A stretch of DNA of 64,000 bases from Candidatus Nanopelagicaceae bacterium (GTDB taxonomy: Bacteria; Actinomycetota; Actinomycetes; Nanopelagicales; Nanopelagicaceae), in assembly GCA_018882885.1 (NCBI GenBank), contig VERG01000003.1, positions 1-64,000 on the forward strand, written 5' to 3'. Shown here in pieces: positions 1 to 64,000 of the stretch. Within the stretch, counting starts at the first letter, position 1. Each line of letters begins with the position of its first letter. The position numbers and the translations under genes are program-made. A model generated the notes under the pieces. The model worked only from the letters and a program-made list of their open reading frames with translations, searched no databases and was not told the DNA's origin.

Positions 1-268
1 CATCATAGGAGTGTTCAAAGCGCTGTCGACCTTGATCGCTCATAACAAAGACCTTTGAAGGTCTTCCCCGCATACGCGCACTTCTTAAATGTGGCTCACG
101 CTCTTCAAGGATTCCATCGGCCACCAATTGATCTAAATGGCGACGAATTCCGGCTGGGGTGAGCTGCAACTTCTCAGCCAAAGCCACGGCAGTAGAGGGT
201 CCGGTTTCCAGGATGGCGCGCGCGACCTGGTCACGGGTCCTCATATCCTCTGGCGCGGCGGTTTTCAC
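1..268 (-). CDS. SufR-like helix-turn-helix regulator, N-terminal part (runs off the window)
   Basis: The minus strand encodes an open frame leaving the window at position 1, so only the first ~89 residues are visible. It reads like the winged-helix DNA-binding domain of the ArsR/DeoR-type regulators found upstream of actinobacterial suf (Fe-S assembly) operons: a helix-turn-helix with 'LTPAGIRRHLDQLVADGI' followed by a wing rich in Arg/Gly ('MRGRPSKVFVMSDQG'). The metal or cluster-binding C-terminal part is outside the window. The start is uncertain: GTG at 268 (used here), ATG at 244 with 'AGAGG' close by, or GTG at 304. It is divergent from ctaA, which is the usual suf/ctaA neighbourhood in actinobacteria. 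The family call is from sequence pattern and the Suf role is inferred from context. Confidence 0.7.
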   Translation of the reverse strand, partial: MKTAAPEDMRTRDQVARAILETGPSTAVALAEKLQLTPAGIRRHLDQLVADGILEEREPHLRSARMRGRPSKVFVMSDQGRQRFEHSYD

Positions 269-325
269 AACGGAATTGTTGCGTAATTCATGGCGCGACG
301 CCACTTGAGAAAGCGGAGTGAGACA

Positions 326-337
326 TAGGCTCTCTCC
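326..337 (+). promoter_or_regulatory. Probable leaderless promoter -10 of ctaA
   Basis: TAGGCT at 326-331 ends six bases before the GTG start of ctaA at 338, and no Shine-Dalgarno sequence is present. A TTGAGA at 305-310 could serve as a -35, with a short 15-base spacer. The same spacing recurs before many genes in this window. Confidence 0.5.
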
Positions 338-1258
338 GTGACCTCCAAAGCTATGCGGCGCCTTGCCAATCTATTGGTGTTCACCCAATCTGCGATTGTC
401 GTAACCGGAGGTGCGGTTCGCATCACCGGCTCTGGCCTGGGATGTTCCACATGGCCGGAGTGCACTCCCGGCTCCTACACACCAACTCCTGACCAACCCG
501 AAGCTCCAGTACATGCCTGGATTGAGTTTGGAAATCGCCTCTTGACCTTTGTATTACTTATTAACGCATTAGCGTTAATGATCTCAATCCTGCGTAATCG
601 TCGAAAAGATTTGCGCAAGATGGGCGCCTTTCAAATATTAGGCATCTTGGCGCAAGGCGTACTTGGAGGTATTACTGTTTTAACTGGTTTGAATCCTGCA
701 ACCGTAGCTGCTCACTTCTTGGTTTCGATCGCACTTATCGCGGGAGCGCTCTCCTTGCGGCAGCGCATTTATGAGAAAACACCAAGTTACCTTAATTTGA
801 TTCCTACCGTCAGGAAATTGATGGCGTTGCATTTGATCCTAACTTGTGCGGTTCTCTTTGTGGGAACCATCGTCACAGGCAGTGGACCACATGCCGGTGA
901 TACGACAGCAGAGCGTTTCAATCTTGATGCTAAGACTATTTCATGGATTCATGCAGATTTAGTCATTGCATTAATTGGCGTGACTGTTGCATTGCTTATT
1001 GCCGTCCGTCTTGGTGAGAGTGAGTCAACAAAAAATATTGTTAACAAGAAGGTTCAGGTATTTCTGATTGTTGCTCTGTCACAAGGTGGTATCGGCTATC
1101 TCCAATATTTCACTGGTCTCCCAGAGGTTTTAGTGGGAATGCACTTAATTGGGGCGGTACTGGTTTGGATAACAGCCTGGAACTTAGTAATTTTGGGAAA
1201 TTTACGGGGACGTAAATTAGATGTAATTTCCACTCCAGCACGGAATCGAGAGGGATGA
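338..1258 (+). CDS. ctaA: Heme A synthase (COX15/CtaA)
   Basis: Converts heme O to heme A for cytochrome aa3-type oxidase; an integral membrane protein. The 306-residue product is strongly hydrophobic with about eight membrane segments. Family hallmarks are visible: an extracellular cysteine pair (C36 and C42), and four histidines expected to bind heme at about H59 ('HAWIEFGNR'), H126, H205 and H269. The GTG start at 338 fits a leaderless transcript; an ATG five codons later is the alternative. Its stop overlaps the tkt start by four bases (ATGA), so it begins the ctaA-tkt-tal-pgi operon. Its presence implies aerobic respiration with a heme-copper oxidase. Confidence 0.93.
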   Translation: MTSKAMRRLANLLVFTQSAIVVTGGAVRITGSGLGCSTWPECTPGSYTPTPDQPEAPVHAWIEFGNRLLTFVLLINALALMISILRNRRKDLRKMGAFQILGILAQGVLGGITVLTGLNPATVAAHFLVSIALIAGALSLRQRIYEKTPSYLNLIPTVRKLMALHLILTCAVLFVGTIVTGSGPHAGDTTAERFNLDAKTISWIHADLVIALIGVTVALLIAVRLGESESTKNIVNKKVQVFLIVALSQGGIGYLQYFTGLPEVLVGMHLIGAVLVWITAWNLVILGNLRGRKLDVISTPARNREG

Positions 1259-3333
1259 ATATGAATCCAGTAAGAAAACCTTGGTCTGCTCTGGATGATG
1301 AGGCGGTAGCGGTAGCGCGCGCCCTCTCAATGGATGCGGTTCAAAAGGTGGGCAATGGCCACCCTGGTACCGCAATGTCTCTGGCTCCCGTTGCGTACAC
1401 TCTTTTTCAGAGATTTCTGCGCCATGATCCGAAGGACCCAAATTGGATTGGCAGAGATCGATTCATTCTCTCTTGCGGCCATTCTTCACTGACTTTGTAT
1501 ATTCAACTTCTCTTTAGTGGTTATGGGTTGTCTTTAGATGATTTGAAGGCTTTCCGAACTTGGGGATCATTAACTCCAGGACATCCTGAGTACGGCCACA
1601 CCGCAGGTGTTGAAACAACAACCGGCCCGCTGGGACAAGGTGTCGCCAATGCAGTTGGAATGGCAATGGCGGCTCGTTATGAAAGAGGGTTACTAGATCC
1701 AGAAACAAAATTGGGCGATTCTCCTTTTGATCACAATATTTGGGTTATCTGCAGTGATGGCGATCTGCAAGAAGGCGTCAGCACCGAAGCCTCCTCTTTA
1801 GCGGGGACTCAACAACTCGGAAATTTAAAGGTAATTTATGATGACAATCGCATCTCTATTGAAGGCGATACTCACTACGCATTCACTGAAGATGTTTCTG
1901 CTCGCTACCGCGCGTACGGTTGGGAGGTATTAGAGGTTGCCGCCTTAAGTAATGGTGATGTAGATCGAGCTGCTTTAGAACAAGCGATGGAGAAATCTCT
2001 TCAAATCACCAACAAACCAGTGCTTATCAGATTGAAGACAGTTATTGCTTGGCCCGCTCCCAAAGCGCGTAATACCGCTAAATCACATGGTTCGGCTTTA
2101 GGTGCTGATGAAGTCGCTGCTACAAAGGTTGAACTAGGTTTACCTGCTGAGGATTTTTATTACCCAAGCGCGGTAAAAAATTATGTTGAAGAGGTTGCAA
2201 ACCGTGGCAAGGAATTAAGAAATGCTTGGGAGATTGGATTTACTAATTGGAGTAAGGCCAATCCATCTAAGGCTGAACTACTAGAGCGTTTAACTAAGCG
2301 AGCTCTGCCCAATGATTGGAGTGCTGCACTTCCCTCATACAACAGCGATAAAGAGGTTTCGACCCGCAAAGCTTCAGGAGATGCCATCAACGCTTTGGCC
2401 CACAAACTTCCCGAGCTTTTTGGAGGTTCATCTGATTTAGCCGAGAGCAACAACACCACAATTGAAGAAGGTGGTTCCTTCCTTCCAGCGACCTCCAGTA
2501 TGAAAGGGGCTAATCCCTACGGACGTATTGTGCACTTTGGAATTCGAGAGCATGCCATGGGGTCGATCCTCAATGGAATGGCGTTGCATGGTTTGGTTCG
2601 TCCCTTCGGTGGAACATTCCTAGTTTTCAGCGATTACATGCGCGGTGCGGTCCGACTATCAGCTTTAATGAATCTACCGGTCACATATGTATGGAGTCAT
2701 GACTCAATTGGTCTCGGCGAAGATGGACCTACCCACCAGCCGGTAGAACACATCGCAGCTCTACGTGCGATTCCAAATTTGGAGGTAATTCGACCAGCTG
2801 ATGCAAATGAGGTGGTTCATTGTTGGCAGCAGATTATTAAAAGCAACAAACCTGCAGGCATTCTGCTTTCCAGGCAAAACCTTCCTGTTATTGATCGAGG
2901 CAACCATGCCGCTGCCTCTGAGGTAGAACGTGGCGCTTACGCCTTGAATAAAGTTGCAAACCCAGATGTCATTTTGATTGCGACCGGCTCCGAGGTTTAT
3001 CTAACTTTAAAAGCAGCGGAGTTGTTAACCGCTGAGGGAATCCAAACTCGAGTTGTTAGCGCTCCATGTTTAGAGTGGTTCAATCAACAAGATTCCGCAT
3101 ATAAAGAGCAGGTGCTACCAAAGCAGATCAAGGCTCGCGTTAGCGTTGAAGCCGGAATTGCAATGGGTTGGCGGGATTACATAGGTGATTTTGGAGTCAG
3201 TGTTTCTCTGGAACATTTCGGGGCTTCGGCATCTGCAGGGGTTTTGTTTAAGGAGTTTGGCTTCACACCTGAGAAGATCGCCGCCGCTGCCAAACAAAGT
3301 ATTGCCAATACCAAGAATGCAAAGGGCGAATAG
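1255..3333 (+). CDS. tkt: Transketolase
   Basis: Thiamine-diphosphate enzyme of the non-oxidative pentose phosphate pathway, moving two-carbon units between ketose and aldose phosphates. The product is 692 residues, normal for the family. Visible signatures are the N-terminal 'GHPGTAMSLAP' region, the ThDP/metal motif 'SDGDLQEG' near residue 165, and the C-terminal 'DSIGLGEDGPTHQPVEH' segment. The start overlaps the ctaA stop by four bases; a second ATG two codons later is possible. The stop overlaps the tal start by one base, indicating translational coupling. Confidence 0.97.
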   Translation: MNMNPVRKPWSALDDEAVAVARALSMDAVQKVGNGHPGTAMSLAPVAYTLFQRFLRHDPKDPNWIGRDRFILSCGHSSLTLYIQLLFSGYGLSLDDLKAFRTWGSLTPGHPEYGHTAGVETTTGPLGQGVANAVGMAMAARYERGLLDPETKLGDSPFDHNIWVICSDGDLQEGVSTEASSLAGTQQLGNLKVIYDDNRISIEGDTHYAFTEDVSARYRAYGWEVLEVAALSNGDVDRAALEQAMEKSLQITNKPVLIRLKTVIAWPAPKARNTAKSHGSALGADEVAATKVELGLPAEDFYYPSAVKNYVEEVANRGKELRNAWEIGFTNWSKANPSKAELLERLTKRALPNDWSAALPSYNSDKEVSTRKASGDAINALAHKLPELFGGSSDLAESNNTTIEEGGSFLPATSSMKGANPYGRIVHFGIREHAMGSILNGMALHGLVRPFGGTFLVFSDYMRGAVRLSALMNLPVTYVWSHDSIGLGEDGPTHQPVEHIAALRAIPNLEVIRPADANEVVHCWQQIIKSNKPAGILLSRQNLPVIDRGNHAAASEVERGAYALNKVANPDVILIATGSEVYLTLKAAELLTAEGIQTRVVSAPCLEWFNQQDSAYKEQVLPKQIKARVSVEAGIAMGWRDYIGDFGVSVSLEHFGASASAGVLFKEFGFTPEKIAAAAKQSIANTKNAKGE

Positions 3334-4445
3334 TGCATAAGATTCTGCGACAAATTACTGAAGCGGGAACTTCAATCTGGCTTGATGATTTATCTAGAGA
3401 GCGATTGGTTGTAGATGGAAAATCAAGAAATCTTGGTGGCCTGATTGATCAAGAATCAGTGCTTGGAGTAACCACCAACCCTGCGATTTTTTCCTCTGCT
3501 ATCGCCAACTCCTCTCTATACGCCGCAGACATCTCAAATCTAGCTCGAAAAGGTTTGGGCGCTGAAGCGATCATTAATGAGCTCACCACTGCAGATGTCT
3601 CCCAGGCCTGCGATCTATTTCTGCCAACTTATGAACGCACTAACGGCGTAGATGGCAGAGTAAGTATTGAGGTAGATCCCCGATTAGCTCGAGATACCGC
3701 TGGCACAGTAAGTCAGGCAAAGGAGCTCTGGGAAAAGGTTTCGAGGAGCAATGTTTTGATTAAAGTTCCCGCAACTATTGAAGGTATACCTGCAATCCGC
3801 ACCTTAATCTCCGATGGAATTAGCGTTAATGTAACAATCATCTTCTCTGTGCCACGCTATGTAGAGGTTTTAGAGGCTTTCATCGCAGGACTTGAAGATC
3901 GCATGGCAAATAACCTGCCTGTATCAGGAATTCACTCAGTTGCTTCTTTCTTTGTGAGCCGGGTGGACACTGATATCGATCCAAAGTTGAAATCTCATAA
4001 AGATTCAGCTGCGTTAAATCTTCTGGGCAAAGCAGCTGTAGCCAATGCACGTTTGGCCTATCAGCACTTTGAAGCGGTGCTGAATTCGCCAAGATGGCAG
4101 AAGCTGGCTGCGGCGGGTGCACAGATTCAGCGCCCACTCTGGGCCTCGACTGGGGTAAAAGACCCTGCGTATGACCCAACTCTTTATGTATTGGAGTTAA
4201 TCGCTCCATTAACTGTCAACACTATGCCGGAGCCAACTCTTATAGCGGTAAGGGATACAGGAAGTTTTAGAGGGAACACAATCACCGGCCGCTATCAAGA
4301 TGCGGCAGATGTCATTAATCAACTTTCGCATTTTTCTATCGATATAGAAGATGTAGCGGAGCGACTTGAATCAGAAGGTATTGAGAAATTCATCAAACCT
4401 TGGCTGGATCTAATTGCAACTGTTGAGGCGGCTGCAGGTAAATGA
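3333..4445 (+). CDS. tal: Transaldolase
   Basis: Transfers a dihydroxyacetone unit between sugar phosphates in the non-oxidative pentose phosphate pathway. At 370 residues it belongs to the longer actinobacterial/cyanobacterial type rather than the ~220- or ~317-residue types. The Schiff-base lysine is expected at K144 in 'NVLIKVPAT', and the N-terminal 'GVTTNPAIF' motif is present. It starts with GTG, which shares one base with the tkt stop codon, and overlaps pgi by four bases (ATGA). The order tal-pgi mirrors the domain order of the bifunctional transaldolase/glucose-6-phosphate isomerase found in some bacteria. Confidence 0.95.
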   Translation: MHKILRQITEAGTSIWLDDLSRERLVVDGKSRNLGGLIDQESVLGVTTNPAIFSSAIANSSLYAADISNLARKGLGAEAIINELTTADVSQACDLFLPTYERTNGVDGRVSIEVDPRLARDTAGTVSQAKELWEKVSRSNVLIKVPATIEGIPAIRTLISDGISVNVTIIFSVPRYVEVLEAFIAGLEDRMANNLPVSGIHSVASFFVSRVDTDIDPKLKSHKDSAALNLLGKAAVANARLAYQHFEAVLNSPRWQKLAAAGAQIQRPLWASTGVKDPAYDPTLYVLELIAPLTVNTMPEPTLIAVRDTGSFRGNTITGRYQDAADVINQLSHFSIDIEDVAERLESEGIEKFIKPWLDLIATVEAAAGK

Positions 4446-5962
4446 TCCAAATAAAGGGTTTCTCAACCGGACTAGAGCATTACCAATCGTTAAATCAGAT
4501 AACGCAGAGATTGGCAAAAAAGGATTCAAACATTTGGGGCCCTGCCGCTCAAGCTGAGGCTTCAATAAGATTGAACTGGGTTGATCTTCCAGAAAGTTCA
4601 AGAGATCTACTCCCCCTATTAGATGCGTTATCGGCCTGGTCCCGCGAGCTCAAACATGACAATTTTGTTTTGTGTGGCATGGGTGGTTCATCACTGGCAC
4701 CCGAGGTAATTGCAGCAACATATGGGAAGAAGTTAACAGTTCTTGATTCCACCGATCCTGAGCATGTCAGTGAGGTATTGAATCGAGATTTGAGAAGTAC
4801 CTGTTTCATTATCGGATCAAAATCTGGATCCACAATAGAGACCGCTTCTCAAAAGATTGCAGCTGAGCAACATTTGATAAAGCAAGGTTTGAGACCAGCC
4901 GAACATTTAGTTGTTGTAACAGATCCCGGATCGCCTCTAGACATTCAAGCCAGGGAAAGTGGATATCGCGTCATTAATGCAGATCCAAATGTTGGCGGCA
5001 GATTCAGCGCGTTGAGCGCATTTGGTTTAACGCCTGCCGCATTAATCGGCGTGGATGTTTCGATATTAATTGATGATGCTTATGCCGCGGCTTTGGAGTT
5101 TCCTAATCCAGATTCCAGTGTTGTTAAAGTTGCGGCTGCGCTTGCTTCCAAGGAGTTCACCTACTTCGGTATTGCCAACAACTCCAAATCATTGCCTGGA
5201 TTGGGCGATTGGATCGAGCAACTTATTGCTGAATCCACAGGCAAAGATGAAAAGGGTGTTTTGCCGGTAGTTATTAACACCCTTTCTAATCCCCTTTTTC
5301 CGGTAATTGCATTTGATGACGAAGGTGATTTCGTGGTCAAAGGTTCCCTCGGAGAGCAGTTCATTTTTTGGGAGTGGGTGACCGCGCTAACCAGTTATCT
5401 ATTGAAGGTAGATCCTTTTAATCAGCCAAATGTCACTGAAGCGAAAGAGAAAACCTCTGCCCTGCTTTCCAGATGGTCCCAATCAGGAATGGCAGTACCT
5501 TCCGCCGCGTTTGCAACACAAAATGTCGAGGTTTTTGCCGCCACCCAACATGGCACTATAGAAGAGTATTTGGCAGAGGCGATCTCAAATGCTGATGGTT
5601 ATCTAGCAATAATGGCTTATTTGCACCGTGGTGTAGATGATGAAATTACACAGTTACGAAATCTGATGGAAGAGCGCGCTAAAAAACCGACCACATTTGG
5701 TTGGGGACCAAGATTCCTTCACTCCACCGGACAGTTTCATAAAGGCGGACCGAGGCTCGGCTCCTTTATTCAAATAACTGGTGATACTAATTTAACTTGG
5801 CCAATTTCTGGCCAGAGCTATGGTTTTGAAACTTTGATTATGGCTCAGGCGCTTGGTGACAATGAAGCTTTAACTTCTAGAAATTTCCCAACCATTAGAT
5901 TTCATCTTAAAGACAGAGAGTTAGGAATTAAAGAGTTATTGCAGGCTGCAGCTAGCCTTTAA
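4442..5962 (+). CDS. pgi: Glucose-6-phosphate isomerase
   Basis: Interconverts glucose-6-phosphate and fructose-6-phosphate. The 506-residue product carries sugar-isomerase domain motifs: 'GMGGSSLAPEV' near residue 80, 'GSKSGSTIET' near residue 125, and the C-terminal 'FGWGPRFLHSTGQFHKGG' segment typical of the Pgi half of transaldolase-Pgi fusions. It is translationally coupled to tal. Its last four bases overlap the end of rbpA on the other strand, so the two transcripts converge with no space for a terminator. In many actinobacteria zwf-opcA-pgl follow tkt-tal; here pgi takes that place and those genes are not in the window. Confidence 0.94.
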   Translation: MIQIKGFSTGLEHYQSLNQITQRLAKKDSNIWGPAAQAEASIRLNWVDLPESSRDLLPLLDALSAWSRELKHDNFVLCGMGGSSLAPEVIAATYGKKLTVLDSTDPEHVSEVLNRDLRSTCFIIGSKSGSTIETASQKIAAEQHLIKQGLRPAEHLVVVTDPGSPLDIQARESGYRVINADPNVGGRFSALSAFGLTPAALIGVDVSILIDDAYAAALEFPNPDSSVVKVAAALASKEFTYFGIANNSKSLPGLGDWIEQLIAESTGKDEKGVLPVVINTLSNPLFPVIAFDDEGDFVVKGSLGEQFIFWEWVTALTSYLLKVDPFNQPNVTEAKEKTSALLSRWSQSGMAVPSAAFATQNVEVFAATQHGTIEEYLAEAISNADGYLAIMAYLHRGVDDEITQLRNLMEERAKKPTTFGWGPRFLHSTGQFHKGGPRLGSFIQITGDTNLTWPISGQSYGFETLIMAQALGDNEALTSRNFPTIRFHLKDRELGIKELLQAAASL

Positions 5963-6306
5963 TCCTCATCCTCGCCACGTAATTTTTTGAGGGCTGCTTC
6001 TAATATCTTCTTTGACTCGGCTTCGGTGCGACGCTCTTTCACATAAGCCAAGTGAGTTTTGTATGGCTCATTTTTAATCGGTGAGGGCGGATTGTTCTTG
6101 TCTCTTCCTGCTGGAAAGCCACAGCGCGGGCAATCCCATTCATCTGGAACTACAACAGTTCCATCCTCAGCAAATGATGGTTTGGTTTCATGGCCGTTCA
6201 AGCACCAGTATGAAACTCGGAAACGAGCGATAGCTTCACCGCGTTCAGCCTCGCCCATAGGGCCAGCGCCGACTCGGGAACCACGGATTGCGCTTCCACC
6301 AGCCAT
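5959..6306 (-). CDS. rbpA: RNA polymerase-binding protein RbpA
   Basis: Actinobacteria-specific factor that binds RNA polymerase and group 1/2 sigma factors and stabilises the open complex. The 115-residue protein has the basic N-terminal linker ('IRGSRVGAGP'), a zinc-ribbon-like core with C35, H39, C59 and C62, and an acidic C-terminal helix for sigma interaction. A good ribosome binding site (AAGGAG) precedes the ATG at 6306. It is last in the coaE-to-rbpA minus-strand run and overlaps the pgi end by four bases tail to tail. RbpA helps open weak promoters, which may matter given the minimal TANNNT promoters seen here. Confidence 0.95.
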   Translation of the reverse strand: MAGGSAIRGSRVGAGPMGEAERGEAIARFRVSYWCLNGHETKPSFAEDGTVVVPDEWDCPRCGFPAGRDKNNPPSPIKNEPYKTHLAYVKERRTEAESKKILEAALKKLRGEDED

Positions 6307-6340
6307 TTTTCTCTCCTTAGGTTCTAACTATGGATAATTC

Positions 6341-6568
6341 TTATTTTAAAACTAAGCCAAGAGCGATTACTGTCGCAAACCAAATTCCACCCACAACGAT
6401 GGTGATTCGGTCTAAATTCTTCTCCACAACTGAGGAGCCCCCGTAAGTCGAGGACATTCCGCCACCGAAAAGATCGGATAAACCACTGCCCTTACCTTTG
6501 TGGAGCAAAACTAGAAGAATCATCAAGATGCTGGAGATCACCAGCAGGATTGATAGTGCTAAAGCCAC
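6341..6568 (-). CDS. secG: Preprotein translocase subunit SecG
   Basis: Small membrane subunit of the SecYEG translocon. The 75-residue product has two membrane helices separated by a glycine/serine-rich loop ('LFGGGMSSTYGGSS'), as in the family. I place the start at GTG 6568 because AAGGAG lies six bases upstream. A longer frame reaches back to 6631, but its extra 21 residues are unlike SecG and would bury this ribosome binding site. It lies between rbpA and tpiA, the usual actinobacterial order. Confidence 0.92.
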   Translation of the reverse strand: MALALSILLVISSILMILLVLLHKGKGSGLSDLFGGGMSSTYGGSSVVEKNLDRITIVVGGIWFATVIALGLVLK

Positions 6569-6700
6569 GACACGCTCCTTGTTGCTACCTGATAAAAATC
6601 GGACTTGGGAATGCTTCCCCGAAGAGGGCAAATACTACCCAATCCCCTCAGCAATCACCGCATTGCATATTGATGCTGCATAGTAATGCCCGCTCACCCT
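6569..6700 (-). promoter_or_regulatory. tpiA-secG spacer with possible secG promoter
   Basis: This 132-base spacer is one of the larger gaps in the minus-strand run. A TANNNT element (TAGTAT, 6632-6637 on the minus strand) could be a -10 for secG-rbpA with a leader of about 57 bases. I see no convincing -35 or terminator. Confidence 0.3.
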
Positions 6701-7477
6701 CTATAGGACGCGATGGAACTTACAGATTCGGGCAAACTCCTCAGGGTCGAGGCTGGCTCCACCAACTAAAGCCCCATCAACATCTGGCTGCTTCATGATG
6801 TCAACAATATTTGCCGATTTAACAGAGCCTCCATAGAGGATTCGAGCGTTCCCCGCGATCTCCTCGCTACCAATCTTCGCCAATTCAGTTCTGATTGCAC
6901 CGCACACCTCTTGAGCATCTTCGGGGGTTGCGGTCTTGCCAGTGCCGATAGCCCAGACAGGTTCATAGGCAAAAACAATCTTTTTCAACTCCGGCTTATG
7001 AAAATCCTTAAGACCTTCTCTAACCTGATTTAGAACATATTGAACATGAGAACCAGATTCTCGAATCGATAACTCCTCACCAATACAGAAGATAGGAGTC
7101 ATTTCATTATCTAGGACAGCTCTAATTTTTTTGTTTATTAACTCATTTCCTTCACTGTGGATCGCTCGCCGTTCAGAGTGACCAACAACTACATAACCAC
7201 AATCTAGTTTCTTTAACATGCTGCCAGAGATATCGCCGGTAAATGCACCAGATTTCTCTGGCGAAATATCTTGAGCGCCATAGGAAAGTTTTAAGCGATC
7301 ACCATCTACCAGAGTTTGCACCGAGCGAATATCTGTAAATGGTGGCAAGACCACGACATCTACCGCATCAAAGTCGCGATCCTCTAGTGAGTAAGCCAGC
7401 TTTTGTGTAACAGCGATCGCCTCGAGATGATTTAGGTTCATCTTCCAGTTACCGGCAATAAGAGGCTTACGTGACAT
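6701..7477 (-). CDS. tpiA: Triosephosphate isomerase
   Basis: Interconverts dihydroxyacetone phosphate and glyceraldehyde-3-phosphate. The 258-residue TIM barrel shows all catalytic residues: K12 in 'GNWKMN', H100 in 'VVVGHSERR' and E172 in '[12 protein letters not shown]', with the flexible loop 6 sequence following. AGAAGGAG precedes the ATG at 7477. It is third in the gap-pgk-tpiA glycolytic block, which is standard in actinobacteria. Confidence 0.97.
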
Positions 7478-7502
7478 CTTTTCTCCTTCTGATCTGAGCA
7501 GA

Positions 7503-8711
7503 TTAAAGCAGTGCGGTTAAACCAGGAAGTTCTTTGCCTTCTAGATACTCTAGCGAGGCGCCACCACCGGTGGAAATGTATCCAAACTGATCATCTTTAA
7601 AGCCTAAGGCGCGTACCGCGGCAGCTGAATCCCCGCCACCAACAACAGATAATCCCTTTACCTCCGTTAAAGCCTGCGCTACAGCCTTGGTACCTGCTGC
7701 GAAGTTTGAGAATTCAAATACACCCATCGGACCATTCCAAAAGACCGTTTTGCAACCTTTGATTGCTGCGGCGAAAGCTTCGGAACTTTTTGGACCAATA
7801 TCCAATCCCATTTGATTTGATGGAATCTCATCAGCTGAAACAGTAGTGGGAGTTTCATTGGCAAAAGCTGGTGCGACGACAATATCGCTCGGAAGCAATA
7901 CTTCAACACCTAATTGTCTTGCTCGATCAAGCAGCTCTTTCACTAATGGAATTGAATCAGTTTCTACAAGTGATGTGCCAATTTCCTTACCTTGTGCTGC
8001 AAGGAATGTGAAAACCATTCCACCGCCGATAGCCAGCAAATTCACCTTGTCGAGCAGATTATTTATAACTCCAATTTTGTCAGAAACCTTTGCGCCACCA
8101 AGAACCACTCCGTATGGCCGCTCCGGTGATTGAGTAAGTTTCTTAAGAACCTCTACCTCGGCAGAGATTAACTTTCCAGCAGCATGAGGCAGATTCTTCG
8201 CCGCCTCAAAAACGGAAGCATGTTTGCGATGTACCGCTCCGAAACCATCGCCCACATAAACCTGCGCAAAGTTGGATAACTTGGTGGCAAAAGCCGCGCG
8301 CTCACTCTCATCCTTACTGGTTTCAGCAGATTCATACCGGACATTTTCTAGCAAAACTACTCCGCCCGGTTTCAAATCCCGCACCGCTGTTGTTGCACTC
8401 TCGCCCACTACATCGGTGGCGAAGAGGACAGATCTTCCCAATAGCTCCTCGAGACGTTTTGCAACTGGAGCGAGCGATAGCTCCGGTTTTCTCTCCCCTT
8501 TTGGACGGCCGAGATGAGCCACAATTACCAAAGCCGCACCAGCAGAGAGCAGTGAATTTATGGTGGGCAGAGATGCTCTAATTCGACCATCATCGGTAAT
8601 GACTCGGTTGCCTGCTCCATCATCCTTCAATGGCACATTTAAATCACAGCGCAACAGCACGGTTTTGCCATTTACTTCGAGCGCAGACAAACTCTTGATA
8701 TCCAAACTCAT
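7503..8711 (-). CDS. pgk: Phosphoglycerate kinase
   Basis: Makes ATP from 1,3-bisphosphoglycerate in lower glycolysis, reversible in gluconeogenesis. The 402-residue protein has the N-terminal '[10 protein letters not shown]' motif, '[17 protein letters not shown]', and the C-terminal nucleotide-binding region ending in '[19 protein letters not shown]'. It starts 20 bases after the end of gap but has no Shine-Dalgarno sequence. Instead TAGGTT lies seven bases before the ATG, suggesting an additional internal leaderless promoter inside the gap-pgk-tpiA block. Confidence 0.97.
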
Positions 8712-8724
8712 TATCGAGAACCTA
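8712..8724 (-). promoter_or_regulatory. Probable internal leaderless promoter of pgk
   Basis: TAGGTT (8719-8724, minus strand) ends seven bases before the pgk ATG. It lies in the 20-base gap after gap, where no ribosome binding site is visible. Confidence 0.45.
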
Positions 8725-8731
8725 AAAAGAT

Positions 8732-9830
<1,099 letters not shown>

Positions 9831-10808
9831 TTAATTAAGCAGGTCAGGCGAGAGTCCTGCCTCGGTATCTGGAATGCCCAGCTCCGCAGCACGCTTATCA
9901 GCCATCGCCAGCAATCTTCGAATCCGTCCCGCAATCGCATCTTTGGTCATAGGTGGAGTTGAAAGTGAACCTAGCTCCTCAAGGCTAGCCTGGCCATGGT
10001 TGATTCGAAGTTGGCCTGCTTCACGAAGATGATCAGGAATTTCATCTCCCAAAATCTCCATCGCACGTTGAACTCGCGCAGATGCTGCAACTGCGGCTCT
10101 TGCAGAGCGGCGCAGATTCGCATCATCAAAGTTTGCTAGTCGATTAGCGGTAGCACGTACCTCGCGGCGCATCCGTCTTTCTTCCCATGCCATAACACTT
10201 TCATGCGCACCTAATCTGGTTAGCAAAACTCCAATGGCATCACCATCTCGGATTACAACTCTATCAACGCCACGAACCTCTCTTGCCTTTGCGGTGATAT
10301 TTAAACGACGAGCCGCTCCCACTAATGCCAGGGCCGCTTCCGGTCCAGGACAGGTAATTTCAAGCGCCGAAGATCTTCCAGGTTCGGTCAATGAACCATG
10401 TGCTAAAAATGCTCCTCGCCATGCAGCCTCTGCATCACAGATGCCGGCCGAGACTACCTGCGGCGGCAATCCGCGCACTGGTCGACCATGTGAATCTACT
10501 AAACCTGTTTGTCGCGCTAACGCATCTCCATCTTTAATTACTCGTACTAAATAGCGACTTCCTTTTCTTAATCCACCCGCACTGATAACCGCAAGATCTG
10601 ATTCATGACCGTAGATATCTGCAATATCTTTTCTAATTCTTCTAGCTGCCTGAGCGGTATCTAATTCGATTTCAACCATTATCTTTCCGGCTGAAATGTG
10701 CAATCCACCGGCGAACCTCAATATCGCCGAAACCTCAGCCTTGCGGCAACAAGGCTTTGAGATTGAGAGTCGGCTTAACTCATCTTTCACGGAGGCGGTC
10801 ATTGCCAT
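9831..10808 (-). CDS. whiA: DNA-binding protein WhiA
   Basis: Developmental and division regulator of Gram-positive bacteria; in Streptomyces it activates septation genes including ftsZ. The 325-residue protein has the expected two parts: an N-terminal domain related to LAGLIDADG homing endonucleases without nuclease activity, and a C-terminal helix-turn-helix ('[23 protein letters not shown]'). A second ATG two codons in is an alternative start. It follows yvcK by five bases, in the conserved rapZ-yvcK-whiA cluster. Confidence 0.95.
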
Positions 10809-10813
10809 GAGCG

Positions 10814-11785
10814 TTATCTAAGCATCTCCGTAGCGAAAATGTGGCTGAAAGCAGAAAATAATTTCGCGGGATCATGATGTTTACTGCCTGGATTTGACGC
10901 CAAATCCGCCACAATAACCCTTCCTCCCATGTCCGCAACTAAATCCTCTAACTCGTCTAATGCTCCATTTTGTTGGGCAGTCGATTTGTCAATCAAAGCA
11001 ATCTCACACTTAAGCCCTGGGGCAAATCTTCGTAGCACTCGTAGATGCTCAGCCGGTGAATTGCCGGCAAACTCATCCCCGGAATGAAAGTTTGATGCAT
11101 CAAGATTTAATATAAATATTTTCTTTGCCTTTGATTCCATCAGAGCGGCTAATTGCTGTTTAACTAAAACGTGGGGCAAAACACTGGAAAACCATGATCC
11201 CGGCCCAATTGTTATGAAATCAGCCTCGGCAATTGCGCTTAGACCTTCCTTTGTGGCCGTTGGATTTTCCGGAATCAGTCGCAACTCCTCCAGTGCACCC
11301 TTGCAAACGGCAACCTCTGTTTGTCCGCGAACAACATGTTGCCCCTCCCAATTCCTAAATACACCCTCTATATCAAGCGGTTCCAAAGCCATTGGCAATA
11401 CCCGTCCAACAACCTTTAGAAGTTCGCCGACTCGATCTAATCCCTCTATCGGATCACCATCTCTATCCCACAGGGCGGTAAGTAAAAGATTTCCTAACGC
11501 ATGTCCATCTAAGGAACCTTCGGAGGTGAATCGATACTGCATTATCTCCGCCCAATTACGACCCCATTCATCATCACCACAAAGCGCAGCAAGGGCCATA
11601 CGCAAATCTCCGGGCGGTAAGGAATTGAACTCTGCTCTTAATCTGCCGCTAGATCCACCATTGTCTGCAACAGTAACAATTGCGGTTATCTCTGAAGTTA
11701 ACTTTCTTAAAGCAGATAGTGTGGCCGCCAAACCATGTCCGCCGCCAAGTGCGACAACTTTGGTTTGGAAGGAATCTCCTGTCAT
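10814..11785 (-). CDS. yvcK: YvcK/CofD-family gluconeogenesis factor
   Basis: Member of the YvcK branch of the CofD-like fold, which binds UDP-sugars and affects cell-wall metabolism and growth on gluconeogenic carbon sources (CuvA in mycobacteria). The 323-residue product has the N-terminal '[16 protein letters not shown]' motif, '[14 protein letters not shown]' near residue 40 and the '[14 protein letters not shown]' segment. It overlaps the rapZ stop (ATGA) and precedes whiA. The biochemical function is not fully settled in the family; the assignment to the family itself is firm. Confidence 0.93.
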
Positions 11786-12657
11786 CAGCGTTCGCGGCCC
11801 AAGTCTCGATGAATGGCGTGCGCAGAAACTGAATGTTCGCTATCAACTAAAGATCCATTAATTCTCTTTGCCAACTCCTCCGCGACAGCGACACTGCGAT
11901 GTTTTCCGCCCGTGCAGCCGATTGCCAGAGTTATATACCTTTTCCCTTCGCGCAAGTAACCTCGGCTGATGCTTTGGAAGAGAGCAACATATCGATCTAA
12001 AAACTCACCCACTGTGTCAGCGCTAAGTACCGCTTTACTTACTTCCGAATCCAATCCATTTTTCGGGCGTAACTCGGGGTCCCAATGTGGATTAGGAATG
12101 AAGCGACAATCCATAACTAAGTCGGCATCAACCGGCAAACCATATTTGTATCCGAAAGAAAGCACATTAACCTTTAAGGAAGCGCTCGCTTCCGTTGAAA
12201 ATAGCTCTGAGATCTTCTTTTCCAATTGATGAACATTTAGCTGAGAGGTATCCACAACCAAATCTGCGCCCGAGCGCAGATCGCGTAACTTCTCTCTCTC
12301 CCGTTCGATGCCATCCACTATTCGATCATTTCCTTGCAATGGATGTGGTCTGCGAGAAGACTCAAAACGCTGAACCAGAACCTCATCTGCAGCATCTACA
12401 AAGATAATTTTGCGGGCAATTCCCCGCTCCGCCAATTCAGAGAGGGAGCGATTAAGGTCATCAAACAACTGCCTTCCTCGCACATCAATCACAACTGCGA
12501 TTTTGTCAGCGGTCCGTTCTGTGGTGTCAAAAACTGAACTTAGTAATGAAGGTGGCAAGTTATCAATTACATACCAACCATGGTCCTCCATTGAATGAGC
12601 AACCGTTGAACGACCGGCTCCGCTCATGCCAGTAATGATTACCATCTCACGGTCCAT
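11785..12657 (-). CDS. rapZ: RapZ-family nucleotide-binding protein
   Basis: P-loop protein of the RapZ/YvcJ family; in E. coli RapZ adapts RNase E to the sRNA GlmZ, while in Gram-positives its role is less clear. The 290-residue protein has the Walker-A-like 'GMSGAGRST' at residues 10-18, with Arg where most P-loops have Lys, which I recall as usual in actinobacterial members. The C-terminal half carries the 'CTGGKHRSVAVAEELA' motif. Ribosome binding site GAGGA precedes the ATG. It is encoded directly after uvrC, in the conserved uvrC-rapZ-yvcK-whiA order. Confidence 0.93.
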   Translation of the reverse strand: MDREMVIITGMSGAGRSTVAHSMEDHGWYVIDNLPPSLLSSVFDTTERTADKIAVVIDVRGRQLFDDLNRSLSELAERGIARKIIFVDAADEVLVQRFESSRRPHPLQGNDRIVDGIEREREKLRDLRSGADLVVDTSQLNVHQLEKKISELFSTEASASLKVNVLSFGYKYGLPVDADLVMDCRFIPNPHWDPELRPKNGLDSEVSKAVLSADTVGEFLDRYVALFQSISRGYLREGKRYITLAIGCTGGKHRSVAVAEELAKRINGSLVDSEHSVSAHAIHRDLGRER

Positions 12658-12671
12658 GGCTACATCCTCTA

Positions 12672-14582
12672 CTACCTGTCAAGTATCTCTCCTGTAGCGG
12701 TATCAACATGGGTTTGTGATTCCACTGCAGTTAAGGCGTTAATAATTGTCTCTGCGGTCTTAACTCCAATTCCCGGAAGCTGTGCGATCTCCTCGAGTGA
12801 GGCCTTTTTCAATGCCGCTACTGACCCAAAGTGATCAAGTAAAGCCTGCCGACGGACTTCACCCAAAGATGGAATTTCATCAAGCAAGGACTCAATCATG
12901 AGGCGAGATCTCTTCGAGCGATGAAAGGTAATCGCAAATCGGTGCGCTTCATCTCTGATTCTTTGAACTAAATACAGCGCTTCACTATGGCGGGGCAAAA
13001 TTACCGGATAGCTTTGATCTGGAAACCAAATCTCCTCTAATCTTTTTGCTAACCCCACCAGCGTTATATCGGTAATTCCAAGTTCGGCGAATGCTCGGGC
13101 TGCGGCGTTTACCTGTCCCCTGCCGCCATCAACTATGACCAGCTGTGGTGGATAAGCAAACTTTGGTCTTTCGCCACCACTTAATTCGATCTCCGTTAAA
13201 TCTAAATCTTTTTCTGCCAAATATCTTTTGAATCTACGGGTGATTACATGATGCATGGCCCGGGTATCATCAAACTTCTGTTGGTCGTCGATCCCAAATC
13301 GGCGGTATTCACTCTTTTTAGATTGTCCATCCTCGAAGACAACCATTGAGGCCACCACTGAAGTCCCCTGAATATTGGAGATATCGAAACATTCAATTCG
13401 TAAGGGCAGCTCATCCATTCCTAAAGCATTCGCCAAATCCTCCAACGCCCGACCGCTAACTGCAGCATCATTTGAGCGTTTGCTAAGGAATTGAACTAGA
13501 GAGTGATGGGCATTTCGCTTTACCGTGTCGAGTAACTCAGATTTTTCTCCTCGTTCCGGCTTTTTAATAATTACTCGATAGGAAAAAGAGTTTGAAAGAA
13601 ACTCAGATAAACCCTCGCCCTCGATCTCTAAATTAACCAGAACCTCTCTAGCTGGATCAAATTCGCTATAGATCTGATTTAAGGTCACATCCAGTAGTTG
13701 GGTATCCTCAGGAATATTTGCTAGATCGATGACCCAGGATTTGCTACCGATTACTCTGCCTTGTCTTACTCTAAATATAGATGCAGCTGCATGGGTTATA
13801 TCCTGATGAATCGCCACAAAATCAGAGTTAATTGACTCCGAAATTGCCGCTTCCGTTGATTCTGCTGCTCGCTCTAGCGCCGCCAATTGATCTCGAACTT
13901 TGCCTGCCTTTTCATACTCTTCTGCATCTGCGGCAGCCTGCATCTCTCTACGCAACTCTTGAGTAATGTCTGCAGAACCATTTGACATGAATTCGACTAA
14001 GTGTTTTGCAATCTCTTTATGCTCTGCGCTGGAGACCCTTTGAACGCAAGGAGCGGCGCATTTACCAATATCACCCAACAAACAAGGACGATTGATCCTT
14101 CTTGCTCGTTCAAAGTTGGCGTTAGAGCATGAGCGCACTGGGAAAAGTTTGAGTAAGACATCAAAAGTAGTGCGTAGCGCCCAGGCATGAGCAAAGGGAC
14201 CGAAGTAAACAACGCCCTTTCGCTTCGAACGTCTAGTGATAAATATTCTGGGGAACTCTTCATCAATAGTAATGGCCAAATATGGGTAGGACTTGTCATC
14301 TTTAAACTGCACATTGAAGGCTGGGTCGAACTCTTTAATCCAAGTGAACTCTAACTGCAGAGCCTCAACCTCTGTCCTTACTACCGTCCAATCAACTCGA
14401 TTTGCTGCATTAACCATTCGAAAGGTTTTCTCACCAAGGTTATTTTGGAAGTAAGAGTTAAGGCGATTCTTCAGAGATCTAGCTTTCCCCACATATATAA
14501 CTTGATTAGCATCATTGAAAAACCGATAAACACCAGGTTCATCTGGGATATTGCTGGGTCGATAAGAAGCTGGATCTGCCAT
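12672..14582 (-). CDS. uvrC: UvrABC excinuclease subunit C
   Basis: Makes the 3' and 5' incisions in nucleotide excision repair. The 636-residue protein begins with the GIY-YIG nuclease domain ('EPGVYRFFNDANQVIYVGKA', residues ~14-35). It continues with a UVR domain near residue 205 for UvrB contact, the RNase H-like 5'-incision domain ('IECFDISNIQGT', 'VIVDGGRGQVNAA'), and ends in a tandem helix-hairpin-helix ('LPGIGVKTAETIINAL'). It starts two bases after the uvrA stop, the third gene of a contiguous uvrB-uvrA-uvrC block. Confidence 0.96.
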   Translation of the reverse strand: MADPASYRPSNIPDEPGVYRFFNDANQVIYVGKARSLKNRLNSYFQNNLGEKTFRMVNAANRVDWTVVRTEVEALQLEFTWIKEFDPAFNVQFKDDKSYPYLAITIDEEFPRIFITRRSKRKGVVYFGPFAHAWALRTTFDVLLKLFPVRSCSNANFERARRINRPCLLGDIGKCAAPCVQRVSSAEHKEIAKHLVEFMSNGSADITQELRREMQAAADAEEYEKAGKVRDQLAALERAAESTEAAISESINSDFVAIHQDITHAAASIFRVRQGRVIGSKSWVIDLANIPEDTQLLDVTLNQIYSEFDPAREVLVNLEIEGEGLSEFLSNSFSYRVIIKKPERGEKSELLDTVKRNAHHSLVQFLSKRSNDAAVSGRALEDLANALGMDELPLRIECFDISNIQGTSVVASMVVFEDGQSKKSEYRRFGIDDQQKFDDTRAMHHVITRRFKRYLAEKDLDLTEIELSGGERPKFAYPPQLVIVDGGRGQVNAAARAFAELGITDITLVGLAKRLEEIWFPDQSYPVILPRHSEALYLVQRIRDEAHRFAITFHRSKRSRLMIESLLDEIPSLGEVRRQALLDHFGSVAALKKASLEEIAQLPGIGVKTAETIINALTAVESQTHVDTATGEILDR

Positions 14583-14584
14583 TG

Positions 14585-17422
14585 CTACTTCTTTAGCGCT
14601 TCAGCCAGAAACTTTCCGGTGTAACTACCTTTAACTTTGGCTACTTCCTCTGGCGTGCCTTCTGCAACCAATGTGCCGCCTCCAGAGCCACCTTCGGGTC
14701 CAAGATCAATAATCCAATCAGCGCACTTGATTACATCCATATTGTGTTCAATTACTACAACAGTATTTCCAGTATCAACTAGGCGTTGCAGCACCATGAG
14801 AAGTTTTCGAACATCTTCAAAATGCAGACCTGTGGTCGGCTCATCCAATACATAGATAGTGCGACCGGTAGAACGACGTTGCAACTCAGTAGCCAACTTA
14901 ACGCGCTGCGCCTCACCACCCGATAATGTCGGGGCAGATTGACCTAGTCGAACATAACCTAAACCAACATCACAAAGCGTTTTCAAGTAGCGGTGAATTG
15001 CGGGAATTGATTCAAAAAATTCAGTGGCTTTTTCAATCGGCATATCCAAGACCTCTGCTATGGTCTTACCTTTGTAATGAACCTCCAGTGTTTCCCGGTT
15101 GTATCTAGCGCCATGACATACTTCGCAAGGCACATAAACATCCGGCAAGAAGTTCATTTCAATTGTAATAGTTCCATCGCCAGCACAGTTCTCACAGCGA
15201 CCACCTTTAACATTAAAGGAGAAGCGGCCTTGCTGGTAACCCCTAACCTTTGCCTCACTAGTCTCGGCAAACAGAGCGCGAATTTTGTCAAAGACCCCGG
15301 TATAAGTAGCTGGATTAGAGCGAGGTGTTCGACCAATTGGAGATTGATCTACATGTACAACTTTATCTAGGTGGTCTATTCCCGTAATGGTTCTATGTCT
15401 ACCTGGTACTACACGAGCCCCGTTCAACTTATTGGCCAACACCGAATACAAAATGTCATTAACTAAGGTTGATTTACCAGAGCCGCTAACCCCTGTAACT
15501 GCAACAAAAGCACCTAGTGGAATATTGACATCTAGGTTCTTTAAATTGTTTTCTCTTGCATCCTTAATTGTCAGTGAGCGTTTTGAATTGAGTGCGCGGC
15601 GTGACTTGGGAATCGCAATCTCACTACGCCCAGATATGTAAGCACCCGTAATCGAGCGCTTAGAGTCAATCAGCGCTTGATAATCACCGGAGACCACAAT
15701 CTCTCCGCCATGTTCGCCGGCTCCCGGCCCAATGTCTACAATCCAATCCGCGGTACGGATTGTCTCTTCATCATGCTCAACAACAATCAAGGTGTTACCT
15801 AGATCGCGTAAGTGGGTCAAGGTTTCAATCAGCCGCTTGTTATCTCTTTGATGCAATCCAATGCTTGGTTCATCTAATACATACAAAACGCCTACTAGTC
15901 CTGAACCGATTTGAGTGGCCAATCTGATGCGTTGGGCTTCTCCTCCTGAGAGGGTGGCAGCTGGGCGAGCTAAGGTTAAATACTCCAATCCAACATCAAG
16001 AAGAAAACCCAAACGGGCGTGGACCTCTTTCATGACCCGCTCTGCGATCTTTGCCTCTCGCGCCGCTAACTTCAGTGATTTTAAGAACTTTGCACAATCT
16101 TCAATTGATAGCTCGCAGATTTCTGCAATGTTTTTCTCACCCAAAGTAACCGCTAATACCTCCGGCTTTAATCGGGTTCCTTTGCAGGCTGGACAAGGAG
16201 TCTCCCGCATAAAAGCTTCATATTTTTCTCGACTGTAATCACTGTCGGTCTCTGCATGTCTGCGTTCGATAAAGGGTTTAACCCCTTCGAAACCAGTTGA
16301 GTAATTTCTTACTCGGCCATAACGGTTTTTGTATTTAACATGAACTTCATACTCATATCCGTTAAGAATCGCATCCTTTGCTTTCTGAGAGAGTTTGACC
16401 CATGGTGTCTTAAGTGAGAACTTAACATCAGCAGCCAGTGCCTCCAACAAATTTAAGAAGTAATCCGCTGATTGGCCACCAGACCAAGGCGCTATCGCCC
16501 CATCTTCAATGGAAAGTGAGTCATCTGGAATCACTAACTCCTCATCAACCTCAAGCTTTGAACCTATTCCAGTGCACTCTGGGCAAGCGCCAAATGGGGA
16601 GTTAAATGAGAAAGATCTGGGCTCCATCTCCTGAAATGACAGCCCGCAATCATGGCAAGCAAGCAGCTCGCTATAGGTGCGTTCCTTCTCTCCCGACTTT
16701 ACATCTACAAACTCCAATGTCACTAACCCGCTGGCCAATTTCAAAGCTGTTTCAATGGAATCGGTCAGCCTTTGCTTTCCTTCAGCCTTTGCGGTCAATC
16801 GATCAACTACGACTTCGATGGTGTGCTTTTCCTGCTTCTTTAATTTAGGAGGTTCCGATAGCGATACCGTCACTCCATCAACTCTGGCGCGGGAATAACC
16901 CTGGGCAACTAAATCTTTAAAGAGATCAGCAAACTCACCTTTACGGGCCCGAATCATCGGCGCCAAAACCTGGAACTTAGTCTCACTCGGTAGTTCGAGG
17001 ATTTGATCAACAATATTCTGCGGGGTTTGTTTGGTAATGGCTTTACCGCATTCAGGGCAGTGGGGTTTTCCCGCCCGAGCAAATAAGAGTCTTAAATAAT
17101 CGTAAACCTCGGTAATTGTTCCCACGGTGGAGCGTGGGTTTCTATTGGTAGATTTTTGGTCAATTGAAACGGCAGGCGAAAGACCTTCTATGAAATCAAC
17201 ATCTGGTTTATCCATCTGTCCCAAAAACTGCCGTGCGTAAGCTGACAAAGACTCAACATAACGTCTCTGTCCTTCAGCGAAGATAGTGTCAAAGGCCAAT
17301 GAAGATTTACCTGAACCTGATAACCCAGTAAATACAATCATTGCGTTGCGAGGTAAATCTATGGAAACGTTCTTGAGATTGTGTTCGCGGGCCCCCCGTA
17401 CGATCAAACGCTCCGCGCTCAT
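14585..17422 (-). CDS. uvrA: UvrABC excinuclease subunit A
   Basis: Damage-sensing ATPase of nucleotide excision repair. The 945-residue product has two ABC ATPase modules: Walker A '[14 protein letters not shown]' near residue 34 and '[15 protein letters not shown]' near residue 645, with signature sequences '[12 protein letters not shown]' and '[12 protein letters not shown]'. Zinc-binding CxxC pairs are also visible ('CPECGK', 'CENCAGDG...CEVCHG'). The start overlaps the uvrB stop. Confidence 0.97.
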
Positions 17423-19503
17423 TACATCCCCGCCTCTTCCATCGCTCTTAGCTCACGTTTCAACTCTTTAATTTCATCTCGCAACCTAGCGGCAAGTTCA
17501 AATTGCAACTCAGCTGCGGCGTTTCTCATCTGCTCAGTAAGAGAATCAATTAGCCCCAGCAGCTCGGTGCGGGGCAAGGCTACGAGGGATTTAGCATGTA
17601 CGCCAACTGGAGTTTCAGTAACCGCACGGCGCTTTGAACCGGCCAATAATGAATCCGTATCATCACTTTCTTGCGCAATCAAATCTGTAATATCCGCGAT
17701 TTTCTTTCGTAATGGTTGCGGATCTATTCCATGAGCGGAGTTATAAGCCACCTGCTTTGCTCTGCGGCGATTTGTCTCATCTATAGCACGAGCCATCGAA
17801 TCAGTAACATTATCGGCGTACATGTGAACCTCGCCTGACACATTTCGAGCAGCACGGCCGATTGTTTGAATCAAAGATCTTGTAGAACGCAAGAAGCCTT
17901 CTTTGTCAGCATCCAAAATAGCCACTAAAGAAACCTCTGGTAAATCAAGACCCTCACGCAAAAGATTAATTCCAATCAATACGTCGTACTCGCCAAGGCG
18001 CAATTCACGAAGCAGCTCCACTCGACGTAGTGTGTCAACCTCAGAGTGCAGGTATCTGACTCGGATACCGGCTTCAGTGAAAAAATCAGTTAAATCCTCA
18101 GCCATCTTTTTAGTAAGAGTGGTTACAAGTACCCTCTCATTTCTTTCAGCGCGTAACTTTATTTCCTGCATCAAGTCATCTATCTGATTCTTGATAGGCT
18201 TTAAAACTATTTTCGGATCTACTAAACCGGTTGGCCTAATAACCTGTTCAACAAACTCTCCCCCGGTTTTCTCCATCTCATATGGGCCCGGTGTTGCCGA
18301 TAGGTAAACTTTTTGTGGGGTGCGCTCAAGAAACTCTTGGAAGGTAAGAGGCCGATTATCTAGAGCGCTCGGCAAACGAAAACCATGTTCTACCAAGGTG
18401 CGTTTTCTAGAAGCATCTCCCTCATACATGGCACCAATCTGCGGAACGGTGATGTGTGACTCATCGATAACACAAAGAAAATCCTCTGGGAAGTAATCCA
18501 GTAAACAGTTAGGTGGTGAGCCTTGCGCTCTGCCATCTATATGTCTGGAGTAGTTTTCGATTCCGGAGCAAAAGCCGAGCTGTAGCATCATCTCGATATC
18601 AAACTGAGTGCGCATTCGTAATCTTTGCGCCTCTAACAGTTTGTTTTGCTTTTCCAGCTCTTGCAAACGAATAGCTAGCTCCGCCTCAATGTCTGAGATT
18701 GCACGTTTCATAGTTTCAGGACCAGCCGAGTAATGAGTTGCCGGGAAAATGAATACCTCTTTAACATCACTCACTATTTCGCCGGTCAAGGGATGCAGGG
18801 TGGTCAAGCGCTCAATCTCATCGCCAAACATCTCGATACGGATCGCAAGCTCTTCATATACCGGAATGATTTCTACCGTGTCCCCGCGAACTCTGAAAGT
18901 GCCTCTTTCAAAGGCCATGTCATTTCTCTTATATTGAATATCAACAAACTTTCTGAGCAGAACATTGCGATCAATAGAGTCGCCAACAGATATGTTAATC
19001 ATGCGATCTATGTACTCCTGCGGTGTGCCTAAACCATAAATACAAGAGACTGTCGCAACCACAACTACGTCACGCCTAGTCAAAAGTGAGTAAGTGGCTG
19101 AATAACGCAATCTTTCAACTTCGGAGTTTACTGAAGAATCCTTTTCAATAAAGGTATCGGTTTGAGGCACATATGCCTCAGGTTGGTAGTAGTCATAATA
19201 GGAAACAAAGTACTCAACCGCATTGTTTGGTAACAGTTCGCGAAACTCATTTGCCAACTGAGCTGCCAAAGTTTTGTTTGGCGCTAAAACTAGGGTCGGG
19301 CGTTGTACCTGTTCAATCAACCACGCGGTAGTCGCTGACTTACCGGTTCCAGTAGCACCAAGTAGAACAATGTCCGGCTCTCCACCATTAACTCGAGATG
19401 CGAGCTCTCTAATGGCGTCGGGTTGATCTCCAGCAGGTTGAAAATCGCTTATTACCTGAAAGGGTTTATCAGCTCTAGGGGTCGAGGTAACTGCTCTAAC
19501 CAT
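17422..19503 (-). CDS. uvrB: UvrABC excinuclease subunit B
   Basis: Central helicase-like subunit of nucleotide excision repair that verifies damage and recruits UvrC. The 693-residue protein has Walker A '[14 protein letters not shown]' near residue 50, the DNA-clamping beta-hairpin region ('[20 protein letters not shown]'), helicase motifs 'CVIDESH' and 'QTIGRAARN', and a C-terminal UVR motif. It overlaps the coaE stop by one base and the uvrA start, so coaE-uvrB-uvrA-uvrC are probably one transcript. Confidence 0.97.
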
Positions 19504-20099
19504 TACTTACCGGCCTTAGGCTGCAAATGCCCACACCACAGATCTTCAACTTTTGACCTCAAAGCATCCAAAGAACCATCATTTATAACAACTGCATTAG
19601 CGATACTCGCCCTTTGCTCATCGCTGGCTTGAGCCGCCAGTCTTTTCTCGATTTCGTACTGTTTCATGCCGCGCCGTTGTAAGCGCTCTATTCGCAGCTC
19701 CATTGGAGCTTGTACCGCAATTACAAAATCAAAACGTTTGGCACCATCGGTTTCAAATAGCAGCGGAATCTCATTTACAACTACAGAATCTGCAGGGATT
19801 GATCGCATAATCTCCTCAGCAGCTTCACGAACCAAAGGGTGAACAATCTCTTCTAATTTCTTTCGCAAATCTGGCTGCTCGAAAACTACGCTGGCAAGCT
19901 TGGCTCTATCAATCTCTCCTGAAGTTAATATCTCATCACCAAATACAGCTAAAACCTGGTCGTAACCTGGCGAGCCTCTCTCAATAACAGTGCGAGCCAA
20001 TTCATCTGAATCAATAATTACAGCCCCGAACTCCTGCAAAATCTCTCCAACCGCACTTTTTCCGGAACCAATTCCGCCGGTGACCGCTACTTTCAGCAC
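19503..20099 (-). CDS. coaE: Dephospho-CoA kinase
   Basis: Last step of coenzyme A synthesis: phosphorylates the 3'-hydroxyl of dephospho-CoA. The 198-residue protein has the P-loop 'GGIGSGKS' at residues 8-15 and the '[17 protein letters not shown]' and '[10 protein letters not shown]' motifs. The GTG start has TAGGCT seven bases upstream and no ribosome binding site, so it is probably the leaderless first gene of the coaE-uvrBAC run. It is separated from rpsA by the rpsA terminator. It lacks the extra C-terminal GrpB-like domain seen in mycobacterial CoaE. Confidence 0.95.
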
Positions 20100-20112
20100 A
20101 ACTTAAAGCCTA
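20100..20112 (-). promoter_or_regulatory. Probable leaderless promoter of coaE-uvrBAC
   Basis: TAGGCT (20107-20112, minus strand) ends seven bases before the coaE GTG. It lies immediately after the T-run of the rpsA terminator, so the terminator tail and the new promoter are packed together. Confidence 0.5.
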
Positions 20113-20117
20113 CCTAT

Positions 20118-20155
20118 AAAAAGAAAACTGGGCCCCGGTGAACCGAGGCCCAGAA
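20118..20155 (-). terminator. Rho-independent terminator after rpsA
   Basis: Stem CTGGGCC/GGCCCAG (20128-20134 and 20147-20153) extends inward by three further pairs around a TGAA-type loop. In minus-strand RNA the one imperfect position is a G-U wobble, whereas in plus-strand RNA it is an A-C mismatch. The minus-strand transcript continues TTTTCTTTTT. This fits termination after rpsA. Confidence 0.9.
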
Positions 20156-20171
20156 TTTTTTCGAGTGCGTT

Positions 20172-21518
20172 TTACTCTGCAACTTCAGGCTGTGCCGCTG
20201 CAGCAGCTGCATCGGCGGCTTGCGCCTCTGCTTTCTGCTTCTTGTGCGCCATGAAACGAGCTTGAGCTTCAGCGTACTGACGCTCCCACTCTTCACGTTG
20301 GGCTTCATACCCTGGCTTCCACTCCTGAGTTTCAGGATCAAAACCTTCTGGATAGATGAAGTTTCCGTTTTCATCATAGCGAGCTGGCATGCCGTATTGA
20401 GTCGGATCAAATGCTTCGACCTCTACATCATGTCCCTCATTTGCTTGCTTCAAAGAGAGTGAGATGCGGCGACGCTCTAGATCGATGTCAATAATCTTTA
20501 CAAACAATTGATCGCCAACTTGAACAACCTGCTCTGGAATCTCAACGTGACGTTCTGCCAACTCTGAGATGTGAACTAGGCCTTCAATGCCATCAAATAC
20601 TCGAATAAATGCACCAAATGGAACAAGTTTTGTTACCTCACCTGGCACCACTTGATTAATGGTGTGGGTGCGGGCAAATGCTTGCCATGGATCCTCTTGA
20701 GTAGCCTTGAGGGAAAGCGAAACTCTCTCGCGCTCAAAATCCACCTCGAGAACTTCAACAGTTACCTCATCGCCAACAGCTACAACCTCACCTGGGTGAT
20801 CGATGTGCTTCCATGACAATTCAGAAACATGCACGAGGCCATCAACGCCACCAAGATCTACGAAAGCACCAAAGTTAACAATTGAGGAGACAACTCCGGT
20901 ACGAACCTGACCCTTCTGTAACTGATTCAAGAAAGTGGTACGGGATTCAGATTGAGTCTGCTCTAGGTATGCACGGCGCGATAAGACAACATTGTTACGG
21001 TTCTTGTCCAATTCGATGATGCGTGCTTCAACCTGCTTTCCAATGTATGGAGAAAGGTCACGCACTCGACGCATTTCAACTAGTGATGCTGGAAGGAAGC
21101 CACGTAATCCGATATCAACAATCAGACCACCCTTGACAACCTCAATTACTGTTCCGACAACAACTTCGTCGCGCTCTTTCTTTCCTTCAATTTCGCCCCA
21201 TGCCTTTTCGTATTGGGCACGCTTCTTGGAAAGAATTAAACGTCCTTCTTTATCTTCCTTTTGTAGAACTAAAGCCTCTACGCGGTCTCCAACTTTGACC
21301 AATTCACTTGGGTCTAGGTCATGGCGGATAGAGAGTTCGCGGGATGGAATTACACCTTCTGTTTTATAGCCAATATCTAGAAGGACTTCATCGCGATCAA
21401 CCTGGACAACGACGCCAGATACTAAATCTCCATCGTTAAAGTTTTTGATTGTGCCTTCAATTGCGGCGAGAAAATCTTCTGCTGATCCAATATCGTTTAA
21501 AGAAATTTGAGTTGACAA
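20172..21518 (-). CDS. rpsA: 30S ribosomal protein S1
   Basis: mRNA-binding ribosomal protein. The 448-residue product has four S1 repeats at about residues 33-103, 120-187, 207-276 and 293-362 (for example 'VDLGGVDGLVHVSELSWKH', 'IRVFDGIEGLVHISELAERH'), the usual actinobacterial number. A long charged tail ends in an Ala-rich stretch. The start appears to be a rare TTG at 21518, with GGAG four bases upstream; no ATG or GTG lies in the right place. A strong terminator follows. The upstream spacer carries a possible TTGACC-N18-TAGCCT promoter. Confidence 0.96.
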   Translation of the reverse strand: MSTQISLNDIGSAEDFLAAIEGTIKNFNDGDLVSGVVVQVDRDEVLLDIGYKTEGVIPSRELSIRHDLDPSELVKVGDRVEALVLQKEDKEGRLILSKKRAQYEKAWGEIEGKKERDEVVVGTVIEVVKGGLIVDIGLRGFLPASLVEMRRVRDLSPYIGKQVEARIIELDKNRNNVVLSRRAYLEQTQSESRTTFLNQLQKGQVRTGVVSSIVNFGAFVDLGGVDGLVHVSELSWKHIDHPGEVVAVGDEVTVEVLEVDFERERVSLSLKATQEDPWQAFARTHTINQVVPGEVTKLVPFGAFIRVFDGIEGLVHISELAERHVEIPEQVVQVGDQLFVKIIDIDLERRRISLSLKQANEGHDVEVEAFDPTQYGMPARYDENGNFIYPEGFDPETQEWKPGYEAQREEWERQYAEAQARFMAHKKQKAEAQAADAAAAAAQPEVAE

Positions 21519-21670
21519 GGTACTCCGTGGGGAATTTTGCTAGTAGGGCACGCTTAAGGCCTTCTCCAATTTAATAACTGGGCAAATCCTGCTAGGTCTG
21601 AGGATCTACAGCTCCGTCAAGCGCGGAGCGTAAGGCTACTTTCCAGAGGGCTTTAGGGTCAATTTGAGCC
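21519..21670 (-). promoter_or_regulatory. rpsA upstream region with probable promoter
   Basis: This 152-base spacer after polA holds TTGACC (21657-21662) and TAGCCT (21633-21638) 18 bases apart on the minus strand, giving a leader of roughly 110 bases. A second, poorer pair is TTGACG with TAGCAG at a 20-base spacing. I see no clear S1 autoregulatory structure. Confidence 0.5.
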
Positions 21671-24229
21671 TTAATGGGCTGCAAGATCCCAGCTTTTACC
21701 GAAGCCGACGTTTACATCTAACGGCGCTTTGAGAGGGTACGCGTTGCCCATCTCGCGCCGCACCAATTGCTCCATGGTTTGGTGCTCCCCTTCAGCTACC
21801 TCGAATATCAACTCATCATGTACTTGAAGTAGTAAACGGGATTTCAAGCCTTGCTGATGGATGGCATGTTCAACATTAAGCATCGCAACTTTAATTATGT
21901 CCGCTGCCGAACCTTGAATTGGTGCGTTCAAAGCCATGCGCTCTGCAATCTCCCGTCGTTGCCGATTTTCGTGATTCAAATCTGGCAAATAGCGACGGCG
22001 ACCCAAAATTGTCTCGGTGTATCCCAGCTCTCGAGCTTTTACTACAACCTGCTTCAAATAATCTTGAATCCCGCCAAATCTTTCAAAGTACTTTGCCATT
22101 AATGCACTGGCATCGCTGGGTGAAATATCTAGCTGCTGCGCTAAACCAAATGAGGACAATCCGTAGGCCAATCCATACGACATAGCCTTTATCTGTCGTC
22201 TCATGTCGGCATCAACTTCAGAGAGCTTCACATCAAATACCTGTGCTGCAACCGTGGAGTGCAGGTCCTCCCCTGTGCGAAATGCTTCAAGAAGCTCCTT
22301 ATCATCAGATAAATGCGCCATTATTCGCATCTCAATCTGACTGTAATCAGCGGTTAATAGATCAACAAAGGGTTTTTGCGCGACAAAGCAATCTCTAATC
22401 TTGCGTCCCTCTTCAGTGCGAACCGGGATGTTTTGGAGATTAGGTTCCGTTGAAGAAAGCCGGCCCGTCGCAGTTGTAGTTTGTTGGAAGTTGCTATGAA
22501 TTCGGTCATCAATGGCGACCGCCGAAAGTAAACCCTCCACCGTCGTACGCAACTTTCCAACTTCGCGCACCCTAAGCAAAGCTTCCAAGACCGGGTGTTG
22601 AGTTGTTTCGTAGAGCCATTCCAAAGATTCAGCATCGGTGCTGAAACCAGTTTTTATTCTCTTGGTTTTTGGCAGCTTCAACTCCTCAAATAAGACGGTT
22701 TGTAACTGCTTAGGAGAGGCAACATTGAACTCATGACCTACCGACTGATAGGCCGTTGTAATTGAGCCCTTTTCCTCCTTTTCAAAGAAATCATGAAGTT
22801 TCTTTAGCGCGGTCCTGTCTACTCCAATTCCTACAGCCTCCATCTTTGCAAGCGCAAGCATGGTCGGAACCTCTAAATCTTGATATAGCTGCAAAGCATT
22901 GTGTTTCTCCAACTCTGCAGAAAGCACTTTCCAAAGCTGTTTCATGTGAGCAGGTGGCTCTGGATTCCATCCTTCGGAGAATAAATCGCTTTGAGAGTCC
23001 TCGAACTCGATGCCGATATATCTGCGCATAACTGATTCGAGATCTAAATCTCTCGCTCCGGGATTAAGCAAATAGGCGGCAATCTCCGTGTCAATTTCAA
23101 CCTTAGAGAGAACCCCTTTTCGAATTAGCTCCTTCGCCCCATGCACCATCCACTTTTCAAATCGATTGACCATATCTGCTACATCGCTAATTTGGGTCAC
23201 CAAAACTGTGCCCTCTGCAAAAGAGGCTGCAACAGAAGTTTCACTAAACCTTGCGGGAACTACATCTTTGGAAGCGTTTAGTTCCTTCAAAAACTCTTTC
23301 GCACCCACATCTTTTACAACAACCTTTTGAGTCGAAATTTCCACCATCTCTGAATTGGCGTAGAAGCTCTTTACTCTCTCCTTCAGAGCCTTAATCTCTA
23401 ATTGATCAAATAATTTGGTGGTATGCGCCTTATCGATTCCGCTCCACTCCAAATCTTTGAAGGGAGTCTTCAAAGGTAGATCATGGCGAAGCTGGGTTAG
23501 CTCTCGGTTTGTAATTACAGATGGCAACGCCGCCCTAAGTGCATCTCCTGCTTTACCAGGAACCTCATCTACTTTGGCAATCAACTCTTTTAGAGAGCCA
23601 AACTCTTGAATCCATTTGGTAGCGGTTTTCTCCCCTACCCCTGGAATGGAAGGAAGGTTGTCACTCGGGTCACCACGCAGCGCCGCGAAATCTGGGTACT
23701 GCTCTGGGGTCAACCCGTATTTTTCTACGACCGCTTCTGGGGTCATTCGAGCCAGTTCAGTTACGCCTTTCTTGGGATAAAGAACCGTCACATCTTTCTT
23801 TACCAATTGAAAGGAGTCCCGATCCCCAGTGCAAATTAATATTTCAGCCTCACTGGAGTATTTATCGACAAATGTTGCGATGATGTCATCAGCTTCATAG
23901 CCCTCCAATTCAAAGTGCGGAATCTGAAAGGCATCTAGAAGTTCATTTATGAATGAAATTTGAGAGCGAAATTCATCAGGTGTGCTGGCGCGATTTGCTT
24001 TGTACTCCGGGAATTTTTCAGTTCGGAAGGTTCTTCGGGAAACATCAAAGGCGGTTGCTATGTGGGTAGGTTTTTCATCCCTAATCAGGTTAATAATCAT
24101 GGATGCAAATCCATAAATCGCATTGGTATGTTGCCCGGTTGAGGTAGCAAAGTTTTCAACTGGCAGGGCGTAATAAGCACGATAAGCCAGAGAGTGTCCA
24201 TCTAGCAGGAGTAACTTCGCCTTCTTCAC
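21671..24229 (-). CDS. polA: DNA polymerase I
   Basis: Repair and Okazaki-fragment polymerase. The 852-residue protein has the N-terminal 5'-3' exonuclease domain ('LLLDGHSLAYRAYYAL', 'EGYEADDIIATF', 'GDPSDNLPSIPGVGEKTA'), a shortened middle domain in which I cannot find the 3'-5' exonuclease acidic motifs, and the family-A polymerase domain with motifs A ('DYSQIEMRIMAHLS'), B ('RRQIKAMSYGLAYG') and C ('QVHDELIFEV'). Loss of proofreading is common in actinobacterial PolA. The GTG start at 24229 has TAGGAT six bases upstream and no ribosome binding site. It diverges from a thioesterase gene across 37 bases. Confidence 0.96.
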   Translation of the reverse strand: MKKAKLLLLDGHSLAYRAYYALPVENFATSTGQHTNAIYGFASMIINLIRDEKPTHIATAFDVSRRTFRTEKFPEYKANRASTPDEFRSQISFINELLDAFQIPHFELEGYEADDIIATFVDKYSSEAEILICTGDRDSFQLVKKDVTVLYPKKGVTELARMTPEAVVEKYGLTPEQYPDFAALRGDPSDNLPSIPGVGEKTATKWIQEFGSLKELIAKVDEVPGKAGDALRAALPSVITNRELTQLRHDLPLKTPFKDLEWSGIDKAHTTKLFDQLEIKALKERVKSFYANSEMVEISTQKVVVKDVGAKEFLKELNASKDVVPARFSETSVAASFAEGTVLVTQISDVADMVNRFEKWMVHGAKELIRKGVLSKVEIDTEIAAYLLNPGARDLDLESVMRRYIGIEFEDSQSDLFSEGWNPEPPAHMKQLWKVLSAELEKHNALQLYQDLEVPTMLALAKMEAVGIGVDRTALKKLHDFFEKEEKGSITTAYQSVGHEFNVASPKQLQTVLFEELKLPKTKRIKTGFSTDAESLEWLYETTQHPVLEALLRVREVGKLRTTVEGLLSAVAIDDRIHSNFQQTTTATGRLSSTEPNLQNIPVRTEEGRKIRDCFVAQKPFVDLLTADYSQIEMRIMAHLSDDKELLEAFRTGEDLHSTVAAQVFDVKLSEVDADMRRQIKAMSYGLAYGLSSFGLAQQLDISPSDASALMAKYFERFGGIQDYLKQVVVKARELGYTETILGRRRYLPDLNHENRQRREIAERMALNAPIQGSAADIIKVAMLNVEHAIHQQGLKSRLLLQVHDELIFEVAEGEHQTMEQLVRREMGNAYPLKAPLDVNVGFGKSWDLAAH

Positions 24230-24266
24230 CAGTAAATCCTAGAGATTGGCGCCTACAATTACCCGC
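24230..24266. promoter_or_regulatory. Divergent leaderless promoters of polA and the thioesterase gene
   Basis: In 37 bases there are two back-to-back -10 elements: TAGGAT (24236-24241, minus strand) six bases before the polA GTG, and TACAAT (24254-24259, plus strand) seven bases before the thioesterase ATG. Neither gene has a Shine-Dalgarno sequence. The two polymerases would compete for the same DNA. Confidence 0.55.
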
Positions 24267-24671
24267 ATGACAGACTTTATGCAGATCCTAAATGACCGGG
24301 GCCGTGGCGACTTAGATAAAAAGATGGGCATAGAAATCATCGAAGCCTCTCCCGAGCGTCTCGTCGGAACAATGCCCGTAGCCGGAAATACCCAACCTTT
24401 TGGCCTACTACACGGCGGTGCCAATGTGGTTTTGGCGGAGAGTCTGGGATCTGTTGGCACACACTTGCATGCTGGACCCACAAGAAAAATTGTTGGTATT
24501 GAAATTAATGCCAGCCATCACAAATCGGCGACCTCAGGAGTAGTTACCGCTGTTGCAACTGCGGTTACCTTGGGCAAAACCTTGTGCACCTATAACGTCG
24601 AAATTACAAATGACAAAGGTGAAAAAACCTGCACCGCAAGAATTACCTGTTTAATTCTTGCAGAACGGTAG
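24267..24671 (+). CDS. Hotdog-fold PaaI-type thioesterase
   Basis: Probably hydrolyses an acyl-CoA thioester in the cytoplasm; the substrate cannot be read from sequence. The ~134-residue protein has the family motif 'HGGANVVLAESLGSVGTH' near residue 50 and the beta-strand pattern of the PaaI/YdiI group. I place the start at ATG 24267 (MTDFMQ), with TACAAT seven bases upstream, rather than the in-frame TTG at 24246 that would lie upstream of that -10. A thioesterase next to polA is common in actinobacteria. It converges on livF with no intervening bases. Confidence 0.85.
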   Translation: MTDFMQILNDRGRGDLDKKMGIEIIEASPERLVGTMPVAGNTQPFGLLHGGANVVLAESLGSVGTHLHAGPTRKIVGIEINASHHKSATSGVVTAVATAVTLGKTLCTYNVEITNDKGEKTCTARITCLILAER

Positions 24672-25400
24672 TTAGAAGATTTCGTGCGCTCCAGTTCCCA
24701 AATAAGCCGACTTAACATGTGGATCATTTAATAGATCTTTGGCCTTGGCTTCTTTGGTAATTTTTCCAATTTCAAGAACGTAAGCGCGGTGTGCCCTGCT
24801 TAATGCTTGCTGCGCGTTTTGCTCGACCAACAAAATGGTGACGCCTTGATTATTGATTTCGGTAATGATGTTGAAAATGTTTTGAATCATCATAGGAGCA
24901 AGCCCCATTGAAGGTTCATCTAGAAGTAAAACTTTTGGACGAGCCATTAGGGCACGGCCGATTGCCAACATTTGTTGTTCGCCACCTGACAAGGTGCCAC
25001 CGGCCTGGGTTGCCCGCTCTTTCAATCTCGGGAAAAGTTCATAGACACGAGCTAGATCCTCAGACATCTCAGCTTTTCGAGTCTTGCGGTTGTACTTACC
25101 CATTTCCAAGTTTTCCAACACAGTCATTCCAGGGAATATGCCTCGCCCTTCAGGTGCCTGAGAGATTCCCAGATCCGCTCTTTCATAAGCTGGAATTTGG
25201 TTGATATTAACCCCGTCAAAAACAATCTCTCCAGAGGTTACCGGGCGCAAACCAGAGATTGTCTTTAGTGTAGTCGTCTTACCCGCTCCGTTTGCACCAA
25301 TCAAAGTGACAATCTCACCTTGATTTACTACAAGACTGATTCCTTTAAGAGCTTCAATCTTGCCGTAATAAACCGATAAATTCTTAATCTCAAGACGCAT
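24672..25400 (-). CDS. livF: Branched-chain amino acid ABC transporter ATP-binding protein LivF
   Basis: One of two ATPases driving uptake of branched-chain amino acids or related ligands. The 242-residue protein has Walker A 'GANGAGKTTTLKTI' near residue 34, the signature 'LSGGEQQMLAIGRALM', Walker B 'VLLLDEPSMGLAP' and the H-loop region 'ILLVEQNAQQAL'. The 'RALMARPK' and 'EPSMGLAP' forms match LivF rather than LivG. It overlaps livG by 11 bases and ends flush against the convergent thioesterase gene. Confidence 0.94.
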   Translation of the reverse strand: MRLEIKNLSVYYGKIEALKGISLVVNQGEIVTLIGANGAGKTTTLKTISGLRPVTSGEIVFDGVNINQIPAYERADLGISQAPEGRGIFPGMTVLENLEMGKYNRKTRKAEMSEDLARVYELFPRLKERATQAGGTLSGGEQQMLAIGRALMARPKVLLLDEPSMGLAPMMIQNIFNIITEINNQGVTILLVEQNAQQALSRAHRAYVLEIGKITKEAKAKDLLNDPHVKSAYLGTGAHEIF

Positions 25401-26166
25401 CGACTGGAGCTCCTAGATAGGCCTCGATGACTCGAGGATCGTTTTGCACCTTTGCTGGTACATCGTCAGCAATCTTTGTTCCAAAATCCAGAACTGAAAC
25501 TCGATCAGAAATTCCCATAACTAAAGACATATCGTGTTCGATTAACAGCACGGTGTAGCCAGCATCTCGAATTTTTCGGATTGTCTCAGCAAGGGCCTTC
25601 TTCTCGGCAGGATTAAAACCTGCAGCAGGCTCATCCAGCATTAGCAAACCAGGATTTGTTGCCATCGCTCGAGCAATTTCCAGTCTGCGCTGATCTCCAT
25701 AAGGAAGATTCTTGGCAAGTTGGCCAGCTCGCTTTGATATTCCAATAAACTCTAGAATTTCAAGGGCTCTCTTCTTGCTCGCCTCTTCTTCTCTTCTGGA
25801 ACGCGGAGTTCCAAAAATAGAACCTATGACTCCGACTTTGTTGTGAACATCTGCCGCGGTCATAACATTTTCTAATGCGGTACTCTCACCGAATAGGCGA
25901 ATATTCTGGAAGGTACGAGCTATACCCAACTTGGTTACATGATGTCTCTTCATGCCCACAATGGATTGGCCTTTGTACTTGATATCTCCTTCTGTTGGTT
26001 CATAGACACCTGTGACCACATTGAAAATCGTGGTCTTGCCCGCGCCATTTGGCCCAATTAGAGCGGCAATTTCGCCTTCGTTGACATGAAAGTTAACTTT
26101 ATTCAAAGCAGTAACGCCACCAAAACGCATGGTGACATCTGTGAGATCTAGAATTCTGTTTGTCAT
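25390..26166 (-). CDS. livG: Branched-chain amino acid ABC transporter ATP-binding protein LivG
   Basis: Partner ATPase of LivF. At 258 residues it has Walker A 'GPNGAGKTTIFNVV' near residue 37, the signature-region 'LPYGDQRRLEIARAMA', Walker B 'LLMLDEPAAGFNP' and 'VLLIEHDMSLVMG'. The degenerate signature (YGDQRR in place of SGGQ) and the 'EPAAGFNP' Walker B are LivG features. The start overlaps the livM stop by four bases. Confidence 0.94.
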   Translation of the reverse strand: MTNRILDLTDVTMRFGGVTALNKVNFHVNEGEIAALIGPNGAGKTTIFNVVTGVYEPTEGDIKYKGQSIVGMKRHHVTKLGIARTFQNIRLFGESTALENVMTAADVHNKVGVIGSIFGTPRSRREEEASKKRALEILEFIGISKRAGQLAKNLPYGDQRRLEIARAMATNPGLLMLDEPAAGFNPAEKKALAETIRKIRDAGYTVLLIEHDMSLVMGISDRVSVLDFGTKIADDVPAKVQNDPRVIEAYLGAPVDAS

Positions 26167-27176
26167 ACTGTCTCACTTTCAAACTTCTCGCGCTTTTTGC
26201 GAGGGAGCAATCCATCAGGGCGAAGATTCATAATAAGCACAAGAACGACTCCGAATACCAACTGACGCGGCTGAGTCAGGAAGCGAATTCTCTCTGGCAG
26301 ATAAGCCAAAATGATGGCGCCAACCATGACACCAAAAGGATTTCCAATACCGCCAAACACTACGCAAGCCAGAACCAAAATGGATACGTTTAATGAGAAC
26401 TGATCTGGAACAATCGAGAGAATCTGAGTTGCGTACAGACATCCACCAGCGCCTCCAACAGCCGCGCCCAAAACGAAGGCCCAAACTTTGTACTTGAAGG
26501 TAGGAACACCCATCAGCTGGGCAACATCATCATCCTGTCTGATTGCATCCCATGCTCGCCCAGGACGACGGACAGACATGCGTCGTACCGCCCAATAGGT
26601 AAGCAGAATCATGGAAACTAACAACCAGTAATAAGGCTTGGGATTGAGGATTTCAAATTTCATTCCAAACATATCTGGCGGTGTTGGGATACCTGCGATG
26701 CCTCTAGCTCCACCAATGAACTCTTCATTGACAGCAACGATGCGGACGATTTCTCCGAAACCTAATGTCACAATAGCTAAATAATCACCGCGTAAACGCA
26801 AGGCTGGCGCACCAAGAAGTACGCCGGACAACATTGCCAGACCCATTGCGATAGGAAGAATTTCCCAGAAGTTTAGGTTAGTACGGGTTCCTAAAACTCC
26901 CATGGTGTAAGCACCAATAGCAAAAAAGGCTACGAAACCGAGATCGAGTAAGCCACTCTTTCCAACAACAATATTCAATCCAATGGAAAGCAGAACAAAC
27001 ATTCCGATTGGGTAGAACAAGACCGACTCAAACATCGAACCAGGTGTGTTAATGATTGGGTTGTTAAGAAATGGCAATGCGTAAACAAATAAAATTAGGG
27101 AGACTACAAGTGAGCGACGCTTAAGTTTTGAAGCGTTGTCCCACCAGGTAGCACCAGCGTCTCTGAGATTTATCAT
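26163..27176 (-). CDS. livM: Branched-chain amino acid ABC transporter permease LivM
   Basis: Membrane permease subunit, 337 residues with about eight to ten hydrophobic segments. The LivM hallmark 'VGKSGLLDLGFVAFFAIGAYTMG' lies near residue 70 and the EAA-like cytoplasmic loop 'RPGRAWDAIRQDDDVAQLMGV' near residue 225. It has an extra hydrophobic N-terminal segment, as is usual for LivM compared with LivH. It follows livH by two bases. Confidence 0.92.
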   Translation of the reverse strand: MINLRDAGATWWDNASKLKRRSLVVSLILFVYALPFLNNPIINTPGSMFESVLFYPIGMFVLLSIGLNIVVGKSGLLDLGFVAFFAIGAYTMGVLGTRTNLNFWEILPIAMGLAMLSGVLLGAPALRLRGDYLAIVTLGFGEIVRIVAVNEEFIGGARGIAGIPTPPDMFGMKFEILNPKPYYWLLVSMILLTYWAVRRMSVRRPGRAWDAIRQDDDVAQLMGVPTFKYKVWAFVLGAAVGGAGGCLYATQILSIVPDQFSLNVSILVLACVVFGGIGNPFGVMVGAIILAYLPERIRFLTQPRQLVFGVVLVLIMNLRPDGLLPRKKREKFESETV

Positions 27177-27178
27177 CT

Positions 27179-28147
27179 TTATACCCTCGCCTGCTGAATA
27201 GATTCACCTAATAAACCGGTTGGCTTGAGCAAGAGAACGAGAACCAAAATCGTAAAGGCAATTACATGCTTCCACGCTGTTCCCAACAAAACCGAGCCAT
27301 AAACCTCTAACAGGCCAAGAGCGAAGCCACCTACAAGGGCTCCTCTGATGTTTCCGATTCCGCCGAGTACAGCCGCAGTAAATGCGCTTATGCCTAGGAA
27401 GAAACCAACTCGGAAAGAGGTATTTTCGTAAACCAGTACGTAGAAGAATGCAGCAGCGCCAGCCATTAATCCACCCATCAAGAAGGTCACGGTAACAACC
27501 TTGTTGATATTGATTCCCATTAAGACTGAGGTCTGTTCATCCTGCGAAACCGCTCGGATACCTTTTCCAATTCGGGTCTTTGAAATAAATTGATCTAGAA
27601 CAAACATCATCACGCCGGCTGCAAAAATCACCAGGAGTTTGTCATTTCGAATCTGTGCTCCGAAAATATCTGCGATAAAACTCTTTTCGAAAAATCTGGG
27701 AAACTCGCGAGGCAAAGAGTCGGTCATAATTCTGAAGGCTTCCACAAGTGTGATTGAAACACCGATTGCAGAAATTAAGGTTGCCAATTTGGAGGCACCT
27801 CGATTGCGTAGTCGACGGTAAGCCACAAGCTCTACGAGTACGGCAACTATTCCCGAGGTAAGCATTGCCACTACCAAACAAACGATTATGGTGAGAATAA
27901 GTTTGGCACCACTGATTGGTTCATCTTCGATATTGATTCCCATTATGTCCGAGGAGGCCAATAACGCAGCAAAAGTTCCAATCATAAAAACTTCAGAATG
28001 GGCAAAATTAATGAGGCGCAAAACGCCGTACACCAAGGTGTAACCCAATGAGATCAGAGCGTAAATCGCACCAAGTGCAATTCCGTCAAATGTCAGCGAC
28101 GGAAACTCTGAGAATAATAATTCGAAATCCATATGGTGTTGGGCCAC
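27179..28147 (-). CDS. livH: Branched-chain amino acid ABC transporter permease LivH
   Basis: Second membrane permease, 322 residues, with the LivH signature 'GAIYALISLGYTLVYGVLRLINFAHSEVFMIG' split over residues 26-57 and the coupling loop 'RIGKGIRAVSQDEQTSVLMGI'. The start is uncertain between GTG 28147 and ATG 28132. It is separated from livK by a 118-base spacer containing a strong hairpin, probably setting the level of permease and ATPase mRNA relative to the abundant binding protein. Confidence 0.92.
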   Translation of the reverse strand: MAQHHMDFELLFSEFPSLTFDGIALGAIYALISLGYTLVYGVLRLINFAHSEVFMIGTFAALLASSDIMGINIEDEPISGAKLILTIIVCLVVAMLTSGIVAVLVELVAYRRLRNRGASKLATLISAIGVSITLVEAFRIMTDSLPREFPRFFEKSFIADIFGAQIRNDKLLVIFAAGVMMFVLDQFISKTRIGKGIRAVSQDEQTSVLMGININKVVTVTFLMGGLMAGAAAFFYVLVYENTSFRVGFFLGISAFTAAVLGGIGNIRGALVGGFALGLLEVYGSVLLGTAWKHVIAFTILVLVLLLKPTGLLGESIQQARV

Positions 28148-28201
28148 ACTTTCTTATTCTCTATTTATCCAATTTTTTGAAATCTCTTAAAACACTTTCA
28201 A

Positions 28202-28237
28202 TAATTCGGGAGAGCGGCTTCCCGCTCCCCCGAATTA
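28202..28237 (-). terminator. Intercistronic hairpin between livK and livH
   Basis: A 16-pair stem (28202-28217 with 28222-28237) closes a four-base loop; the single imperfect position is a G-U wobble in the minus-strand RNA. There is no immediate T-run downstream, so it probably acts as a partial terminator or as a 3' stabiliser of the livK message rather than a full stop. Confidence 0.75.
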
Positions 28238-28265
28238 CCTTTACTACTTTTTAGACGAGCTAGAT

Positions 28266-29369
28266 TTACTTGATTGGACCGGTTAGGACGATCTTTCCGC
28301 CCTTAATTACGAATCCGTTCACATCTACTCCAGCTACCTCACCCTTATCATCGAACTTCAGGGTCTTGGAAAGTCCCTTGTGTGAGTTCTTCTTGATGTA
28401 GTTAAGGATTGAAGCGCGATCTTTGTTGCCCTTCTTGATAGCGGCAATGAAGAAGTTAGCAGCGTCATAGGACTCAGTGGTGTAAACACCAGCTTCAACT
28501 CCCATGGTCTTCTTGAACTCTGCTGCCAACTTAGGGCTTGCAGCATCAAGTGGAACAGCAGGAGCGGTTAGAAGTGCACCTTCAGCTGACTTACGAGCCA
28601 ACTTAACGAACTGTGCATCTAGTACGCCGTCGCCAGCTGCAAATACAGCCTTTGAACCTGAGTCACGTAGCTGCTTTACAAGTACTGCAGCCTGGCTGAA
28701 GTAACCTGTGTAAGCAACAACGTTAGCCTTTGACTTCTTAATCTTTGCGATTGTTGAAGTGAAGTCTGTTGTTCCTTGTGGAGTTGTCTCCTTGCCCGCG
28801 ATACGTGAGCCAAGAGTGAAATCAACTAGCTTTGCTAGACCAACTGAGTAGTCAGAAGCATCATTAATTAGGAATACCTTTGCATTCTTTACCTTTGAGG
28901 TAATCAAACGAGCCAACGCTGGACCCTGATAATCATCGGTTAGAACCGCGCGGTGGAAAATCTTTCCGCCGAAATCAAAGAGTGTTGGGTTTGTTGCAGA
29001 AGGAGTGATGATTGGTAGTCCTGCTGAAAGATAAACAGGAAGTGATACACGTGAAGCACCTGAGTAAGCAGGTCCAACAAGTGCAACTACGCACTCATCT
29101 TGTGGAACGGAAGGAGCGATTGGGCCTGCAACTGCAGGATCTCCCTGATCGTCAATTTCCTTAACCTCAATGTCTAAACCAGACTTCTTTACGGCGAACT
29201 GAACGCCACGAAGCTCGTTAAGACCAAGAGCTGCTTCCGGACCAGTCAATGGGCCCTGGTAAGCAATTTTTAGTTTGCCTGCGCACGCTGCGTTTGCAGT
29301 TGGAGTAAGAGCTACTGTCATACCCAATGCCAAAGCAATTGCGGAGACGATTGAAGATACTTTCTTCAT
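28266..29369 (-). CDS. livK: Branched-chain amino acid ABC transporter substrate-binding protein
   Basis: Extracytoplasmic ligand-binding protein (periplasmic-binding-protein type I fold, LivJ/LivK family) feeding LivHMGF. The 367 residues begin with a signal peptide (basic MKK, hydrophobic residues ~7-21) and an 'ANA' signal peptidase I-like site. A cysteine follows at residue 29, but the lipobox is poor (Asn at -3), so membrane anchoring is uncertain. The mature part has 'IAYQGPLTGPEAALG' and 'VALVGPAYSGAS'. AAAGG precedes the ATG. The ligand could be branched-chain amino acids or another small molecule. First gene of the liv operon. Confidence 0.92.
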   Translation of the reverse strand: MKKVSSIVSAIALALGMTVALTPTANAACAGKLKIAYQGPLTGPEAALGLNELRGVQFAVKKSGLDIEVKEIDDQGDPAVAGPIAPSVPQDECVVALVGPAYSGASRVSLPVYLSAGLPIITPSATNPTLFDFGGKIFHRAVLTDDYQGPALARLITSKVKNAKVFLINDASDYSVGLAKLVDFTLGSRIAGKETTPQGTTDFTSTIAKIKKSKANVVAYTGYFSQAAVLVKQLRDSGSKAVFAAGDGVLDAQFVKLARKSAEGALLTAPAVPLDAASPKLAAEFKKTMGVEAGVYTTESYDAANFFIAAIKKGNKDRASILNYIKKNSHKGLSKTLKFDDKGEVAGVDVNGFVIKGGKIVLTGPIK

Positions 29370-29417
29370 TTAACGCCTTTCATTCATGATCATGCCCCCT
29401 GGGACAGGGAGGGGTGA

Positions 29418-29447
29418 AGGCTAACGGGAGAGTCTCAATTGACACAA
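29418..29447 (-). promoter_or_regulatory. Probable livK promoter
   Basis: On the minus strand TTGTGT (29442-29447) and TAGCCT (29418-29423) are 18 bases apart, predicting a start near 29411 and a leader of about 41 bases with a ribosome binding site. The same TAGCCT with an 18-base spacer is found before rpsA. Confidence 0.5.
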
Positions 29448-29492
29448 GGAAATAGACGCTGAAAACAGATAACTTTCTCGTTATTTGAGACT
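29431..29492. repeat. Nested inverted repeats upstream of livK
   Basis: AGTCTCAA at 29431-29438 and TTGAGACT at 29485-29492 form perfect 8-base inverted arms; the first arm lies inside the predicted promoter spacer. Between them, ATAAC/GTTAT (29469-29473 and 29480-29484) forms a short second repeat just after the response-regulator gene. They could be operator half-sites or a weak terminator. Confidence 0.4.
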
Positions 29493-29511
29493 AAACCTCT
29501 CGAAAGTAGCC

Positions 29512-30105
29512 TTATTTATCTAAGGCGGCATTTGGGTTTATTACCGCCTCGGCAACCTCTTTCATTGTTATGCGCCGATCCATGGCCGCTTTTTGAATCC
29601 AAGAAAAGGCTTCTGGCTCAGAGAGTTTTAGGGCCTGCATCAATATTCCCTTAGCCCGATCGATAATTTTTCGGGTTTCTAATCTGTCATGTAAATCCGC
29701 TACTTCCGACTCTAGAGATTTCATCTGACGATGACGACTAATTGAGATCTCGATGGCTGGAAGTAAATCATTAATCGTGAAAGGTTTAACAACGTAGGCC
29801 ATGGCCCCGGCATCTCGAGCTCGATCAACTAAATCTTTCTGACTAAAAGCGGTCAGCATAAGAACCGGAGAGATAGAAATTATTTTCTCAGCAGCAGATA
29901 TCCCATCCAACACCGGCATCTTCACATCGAGAATTGCGAGGTCAGGTTTATGAAGGTTGGAAAGTTCAATAGCTTCTTGTCCATTTGATGCTTGAGCAAC
30001 AACCTCATACCCCGCTTCTGTGAGCATCTCGACGAGATCCATGCGGATTAAGGTTTCATCTTCAGCAACCAAGATTCGATGGCGAACTGAAGAGTCAGAT
30101 GACAT
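29512..30105 (-). CDS. ANTAR-domain response regulator (PdtaR-like)
   Basis: A receiver domain followed by an ANTAR RNA-binding domain; such proteins bind paired hairpins in mRNA leaders and control termination. In the 197 residues, the receiver (1-120) shows acidic residues E15/D16, phosphoacceptor D60 in 'LAILDVKMP', T85 and K107. The ANTAR domain (~125-192) contains 'RKIIDRAKGILMQALKLSEPEAF'. This is the architecture of mycobacterial PdtaR. The ATG lies one base after the 3' end of a tRNA gene and has no Shine-Dalgarno sequence, so tRNA 3' processing could create its leaderless mRNA. No partner histidine kinase is in the window. Confidence 0.92.
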   Translation of the reverse strand: MSSDSSVRHRILVAEDETLIRMDLVEMLTEAGYEVVAQASNGQEAIELSNLHKPDLAILDVKMPVLDGISAAEKIISISPVLMLTAFSQKDLVDRARDAGAMAYVVKPFTINDLLPAIEISISRHRQMKSLESEVADLHDRLETRKIIDRAKGILMQALKLSEPEAFSWIQKAAMDRRITMKEVAEAVINPNAALDK

Positions 30106-30106
30106 G

Positions 30107-30179
30107 TGCCTCGAGTCGGATTTGAACCGACACTATGCAGTGTTTGAGACTGCCCTCTCTACCGTTGGAGTACCGAGGC
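30107..30179 (-). tRNA. tRNA with CAA anticodon (nominally Leu), class I shape
   Basis: A 73-base cloverleaf on the minus strand: acceptor GCCTCGG paired with TCGAGGC (one G-T pair), discriminator A, anticodon stem GCAGT/ACTGC with loop CTCAAAC giving anticodon CAA, and T arm GTCGG/CCGAC with loop TTCAAAT. The D stem is poor (three pairs plus a C-A mismatch, CTCC/AGAG). The variable region is only five bases (ATAGT), although leucine tRNAs normally have a long variable arm. CCA is not encoded. The 5' end is 19 bases after pyk and the 3' end one base before the response-regulator ATG. Confidence 0.85.
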
Positions 30180-30201
30180 TGGTGCTACTTACCCTATTCT
30201 A
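30180..30201 (-). promoter_or_regulatory. Possible tRNA promoter overlapping the pyk stop codon
   Basis: TAGAAT (30196-30201, minus strand) begins with the TAG stop of pyk and lies 16 bases before the tRNA 5' end, giving a start about nine bases upstream of the mature tRNA. Confidence 0.4.
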
Positions 30202-31638
30202 ACGATAAGCAGGCGCGACGCCACCTACTGCATCTCCCACCTGGTGTACCCGCATCGCGTTAGTTGAGCCAGGAATTCCAGGAGGCGAACCAGCAACAAT
30301 AAGTATGAGCTCACCCTTTGCGACTCTTTGGGATTCAAGAACAATGGCATCAACCTGTTTCACCATCTCATCGGTGGTTGTTACAAGTGGGGTAAGGATT
30401 GGTTCAACCCCCCAAGTTAGTGACATTTGATTGAAAGTTTCGGCATCTGGGGTTAATGCCAGAATGGGAATTGGTGATCTTAGGCGTGACATGCGGCGCG
30501 CAGAATCACCTGATTTAGTAAAAGCAGCTAGGAACTTTGCCCCCACCGTAAGACCTACTTCGGTAGCGGCTTTAGTTATTGCGCCACCTTTAGTCTTTGG
30601 GTTGTGTTGCAGCGCTGGAATTAAGTGCAAAGCCTCTTGCTCAGTTTTCTCAATAATGCGGGCCATGGTTTGTACCGCTTCAATTGCAAAGCTGCCAACA
30701 CTAGTTTCACCAGAAAGCATTAAGGCATCAGCGCCATCTAAAACCGCGTTAGCGCAATCTGTTGCTTCGGCGCGAGTTGGGCGAGAGTTGGTAATCATTG
30801 AATCCAACATCTGAGTTGCAACGATTACTGGTTTGGCATTTTCACGCGCCAAGGTCACGCAACGCTTCTGAACAAGTGGAATATCTTCGATTGGCATCTC
30901 TACGCCCAAGTCACCGCGCGCAACCATAATTCCATCAAATGCGGCGACTATCTCCTCAAGATTTTCAACTGCTTGAGGTTTTTCAATTTTAGCAATTACT
31001 GGGACTCTAGTCCCGACCTCATCCATAATCTGATGAACATCTAAAATATCTTTGGCGGATCGCACAAAAGACAGTGCGATGAAATCAGCACCAGCTTTTA
31101 ATCCCCAGCGCAGATCTTCCTTATCTTTGTCTGACATGGCAGGGACGGACACAGCTACTCCAGGAAGATTTATACCTTTGTTGTTGGAAACCGGACCCGG
31201 CTCAATAACTTTTGTGACAACTTCATTGCCTTTTACTTCCACAACTTCAACGGTGACTTTACCGTCATCAATCAGAATGCGATCGCCTTTGCGACAATCC
31301 CCCGGCAATCCTTTGTAAGTGGTTCCTACTCGATCTCTGGTTCCAGAGATTTCATCAGTAGTAATTGTGAAAATATCCCCGCGACTCAAATCATGAGGAC
31401 CGTTTTCAAATCTGCCTAAGCGAATTTTTGGACCTTGAAGATCCACCAAAATGGCAACAGGTTTGCCGGCATCGGCAGCCGCTTTTCGGATGAGATTAAG
31501 ACGATTTTGATGCTCCTCATACCCTCCATGAGAGAGGTTCAATCGGGCTACATTCATCCCCGCTGCAATCAGCTGGGCCGCTTTCTCCTCAGATTCAACG
31601 GCAGGACCCATAGTGCAAACAATTTTGGCGCGGCGCAT
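30199..31638 (-). CDS. pyk: Pyruvate kinase
   Basis: Final ATP-forming step of glycolysis. The 479-residue protein shows 'AKIVCTMGPAVES' at the N-terminus, 'MNVARLNLSHGGYEEH', the active-site signature 'VIAKIEKPQAVENLEEI' with the catalytic lysine near residue 220, 'GIMVARGDLGVEMP' and 'SGETSVGSFAIEAV'. The ATG at 31638 has TAAAAT six bases upstream and no ribosome binding site, indicating a leaderless transcript. The tRNA and ANTAR regulator follow closely, so read-through into them is likely. Confidence 0.97.
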   Translation of the reverse strand: MRRAKIVCTMGPAVESEEKAAQLIAAGMNVARLNLSHGGYEEHQNRLNLIRKAAADAGKPVAILVDLQGPKIRLGRFENGPHDLSRGDIFTITTDEISGTRDRVGTTYKGLPGDCRKGDRILIDDGKVTVEVVEVKGNEVVTKVIEPGPVSNNKGINLPGVAVSVPAMSDKDKEDLRWGLKAGADFIALSFVRSAKDILDVHQIMDEVGTRVPVIAKIEKPQAVENLEEIVAAFDGIMVARGDLGVEMPIEDIPLVQKRCVTLARENAKPVIVATQMLDSMITNSRPTRAEATDCANAVLDGADALMLSGETSVGSFAIEAVQTMARIIEKTEQEALHLIPALQHNPKTKGGAITKAATEVGLTVGAKFLAAFTKSGDSARRMSRLRSPIPILALTPDAETFNQMSLTWGVEPILTPLVTTTDEMVKQVDAIVLESQRVAKGELILIVAGSPPGIPGSTNAMRVHQVGDAVGGVAPAYR

Positions 31639-31650
31639 TTGGCTATTTTA
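31639..31650 (-). promoter_or_regulatory. Probable leaderless promoter of pyk
   Basis: TAAAAT (31645-31650, minus strand) ends six bases before the pyk ATG; no Shine-Dalgarno sequence lies between. Confidence 0.55.
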
Positions 31651-31669
31651 TGCCATTTCTCTCAGGGTG

Positions 31670-33127
31670 CTAAACCGTCAGTGGTCGAGCAGTTGGTTCG
31701 ACAGGCGCGGGAAGTTGAGTGCGTCCCATGAGCGCTTTATCTACTGCAGCAGCAGCGCTTCGTCCTTCGGCAATCGCCCACACAATCAACGACTGTCCTC
31801 TGCCAGCATCGCCGCAAACATAGACATCTTCAACATTAGTTTCGTAACTTTGATTACGTGCAATATTTCCTCTTTGATCCAAGGCCAGATTAAATCCAGT
31901 TACCAATTCATTTTTCTCAACTCCAGTGAAACCCATTGCCAGAAAAACTAAATCGGCAGGAAGCTCTTTTTCAGTACCTGGAACTCGTTCAAACTTGCCA
32001 TCTACTAGATGCGTTTCAACAATCTTTAAAGCCTTGAGATTGCCTTTACCATCACCAATGAACTCTTCGGTTGAAATTGAATAGAGTCGTTCGCCAGATT
32101 CTTCATGTGCGCTGCTCACTCGATAAACCATTGGGTAGGTTGGCCAAGGTTGAGAGCTTGGGCGCTCTTCGGTTGGTCTTGGCATAATTTCAATTTGAGT
32201 AACACTCGCCGCGCCTTGACGAATAGCGGTTCCCAAACAATCTGCGCCGGTATCGCCGCCTCCAAGAATAATTACATGTTTACCGTGTGCATTTATAGGC
32301 GGTTCCTGATTTAGCTCACCTAAAGCTTGTTTGTTGCCCCATGGCAAATACTCCATCGCTTGGTAAACCCCTTTGTTGGAGCGGCCCGGTATATCCAAAT
32401 CTCTCCATTGTGTCGCACCTACTGCGAGAACAACGACGTCATACCTGCTCTTCAACTCTTTAGCGGTTACATCAACACCAACATTTACTCCAGCTCGAAA
32501 ACGGGTTCCTTCGCGTTGCATCTGATTTAAACGACGATCTAAAACCGCTTTCTCCATTTTGAACTCGGGAATTCCATAACGCAATAAACCGCCAATTTTT
32601 GGAGCTCTCTCATAAACCACCACAGTGTGACCTGCACGAGTGAGTTGTTGCGCTGCTGCTAAGCCGGCCGGACCCGACCCAATGACCGCAACCGTTTTAC
32701 CGGTCATGCGATCAGGCTGCATTGGCCTGACATTTCCAGAGGAAAAGGCCTCTTCAATTGTGCGTAGTTCGACCTGTTTGATGGTCACCGGATCTTGATT
32801 TATTCCTAAGACACAGGCGGTTTCACATGGCGCTGGACAAAGTCTTCCGGTGAACTCAGGAAAGTTGTTAGTTGCGTGTAGACGATCAATTGCATCGCCT
32901 TTCTCATTACGCCAAATCAAGTCATTCCACTCTGGAATTAAATTACCGAGCGGGCAACCCTGGTGACAGAAGGGAATTCCACAATCCATGCAGCGACCGG
33001 CCTGCTTTTGTAGAGCACCAAACTCCTGCTCTTCGTAAACCTCTTTCCAATCTCTGATACGCACATCAACAGGACGGCGTTTTGGAGTCTCCCTACCTGT
33101 GTTTAAAAAACCTTTGGGATCAGCCAT
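31670..33127 (-). CDS. gltD: Glutamate synthase small subunit
   Basis: FAD- and NADPH-binding subunit of glutamate synthase, passing electrons to GltB. The 485-residue protein has the N-terminal cysteine-rich iron-sulfur region ('[17 protein letters not shown]', residues ~43-59), an FAD-binding motif ('[15 protein letters not shown]' near 150), an NADPH-binding motif ('[13 protein letters not shown]' near 290) and the FAD-contact '[18 protein letters not shown]' near the end. Its start overlaps the gltB stop by eight bases, so the two subunits are coupled. Confidence 0.96.
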
Positions 33128-36100
33128 TTAGCACCTCCATGATCGCCTGCTCTGCAGAGCGACCTTCACGCTCGGCCTTAGCAATTACATCTAGAACTTT
33201 GGCGTAATCTCTCGGCATAACCATTGAGATTCGCTTTTGAGCCGCGTTCCAATCCTTCAACAACTCTGCGGCAACCTCCGAACTTGTTTCTGCAAAGAAT
33301 TTAGAGATGATGGCGCGCAGTTTCTCTGATTGATCCTGCGGCACAGTTAGTACATCAACCATTTCTTTATTAACCAGGTCAGGATTAAGGTCAAGAACAA
33401 ATGCTCGACCACCTGACATGCCCGCCGCCAAATTTCTTCCAGTCTTTCCAAGGATCACTACTACTCCACCGGTCATGTACTCGCAGGCGTGATCGCCAAC
33501 TCCCTCAACAACTGCGGTTGCACCTGAATTTCTGACACAGAATCGCTCGCCAACTACACCGCGCACAAATATCTCACCAGTAGTTGCACCATATCCAATG
33601 ACATTTCCCGCAATTACATTTTTCTCAGAAGGAAACTTTGCTTTCTCATCAGGTCTGACTATGACTCGTCCACCAGATAAACCTTTACCCAAGTAATCAT
33701 TGGTATCGCCATATAAACGCAGGGTTAGACCGCGCGGAATGAAAGCGCCAAGAGATTGCCCGGCAGAGCCATGGAAGGTGATATCTATGGAGTCTTCTGG
33801 CAATCCAGCTCCACCAAACCTTCTCGTGATTTCAGAGCCCAACATAGTTCCAACGGTGCGATTACGGTTTCTAATCTCCATCTGCAACTTTATTGCTTCG
33901 CCTTTTTCTAAAGCCGGCTTGGCTAAATCAATTAATTCATTGTCTAAGGCAGATTCCAAGCCATGCTCTTGCTTGGAAGTGTTTCGTCTAGACGCATCCT
34001 TAGCAATAGCAGGAACTGCAAGTATTGGAGAGAGATCTAACCCACTAGCCTTCCAATGATCCAATGCAGCTTTGGTATCTAGAAGCTCGACCTGACCAAT
34101 GGCCTCTTCTAGACTTCTAAAACCTAATTTAGCAAGCCACTCTCTAACCTCTTCTGCGATATATTCAAAGAAGGTTTCGACAAACTCTGGCTGTCCAGTA
34201 AATCTCTTTCGTAACTCTGGATTTTGTGTTGCTACTCCAACAGGACAGGTATCTAGATGACAAACTCTCATCATTACGCAACCTGACACAACTAGTGGAG
34301 CCGTTGCAAAACCAAACTCTTCTGCACCAAGAAGTGCAGCAATGATTACATCGCGCCCAGTTTTCATCTGGCCATCGGTTTGTACAACTATGCGATCACG
34401 CAAACCATTTAGCAATAGGGTTTGCTGGGTTTCAGCAAGACCTAACTCCCAAGGCGCACCCGCATGCTTTAGAGATGTGAGTGGCGAAGCACCAGTACCG
34501 CCATCATGACCGGAGATTAGAACAACATCGGCGTGAGCTTTACTGACTCCAGCCGCAACCGTGCCAACACCTACCTCTGCCACGAGTTTTACATGTACTC
34601 GCGCATCTTTATTAGAGTTCTTTAAATCATGGATTAACTGAGCTAAATCTTCAATCGAGTAAATATCATGATGTGGCGGAGGTGAAATTAACCCAACGCC
34701 AGGGGTTGAATGGCGCACCTTTGCCACCCACGGATAAACCTTGTTACCAGGCAACTGCCCGCCTTCACCTGGTTTTGCACCTTGCGCCATTTTGATTTGA
34801 ATATCATCGGCATTGACCAAGTACTCACTTGTTACACCAAATCTGCCTGACGCCACCTGCTTAATCGCAGAACGTTTTGAATCGCCATTTGGCTCGGGCT
34901 TAAACCGGGCTGGATCCTCGCCGCCTTCTCCAGTATTGGATTTAGCGCCCAGACGATTCATAGCGACGGCCAAAGTTTCATGAGCCTCTTGAGAGATTGA
35001 GCCATAAGACATCGCTCCCGTAGAGAAACGTTTCACAATCTCTGAAACCGGCTCTACTTCTTCAATTGCTACCGGAGTTCTGACCCCCTCTTTGAATGAG
35101 AAAAGTCCACGTAGTGTCATTAGAGATTTTGCTTGATCATCAATCTTTGTGGTGTAACGCTTGAAAATGTCATAGCGCTTTGACCGAGTTGAATGTTGCA
35201 ATGTGAATACAGTCTCTGGATCAAATAGATGCGGTTCACCGTCACGACGCCATTGATATTCGCCACCGATTTGTAAACGTTTAGATCCTGGAACCTCTCC
35301 CCCTGGTGGGTAAGCGATGTGATGTCGCGCAATCGTCTCTTCAGCAATCACAGAGAGGTCTACTCCACCCAAACGAGATGTGGTTCCGGCAAAGTATTCA
35401 TCAATTATTGACTGCGACAATCCAATCGCTTCAAAAACCTGCGCACCGGTATATGAGGCGATGGTTGAGATGCCCATCTTTGACATTACCTTTAGAACAC
35501 CTTTACCTAAGGATTTAATTAAATTCTTAACCGCTTTTTCTGGAGCAATTCCAGTAATGATTCCCTGCAGCACCAAATCCTCTGCGGTTTCCATTGCAAG
35601 ATATGGATTAACAGCAGCCGCGCCATAGCCAATCAAGAGTGCTACATGGTGCACCTCTCGCACCTCGCCGGTTTCAACAATCAGCCCCACTTTGGTGCGG
35701 GTCTTCTCGCGGATTAAATGATGATGAACAGCTGAGGTGAGAAGGAGAGATGGAATCGGTGCGTTATCAGCATCGCCATCTCGGTCAGACAAGACAATTA
35801 CGCGAGCGCCATCTTCAATGGCGCGAGAAACCTCTGCCCTAATCTCTTCAATGCGATCTCTTAATCCCTCACCGCCATCTGCAATTGGGAACAACCCTTT
35901 AACCACATGGGAAGAAAGTCCAGGGTGGTTATTTTCCGCGTTGACGTGAATAATTTTGGCGAGTTCATCATTATCAATTACGGGGAAAGCTAAAGAAATT
36001 TGGCGGCAGGAAGCAGGACCTGGATCAAGCAGATTATGTTCAGGACCAATGGAGCCACCAAGTGAGGTAACAAGCTCTTCACGAATTGCATCTAGTGGCG

Positions 36101-37649
36101 GGTTTGTTACCTGTGCAAACAACTGTGAAAAGTAATCAAATAGCAACCATGGTTTTTCGGACAATGCTGCGATAGGGGTATCGGTACCCATGGAGCCAAT
36201 TGGTTCGGCACCAGTTTTTGCCATTGGCGTGATGATTACTCGAAGCTCTTCCTCTGTATAACCAAAGGCTCGCTGACGTCGTACAACCGATGAGTGCGGA
36301 TAAATGATGTGTTCTCTAGCAGGCAAATCAGATAGTCGAATTATTCCGGCGTGTAGCCACTCCCCGTATGGAGCGCTGGCCGCCAAAGTACTTTTAATCT
36401 CTTCATCTTCAATAATTCTTCCCGCTTCAATATCCACCAAGAACATACGTCCTGGCTGTAAGCGACCTTTTCGAATTATCTTTTCTTGTGGAACATCTAA
36501 TACGCCGACCTCGCTGGCCAAAATCACTAAGCCTTCATCTGTTACCCAAAAACGCGAAGGACGTAGACCATTGCGATCCAGAACTGCGCCGATTTGTTTG
36601 CCATCTGTAAAAGTTACGCAAGCAGGTCCATCCCATGGCTCCATCAAAGAAGCATGAAAACGATAGAAATCCTTTAATTCATTTGGCATCGTGTCATGGT
36701 TTTCCCAAGCCTCAGGAATCATCATTAAGACTGAATGGGGCAAAGTCCTGCCACCCAAATAAAGCAGCTCCAGTACCTCATCAAAGGAAGCTGAATCGCT
36801 GCCCGAGGGATCGACTATCGGAAAAAGACGTTTGATGTCCCCTGGAATTAAATCACTTTCCAATAAAGCCTCACGTGCCGCCATCCAGTTGCGGTTGCCT
36901 CTAACAGTGTTTATTTCTCCGTTATGGGCTATGAAGCGATATGGATGGGCTAATGGCCAAGAAGGAAAAGTATTGGTTGAGAAGCGAGAGTGCACCAAAG
37001 CTAATGGGGATTTAAAGAGCGGATTTGATAGATCCGGAAAGAACTCCTCTAACTGCCCAGTTGTGAGCATTCCTTTATAAACAATAGTTCGCGAAGATAA
37101 AGAAGCAAAATAAACCGAGAGTTCATGTTCTACTCTTTTGCGGAAACAAAAGGCTCTGCGATCCAAATCTAGATCTGCAACTCCATCCTTTGTTGAAACA
37201 AATATCTGCTCGAACTGGGGCATAACTGAAAGCGCAGTTGCCCCTAGCGAGCTGGAATTAATAGGAAGCTCTCGCCAACCCAATATCTCAAGATTTTCCT
37301 CTTTAGCAATCTCAGCAATTCGAGCCTTGCCGGCAAAACCATGAGGTAGAAAAACAACACCTGCTGCATATTTACTTAATGCAGGAAGCTCAAAGTTCAA
37401 AACGGATCTGAAAAACTCATCAGGAATTCGAGTAAGGATTCCGGCTCCATCCCCACTATTTACTTCGGCGCCCGACGCGCCACGGTGTTCAAGATTGCGA
37501 AGTGCGGTTAGACCTTGTTGCACAATTTCATGGGTCGCTGTTTTCTTAAGAGTTGCCACCATTGCAACACCACAAGCATCATGCTCGTGGGCAGGGTTGT
37601 ACAAGCCCTGTGCGCTCGGCAGAGCGGAAAAAAGCGAATGGCTTGCCAC
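33120..37649 (-). CDS. gltB: Glutamate synthase large subunit
   Basis: Transfers the amide of glutamine to 2-oxoglutarate. The 1509-residue protein has an N-terminal propeptide ending before the amidotransferase nucleophile C26 ('[14 protein letters not shown]'), the central domain, the FMN-binding synthase domain with '[19 protein letters not shown]', the 3Fe-4S cysteines in '[15 protein letters not shown]', and the C-terminal GXGXG beta-helix ('[11 protein letters not shown]', '[11 protein letters not shown]'). The GTG start at 37649 has GGGGA eight bases upstream. It is the largest gene in the window. With GltD it gives the main ammonium-assimilation route together with glutamine synthetase. 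Confidence 0.97.
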
Positions 37650-37778
37650 GGTCAGTCCCCACTGGTTTCTACTGTTATTTAACTAGCGATGTTTGGGACG
37701 GCGATGGCCCGATTAAGAGGGGAAATGTATCAAGAATCTGCAGCGATGGAGAAGTGAATAGCGCCAGCGAGACGGGAT
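37650..37778 (-). other. gltB upstream spacer
   Basis: A 129-base spacer between the VIT-family gene and gltB. A TACATT (37724-37729, minus strand) could be a -10 with a long leader, but no convincing -35 is seen. No small gene or RNA structure is evident. Confidence 0.3.
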
Positions 37779-37787
37779 TTAAATCCC
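37774..37787. repeat. 14-base perfect palindrome spanning the VIT-gene stop codon
   Basis: GGGATTTAAATCCC is perfectly self-complementary, with the TAA stop of the upstream gene inside it. It has no loop and no following T-run, so it is unlikely to be a terminator. It may be a protein-binding site upstream of gltBD, or chance. Confidence 0.4.
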
Positions 37788-38486
37788 AGAAACGTGGGCA
37801 ATCTGTCCCACCCCAGCGGTAATCGCCATACCCAAAATGCCTCCGAAGAGGATTCTTCCGGTGGTACGTGTAACGCTTGAGCCCGCGGTTTTGGCGCTAA
37901 TAACGCCGGCGATCATTAGACCCAACAAAGTTATGCCCACGATTGAAAAAGCTTTACTTCCCAAGCTGGGCGCCAAAGCGCCTAACAATGGAATCGCTCC
38001 TCCAGCTGTAAAGCTCAGAGCAGATGCAAAGGCGGCCTGGAGTGGACGGGCCTTTGTCGCATCGTGCTGACCTAACTCATCACGTAAATGTGCAGCCAGT
38101 GCATCATGTTCGTGAAGCTCTTTGGCTACTTGGGCAGCGGTTGGTCGAGTTAATCCTCTGGCCTGATAGATCTGAGTCAGCTCTTCAAGTTCGCCTTCAG
38201 GATCAATGGCTAAATGTTCTATCTCTAATTTGCGATCCGATTCCTCAATATCATTTTGAGATCTAACTGAAACATACTCTCCCACCGCCATCGACATCGC
38301 ACCAGCTGCGATACCAGCAAGTCCTGCGGTTACTACAAAATCATTTCTTTGAGCCGAGACAACACCAATCATTAAAGATGCGGTAGATACCAAACCATCA
38401 TTTACACCCAGAACTGCAGCACGCAGCCAACCAGCGCGATGGGTACGATGGTTTTCATTGCGAAGATGAATTTCCTCTAGGCCCAC
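37779..38486 (-). CDS. VIT1/CCC1-family iron/manganese transporter
   Basis: Membrane protein related to yeast CCC1, plant VIT1 and nodulin-21, which export or sequester Fe2+/Mn2+. The 235 residues begin with 'RAGWLRAAVLGVNDGLVSTASLMIGV', the family's first helix, then 'AMSMAVGEYVSVRSQNDIEESDRK', a charged cytosolic region (~80-140, including 'LHEHDALAAH' with possible metal-binding His/Glu) and three more hydrophobic helices. The GTG start has TAGAGT six bases upstream; that hexamer contains the lgt stop codon. The metal cannot be decided from sequence. Confidence 0.88.
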   Translation of the reverse strand: MGLEEIHLRNENHRTHRAGWLRAAVLGVNDGLVSTASLMIGVVSAQRNDFVVTAGLAGIAAGAMSMAVGEYVSVRSQNDIEESDRKLEIEHLAIDPEGELEELTQIYQARGLTRPTAAQVAKELHEHDALAAHLRDELGQHDATKARPLQAAFASALSFTAGGAIPLLGALAPSLGSKAFSIVGITLLGLMIAGVISAKTAGSSVTRTTGRILFGGILGMAITAGVGQIAHVSGI

Positions 38487-38498
38487 GCTCTTACTCTA
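38487..38498 (-). promoter_or_regulatory. Probable leaderless promoter overlapping the lgt stop codon
   Basis: TAGAGT (38493-38498, minus strand) ends six bases before the VIT-family GTG. Its first three bases are the TAG stop codon of lgt. Confidence 0.45.
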
Positions 38499-39332
38499 CT
38501 CGCTGCCTTGAGGGTGATCGGTTTTGCCGCTCTGAAAATTTCTGTGACGGAAAAGATAAATAGCCCCTCCAAGCACCAATAATGCGCTGGTAAATATATT
38601 TAGCCGAACACCTAAAATGAGGTTTGACTCATCGATTCTTATCAACTCAATCAAGCCCCGGCCGAAACTGTAGAGAGCTACGTAAAGTGCGAAAATTCCA
38701 CCTGCATTGAGGTTACGAAGCTTCGGATAGAACATGAGAAATGCCGCTACCGCTAGGCACCAAAGTGATTCATATAAAAATACTGGATGAAAGGTTTCAT
38801 AACTTGAGTAACCGATTGGCCTGTATGCCAAAGGAATCTCCAAAGCCCATGGTGCTTCTAAAGGCCTGCCAAACAACTCTTTATTAAACCAATTACCCCA
38901 GCGTCCTAACGCTTGCGCCACAAGTAATGCGGGAGCTAACGCATCGGCAAATCTGGAGAATTCAATTCCTGAATTTTGTGGATGGCGCCTGTAGGCAATG
39001 TAGGCAGCAGCAAAGCCCAGAGATATCGCACCCCAGATTCCCAAACCTCCCTGCCAGATAAACAGTATCGCTATGGGATCGCCCCCCACGCCAAAGTATT
39101 TTTCAGGCGAGGTAATAACGTGATAGAGCCGCCCGCCAATCACGCCAGCAGGGACTGCAAAAACCGCAACATCACCTACAACACCAGATTTGCCGCCTAT
39201 CGCGACATATCTACGGTTGCCGATTAAAACCGCGGCTACTACACCCAGGATTATGCAAAGTGCATAGAAATGAAAGGTTAACGGTCCAACTTCAAATTGA
39301 GATTGTGTCGGTGAAGGAATCGCAGCAAACAC
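38496..39332 (-). CDS. lgt: Prolipoprotein diacylglyceryl transferase
   Basis: First enzyme of lipoprotein maturation, moving diacylglycerol from phosphatidylglycerol to the lipobox cysteine. The 278-residue membrane protein has about seven membrane segments and the signature 'GRWGNWFNKELFG' near residue 140, 'IGGRLYHVITSP' near 65 and 'SFGRGLIELIRID' near 235. Its start overlaps the stop of the DsbA-like gene. Together with lspA at 54505 it shows that lipoprotein processing is intact. Confidence 0.96.
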   Translation of the reverse strand: MFAAIPSPTQSQFEVGPLTFHFYALCIILGVVAAVLIGNRRYVAIGGKSGVVGDVAVFAVPAGVIGGRLYHVITSPEKYFGVGGDPIAILFIWQGGLGIWGAISLGFAAAYIAYRRHPQNSGIEFSRFADALAPALLVAQALGRWGNWFNKELFGRPLEAPWALEIPLAYRPIGYSSYETFHPVFLYESLWCLAVAAFLMFYPKLRNLNAGGIFALYVALYSFGRGLIELIRIDESNLILGVRLNIFTSALLVLGGAIYLFRHRNFQSGKTDHPQGSE

Positions 39333-40078
39333 TACGGTTTAGCTGCTTCCACCGCCGCCTTAAACTCTTCAAGTTTGAACTCAGAGCTGGTTCGGTTCCA
39401 CTGCTTGCCATTAATGAAAACGGTAGGAGTACCTTCAACCCCGTTTTTCTTCATGGATTGTGCAACATTTGTAACCGTTTCGGCGGATTTCAAATCATTA
39501 ACACAACTTTCAAACTCTGGATTGGTAATGCCCAGTCGTTTACCTATTTCAATTAAATTCTTGTTGGAGAATATTCCACTGTTTTCGGCGGCTTGCACCT
39601 CATAAAGCGCACGATGAAACTCGATGAAACGACCCTCACTTACTGCGCAGTTAACGGCATTTGCTGCTCGTACTGATTCTTGACCTAAGAAGGAGGCCAT
39701 GTGATAAACAACTTTGGCTTGATTTTCTCTCACTAGAGACTCTAAATACTGATTCATCTCTGTTTCAAAAAACTTGCAGTATGGGCATTGGAAATCCTCC
39801 CAAATATCGATGCGGAAAGAATTCTCTTCATTGAAGGAGACGCCATAATCATTTTCTGGAAGCACCTTACCTACAAGTGGTGCACCATTTTTTGATGAAT
39901 CAATACTTTCAATAGTGGTAGGTAGAGCCACCTCTGAGGAGCTGCGCTTGTCGATCACAGTAAAAATCAACCCTGAGAGAACAACTAGGGCCACCATTCC
40001 AATTACTATGTTGCGCGTAACTGTGTCTCCGGTGTTTTTATTCTTCTGCTTTTCGCGTGGGCGTGGTTCCTTTGGCAC
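39332..40078 (-). CDS. Membrane-anchored DsbA-like thiol oxidoreductase
   Basis: The 248 residues hold a basic N-terminal tail, one membrane helix (~24-42) and an extracytoplasmic thioredoxin-fold domain of the DsbA/Thioredoxin_4 group with the active site C98-P-Y-C101 ('DFQCPYCKFF'). A cis-proline region follows ('GVEGTPTVFINGKQW', near residue 218). It probably forms or isomerises disulfides in secreted proteins. Ribosome binding site AAGAGGAG precedes a GTG start. It is coupled to lgt and lies downstream of the his-trp operon terminator, so it begins a new unit. Confidence 0.9.
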   Translation of the reverse strand: MPKEPRPREKQKNKNTGDTVTRNIVIGMVALVVLSGLIFTVIDKRSSSEVALPTTIESIDSSKNGAPLVGKVLPENDYGVSFNEENSFRIDIWEDFQCPYCKFFETEMNQYLESLVRENQAKVVYHMASFLGQESVRAANAVNCAVSEGRFIEFHRALYEVQAAENSGIFSNKNLIEIGKRLGITNPEFESCVNDLKSAETVTNVAQSMKKNGVEGTPTVFINGKQWNRTSSEFKLEEFKAAVEAAKP

Positions 40079-40133
40079 TTTAACTCCTCTTGTGATTCTC
40101 TAAATTTTTGAGATTTTTCACGGGCTAGCAACC

Positions 40134-40157
40134 TGGAAAAAGTTAGGCTCCCCTAAC
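40134..40157 (-). terminator. Terminator of the his-trp operon, overlapping the trpA stop
   Basis: In the minus-strand RNA GTTAGG and CCTAAC (40152-40157 and 40142-40147 read on minus) pair around a GGAG loop and are followed by TTTTTCC. The trpA stop codon lies inside the stem. The six-pair stem is short but correctly shaped. Confidence 0.75.
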
Positions 40158-40934
40158 CCCTTTTGCTAACTCTGAGGCGAGAACTTTAACCGCTTCAAGC
40201 CCTTCTTTCTCACTGGCAGACTCCAAAATTAACTTAATAAAGGCTGAGCCAACGATTACGCCATCTGCATAACGGGCCACCTGCTTGGCCTGTTCTCGGG
40301 TTGAAACACCGAGCCCAACTGCGACCGGCAACGTGGTCACTTTGCGGACTCTTTCAACCAGTTTCTCGGCCGCATCTGAAACTGTGGCGCGAGCTCCCGT
40401 TACCCCCATCAAGCTAGCGGCATACACAAAACCGGAACAGGCTTGCGCGACCTTCTCCAATCGCTCATCACTTGAACTTGGTGCTACAACATAAACTCGA
40501 CCCAATTGATTGTGATCGGTAGCTGAATACCATTCATTTGATTCCTCAATCGTTAAATCTGGTGTTATAACTCCGGCTCCCCCTGATTGCGCCAGAGATT
40601 TCGTAAAACTCTCAACACCAGTTCGCTCAATAGGATTCCAATATGACATCACCAATGCTGGAACAGAGATGCTAGAAATAACATTAAATACATCTGTCGC
40701 ACTAGTTTGATTGCGAAGTGCCACCTCTGCTGCTTGCTGAATAACTGGTCCATCCATCACCGGATCGCTATATGGAAATCCGACTTCGACTATATCCACA
40801 CCACCAGAAATCATGGCAGCGATAATCTCTTTGGATCCTTCCAAAGTTGGAAACCCCGCTGGCATATAACCAATTAGGGCGGCTCGATTTTCTGACTTAG
40901 CCTTAGCAAAGACCTCTTGCAGCTTTGAATTCAT
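40143..40934 (-). CDS. trpA: Tryptophan synthase alpha subunit
   Basis: Cleaves indole-3-glycerol phosphate to indole and glyceraldehyde-3-phosphate. The 263-residue TIM barrel has both catalytic acids in 'VEVGFPYSDPVMDGPVIQ' (near residues 51-62) and the loop 'ASLMGVTGAR'. It follows trpB by nine bases and ends in the operon terminator. Last gene of the histidine-tryptophan operon. Confidence 0.96.
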   Translation of the reverse strand: MNSKLQEVFAKAKSENRAALIGYMPAGFPTLEGSKEIIAAMISGGVDIVEVGFPYSDPVMDGPVIQQAAEVALRNQTSATDVFNVISSISVPALVMSYWNPIERTGVESFTKSLAQSGGAGVITPDLTIEESNEWYSATDHNQLGRVYVVAPSSSDERLEKVAQACSGFVYAASLMGVTGARATVSDAAEKLVERVRKVTTLPVAVGLGVSTREQAKQVARYADGVIVGSAFIKLILESASEKEGLEAVKVLASELAKGVRGA

Positions 40935-40943
40935 AATTCGCTG

Positions 40944-42134
40944 TTAAAGTGGAATTCCAAAGTAATTCGCGGCGGTTTGAACATCCTTATCGCCACGGCC
41001 GGATAGATTTATCAAAATTATTGCACCTTCGCCCAATTCATTTCCGATTTGCAGTGCTCCGGCAAGAGCATGAGCGGTTTCAATTGCTGGGATAATCCCT
41101 TCCGTTTTTGAAAGAAGTGCAAAGGCGTGCATCGCTTGATCATCAGTGATTGCGCGATATTCAGCACGACCAATGTCATTCAAAAAGGCGTGTTCTGGAC
41201 CTACTCCGGGATAATCAAGTCCAGCAGAAATCGAATGTGATTCCACGGTTTGCCCATTCTTGTCCTGCAAAACATAGGTGCGGGTTCCATGCAATACACC
41301 TGGAGTTCCACCCACAATTGTGGCGGCATGTTTGCCGGTTTCTACACCGGACCCACCGGCCTCTAAGCCAATCAGTCTTACCTTTTCATCTTCTATAAAA
41401 GGATGAAATATTCCGATTGCATTTGATCCACCACCGACGCAAGCCAAAACCGCATCTGGTAATCGACCTGTTAACTCCAAAACCTGTGCTCTTGCTTCAA
41501 CACCAATTATGCGATGGAAATCTCGAACTAATGTGGGAAATGGATGTGGGCCCGCAACAGTTCCCAATAGGTAATGGGTCGTTTCAACATTAGTTACCCA
41601 ATCACGCATCGCTTCGTTAATTGCATCCTTTAATGTTTTTGATCCAGTGGTTACTGGAACAACAGTTGCCCCCAACAATTTCATACGGGCAACATTTAGG
41701 GATTGTCGTTTTGTATCCTCTTCCCCCATGTAGACAACACATTCCAATCCCAACAAAGCCGCTGCAGTTGCTGAGGCAACACCATGCTGTCCAGCACCGG
41801 TCTCTGCGATGATCCGTTTCTTGCCCATTCGCTTTGTGAGTAAGGCCTGTCCCAAGACGTTATTTATTTTGTGACTGCCGGTGTGGTTTAAATCCTCTCT
41901 TTTCAAGAGAATCGTTGAGTTGCCAGCGTGCGCGGCAAAACGCTTAGCCTCAGTAATTATGGATGGGCGACCTGTGTATGTCTTGTGTAACTCGTTAAGT
42001 TCGGATTGAAAAGTAGGATCCGATGACGCTGCAAGATGTGCTGCCTCTAACTCTTCTAATGCAGAGATTAAAGCTTCAGGTACGAAGCGACCACCATATG
42101 GACCAAAATGTCCAATGATCTTTGATTGCTCCAT
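40944..42134 (-). CDS. trpB: Tryptophan synthase beta subunit
   Basis: PLP enzyme joining indole with serine. The 396-residue protein belongs to the TrpB1 type that pairs with TrpA: N-terminal '[12 protein letters not shown]', PLP lysine in '[15 protein letters not shown]' near residue 88, '[11 protein letters not shown]' and the phosphate-binding 'GGGSNAIG'. It lies 16 bases after trpC, with no trpM/trpX-like small gene between them as occurs in Streptomyces. Confidence 0.97.
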
Positions 42135-42150
42135 GTAGAAATCCTAAGGG

Positions 42151-42933
42151 TTAATTGACCGCTGCGACATTTAAAAAATCTGCTATCAAGGACTCTGGCG
42201 AGCCCGCCTTCACTAGGCTTTCGCCCACCAAAACCGCGTTGGCTCCTAGCTGATATGCCGCTTTAACCTGATTGCTCTCGCTGATTCCAGATTCAGCAAC
42301 ACGATAAATGCCTTTAGGAATCTTGGGCAAAAGTAAATCAAAGTTTTTTAGATCAATCTCTAGAGTCTTTAAGTTTCGAGAGTTCACCCCGATTATCTCT
42401 GGATTTATCGCCAGAGCTCTATCCAGTTCTGCGGAATCATGTACCTCCACCAGTACCCGCATCCCCAATTCCATGGCAAGTGTGTAGAAGTCTCTCAATT
42501 GATAATCATCCAAAGCAGCAACAATTAATAAGAGTAGATCGGTTCCGTTGGCACGACTCTCTTTAACTAGATACTCATTAACAATAAAGTCTTTCCGCAA
42601 TACGGGTAGCGCAATTTCATTTCTAACCTGATGCAAATCCTTTAACGAGCCGCCAAAACGCCTTTGCTCTGTTAACACACTTACTACAGAAGCGCCGGAG
42701 GATTCATATTTCTTGGCCAAGGTTGAGGGCTCTGGAATTTCGGCTAAGGCACCTTTACTTGGTGAAGATCTCTTCACCTCGGCAATTACTGATAACGCAT
42801 TCCTGCGAAGTGAAACCAAAGGGTCTCTAACCTGAGGTGCCGAGCTAATCAACTCATTTAATTGGGCCTCCGAAAGTTTTCGGCTCTCTAAATCTTCGAG
42901 GACGCCTTCAATAATTGAACTCAGGACACTCAT
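42151..42933 (-). CDS. trpC: Indole-3-glycerol phosphate synthase
   Basis: Ring-closing step of tryptophan synthesis from CdRP. The 260-residue barrel has 'VIAEVKRSSPSKG' with the catalytic lysine near residue 52, 'VLRKDFIVNEYLVKESR' and 'GVNSRNLKTLEID'. The isomerase activity TrpF, fused or separate in other bacteria, is absent here and is expected to be supplied by PriA in the same operon. Two bases separate it from trpE. Confidence 0.96.
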   Translation of the reverse strand: MSVLSSIIEGVLEDLESRKLSEAQLNELISSAPQVRDPLVSLRRNALSVIAEVKRSSPSKGALAEIPEPSTLAKKYESSGASVVSVLTEQRRFGGSLKDLHQVRNEIALPVLRKDFIVNEYLVKESRANGTDLLLLIVAALDDYQLRDFYTLAMELGMRVLVEVHDSAELDRALAINPEIIGVNSRNLKTLEIDLKNFDLLLPKIPKGIYRVAESGISESNQVKAAYQLGANAVLVGESLVKAGSPESLIADFLNVAAVN

Positions 42934-42935
42934 GG

Positions 42936-44432
42936 TTACTTCTTTTTCTCCAACTGATTGGCCATGGAGATGGCGGTCAACACCGCTGCCGCTTTATTCA
43001 AACACTCTTCATCCTCGCTGGTTGGATTTGAATCTGCAACAATTCCAGCACCTGCCTGCACATAAGCTTTCCCATCTTTGATTACGGCGGTTCTAATAGC
43101 GATGCAGGTATCTAGATTGCCCACGAAATCTACATAACCAATAGCACCACCATAAATTCCTCGGCGAGTCGGTTCATGTTCTTCGATGATCTCCATAGCC
43201 CGCGGCTTGGGCGCACCAGATAATGTCCCAGCAGGAAATACCGCGTACAAAGCCTCTACTGGAGAGTGTTGATTCGAGAGCAATCCAGTAACCGTCGAAA
43301 CAATGTGCATCACATGTGAGTAGCGTTCGATTTGCATGAACTCAACAACATTTACAGTTCCGGGATCACAAACTCGACCCAGATCATTTCTTCCCAAATC
43401 AACCAACATCAAATGCTCAGCACGTTCTTTAGGGTCAGACAGCAACTCCTCACCCAGTCTTTGATCCTCTTCCGGATTAGAGGAGCGCTTTCTGGTTCCA
43501 GCGATCGGGTGAACCATGACTTCGCGCTCATTAACCTTAACTAGCGCCTCAGGACTGGAGCCAACGATATTTAGCCCATCTGCAAATCTAAATAGGTACA
43601 TGTACGGGCTAGGGTTTCTTAATCTAAGCATCCGGTATACATCCAAAGCATCGGCTGCGCATTCCATTGTGAATCGTTGCGAGAGCACAACCTGGAACGC
43701 CTCGCCAGACTTAATCTCTTCTTTAACAGCAGAAATGTGCTCTTTGTACTCTGAGCTCTTCAAATTGCGCGCAAAATCTAACTCCGGCGCGTTAGGTAGC
43801 TGAAGTATTGAACTCTTGGTGTCTGAATTAAGCGCGCTCTCCATCTTCTGCAATCGGGACAACGCTGACTCATACGCTTCATCTACTCGAGCATCAGAGC
43901 CATCCCAATTAATTGCGTTAGCAATTAAAGTTACTGCTCCCTGCAAATGATCATAAACTGCCAAATCACTAGTGAGCATGAATGCTATTTCTGGGACTCT
44001 TAACTCATCCTTTGCGATTTGCGGAAGCTTTTCCAACCTGCGCACCGCGTCATAACCCATATAGCCAACTAGACCCCCGGTTAATGGCGGGAGATCAGAA
44101 ATTTTCGGAGAGCGGAGATGTTTACTTGCAATGTTTAAGGCCTCAAGTGGATCAATTTCATTGGGAGCACCCGCTGGCATCACACCTAGCCAATGCGCCA
44201 CACCGTTTTTCTCGGTCAAAGTGGCATCGCTGTTAACTCCGATAAATGAGTAACGAGACCATGCGCCGCCATGCTCGGCAGATTCCAATAAAAAACTATT
44301 CTCTCGATTACTGGTTAGTTTGCTGTACAGGGCCAATGGGGTCTCTCCATCTGCCACAAATCGCTTCGCTACTGGAATTACATTAAAACTCTTAGCGTAT
44401 TCGCGAAACTCCTCAAGCGTCATCAAATCCAT
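42936..44432 (-). CDS. trpE: Anthranilate synthase component I
   Basis: Makes anthranilate from chorismate with ammonia from the TrpG subunit. The 498-residue protein has the chorismate-binding domain with 'AGTLSGAPKPRAMEIIEEHEP' and 'GAGIVADSNPTSEDEECLNKA' at the C-terminus, and an N-terminal region containing the likely tryptophan-feedback motif 'LLESAEHG'. trpG and trpD are not in this window. It follows hisI by two bases, linking the two pathways in one transcript. Confidence 0.95.
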   Translation of the reverse strand: MDLMTLEEFREYAKSFNVIPVAKRFVADGETPLALYSKLTSNRENSFLLESAEHGGAWSRYSFIGVNSDATLTEKNGVAHWLGVMPAGAPNEIDPLEALNIASKHLRSPKISDLPPLTGGLVGYMGYDAVRRLEKLPQIAKDELRVPEIAFMLTSDLAVYDHLQGAVTLIANAINWDGSDARVDEAYESALSRLQKMESALNSDTKSSILQLPNAPELDFARNLKSSEYKEHISAVKEEIKSGEAFQVVLSQRFTMECAADALDVYRMLRLRNPSPYMYLFRFADGLNIVGSSPEALVKVNEREVMVHPIAGTRKRSSNPEEDQRLGEELLSDPKERAEHLMLVDLGRNDLGRVCDPGTVNVVEFMQIERYSHVMHIVSTVTGLLSNQHSPVEALYAVFPAGTLSGAPKPRAMEIIEEHEPTRRGIYGGAIGYVDFVGNLDTCIAIRTAVIKDGKAYVQAGAGIVADSNPTSEDEECLNKAAAVLTAISMANQLEKKK

Positions 44433-44434
44433 AG

Positions 44435-44761
44435 TTACAGGATTATCTCTGAATAAAAACAGGAGTTTTCGCCGGTGTGACAGGCCGGCCCATGACTATG
44501 TACCAAGAACAAAAAAGCATCAGAGTCACAATCAAATTTAATAGTGATTACCTCTTGTTTGTTGCCAGAGGTCTGACCCTTAACCCAAATCTCTTTTCTA
44601 CTTCTGCTCCAAAAGGTGGCCTGCTTGGTATTGATGGTTTTTTCTAACGCCTCTTTATTAACCCAAGCTAACATCAACACCTCCTTGCTATTGGCATCCT
44701 GAACGATGGCAGGTAGTAACTGCTGATCATCTTTGAAGTTGGCCAATAACTTGGTGAGCAT
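44435..44761 (-). CDS. hisI: Phosphoribosyl-AMP cyclohydrolase
   Basis: Opens the purine ring of phosphoribosyl-AMP in histidine synthesis. The 108-residue protein is the single-domain form without the HisE pyrophosphohydrolase. Metal- and zinc-binding residues are visible in 'FDCDSDAFLFLVHSHGPACHTGENSCF' split over residues ~74-102: the Asp cluster DCDSD and the cysteines. hisE and hisG are not in the window. Three bases separate it from hisF. Confidence 0.95.
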   Translation of the reverse strand: MLTKLLANFKDDQQLLPAIVQDANSKEVLMLAWVNKEALEKTINTKQATFWSRSRKEIWVKGQTSGNKQEVITIKFDCDSDAFLFLVHSHGPACHTGENSCFYSEIIL

Positions 44762-44764
44762 CGC

Positions 44765-45547
44765 TTAATTCTGCCTTAAAGTGGAGTTCTGACGCACAGT
44801 GAAACCTTTACGAGATAGATCCCGTTTGATGTCGCTAATTCGATAAATTCCAAAGTGAAATACGCTGGCCGCCAGCAAGGCATCGGCTCCGGATTCAATA
44901 GCTTTTCCAAAGTCATCCAAGTCACCAGCCCCGCCGCTTGCGATGACCGGAACTGAGGAGATCTCCCGTACCCTCCTGATTAGTTCTAGGTCATAACCTG
45001 CTCTGGTTCCATCCATATCCATCGAATTCAAGAGAATCTCTCCAACTCCTCTGCTGATCGCTTCTTCAATCCATGTGAAGGCGTCGATACCTGTTGAGTT
45101 GCGACCACCATGAGTTGTGACCTCGAATCCAGATTCGGTTCGACCTCTTTTGGCATCGATAGAAATTACTAAAACCTGCGCCCCAAATCTTTCGCTTATC
45201 TCATTTATCAGATTCGGGTTTTTTATCGCTGCGGTATTTACGGAAATCTTGTCGGCGCCAGCGCGAAGTAACTGATCAACATCGAAGACCGATGAGATAC
45301 CGCCGCCAACTGTAAGAGGAATGAAAACTTCATCTGCAGTTGCACTAACTACATCCAATGTGGTTTTTCTATCTTCAACACTGGCTGAGATATCCAAAAA
45401 GGTGATTTCGTCAGCGCCTTCTTCGCTGTAAATCCGGGCCATCTCAACTGGATCACCTGCATCGACCAGATTCTTAAAATTTATTCCTTTAACCACCCGA
45501 CCATTTGAAACATCTAGGCAGGGAATGATTCTGGTGGCTAGCGACAT
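44765..45547 (-). CDS. hisF: Imidazole glycerol phosphate synthase cyclase subunit
   Basis: Uses ammonia channelled from HisH to form imidazole glycerol phosphate and AICAR. The 260-residue barrel has the catalytic aspartate D12 in '[14 protein letters not shown]' and the second aspartate in '[11 protein letters not shown]' near residue 130, plus phosphate-binding '[10 protein letters not shown]' and '[11 protein letters not shown]'. Three bases separate it from priA. Confidence 0.96.
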
Positions 45548-45550
45548 AAT

Positions 45551-46294
45551 TTATTGCGCCATTCCTGTTGGTGAATAAGCAACTTCAATAGCCTCTTGCA
45601 AGGTGAAGGCGCCGGCGTACAGAGCCTTTCCAACTATTGCGCCTTCAACACCTATCTCTGTAAGAGCTCTTAAATCCTTAACATCCTGCAATTTTGAAAC
45701 CCCACCAGATGCGATTACTGGGCGATTGGTTACGCCACAAACCTGTTTGAGTAGATCGATATTTGGCCCTTGCAAAGTTCCATCTTTATTTACATCGGTA
45801 ACTACATAACGAGCGCAGCCATCTGCATCCAGCCTTTGTAAAGTATCAAATAGGTCTCCCCCTGCTTTGGTCCAACCTCGAGCGGCAAGAGTGCGACCTC
45901 GAACATCTAGACCAACTGCGATGCGCTCGCCGAATCTGGCAATCACCGATGCGGTCCAATCTGGATTTTCCATCGCAGCGGTACCTAAGTTAATGCGGGC
46001 ACAGCCTGTTGAAAGTGCGCGCAACAAACTCTCTTCATCACGAATGCCACCAGATAACTCAACTTTGATATCCAACTTACCAATTACATCCGCGAGTAAT
46101 TCATGGTTTGAACCTGTGCCAAATGCAGCATCTAGATCAACGAGGTGAATCCACTCCGCACCTGCTCTTTGAAAATCTAGTGCTGCCTCTAGCGGCGCTC
46201 CATAATTGGTTTGAGCGCTTAACTCACCTTGGACCAATCGGACCGCTTGGCCTTCTCTCACATCAACGGCAGGTAACAGCTCAAGTTGTTTCAT
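45551..46294 (-). CDS. priA: Bifunctional HisA/TrpF isomerase PriA
   Basis: In actinobacteria this barrel isomerises both ProFAR (histidine) and phosphoribosylanthranilate (tryptophan). The 247-residue protein has D11 and D130 as the expected base and acid, with R19, R85 and R139 in place. This fits the dual-substrate PriA type, and no separate trpF is seen beside the trp genes. Its position between histidine genes and upstream of trpECBA in one operon fits the shared role. Dual activity is inferred from residues and context. Confidence 0.92.
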
Positions 46295-46896
46295 AATGAA
46301 GCCGCCCAGTTAGCAATCAATTTCAAACCTGCCACTCCGCTCTTCTCAGGGTGAAACTGGGTAGCTGTTATTAAGTCGGTCTCAATGGCCGCAACAAAGT
46401 TCTCACCATAGCTACAGCCAATATTTGTAGCGCCCGATACCTCAGTTTTAACCGCGTAACTATGCACAAAATAAAATCTCTCACCATTCAAATCTGCAAA
46501 TGATCCAGAGTCAGTATTGCTCTCTATCTCGCTCCAACCAATATGTGGCAAAACTGGTGCTGAAATTTTCTCTACCTTTTGGGGGAAAACTCCGACTCCA
46601 CTTATCCGCTCTCCATTGAATAACTCATCGCTTTCAGAAAACAAAACCTGCATCCCAACGCAGATGCCTAAGATTTTTCGTCCCAGATCTAGCCGCTCTT
46701 TAATTAACTCATCGCCTTTAACCGCTCTTAAACCATTCATGCAAGAACCAAAAGCGCCAACACCAGGAATAACTAAACCTTCTGCTTCTAATGCGGTCTT
46801 AAAATCAGAGGTGATGACAACATCAGCTCCAGTTTTTTCACAGGCTCGTTGCGCAGATCGGATATTTCCGGAGCCATAGTCCAGAATCGCTATCAA
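46291..46896 (-). CDS. hisH: Imidazole glycerol phosphate synthase glutaminase subunit
   Basis: Class I glutamine amidotransferase supplying ammonia to HisF. The 201 residues show the nucleophile cysteine in '[11 protein letters not shown]' near residue 78 and the catalytic His/Glu in '[13 protein letters not shown]' near residue 182. The start overlaps the hisB stop by four bases and the stop overlaps priA by four. Confidence 0.96.
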
Positions 46897-47486
46897 AGAA
46901 CGCCTTTAGTAGAGGGCACACCGGAGGTACGAGAATCTAGAGCGACCGCATCTTTGAATGCTTGAGCGACCGCTTTGAACTGAGCCTCCAAAACATGGTG
47001 CGCATTTCTACCTTCTATAACCCTGATATGCAGCCCAATGCGCGCCTCTGCAACAATCGACTCCCAAATATGTTTTCCGAGCGTGGTATCAAAGGTTCCA
47101 ATCAACTCCACAATCTCAGGTTGACGATGTACTAAATAAGGACGGCCGGAGAGATCAACTGCGACCTGTACTAGAACTTCATCCAGTGGAACTAGTGAGT
47201 TTCCAAATCTTCTAATTCCAGATTTATCTCCCAAAGCTTCCCTTAATGCCTGTCCAAATGCCAAGGAAGTATCCTCGACAGTGTGGTGAGAATCGACATC
47301 AACATCACCAGTTGTTTTTACTGTGAGATCAAATCCAGAGTGCTTACCAAGCTGGGAAATCATGTGGTCGAAAAATGGAACTCCAGTAGAGACATCTATT
47401 ACTCCGGTGCCATCAATTTTGAGTTCAACCAGAACAGAGGATTCTTTGGTGGTGCGCTCAACACGGGCAAATCTTGGATTGGTCAT
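46893..47486 (-). CDS. hisB: Imidazoleglycerol-phosphate dehydratase
   Basis: Manganese enzyme removing water from imidazole glycerol phosphate. The 197-residue monofunctional form has the duplicated metal-binding motifs 'DSHHTVEDTSLAFG' near residue 65 and 'GRNAHHVLEAQFKA' near residue 162. The ATG follows a small perfect hairpin (47489-47502) by two bases, unusual for a gene inside an operon. Confidence 0.96.
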   Translation of the reverse strand: MTNPRFARVERTTKESSVLVELKIDGTGVIDVSTGVPFFDHMISQLGKHSGFDLTVKTTGDVDVDSHHTVEDTSLAFGQALREALGDKSGIRRFGNSLVPLDEVLVQVAVDLSGRPYLVHRQPEIVELIGTFDTTLGKHIWESIVAEARIGLHIRVIEGRNAHHVLEAQFKAVAQAFKDAVALDSRTSGVPSTKGVL

Positions 47487-47488
47487 GA

Positions 47489-47502
47489 GGGGAATTATCC
47501 CC
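47489..47502 (-). repeat. Hairpin immediately upstream of hisB
   Basis: GGGGA-N4-TCCCC ends two bases before the hisB ATG, in the 50-base hisC-hisB spacer, which is unusually long for this operon. In RNA it could hide the ribosome binding region or mark a processing point. Confidence 0.45.
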
Positions 47503-47536
47503 TATCGCCCAGGGTTATGGCGACCAGATTATTACC

Positions 47537-48631
47537 TTAAGAGTTCAAGGCTTGTTGTAGCGCCGCTAAAAAGGCTTTGTTCTCAGCCTCTGTTCCAATT
47601 GTCACCCTGAGATAACCGGGAATGCCAACATCTCGAATGAGCACATCCCTGTCAACTAATTTCTGCCAAAGCTCTTGGGCGCTAACTTTAAATCCAGAGA
47701 ACATTACAAAATTTGCATCTGAGGAGATCACATGCAAGCCCAACTTTATTAGCTCCTGAATTAGAAGATCTCTAGATTGTTTGAGTTGTTCGACCTGCTG
47801 CTGTAGGGCAGATCGATTTTTCAATGCCGCAAGCGCTGCCGCCTGAGTTAATTCACTTAAATGATAAGGAAGTCTTACCAATAACATCGCCTCGACCAGA
47901 GTGGAATTTGAGATCATGTAACCAAGGCGCGCCCCGGCAAATGCGAAGGCTTTACTCATGGTTCGAGAAACAATCAGATTTGGGTAGTCCTTAATCAATG
48001 TGACCGCTGAATTCTCTTTTGAGAACTCCGCATACGCCTCGTCTACAACAAGAATTGCACCAACCGACAAGGTAACTTTTGCCAATTCTGCAACATCGCC
48101 TAATGAAATCGAGCCACCGGTAGGGTTATTAGGTGTGGTTACAAAAACTATTCCAGGCCTATTCGTTTTGATCGCCTCTGTCGCCACATCAACTTGAAAT
48201 GTAAATTCTGGTCCCCGGGCGATGGAGATCCATTTCTTGCCCACTGATTTTGTGATGAGCGGATGCATCGAGTATGAAGGTTCGAAGCCCATTGCATCGC
48301 CAGCAAAGGCCAGAGCGATGCTCTGCAAGATTTCATTGCTCCCATTAGCCGCCCAAATATGTTCATAACTGAAATTAGTTCTTGAAATCCCATTTATGTA
48401 TTCAGCTAATGCGGTTCGCAATGCAACGGCATCACGATCCGGATAGCGATTTAAGTCGGACACTCGTTCTGAAATTTCAGTAACAATCTTGCTCTGCAAA
48501 CTCTCATCCAGAGGATATGGGTTCTCATTAGTGTTCAACCGCACCTGCGCAGGTATTTGCGGTGCACCATAAGGCTTCAGCTCGCGGATATTTTCATTAA
48601 GCGAGAGCCACTCCGGCCAGTTTTGGTTCAT
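47537..48631 (-). CDS. hisC: Histidinol-phosphate aminotransferase
   Basis: PLP aminotransferase (fold type I) converting imidazole acetol phosphate to histidinol phosphate. The 364-residue protein shows '[15 protein letters not shown]', '[13 protein letters not shown]', the PLP aspartate/tyrosine segment '[12 protein letters not shown]' and the Schiff-base lysine in '[17 protein letters not shown]'. Its ATG overlaps the hisD stop by four bases. Confidence 0.96.
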
Positions 48632-49980
48632 TTATTGTTGCCCGGCTCTTCAAATCTCGCCGCAACCGCCTCGCCATGAGCCGGCAAGTCTTCGGCATTA
48701 GCAAATGTAATAACGCTAGTAGCAATCTCTCTTAGGGCTCGCTCGTTGTAATCAATAAAGTGCAGACCGCGCAAAAATGTTTGAACTGAAACTCCACTGG
48801 AATGACAGGCGCAGCCACCAGTAGGAAGAACATGGTTGGAGCCAGCTAAGTAATCACCTAATGAAACCGGCGAAAAACGACCTAGAAAAACCGCTCCAGC
48901 GTTTCGTATCTCACGGCTAGCCTGTTTTGGATTTGTAACTTGAAGCTCGAGATGTTCAGCAGCATATGCATTTGCCACCGCTAAGGATTGTTCGAGGTTG
49001 TCGGTTAATGCAATCGCTGATTGAACGCCTTGTAACGCCTCTTTGATTCGTTCAGAGTGTTTGGTTTTCGCAACTCGTTTTGTGAGCTCTTTTTGTACCT
49101 GCTGGGCTAACTCAACTGAATCAGTAATTAAAACAGCTGCCGCAATCGTGTCATGCTCTGCCTGGCTGATTAAGTCTGTCGCAACATCACTGGCCAGTGC
49201 TGATTCATCTGCCACAACAGCAATCTCGGTCGGGCCGGCCTCTGAATCAATACCAATCACTCCTCTGAGGGCACGCTTTGCTGCTGCAACATAAATATTG
49301 CCTGGTCCGGTTACTAGATCAACTTTCTCTAGAACCGCGTTATCAAAGTTATTTGGTTTTGAATTTACTCCGTATGCAAATGCAGCAATCGCTTGCGCGC
49401 CTCCCATTGCATAAACCTCATCGATTCCCAACAATGCGCAGGTCGCCAAAATCGTAGGATGGGGCCAGCCGTTATTTTCTTTTTGTGCCGGTGAGGCCAG
49501 GGCAATACTTTTTACTCCAGCGATCTGTGCTGGAACCGCGTTCATTATTACCGAGCTGGGATAAACCGCTCTTCCACCCGGCACATATAAACCAACTCGA
49601 TCAACTGGAATCCAGCGTTCCTCAACCTCTCCGCCATCTACAACTCGGGTCGTAGTGCTCCCCCGCTTTTGATCAAGATGAACTACGCGTACCCTTCTAA
49701 TCGCCTCCAAAATTACCTGCTTGAGTCCGGCATCTAGTAGTTGCAATGCTTGATCAATAACTGATTTTGGAACCCTGATGGATTCAGGGGCAACGCCGTC
49801 ATATTTAAGGCTTAACTCTTTGAGAGTTGATTCATCTCCATTCTTTACTGATTGCAAGATTGGTTTAATTGCAACCAAAGCGCTATCGATATCAAACTCC
49901 GCGCGCGGTAATAACCTTTGATACTCAGATTTTGATAGCTGACGACCACGTAGATCTACGACCCGCATCAACTCGCTCAC
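48628..49980 (-). CDS. hisD: Histidinol dehydrogenase
   Basis: Zinc- and NAD-dependent enzyme of the last two steps of histidine synthesis. The 450-residue protein has '[29 protein letters not shown]', broken here as '[12 protein letters not shown]' and 'DLISQAEHD', and the C-terminal '[18 protein letters not shown]'. The GTG start at 49980 has TAGACT exactly six bases upstream and no ribosome binding site, so this is the leaderless first gene of hisDCBH-priA-FI-trpECBA. Confidence 0.96.
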
Positions 49981-49992
49981 TGCCCTAGTCTA
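49981..49992 (-). promoter_or_regulatory. Probable leaderless promoter of the his-trp operon
   Basis: TAGACT (49987-49992, minus strand) ends six bases before the hisD GTG. The whole spacer after dnaE is 54 bases. I see no leader-peptide attenuator or T-box. Confidence 0.55.
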
Positions 49993-50034
49993 AAGCGGGT
50001 AATGGATTTGCGGCTTGTTATTTAGAGTCGGTAG

Positions 50035-53000
50035 TCAAACTAGGCAGTCTGGCCCCAAGATTGATTTCAAATCAGCGCTCAGACTCGGAGAAGCGGTCAC
50101 CTTTAATCCATCATCCAAACGCAAAATTGTGTTTTTCGCCCCACCTTCAATTTTCAGATGTACTTCGCGAGTACCAGGATGAGAACGCAGGATTTCCTTC
50201 ATGCGATCAACAATTGGTGGCGTACAACGCTCCGACTCCAAGCGAATTACAAAGGGACCGATTGGAGCTTGGTTGATGTCGGGAATAGATAAATCAATTG
50301 CGGTTACCTGAGGGGTTTCTTCTCGTTTATCAATTCGCCCACGGACAACAACAATGCGATCCTCAATTAAATTCAAAGCGTGTTGTTGGTAGGTGCTGGA
50401 GAAAAAGCGCACATCAATCGCGCCTTCGAGATCTTCAATGGTGACAATCGCCCAGGATTGACCCTGTCTACTTACTTTACGCTGGACACTGGTGATCAAG
50501 CCCGCAATAGTTACGGTCTGTTCATGTCCAACAACATCATCAAAGATCTGACTAATTGTTATGTCTGTGGCGGATTTCAATACATGCTCCACGCCAAGCA
50601 GCGGATGATCAGAAACGTATAAACCCAACATCTCACGTTCGTAAGAAAGCAAAAGCGCTTTCTCCCACTCCGCCTCATCGATCTGCAATTCCACTCCAGA
50701 TACAGCAGATGGCGTAGCTAAGTTGGCGCCACCGAATAGATCGAATTGGCCAATCGACTCAGCACGTTTTGTCTCCATGACTGAATCAATCGCTTCAAGA
50801 TAGATATTCATTAAACCTTTTCTGGAATGGCCCAGTGAGTCAAATGCTCCAGCTTTAATTAATGACTCAATAGTTTTTTTGTTGCAAACATGAACATCAA
50901 CCTTTGCCAGAAAATCCCCAAATGATTGATAGCGACCTTTTTCAACACGGTTTTTTGCGATCGAGGAAACAACATTTTCACCTACATTGCGGATCGCAGC
51001 CAAACCAAATCTAATGTCCTGACCAGTTGGGGTGTACTCACCATTTGAATCATTTACATCAGGAGGCAGTACTTTGATTCCCATTCTTCGGCATTCATTT
51101 AGATAAAGCGCAGATTTATCTTTGTCATCCCTAACACTGGTAAGAAGCGCTGCCATGTACTCGGTTGGATAATTAGCCTTTAGATAAGCGGTCCAAAAGG
51201 AAACTACCCCGTAACCGGCGCTATGGGCTCGGTTAAATGCGTAATCCGAGAATGGAATCAGGGTTTTCCAGAGCTCTTCAATGGCAACGCTGGAGAAACC
51301 ATTGGCGCGCATGCCCGCCTCAAAGTGAACATACTCTTTATCCAGAATCTCTTTGTTCTTTTTACCCATTGCTTTGCGAAGCAAATCCGCGCGACCAAGA
51401 GAGAAACCAGCAAGTTTTTGGGCGATAGCCATAACCTGCTCTTGATAAACAATTAAGCCATAGGTGTCATCCAAAATCTCTTTAAGAGCCTCACTCAACT
51501 CGGGATGAATAGGTTCAATCTTCTTCCGTTTGTTTTTACGATCTGCGTAATCATTGTGGGCATTAACTCCCATTGGCCCGGGGCGATAAAGTGCAATCAC
51601 AGCTGAGATATCCTCAAAAGAGTCAGGAACCATTGATCTAAGAAGCGCCCGGATTGGCGCACTATCTAACTGAAATACGCCAAGAGTGTCGCCTCTCGAG
51701 AGAAGTTCAAAGGTTTTTTGATCCGACAAAGGAAGATCCTCTAGTACCAGATTCTTGCCTTGATTGTTCTTGATGTTTAGTAAACAATCATCAAGTACCG
51801 AAAGGTTTCTAAGTCCCAAAAAGTCCATCTTCAATAGACCTGTTGACTCACATGCTCCCATATCAAACTGGGTAATGATGGCTCCATCTGCCTCACGACG
51901 ATGAATCGGTATTACATCTAAAAGAGGTTCACGACTCAAAATAACTCCGGCAGCGTGAACACCCCACTGGCGTTTTAATCCTTCTAGACCTCTTGCCATG
52001 TCAACAATAGTTTTTGAATCAGGATCAGTTTCATAGATATTTCTGAACTCTTGCGCCTCGGCATAGCGATCATTTTCTTTGTCAAAGACACCCGACAAAG
52101 AAATGTCTTTACCCATAATTGCCGGCGGTAGAGCCTTGGTTAATTTTTCGCCAATTGCATATGGGTAGCCCAACACACGAGTTGAGTCCTTGATGGATTG
52201 TTTAGATTTGATTGTGCCGTAGGTAATGATCTGAGCTACTCGATCATCGCCATACTTGTTGGTGGCGTATCGAATCATCTCGCCACGTCTACGCTCATCA
52301 AAATCCAGATCAATGTCGGGCATAGAGATACGCTCTGGATTTAAGAAACGCTCAAAAAGTAAGCCATGCTTTATTGGGTCCAGCGCAGTAATGCCAAGTG
52401 CGTATGAAACTAGTGAGCCTGCCGCAGATCCTCTTCCCGGTCCAACTCTGATTCCTTGGGATCTGGCGTGATTAACAAGGTCAGCAACAACCAAGAAGTA
52501 TCCAGGGAATCCCATCTTGGTCATTACCTCAAGTTCGTAATTCAATCTCTCGATATAACCATCCGGAATTACATTGTTAAAGCGATTCTGCAAACCTTTG
52601 TGAGCCTCTTTGACCAGCCAGCTGTCCTCGCTTTCACCAACTGGAACCGGAAATTTAGGAAGCAGATTTTCATTTTCGCGCAAAGTAGTGTTACACCGCT
52701 CGGCGATTAATAATGTGTTATCACAGGCTGATTCGATCTCTTTAAAGATGCGTCGCATTGTCGCAGCGTCCTTCAAATAGAACTCACTATTTTCAAATTT
52801 GAATCTTTTTGGGTCGGCCAGGGTGGAACCTGATTGGATACACAGCAATGCTTCATGATGTTTGGCATCGTCGGCATATGTGTAATGTAAATCGTTAGTG
52901 GCTAGAAGAGGCAATCCCAACTCTTTAGCCAATTTCAATAGATCTTCTTTAACCCTGCGTTCAATTTCAATTCCATGATCCATAATCTCGACAAAGTAAT

Positions 53001-53544
53001 TTTCGGCACCGAAAATGTCTCGGTAACTTGCTGCAGCTGCACGCGCCTCTTTATAGGCACCCATTCGAATACGGGTTTGAATCTCTCCACCTGGACAACC
53101 TGTTGTGGCGATTAGCCCTTGTGAATATTGTGAGAGAAGCTCGCGATCCATTCGTGGCTTGTAATAAAAACCCTCTAATGAAGCAAGCGAGGAGAGTTTA
53201 AAAAGATTTGCCAGGCCAATGTTGTCCTCCGCCAGCAAGGTCATGTGGGTGTATGCGCCACCACCAGAAACATCATCCTCGCCGCCTTCAGCCCACTTAA
53301 CTCTTTTTTTGTCGAAACGTGACTCAGGGGCTACATAAGCCTCAATACCGATAATCGGCTTTACCCCTGCTTTTTTCATGGTTTTGTAAAAATCAAAGGC
53401 ACCGAAAACATTGCCGTGATCGGTCATTGCAATCGCACCGTCACCGTTACGGGCAACTTCTTGAGCTAACGTCTCAATTCGAGCCGCGCCATCGAGCATG
53501 GAGTACTCGGTATGTACATGAAGATGGACAAAACCCTGGCTCAC
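50035..53544 (-). CDS. dnaE: DNA polymerase III alpha subunit
   Basis: Replicative polymerase. The 1169-residue protein has the N-terminal PHP domain ('FVHLHVHTEYSMLDGA', residues 5-20), the polymerase core with the catalytic aspartates in 'MPDIDLDFDERRRGEMI' near residue 400, helix-hairpin-helix and OB-fold regions toward the C-terminus ('VTIAGLITSVQRKVS'). This is the DnaE1 form found with the histidine genes in actinobacteria. The GTG start has TAATCT eight bases upstream, in the 25-base gap after rluD; leaderless expression is possible. Confidence 0.96.
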   Translation of the reverse strand: MSQGFVHLHVHTEYSMLDGAARIETLAQEVARNGDGAIAMTDHGNVFGAFDFYKTMKKAGVKPIIGIEAYVAPESRFDKKRVKWAEGGEDDVSGGGAYTHMTLLAEDNIGLANLFKLSSLASLEGFYYKPRMDRELLSQYSQGLIATTGCPGGEIQTRIRMGAYKEARAAAASYRDIFGAENYFVEIMDHGIEIERRVKEDLLKLAKELGLPLLATNDLHYTYADDAKHHEALLCIQSGSTLADPKRFKFENSEFYLKDAATMRRIFKEIESACDNTLLIAERCNTTLRENENLLPKFPVPVGESEDSWLVKEAHKGLQNRFNNVIPDGYIERLNYELEVMTKMGFPGYFLVVADLVNHARSQGIRVGPGRGSAAGSLVSYALGITALDPIKHGLLFERFLNPERISMPDIDLDFDERRRGEMIRYATNKYGDDRVAQIITYGTIKSKQSIKDSTRVLGYPYAIGEKLTKALPPAIMGKDISLSGVFDKENDRYAEAQEFRNIYETDPDSKTIVDMARGLEGLKRQWGVHAAGVILSREPLLDVIPIHRREADGAIITQFDMGACESTGLLKMDFLGLRNLSVLDDCLLNIKNNQGKNLVLEDLPLSDQKTFELLSRGDTLGVFQLDSAPIRALLRSMVPDSFEDISAVIALYRPGPMGVNAHNDYADRKNKRKKIEPIHPELSEALKEILDDTYGLIVYQEQVMAIAQKLAGFSLGRADLLRKAMGKKNKEILDKEYVHFEAGMRANGFSSVAIEELWKTLIPFSDYAFNRAHSAGYGVVSFWTAYLKANYPTEYMAALLTSVRDDKDKSALYLNECRRMGIKVLPPDVNDSNGEYTPTGQDIRFGLAAIRNVGENVVSSIAKNRVEKGRYQSFGDFLAKVDVHVCNKKTIESLIKAGAFDSLGHSRKGLMNIYLEAIDSVMETKRAESIGQFDLFGGANLATPSAVSGVELQIDEAEWEKALLLSYEREMLGLYVSDHPLLGVEHVLKSATDITISQIFDDVVGHEQTVTIAGLITSVQRKVSRQGQSWAIVTIEDLEGAIDVRFFSSTYQQHALNLIEDRIVVVRGRIDKREETPQVTAIDLSIPDINQAPIGPFVIRLESERCTPPIVDRMKEILRSHPGTREVHLKIEGGAKNTILRLDDGLKVTASPSLSADLKSILGPDCLV

Positions 53545-53569
53545 GGTCGGCGAGATTACTCCCTGCAGG

Positions 53570-54505
53570 CTATTTAACGGTCAACAGCTCTAAGGCGCGT
53601 TGCAGATCGGCGGGCAGAGGCGCGTGGAGTGTGATGCGCTCATCAGTTGAAGGTTGAGTGAAGCTCAATTCAATGGCATGCAGCCAGGGACGTTTCAACT
53701 CTAACCGCGCTGCCAAGACCGGATCTCCACCATAGGCAAGATCTCCTACTAGTGGATGGCGCAAGGCGTTGAAGTGAACTCTGATTTGGTGGGTGCGACC
53801 AGTTTCTAACTCAACTCTAAGAAGTGAAGCGCTCGAATAAAACTCCAACACTTGATAGTGGGTAATGCTGGGCTTTCCGTCGGCAACTACTGCGAATCGA
53901 TAATCTTCACGAGGATGTCTGCCAATTGGAGCATCGATAGTTCCTTCACTGGGATCAATATGACCCTGCACCAAGGTTTGATAAACCTTTTTAACGGAAC
54001 GGTTTCTAAATTGATTTTTCATTGCAGTGTAAGAGTTTTCATTTTTTGCCAGCAACATTAATCCAGAGGTTCCAGCATCAAGCCTTTGCACAATTCCTTG
54101 ACGCTCTTGCGGACCGGAGGTTGAGATGCGATAACCGCGAGCAATTAAAGCTCCGACAACTGTTGGCCCCATCCATCCAGGGCTGGCATGAGCTGCACAT
54201 CCCACTGGTTTGTTTACAACGACCACATCCTCGTCATCGTAAACAATTTCCAACTCTTCAATAGGTGTGGGCTTTAACTCTAAAGGATCAAATGGTTCCG
54301 GCAATGTGATTACAACTCGGTCACCAACCCTCACTCGATCTGATTTAGAGAGCGGTTTCTTGCCTTGAAGGACATCGCCGGCATTAAGTAAATCTGCGAC
54401 ATTACTCCTTGATAGCTCAAGGAGTTTTGAAAGTGCGGAATCAATCCGTTCTCCATCTAGCTCCTGAGGAATTAATACCTCTTTACGCTCTCGATTCGAT
54501 GACAT
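53570..54505 (-). CDS. rluD: RluA-family 23S rRNA pseudouridine synthase
   Basis: Converts specific uridines of 23S rRNA to pseudouridine. The 311-residue protein has an N-terminal S4 RNA-binding domain (~15-65), the catalytic aspartate in 'VQRLDAGTSGLMLLAK' near residue 142 and 'LETGRTHQIRVHFNALRHP' near residue 250. The exact target (RluD-type positions 1911/1915/1917) is inferred from similarity and from its usual place after lspA in actinobacteria. It overlaps the lspA stop by one base. Confidence 0.92.
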   Translation of the reverse strand: MSSNRERKEVLIPQELDGERIDSALSKLLELSRSNVADLLNAGDVLQGKKPLSKSDRVRVGDRVVITLPEPFDPLELKPTPIEELEIVYDDEDVVVVNKPVGCAAHASPGWMGPTVVGALIARGYRISTSGPQERQGIVQRLDAGTSGLMLLAKNENSYTAMKNQFRNRSVKKVYQTLVQGHIDPSEGTIDAPIGRHPREDYRFAVVADGKPSITHYQVLEFYSSASLLRVELETGRTHQIRVHFNALRHPLVGDLAYGGDPVLAARLELKRPWLHAIELSFTQPSTDERITLHAPLPADLQRALELLTVK

Positions 54506-55032
54506 TAAGCGCTCCGATTTGGTTTTTCAAAGGGTTGAATATTTCTCATCGCGAGAATAGTCATCCAAATTCCCGCACACACAATGGCGGAATCGGCCAC
54601 ATTGAAGATGGGCCAATTAGGTAGTTGAATCCAATCAATGACCTCGCCCCGCCAAAGTCCAGGTGGACGAACTGCGCGATCCCACAGATTCCCTAGAACT
54701 CCGCCAAGAAGTAAGGCAAGACCAATCGCCCATCCTCTGTTCTGCACTTTGCGCATGTAATAAATTATGAATGCGGCAACACAAAGTTTTAGAGAAGAAA
54801 GAAGCGGCGTAGCATCAGTGCCCAAACTAAAACCCGCACCAGGATTGGTTCCATAAGTTAATTTCAGAAAATCGCCTATTACTTTCACCGGCTCTCTGAA
54901 TTGCAAATAGCTAGCTGCCCAGTTTTTTGTAATTAAGTCAAGGGCAAAAACTAAGGTAACTAACGCAATGAATAGTCGTCGCGCGCGGTTTGCACGTGAC
55001 GACTCTAGCGACGCTCTTCCTTCTGTTTGCAT
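54505..55032 (-). CDS. lspA: Lipoprotein signal peptidase
   Basis: Aspartic peptidase of the membrane that removes the signal peptide of diacylglyceryl-modified prolipoproteins. About 175 residues with four membrane helices; the two catalytic-motif segments are 'GGVLGNLWDR' and 'IFNVADSAI', with 'LVFALDLITKNWA' at the first helix. I place the start at ATG 55032, which overlaps the end of the DksA-like gene by 28 bases. The frame is open further upstream, but the extra residues have no family likeness. Confidence 0.94.
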   Translation of the reverse strand: MQTEGRASLESSRANRARRLFIALVTLVFALDLITKNWAASYLQFREPVKVIGDFLKLTYGTNPGAGFSLGTDATPLLSSLKLCVAAFIIYYMRKVQNRGWAIGLALLLGGVLGNLWDRAVRPPGLWRGEVIDWIQLPNWPIFNVADSAIVCAGIWMTILAMRNIQPFEKPNRSA

Positions 55033-55835
55033 AGCATGCAAAGAGTTGCGCGCGGAAATACCTGAAGACGAGCTTTGCCAATGGCATTTCCGCAATCTTC
55101 ACAACGACCATATGTCTTGTTATCAATTCGCTCTAGCGCCCGCTCTGTTTGCAACACCATATCTCGAGCGTTATAGACCAAGGAAATTTCATGTTCCCGT
55201 TCAAAGGTTTTCGCACCAGCATCAGCTTGATCATCACCGGCACCAACGCCAGATGCTTCAATCAAATCATCCATTTCACTTTCGATCTCTTCCAACTCCT
55301 TCTTTAGTCGGACTAGATCCTTTGCTAAATCGGAACGTATTGCCTTTAACTCAGTTGCGGTCCAATTTTCCTCTCCCTCACTAACAAATGGTGCTGGAGC
55401 AGCTTTAATTGGCTTTAAGGATGGCGCCTTCTTACCGGGCTTGGGCTTGCGAACTGGTGGCGGCAGAACTAAACGCTTTTCCTCTACAACTACAACATCG
55501 CTGGCCTCTATCTCGGGCTTGTAAACCGAGATGGTGGTCGCACCACCTTTGGCTGTACTACTTGTGAGCGCTGTTTTGTGAGCGCCTTTAATTATTTCGG
55601 CGGCAGGTTTTTTAGCTAGCGGTTTCTTGGCCAAGGTTGGTCGAACCGGGGCCTTCTTTACTGGCTGGTTCTTGACTGGCGCCTTTTTGGCCGGTGCCTT
55701 TTTCGCAACCGGTTTTTTGGCAGGAGCCTTCTTTACCTCTGCTTTTTTTGCTGGAGCCTTTTTCGCCGGAGCCTTTTTGGCAGGTGATTTTTTAAGCTTT
55801 GCAACCGCTTTTGATAACTTCTTTTTCAATGCCAC
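55005..55835 (-). CDS. DksA/TraR-type zinc-finger protein with a long lysine-alanine-proline tail
   Basis: The 276-residue protein has two very different parts. Residues ~1-85 are a basic, low-complexity tail of repeated 'PAKKA' units resembling histone H1 tails. From about residue 155 comes a DksA-like unit: a coiled coil ('AIRSDLAKDLVRLKKELEEIE') and a C-terminal zinc finger with C-x2-C-x17-C-x2-C ('CEDCGNAIGKARL...CMLC'). It probably binds RNA polymerase and perhaps DNA or rRNA through the tail; neither is proven. The GTG start has TAGCCT eight bases upstream. It diverges from the ileS T-box leader. Confidence 0.88.
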   Translation of the reverse strand: MALKKKLSKAVAKLKKSPAKKAPAKKAPAKKAEVKKAPAKKPVAKKAPAKKAPVKNQPVKKAPVRPTLAKKPLAKKPAAEIIKGAHKTALTSSTAKGGATTISVYKPEIEASDVVVVEEKRLVLPPPVRKPKPGKKAPSLKPIKAAPAPFVSEGEENWTATELKAIRSDLAKDLVRLKKELEEIESEMDDLIEASGVGAGDDQADAGAKTFEREHEISLVYNARDMVLQTERALERIDNKTYGRCEDCGNAIGKARLQVFPRATLCMLCKQKEERR

Positions 55836-55920
55836 AACCGCGAAGGCTAAAGGTTTGCATCAATAAACGCCACTCGCCTCGCTCGGCAGTAGGTGGGAGC
55901 TCATACTCGTAGGTTAGACT
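55836..55920. promoter_or_regulatory. Divergent promoter region between the DksA-like gene and ileS
   Basis: Minus strand: TAGCCT (55844-55849) eight bases before the GTG of the DksA-like gene. Plus strand: TAGACT (55915-55920), which would start the ileS leader near 55927. Neither has a convincing -35. Together with the T-box leader this is the only stretch over 300 bases in the window without a coding gene. Confidence 0.45.
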
Positions 55921-55926
55921 GAGCGC

Positions 55927-56164
55927 CTTGCAAAAAGACCTGTAACAAGGATTCGCAATGACCAGGCCATCACCTGATAGCGAGTTGGAAGAAATGGGCT
56001 CACAGCAGCATCACAGTGACTCATCTAGAACCGACGGCAAGATAAGTAAGTGGTGAACACCCAAGAAATTTGAGGTGTTTACAAGGCGGGTGGTACCGCG
56101 GTCCTAAAGTGATCGCCCCTCCAAACATTTGATGCAAACCGCGTCAGAGTCATGTTTAGGGAGG
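55927..56164 (+). promoter_or_regulatory. T-box riboswitch of ileS (translational type, short stem I)
   Basis: Stem I is short: TCGC/GCGA (55953-55956, 55980-55983) and CAGG/CCTG (55963-55966, 55973-55976) close a six-base loop holding ATC (55969-55971), an isoleucine specifier. A stem AACACC/GGTGTT follows (56056-56061, 56074-56079). The T-box core GGGTGGTACCGCGG has its TGGT at 56091-56094, able to pair with an A-CCA tRNA end. The last hairpin pairs 56116-56128 with 56152-56164, which contains the GGGAGG ribosome binding site. Uncharged tRNA-Ile binding would therefore free translation initiation. This matches the actinobacterial ileS T-boxes with the specifier in a terminal loop. Confidence 0.92.
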
Positions 56165-56172
56165 CAAAGTTG

Positions 56173-59100
56173 ATGACCAGTAACTCGCCATATCAAGCGC
56201 TTTCGCCTTCAATTGATTTACCTGCCATCGAGCATGAAGTTTTGGATTTTTGGCAGACACAAGACATCTTTCACCAAAGCGTTAAAGCTAGAGCTGGTGG
56301 CCAATCTTGGACTTTTTATGAGGGCCCTCCGACTGCGAATGGATTACCTGGAACCCATCACATTGAAGCTCGCGTATTTAAAGATGTGTTCCCACGTTTT
56401 CACACCATGAAAGGTAAGCAGGTAATCCGCAAAGCGGGATGGGATTGCCATGGACTTCCCGTTGAGATTGCGGTTGAGAAAGAGCTTGGCTTTTCTGGGA
56501 AGGGAGATATCGAGAAGTACGGTATAGCCGCCTTTAATGAAAAATGTCGTGAATCAGTTCAACGACATGTCGATGCCTTCACAACCATGACAGAACGTAT
56601 GGGGTTCTGGGTTGATTTTGATGAGGCTTATTGGACTATGTCTAATGAGTACATTGAAAGTGTTTGGTGGTCGCTGGCTCAAATTCATCAGAAAGGTTTA
56701 CTGGTTCAAGATCACCGAGTCGCGCCTTATTGTCCACGTTGCGGTACCGGGCTTTCTGATCATGAGTTGGCACAGGGTTATGAAACCGTAAAAGATCCTT
56801 CAGTCTATGTGCGCTTTCCAATTACAACTGGCGAATTGAAAGATTTAAACGCCTCGCTTTTGGTTTGGACAACTACCCCTTGGACCTTGGTCTCTAACAC
56901 TGCGATCGCAGTTCATCCTGGGGTGGATTATGTAGTGGTGCGCACTAAAGAAAGTGAAGAGTTGCCCAGTGAGGTTTTGGTGGTTGCAGAACCCCTGATT
57001 GCAGTTGTCGGAGAAGGCGCCGAAATCATTAAGAAAATTAAAGGCACAGAGTTAGAGCGCACTGGATATCGCAGACCTTTTGATTTTGTCGAGATTCAAG
57101 GCGCCCACTTTGTAATCTTGGCTGATTATGTAACCACAGAGGATGGAACTGGATTGGTGCACCAGGCGCCGGCTTTTGGAGCCGACGATTTACAAAGCTG
57201 CCGCCGCTATGAACTTCCTGTGGTAAATCCGGTACTACCAAATGGCCATTTTTCCGATGAGATAACACTGGTTGGTGGTTTGTTTTTCAAAGAAGCAGAT
57301 AAACCACTAGTCAAGGAGTTAAAAGCAAAGGGTGCGTTGTACAAGCATCAACAATATGAACACTCCTACCCCCATTGTTGGCGTTGTCATACCCCGCTGA
57401 TTTATTACGCACAACCTTCTTGGTACATCCGAACCACAAAGATTAAGGAAGCGCTGCTGCGGGAAAATTCCGCTACCGATTGGCATCCAGAGACCATTAA
57501 GACCGGTCGATTTGGCGATTGGTTAAACAACAATATCGATTGGGCGCTTTCCCGCAATCGTTATTGGGGAACTCCGCTACCGATTTGGCGCTGCGAAAAT
57601 GCCCACGAAGAATCTTTTGGATCACTGAAAGAGTTAGAGGTTAGAGCTGGACGTGAATTAACCGGACTCGAATTACATAGACCGTATGTGGATGAGATTG
57701 AGTTTGACTGTCAAAGTTGTGATTCCAAAATGAATCGCACTCCCGAGGTGATTGATTGCTGGTATGACTCCGGCGCCATGCCTTTTGCGCAATGGGGTTA
57801 CCCGCACAAACCAGGATCTGTAGAGAAATTCAACGCGGCCTATCCTGCAGATTTCATCTGCGAAGCAATAGATCAAACCCGTGGTTGGTTCTATACCTTG
57901 ATGGCAATTGGCACATTAGTCTTTGATAAATCTTCCTATAAAACCGTGCTATGTCTCGGCCATATCTTGGATAAAGATGGCCGCAAAATGAGCAAGCATT
58001 TAGGAAATGTTCTAGAGCCAATGGCGCTCATGGATCAACATGGTGCCGATGCGGTTCGTTGGTACATGTTGGCGGCCGGCTCGCCTTGGAGCGCACGCCG
58101 TGTAGGACATGATGCAATCTCCGAGGTAGTCCGTAAAACCCTACTCACCTATTGGAATACCGTCTCATTCTTATCGCTTTACGCATCAGCCTCCGACTAT
58201 CAGCCCACGCCATATTCAAATGAATTGAACTTATCAACTATGGACCGATGGATAGTTAGCGAGTTAAATCAACTCATAAATGAGGTCGATGATTCACTAG
58301 CTGATTTCGACTCTCAGCGAGCTGGAGCAGCACTGGCTAGATTTATTGATGACCTATCTAACTGGTATGTGCGACGTTCCCGCCGCCGATTCTGGGATGG
58401 CGATGTTGCTGCTCTTTCAACACTGCAACACTGTCTAACAACTCTCACTCTCTTGATGGCGCCAATGGTTCCATTTATTACGGAGCATGTCTGGCAGCAA
58501 TTGATTCGCAAGGTGGATCCCAGCGCTGAACAATCAGTGCATCTGGCTGATTTTCCTGTGGCGGATTCTGCGCTTATCGATGAAAAGCTTTCAAATGATG
58601 TTGCATTGACTCGAAGATTGGTTGAATTAGGCAGAGCGGCTCGTGCCCAATCGCAGGTAAAGATTAGACAACCTCTCTCCCGCGCTCTGATTGCAGCGTC
58701 CGGTTGGAAATCACTTTCGACTGAGCTGCGTGATCAAATCGCAGATGAGCTAAATGTGGAGCATTTGGATGATTTGTCTGCAGCAGGATCTGATCTGGTA
58801 GATGTTTCTATCAAAGCGAACTTCCGATCACTCGGATCTAGATACGGCGGAGATGTACAAGCGATTGCCAAGGCTCTTAGCTCCACCTCCGCATCTGAGT
58901 TGGTTGCTCAAGTTCGCAGCCAGGGCCAAGTGGATGTTTCATACGGTTCCAGCCAGAGCGCAACAATTAGCGAGGAGGATTTGGTAATTACTGAAACCCC
59001 TCGAACTGGTTGGGCGGTCTCTTCTCATTCAGGAGAGAGCGTGGCGCTAGATCTACAACTTTCCCCTGAGTTGATTTCAAAGGGCGTGGTACGCGAAGCG

Positions 59101-59316
59101 ATTCGAGCCATTCAAGATGCCCGCAAATCATCAGGTTTTGACATCAGTGATCGCATTCATGTGAAGTGGAATTGTGCGCCAGAGTTTGTTGCCGCATTGA
59201 ACTCCGGAGCACAGTGGATAAGTGAAGAGGTCTTAGCGCTTTCCTTTACCCAAGATTCCGCACTAGGTGTCAGCGAAGAAGAGCTTGGTTTGAAGCTTGA
59301 ATTACAGAAAGCTTAA
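56173..59316 (+). CDS. ileS: Isoleucyl-tRNA synthetase
   Basis: Charges tRNA-Ile. I place the start at ATG 56173, eight bases after the GGGAGG ribosome binding site; the upstream in-frame ATG at 56152 lies inside the sequestering hairpin. About 1047 residues: 'PPTANGLPGTHHIEARVFKD' is the HIGH-region in the variant typical of the eukaryote-like group, 'DGRKMSKHLGN' the KMSKS loop near residue 607, then the anticodon-binding domain and a C-terminal extension. IleS of this group in other actinobacteria is known to be insensitive to mupirocin. Its stop overlaps the convergent tryptophan dioxygenase gene by four bases. Confidence 0.97.
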   Translation: MTSNSPYQALSPSIDLPAIEHEVLDFWQTQDIFHQSVKARAGGQSWTFYEGPPTANGLPGTHHIEARVFKDVFPRFHTMKGKQVIRKAGWDCHGLPVEIAVEKELGFSGKGDIEKYGIAAFNEKCRESVQRHVDAFTTMTERMGFWVDFDEAYWTMSNEYIESVWWSLAQIHQKGLLVQDHRVAPYCPRCGTGLSDHELAQGYETVKDPSVYVRFPITTGELKDLNASLLVWTTTPWTLVSNTAIAVHPGVDYVVVRTKESEELPSEVLVVAEPLIAVVGEGAEIIKKIKGTELERTGYRRPFDFVEIQGAHFVILADYVTTEDGTGLVHQAPAFGADDLQSCRRYELPVVNPVLPNGHFSDEITLVGGLFFKEADKPLVKELKAKGALYKHQQYEHSYPHCWRCHTPLIYYAQPSWYIRTTKIKEALLRENSATDWHPETIKTGRFGDWLNNNIDWALSRNRYWGTPLPIWRCENAHEESFGSLKELEVRAGRELTGLELHRPYVDEIEFDCQSCDSKMNRTPEVIDCWYDSGAMPFAQWGYPHKPGSVEKFNAAYPADFICEAIDQTRGWFYTLMAIGTLVFDKSSYKTVLCLGHILDKDGRKMSKHLGNVLEPMALMDQHGADAVRWYMLAAGSPWSARRVGHDAISEVVRKTLLTYWNTVSFLSLYASASDYQPTPYSNELNLSTMDRWIVSELNQLINEVDDSLADFDSQRAGAALARFIDDLSNWYVRRSRRRFWDGDVAALSTLQHCLTTLTLLMAPMVPFITEHVWQQLIRKVDPSAEQSVHLADFPVADSALIDEKLSNDVALTRRLVELGRAARAQSQVKIRQPLSRALIAASGWKSLSTELRDQIADELNVEHLDDLSAAGSDLVDVSIKANFRSLGSRYGGDVQAIAKALSSTSASELVAQVRSQGQVDVSYGSSQSATISEEDLVITETPRTGWAVSSHSGESVALDLQLSPELISKGVVREAIRAIQDARKSSGFDISDRIHVKWNCAPEFVAALNSGAQWISEEVLALSFTQDSALGVSEEELGLKLELQKA

Positions 59317-60107
59317 AACTTACTTCTGATCTCCCATAGATCGGGAAAAACCGGATTAAAGAGGGTGGATGCTAAATATTTAGCGCCACTTGATCCTCCA
59401 GTACCCAGCTTTTGACCTATGGTGCGCTCCACCATCTTTACATGTCGGTAGCGCCACTCCTGCAGCCCTTCATCAATATCCATCAATCTTTCACAAACCA
59501 ATGCCGCCTCAGGATCATTGCGATGCAGATCAAGAAGTGCCTCTTGCACCTCTTCAGTGGGCGAGTACTGCTGTGATACATCACGTTGCAAAATCTCTTG
59601 TGACAACTTAAAGCCGCGCTTTGCGACATAACTTAAGGTGCAATCCCATATAGAGGGTGATCTCATCAATGTTTCAACTCGGGCTTTGTCATTAGGCAAA
59701 AGATGCGCAGCTGCTTTGGAATCACGCCGTCCCAATATCGCCTCAACTTCACGAAATTGCGCAGATTGAAAACCGCTGGAAGCTCCCAGGCGATCCCGAA
59801 ATGAGTTGAATTGAAGTGGCGTCATCGTCTCCAGAATGTCTATCTGAGCAACGCAAATCTTCAAAATGGTTCTGATGCGACCCAATAATGACAATGCGTA
59901 ATGTGTTTCGCCTTGTTGTAAGGCTTTACCAGCCGCTTGAAACTCATGAATCATCTGCTTGAACCAAAGTTCATAGGTTTGATGGATAACAATAAAGAGC
60001 AGTTCATCATGCTCTGGGCCCTCAGAGAGCGGAGCCTGAAGATTTAATAATTCATCAACCTTCAAATAGCTGCTGTAGGTGAGAGCGGCTGAGGTTTCTT
60101 CACTCAT
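59313..60107 (-). CDS. Tryptophan 2,3-dioxygenase
   Basis: Heme enzyme opening the indole ring of tryptophan to N-formylkynurenine. The 264-residue protein has 'DELLFIVIHQTYELWFKQMIHE' split over residues 39-60 (substrate-pocket His and Tyr), 'FNSFRDRLGASSGFQSAQFRE' near residue 104, and the heme-ligand region 'WRYRHVKMVERTIGQKLGTGGSSG' near residue 220. Usual symbol kynA. The start overlaps the kynureninase stop by four bases, so the two are co-translated. It occupies, with kynU, the place between ileS and yggT where divIVA is usually found. Confidence 0.93.
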   Translation of the reverse strand: MSEETSAALTYSSYLKVDELLNLQAPLSEGPEHDELLFIVIHQTYELWFKQMIHEFQAAGKALQQGETHYALSLLGRIRTILKICVAQIDILETMTPLQFNSFRDRLGASSGFQSAQFREVEAILGRRDSKAAAHLLPNDKARVETLMRSPSIWDCTLSYVAKRGFKLSQEILQRDVSQQYSPTEEVQEALLDLHRNDPEAALVCERLMDIDEGLQEWRYRHVKMVERTIGQKLGTGGSSGAKYLASTLFNPVFPDLWEIRSKF

Positions 60108-61369
60108 GTGACTCGAGAACCTCCTGCTTTTACTTTGCGATACTGACCAGAACTGACCAGGTCTCTCAATCTTTGAAATCCGTCATAAACCTCGACAAAG
60201 GAGGTAGCCAACGGGGAAATCGCAACTCGAATTGAATTTGGCACTCGATAATCTGGAATTACATCAGCAAACTCTCGAAGCGCAACCGCAATCTGCTCTG
60301 CATCTGGATGCACCAAAGAGATATGACCGCCGCGTTGCTTGGAATCTCGAGGTGTGTTCAATTCAAAACCCAATGGTTTTAACCACAAATCAAATAGTTC
60401 GATCATCATTTGGGTACCGCGTGCCGCTTTCTTTTCAATTTCTTCTATTCCTGCGGCTTCAATAATCTCGAAGGCGGATTTGATGCAACGCAGACCCATT
60501 AAAGAGGGACTGGCTATTTGAAAACCTCGAATACTTTCATCCTTTTCAAATTTCGGCCCCATGGCAAATTGATCTCTTTGCGCAAACCAGCCTTGAATTG
60601 GAACCCTCAACTCATTTTGAATCCGCTTTGCTACATACAGCCAGGCTGGTGCGCCAGGACCTGAGTTGCCGTACTTGTATGTGCAACCGACGGCGAGATC
60701 AACTCCGTTGTCATCAAAGTTCAATTCAACGGATCCAACAGCATGAGCTGCATCCCATAACAGCAGAGCTCCATGAGAACGCACCAAATCGGTCAATGCC
60801 TTTATATCCTGCCTAGCACCTGAACGATATTGAACGACCTCCAAGCTCACCAAAGCAACATCATCGTTGAGATAAGGCGATAAAACCTCAGGAGTTATCA
60901 ATTCATTGGTGGCAACTTTGGGATCTTCATTATCAATCACCACAAGCTTTAATCCATGTTGCTCTGCCAAACCTTGCATTATGTAGCGGTCGGTTGGGAA
61001 ATTCGCTGCATCAATAATGATTGTCTTTCGATTTGGTCGGGCTTTAATTGCCGCACTTGCCAACTGATAGAAGTTAACGGAAGTGGTATCACAGGCCAGC
61101 ACCTGTCCAGCGGCAGCCCCTAATGCACTTCTGCCAATGAGATCTCCGGCTGACTGTGCCTCATCAACCCAGTGGCTCCAACCGGTTACCACCTGCGGAC
61201 CCCATTCTTGCGTTAGAAAATCATTGATTGCCTTCACTGTCGCATGCGGCAATCTGCCGAGTGAGTTTCCATCTAGATAGCAGGTATGAGGATCGGTAAT
61301 TACAAACTTATTTCGGTACTCACGTAGAGGATCTTGCTCATCCAGTTGAATCGCTTCAGAGCGTTGCAT
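60104..61369 (-). CDS. kynU: Kynureninase
   Basis: PLP enzyme splitting kynurenine to anthranilate and alanine. The 421-residue protein has 'CYLDGNSLGRLPHAT', 'ACDTTSVNFYQL', 'LLLWDAAHAVGSVEL' with the PLP aspartate, and the lysine segment 'GCTYKYGNSGPGAPAWLYV' near residue 230. No arylformamidase, needed between dioxygenase and kynureninase, lies in the window. The ATG has TAGACT seven bases upstream and no ribosome binding site, marking the leaderless first gene of a two-gene unit. Confidence 0.94.
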   Translation of the reverse strand: MQRSEAIQLDEQDPLREYRNKFVITDPHTCYLDGNSLGRLPHATVKAINDFLTQEWGPQVVTGWSHWVDEAQSAGDLIGRSALGAAAGQVLACDTTSVNFYQLASAAIKARPNRKTIIIDAANFPTDRYIMQGLAEQHGLKLVVIDNEDPKVATNELITPEVLSPYLNDDVALVSLEVVQYRSGARQDIKALTDLVRSHGALLLWDAAHAVGSVELNFDDNGVDLAVGCTYKYGNSGPGAPAWLYVAKRIQNELRVPIQGWFAQRDQFAMGPKFEKDESIRGFQIASPSLMGLRCIKSAFEIIEAAGIEEIEKKAARGTQMMIELFDLWLKPLGFELNTPRDSKQRGGHISLVHPDAEQIAVALREFADVIPDYRVPNSIRVAISPLATSFVEVYDGFQRLRDLVSSGQYRKVKAGGSRVT

Positions 61370-61382
61370 GCTCCGCAGTCTA
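61370..61382 (-). promoter_or_regulatory. Probable leaderless promoter of the kynurenine genes
   Basis: TAGACT (61377-61382, minus strand) ends seven bases before the kynU ATG, in a 41-base gap after yggT. Confidence 0.5.
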
Positions 61383-61410
61383 GGTTAGAAAGATGTTGGT
61401 TGAGAAGGCT

Positions 61411-61689
61411 TTAAGCCAGAAAAGCGATGAGAATTTGAGTGCCAAAAAATAAAACTATGAATGACAAATCTAGGGCTATTCCACCGAGGCGAAGAGGTGG
61501 CACAAACCGTCGAACAAAACTAAGCGGCTTATCGGTAATTATGTAGATTATTTCAGCTATGGGAAGGATTATTCCGCGCGGTCTCCAGCCAGGCTTGAAC
61601 ATCCGTACATAATCCAAAATTAAGCGCAGAAAAAGTGAGAGCAGAAAAAGATTTAAGGCAAGTACTACCCAACTAGTTATGCTAATCAC
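61411..61689 (-). CDS. yggT: YggT-family membrane protein
   Basis: Small membrane protein of unclear function, always near sepF/ftsZ in Gram-positives and linked to division or stress in other studies. The 92 residues contain two hydrophobic segments (~5-26 and ~70-90) joined by a loop with 'RMFKPGWRPRGIILPIAEIIYIITDKPL', shown here as the family's conserved 'PGWRPRG' and 'DKPL' parts. GTG start, 12 bases after sepF. Confidence 0.9.
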   Translation of the reverse strand: MISITSWVVLALNLFLLSLFLRLILDYVRMFKPGWRPRGIILPIAEIIYIITDKPLSFVRRFVPPLRLGGIALDLSFIVLFFGTQILIAFLA

Positions 61690-61701
61690 TGCTGGTTTTT
61701 A

Positions 61702-62160
61702 TCAGCTCTGATTGAAAAGACTGGCGTTAGCGGCCGCGGTTTTATCTTCGGAGCTAACCATCACATTTGGCGGAGAAAGCAAGAAAACTTTTGAGGTTAC
61801 TCGCTCAATAGTTCCGGCGTGACCAAAAACTAGACCTGATGCAAAATCAATTAGACGCTTGCGCTCTGACTCTTCCATGTCACTCAAATTCATGATGACA
61901 GGATTTCCTTCTCTGTAAAACTCTCCGATGGCCCGGGCCTCACTATAGAAACGTGGAGTGATGGTGACGATGCGATCAATCGCAGCTGGCTCAACTGGAG
62001 TGGCGGTTTGAGCAATTGGAAGTTGAGGCGCAACGCTCAAAGATGGGGTGACTCTCTTAACAGGAGCTGCTTTCGGACGAACAGCCACAGACTCTTGAGC
62101 CGATCCATCATCCTCGGTAAGACCCAAATAATTCGTCATTCTTCTTAGCGCATTAGACAT
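61702..62160 (-). CDS. sepF: Cell division protein SepF
   Basis: Membrane-binding partner of FtsZ; in actinobacteria, which lack FtsA, it is the main FtsZ anchor. The 152 residues begin with an amphipathic helix ('ALRRMTNYLGLTE'), then a proline/valine linker and the SepF core (~65-150) with 'PVIMNLSDMEESERKRLIDFASGLVFG' in part and 'VFLLSPPNV' at the end. TAAAAT lies six bases before the ATG, suggesting a separate leaderless promoter within the division cluster. Confidence 0.94.
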   Translation of the reverse strand: MSNALRRMTNYLGLTEDDGSAQESVAVRPKAAPVKRVTPSLSVAPQLPIAQTATPVEPAAIDRIVTITPRFYSEARAIGEFYREGNPVIMNLSDMEESERKRLIDFASGLVFGHAGTIERVTSKVFLLSPPNVMVSSEDKTAAANASLFNQS

Positions 62161-62172
62161 GGCTTAATTTTA
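62161..62172 (-). promoter_or_regulatory. Probable leaderless promoter of sepF
   Basis: TAAAAT (62167-62172, minus strand) ends six bases before the sepF ATG and overlaps the end of yggS. Confidence 0.5.
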
Positions 62173-62841
62173 TGGCGCAGGGCTTCGGCTACCCAGTATT
62201 GAACTGCCTAGCCTGATATGTGTCGCACCATGTTCGATAGCGATTTTGTAATCACTACTCATTCCGGCGGAGATGTAATTTGCTGCAGGAATCAATGCTT
62301 TTAGCGAACCACTGGTTTTTTGCAGGTTGGCGAAGGCCTGATTTGGGTCGCCATTTAATGGCCCAACCCCCATAACCCCCACAATCTCAAGAGCAGGTAG
62401 CCCTGAAATCGCGGAGGCAAACTCCGGTAACTGCTGTGGCTTAACACCACTCCGTTGGCCAGGAATCTCCTCCCCCGCATCAAGGTTTATCTGGATGAAG
62501 CAGCGCTGCGTTTTACCAAGCTCCTGAGCATATTGAGAGATTTTTTTGGCATGAGAAATCTCATCGAGTGAATGAATGTAATCGCTCCACTTCACAATTG
62601 ATTTGAGTTTGTTGCTTTGAATTCCACCTTGAAAATGCCAGACTGCCTCATCTGGTAGTTGCTCCGACTTTTCTGCCCCTTCAGAATCTCGGTTCTCGCC
62701 GAAATGTCGTTGACCCAATTCATAGAGAAGTTTTACATCGCTACTCGGAAAGGTTTTGGTAACTACTATCAAGGTCACCGTAGAGGGAAGTTCGGCCTTC
62801 ACCTTATTTAAATTAGCTGATAATTCGGCGCTTCTGTCCAC
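62170..62841 (-). CDS. yggS: YggS-family pyridoxal phosphate homeostasis protein
   Basis: PLP-carrying single-domain TIM barrel related to alanine racemase, thought to keep free PLP low. The 223 residues show the PLP lysine in 'LIVVTKTFPSSDV' near residue 29, 'FGENRDSEG' near 53, 'WHFQGGIQSNKLK' and the C-terminal 'LRLGSSILGSR'. GTG start with TAGATT seven bases upstream. It sits in the usual place between pgeF and sepF. Confidence 0.93.
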   Translation of the reverse strand: MDRSAELSANLNKVKAELPSTVTLIVVTKTFPSSDVKLLYELGQRHFGENRDSEGAEKSEQLPDEAVWHFQGGIQSNKLKSIVKWSDYIHSLDEISHAKKISQYAQELGKTQRCFIQINLDAGEEIPGQRSGVKPQQLPEFASAISGLPALEIVGVMGVGPLNGDPNQAFANLQKTSGSLKALIPAANYISAGMSSDYKIAIEHGATHIRLGSSILGSRSPAP

Positions 62842-62854
62842 GATATTTAATCTA
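62842..62854 (-). promoter_or_regulatory. Probable leaderless promoter of yggS
   Basis: TAGATT (62849-62854, minus strand) ends seven bases before the yggS GTG. The hexamer's TAG is shared with the end of pgeF. Confidence 0.45.
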
Positions 62855-63550
62855 CTCTAGCCATATAACACCAGCCTGGCGCCCGGTGATGCCATCTCGG
62901 CGATAGGAGAAATACCCCGAATCATGAACCGTGCATTGATTAACTGAACTCCACTTAATACCCTGCTGCTCCAACAGCGCGATCAAACCTGCTTCAACAC
63001 CCAAACAAGGTTTTCCATTTGGGGAGAGAATTTTGGTAGATGCCTCAGGAACTTTTTTTGTCACCTCGTCATAAATATCAATATCTACTTCATAGCATTG
63101 GGCGCAGATTGAGGCCCCAATCTCTGCGGAAATCTCTGAGCTTGTAATTCCGTGATTTTTAAATACTTTGAGAGTTTCTTGGAGTACCCCTGCCACCAGC
63201 CCCTTTCGGCCAACATGAACCGCGGCAACCGCACCTGAGCTATGCATCAAAAGTGGAACGCAATCTGCAATCAACGTTACTAGTGCGACTCTCTTTTCTG
63301 TAGTGAAAAGGGCATCTACTGAAGGAGTAAAACTAAAATCTGAACCGGCTTCAATTTCAGCAACCGCGGCGCCATGAATCTGGTTCATATAGAAAACACC
63401 TTGCAATGGCAAACCGATTTTCTTTGCTAACTCAGCACGATTTGCCTTAACGCAGCTCGAGTCATCACCTACATGGGAGGCAAGATTGAAACCGTCAAAA
63501 GGCGGCTTACTAACGCCACCTTCCCGCGAGGTAAAAACCGACCTCGACAT
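62852..63550 (-). CDS. pgeF: PgeF/YfiH-family (laccase-domain) peptidoglycan editing protein
   Basis: Family of zinc-dependent multicopper-fold-like proteins; E. coli YfiH (PgeF) removes misincorporated L-Ser from muropeptide precursors, and homologues act on purine nucleosides. The 232 residues have the metal-binding 'MNQIHGAAVAEI', 'IADCVPLLM' and 'AVHVGRKGLVAG', plus the C-terminal 'CTVHDSGYFSYRRD'. The usual HAGWRG motif reads HVGRKG here, with the metal-binding histidine kept but the tryptophan lost. It lies between ftsZ and yggS as in other actinobacteria. Confidence 0.9.
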   Translation of the reverse strand: MSRSVFTSREGGVSKPPFDGFNLASHVGDDSSCVKANRAELAKKIGLPLQGVFYMNQIHGAAVAEIEAGSDFSFTPSVDALFTTEKRVALVTLIADCVPLLMHSSGAVAAVHVGRKGLVAGVLQETLKVFKNHGITSSEISAEIGASICAQCYEVDIDIYDEVTKKVPEASTKILSPNGKPCLGVEAGLIALLEQQGIKWSSVNQCTVHDSGYFSYRRDGITGRQAGVIWLE

Positions 63551-63558
63551 GGAGCCAC

Positions 63559-64000
63559 TTACTTCATGAAATCAGGGATATCGATTTCATCTTCAGCGAC
63601 CAGCTCTTCAAAGGTAATTCGGCGTCGCGCTGGGGTTTGTGGTGCCTCCATCGCTACCGCTATTGGATCATTTGCAGGTATTGGATCGGCCTGCCCATTC
63701 AACGCCGCGGTAGAAATTACTGGAACGGAAACCTTCTTTGGTGCGCCACCATCAAAACCTGCGGCAATTACGGTAACTCGTACCTCATCACCTAGGGCAT
63801 CATCTATGACCGTACCAAAAATAATATTGGCATCAGGATGTGCGCACTTGGCAACCAGCTCGGCAGCCTCGCTGATTTCAAATAATCCCAAATCTGAACC
63901 GCCAGCGATTGAAAGGAGTACGCCATGGGCTCCATCAATTGAAGCCTCGAGCAATGGCGATGAAATAGCTAACTCTGCTGCTCTTGTGGCTCGGGCTTCT
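63559..64000 (-). CDS. ftsZ: Cell division protein FtsZ, C-terminal part (runs off the window)
   Basis: About the last 147 residues of the tubulin-like division GTPase. Visible are the end of the core ('EARATRAAELAISSPLLEAS', 'GAHGVLLSIAGGSDLGL'), the conserved 'ANIIFGTVIDDALGDEVRVTVIAAGF', quoted in the parts 'ANIIFGTVIDDALGDE' and 'VTVIAAGF', a short variable linker and the C-terminal peptide ending 'DEIDIPDFMK' that binds SepF. The GTP-binding N-terminus lies beyond 64000. Eight bases separate it from pgeF. Confidence 0.96.
   Translation of the reverse strand, partial: EARATRAAELAISSPLLEASIDGAHGVLLSIAGGSDLGLFEISEAAELVAKCAHPDANIIFGTVIDDALGDEVRVTVIAAGFDGGAPKKVSVPVISTAALNGQADPIPANDPIAVAMEAPQTPARRRITFEELVAEDEIDIPDFMK

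Follow-up and report, generated by a model that had tools for sequence, protein, structure and literature searches.

Whether a gene that folds as a class I tRNA and carries a leucine anticodon does in fact encode a leucine tRNA is the question raised by positions 30107-30179 of the window, the whole 64,000-nucleotide stretch of DNA analysed here. The analysis leaves us highly confident of one answer, namely that the gene encodes a functional elongator tRNA-Leu(CAA), which derives from an ordinary long-armed tRNA-Leu and whose variable arm has been lost to a 5-nt loop.

Structure of the tRNA gene

The gene and its diagnostic parts are as follows.

30107..30179, minus strand: tRNA-Leu(CAA), class I-shaped, 73 nt (ARAGORN; Rfam RF00005, 54.1 bits; conservation in the family and the class)
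30144..30146, minus strand: anticodon CAA (positions 34-36), a reader of UUG (ARAGORN, Rfam and sequence)
30132..30136, minus strand: variable region AUAGU (44-48), 5 nt, the last base being U48 of the A15-U48 pair (sequence; U48 in 151/151 relatives)
30155..30170, minus strand: D arm in the tRNA-Leu register, with C10-G25, U11-A24 and C12-G23 paired, C13·A22 unpaired, and A14, A15, G18G19 and A20a present
30107..30107, minus strand: discriminator A73 (sequence; A73 in 151/151 relatives)

The RNA from 30107-30179 (-) reads, segment by segment, GCCUCGG UA CUCC AAC GGUAG AGAGG GCAGU CUCAAAC ACUGC AUAGU GUCGG UUCAAAU CCGAC UCGAGGC A. ARAGORN calls it tRNA-Leu(caa) at 30106-30179(-), a span that includes 1 nt beyond A73, and the Rfam tRNA model matches it in full length at 30107-30179(-) with 54.1 bits and an E value of 7e-9. 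The initial annotation had described a 73-nt cloverleaf with a 5-nt variable region and good acceptor, anticodon and T arms, and this description was upheld by both programs and by the sequence itself; neither of them returned the better-fitting class II fold that had been considered for the same locus. With 5 nt, the variable region falls short of the class II variable arm of at least 10 nt. The acceptor and T stems are 7 and 5 bp, and hence the gene does not belong to the allo-tRNAs with 8/4 or 9/3 arrangements. CCA is absent from the gene, as the DNA 3' of A73 reads C-ATG, and would be added after transcription.

The D arm had been regarded as weak, with a C-A mismatch. The mismatch is real (C13·A22), but the arm proved to be an ordinary tRNA-Leu D arm. 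In the leucine register, which has the extra A20a, the D stem consists of three base pairs and 13·22 is unpaired. Among 151 unique short-armed UUR tRNAs, the 10-25 pair in this register is G-C, C-G, U-A or A-U in 99%, and the 11-24 pair is C-G, U-A or G-C in 100%, whereas in the standard class I register 10-25 is paired in only 9% of the same tRNAs. The patterns with which these relatives were searched fixed C12, C13, A14, A15, G18G19, A20a, G21, A22 and a short variable region, so that uniformity at these positions (12-15, 18-22 and the variable region) is partly built in and is not independent evidence. A73, U48, 10-25 and 11-24 were left free, and the covariation at 10-25 and 11-24 is therefore real support for the leucine register. 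Canonical bacterial class II tRNA-Leu, such as those with anticodons GAG and UAG in the same group, share A73, A14, A15-U48, G18G19 and A20a-G21 with the window tRNA, and likewise have a 3-bp D stem with 13·22 unpaired. They differ from it in their variable region, which is 11-15 nt long, while that of the window tRNA is 5 nt and forms no arm helix.

Leucine identity and the decoding of UUA and UUG

According to a 2023 review, the determinants of E. coli tRNA-Leu are A73, the A15-U48 pair, G18G19 and A20a, while human mitochondrial tRNA-Leu(UUR) relies mainly on A73 and A14 (PMC9976931). The window tRNA possesses every determinant listed in the literature for bacterial LeuRS (A73, A14, A15-U48, G18G19 and A20a), and A73 and U48, which the search patterns left free, are each present in 151 of 151 unique short-armed UUR relatives. 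A combined leucine signature, composed of A14, A15, U48, an unpaired 13·22, a 20a-type loop and A73, was found in 4/4 leucine tRNAs and in 0/34 other tRNAs in each of two complete genomes of the same group, G024 and Candidatus Planktophila versatilis (NZ_CP016774.1). In E. coli, leucylation is uncorrelated with the long arm, and minimal tRNAs without the arm stay active (PMC9976931). LeuRS would thus be expected to charge the short tRNA, because the bacterial enzyme appears to read A73, A14, A15-U48 and the D/T-loop corner instead of the arm, which, judging from the E. coli minimal-tRNA data (PMC9976931), is probably dispensable for charging.

A second short-armed leucine tRNA, with anticodon UAA, is present in the genome of the window at G000:C14:47315-47387 (L026), and the long-armed tRNA-Leu of this genome are GAG and UAG only. 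This genome is a draft of 35 contigs, and the absence of class II UUR tRNAs rests on its complete relatives. G024 and NZ_CP016774.1 carry exactly four tRNA-Leu each, of which GAG and UAG have variable regions of 11-15 nt and CAA and UAA of 5 nt, and a second, class II tRNA-Leu(CAA) or tRNA-Leu(UAA) was found in neither of these two genomes. Since CAA and UAA are both short and no long-armed UUR tRNA accompanies them, the short forms are the sole readers of UUA and UUG, and all UUA/UUG decoding in the window's family falls to them. UUR codons account for 48% of the leucine codons in the 47 long ORFs of the window. In an alignment of LeuRS, the UUA and UUG codons of four family genomes fall mostly at leucine columns, where GC-rich relatives use CUG. 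The genetic code is hence standard, with UUA and UUG encoding leucine in the window's family, so that the short-armed tRNAs must carry leucine, and tRNA-Leu(CAA) is predicted to be charged with it. As a separate observation, Ca. Planktophila versatilis also carries a tRNA-Gly(ACC)-like gene (G333:C1:266455-266526) with a low score of 38 bits and a poor D stem.

A single LeuRS of bacterial type was identified, and 24/24 genomes tested have an enzyme that scores above the family cut-off. The Actinomycetes enzymes form two divergent clades, with 58-76% and 34-37% identity to the G024 enzyme, respectively. Both clades co-occur with short-armed tRNAs, which indicates that no special LeuRS is needed on such evidence, and a comparison of LeuRS clade with tRNA shape in about 23 genomes gave no rule, as neither clade maps cleanly. 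The split among the LeuRS loci (L267-L288) runs even within one family (f26, G094 vs G062). Besides, Cylindrospermum sp. NIES-4074 has extra LeuRS-like genes (G336:C2:305573-307435 and G336:C3:215036-216898, with a 649-aa frame), in which profile positions of about 225-405, the expected place of the editing domain, are unmatched.

Genomic neighbourhood

The tRNA gene lies between two protein-coding genes.

29512..30105, minus strand: ANTAR response-regulator gene (Pfam Response_reg and ANTAR)
30103-30105, minus strand: ATG of the ANTAR gene, 1 nt past the tRNA A73, an abutment kept in the window's family
30199..31638, minus strand: pyruvate kinase gene pyk (Pfam PK and PK_C), ending about 19 nt before the tRNA on the same strand, with conserved synteny

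Across the class, the ANTAR gene is a neighbour of the CAA gene, and pyk is often close by too; this shared synteny points to one inherited CAA locus. Within the window's family, the CAA gene mostly shares its strand with pyk and ANTAR, whereas in most other families it is on the opposite strand to ANTAR, at a distance of about 60-310 nt, and between ANTAR and pyk where pyk is in reach. The ANTAR start codon (ATG or GTG) is found exactly 1 nt past A73 in 33 of 41 unique family loci, or in 33 of 37 when four opposite-strand loci are excluded (window 30103-30107; L040-L078, L112, L128, L132, L140 and L144). As pyk, the tRNA gene and the ANTAR gene are lined up in the window's family, the tRNA is probably excised from a longer transcript there. 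A sigma-70 scan, which is weak evidence, detected no promoter for the tRNA or for ANTAR between pyk and ANTAR. The arrangement suggests that 3' processing after A73 would leave an ANTAR mRNA starting with C-AUG, which would be almost leaderless.

Alternative explanations

The abutment, together with the position of tRNA-Leu(CAA) beside the ANTAR gene throughout the class, would also fit an element that serves the ANTAR gene and does not decode, be it a processing signal or a regulator resembling a tRNA, the latter having been suggested in the initial annotation. We consider this very improbable, because the gene is the only cognate CAA tRNA in the complete genomes, with no class II substitute, and UUG codons are frequent; moreover, the opposite strand and the greater distance usual outside the window's family leave no room for a cis signal there. 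A pseudogene or dead tRNA is a reading whose probability we regard as almost negligible. The Rfam score of 54.1 bits is indeed below that of most tRNAs in the window's genome, but most long-armed tRNAs of this genome score equally low or lower. Broken stems or relaxed conservation are not seen either: the stems of the acceptor, anticodon and T arms are intact, full-length copies with 92-100% identity, far above chance, occur in most of 37 same-family genomes searched, several species of the family carry copies that are 100% identical, and the determinants are strictly conserved class-wide.

The class I overall shape may recall a tRNA that shifted its anticodon into the leucine box and is charged with another amino acid, or a reassigned codon. 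Shifts of this kind do occur, for instance in human tRNA-Leu-CAA-5-1, which is nearly a tRNA-Met (PMC8450103). Charging with another amino acid had been proposed for the window tRNA as well, and it now seems highly unlikely, given that the combination of D-arm register, A20a, unpaired 13·22, A15-U48 and A73 is confined to leucine tRNAs in the two complete genomes, that A73 and U48 are invariant among the 151 relatives, and that UUA and UUG align with CUG at conserved leucine positions of LeuRS. A short-armed but genuine tRNA-Leu(CAA) is therefore the explanation that we retain.

Distribution of short-armed tRNA-Leu

The window tRNA had also been suggested to be a divergent leucine tRNA specific to its lineage; the divergence was borne out, but the form is class-wide and reaches other phyla. 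The short-armed UUR pattern had matches in 231 of 297 Actinomycetes genomes, while the class II UUR pattern matched in 98/297, a few of these matches being visibly non-tRNA. Named carriers include Mycobacterium, Nocardia, Gordonia, Rhodococcus, Corynebacterium, Bifidobacterium, Microbacterium, Nocardioides, Salinispora and Streptomyces lincolnensis (CAA). Many families are mixed, such as f35 with a short UAA and a long CAA, and in family f19, which is probably Streptomyces, UAA is long, the class II UAA pattern being matched and the class I one mostly absent. Short and long states are both present in other classes of the phylum. Outside the phylum, the occurrence is sporadic, and in several such genomes the other UUR tRNA is long-armed; carriers are the cyanobacteria Cylindrospermum, Microcoleus and Moorena, and metagenome-assembled genomes labelled as Chloroflexaceae, Planctomycetota, Christensenellaceae, Rokuibacteriota and Deltaproteobacteria.

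The idea that arm loss is confined to UUR isoacceptors was rejected, as a short Leu(UAG) is present in families f14, f17, f23 and f34. GAG was long-armed in 5/5 genomes where it was read. The arm would thus have been lost in some isoacceptors, most often UUR and in some families UAG, and kept in GAG wherever inspected. Phages of Mycobacterium, Rhodococcus and Streptomyces (records H2-H20) carry tRNAs that resemble short-armed tRNA-Leu(UAA) and are annotated as tRNA-Leu. As well, a dense tRNA array in G088 (L313, G088:C1:4700-5700) holds unusual tRNAs, one of them a short-armed Leu(CAG), and a normal long-armed Leu(CAG) is found elsewhere in that genome.

Relation to known systems and significance

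Animal mitochondrial tRNA-Leu(UUR) likewise has no long variable arm, but it is structurally degenerate, whereas the window tRNA is a complete cloverleaf encoded by a bacterial gene. The actinobacterial UUR decoder bldA tRNA-Leu(UAA) of Streptomyces is long-armed. A mycobacterial tRNA-Leu(TAG) with a short variable loop (PMC6582537) is both short-armed and actinobacterial; it is an additional, cluster-encoded gene, unlike the window CAA, which is a single-copy core gene with no long-armed CAA substitute. In a 2024 study of M. tuberculosis, only tRNA-Leu-2, -3 and -5 are named as long-looped, which implies that the other leucine isoacceptors are short, and there they receive no comment as a variant (PMC11541572). 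The anticodon-recovery rules of tRNA-seq software class tRNA-Leu as type II with a variable region of 13-22 nt (PMC6297222), and actinobacteria do not appear in a review of non-canonical tRNAs. In literature outside subscription journals, we found only passing mentions and nothing that describes short-armed tRNA-Leu as a class or as a form widespread among bacteria; as far as we found, these tRNAs are annotated individually in databases and are unrecognised as a group.

We also considered whether short-armed tRNA-Leu might be an old subfamily, separately maintained across several phyla, with its shape kept for a function and not the product of repeated neutral loss. This seems to us rather unlikely. 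If it were true, the shape might, for example, bring different kinetics of charging or release at UUR codons, or alternatively allow escape from toxins or enzymes that grip class II tRNAs by the arm.

The long arm, stated in a 2023 review to be missing only in animal mitochondria, has been treated as universal for tRNA-Leu everywhere else (PMC9976931), and the short forms depart from this view. Many genomes with short forms also keep long-armed leucine tRNAs, and they offer a natural test of whether the arm is required by LeuRS, in editing and elongation, and by toxins that target tRNAs; the short forms are also relevant to pathogens in which LeuRS is a drug target.
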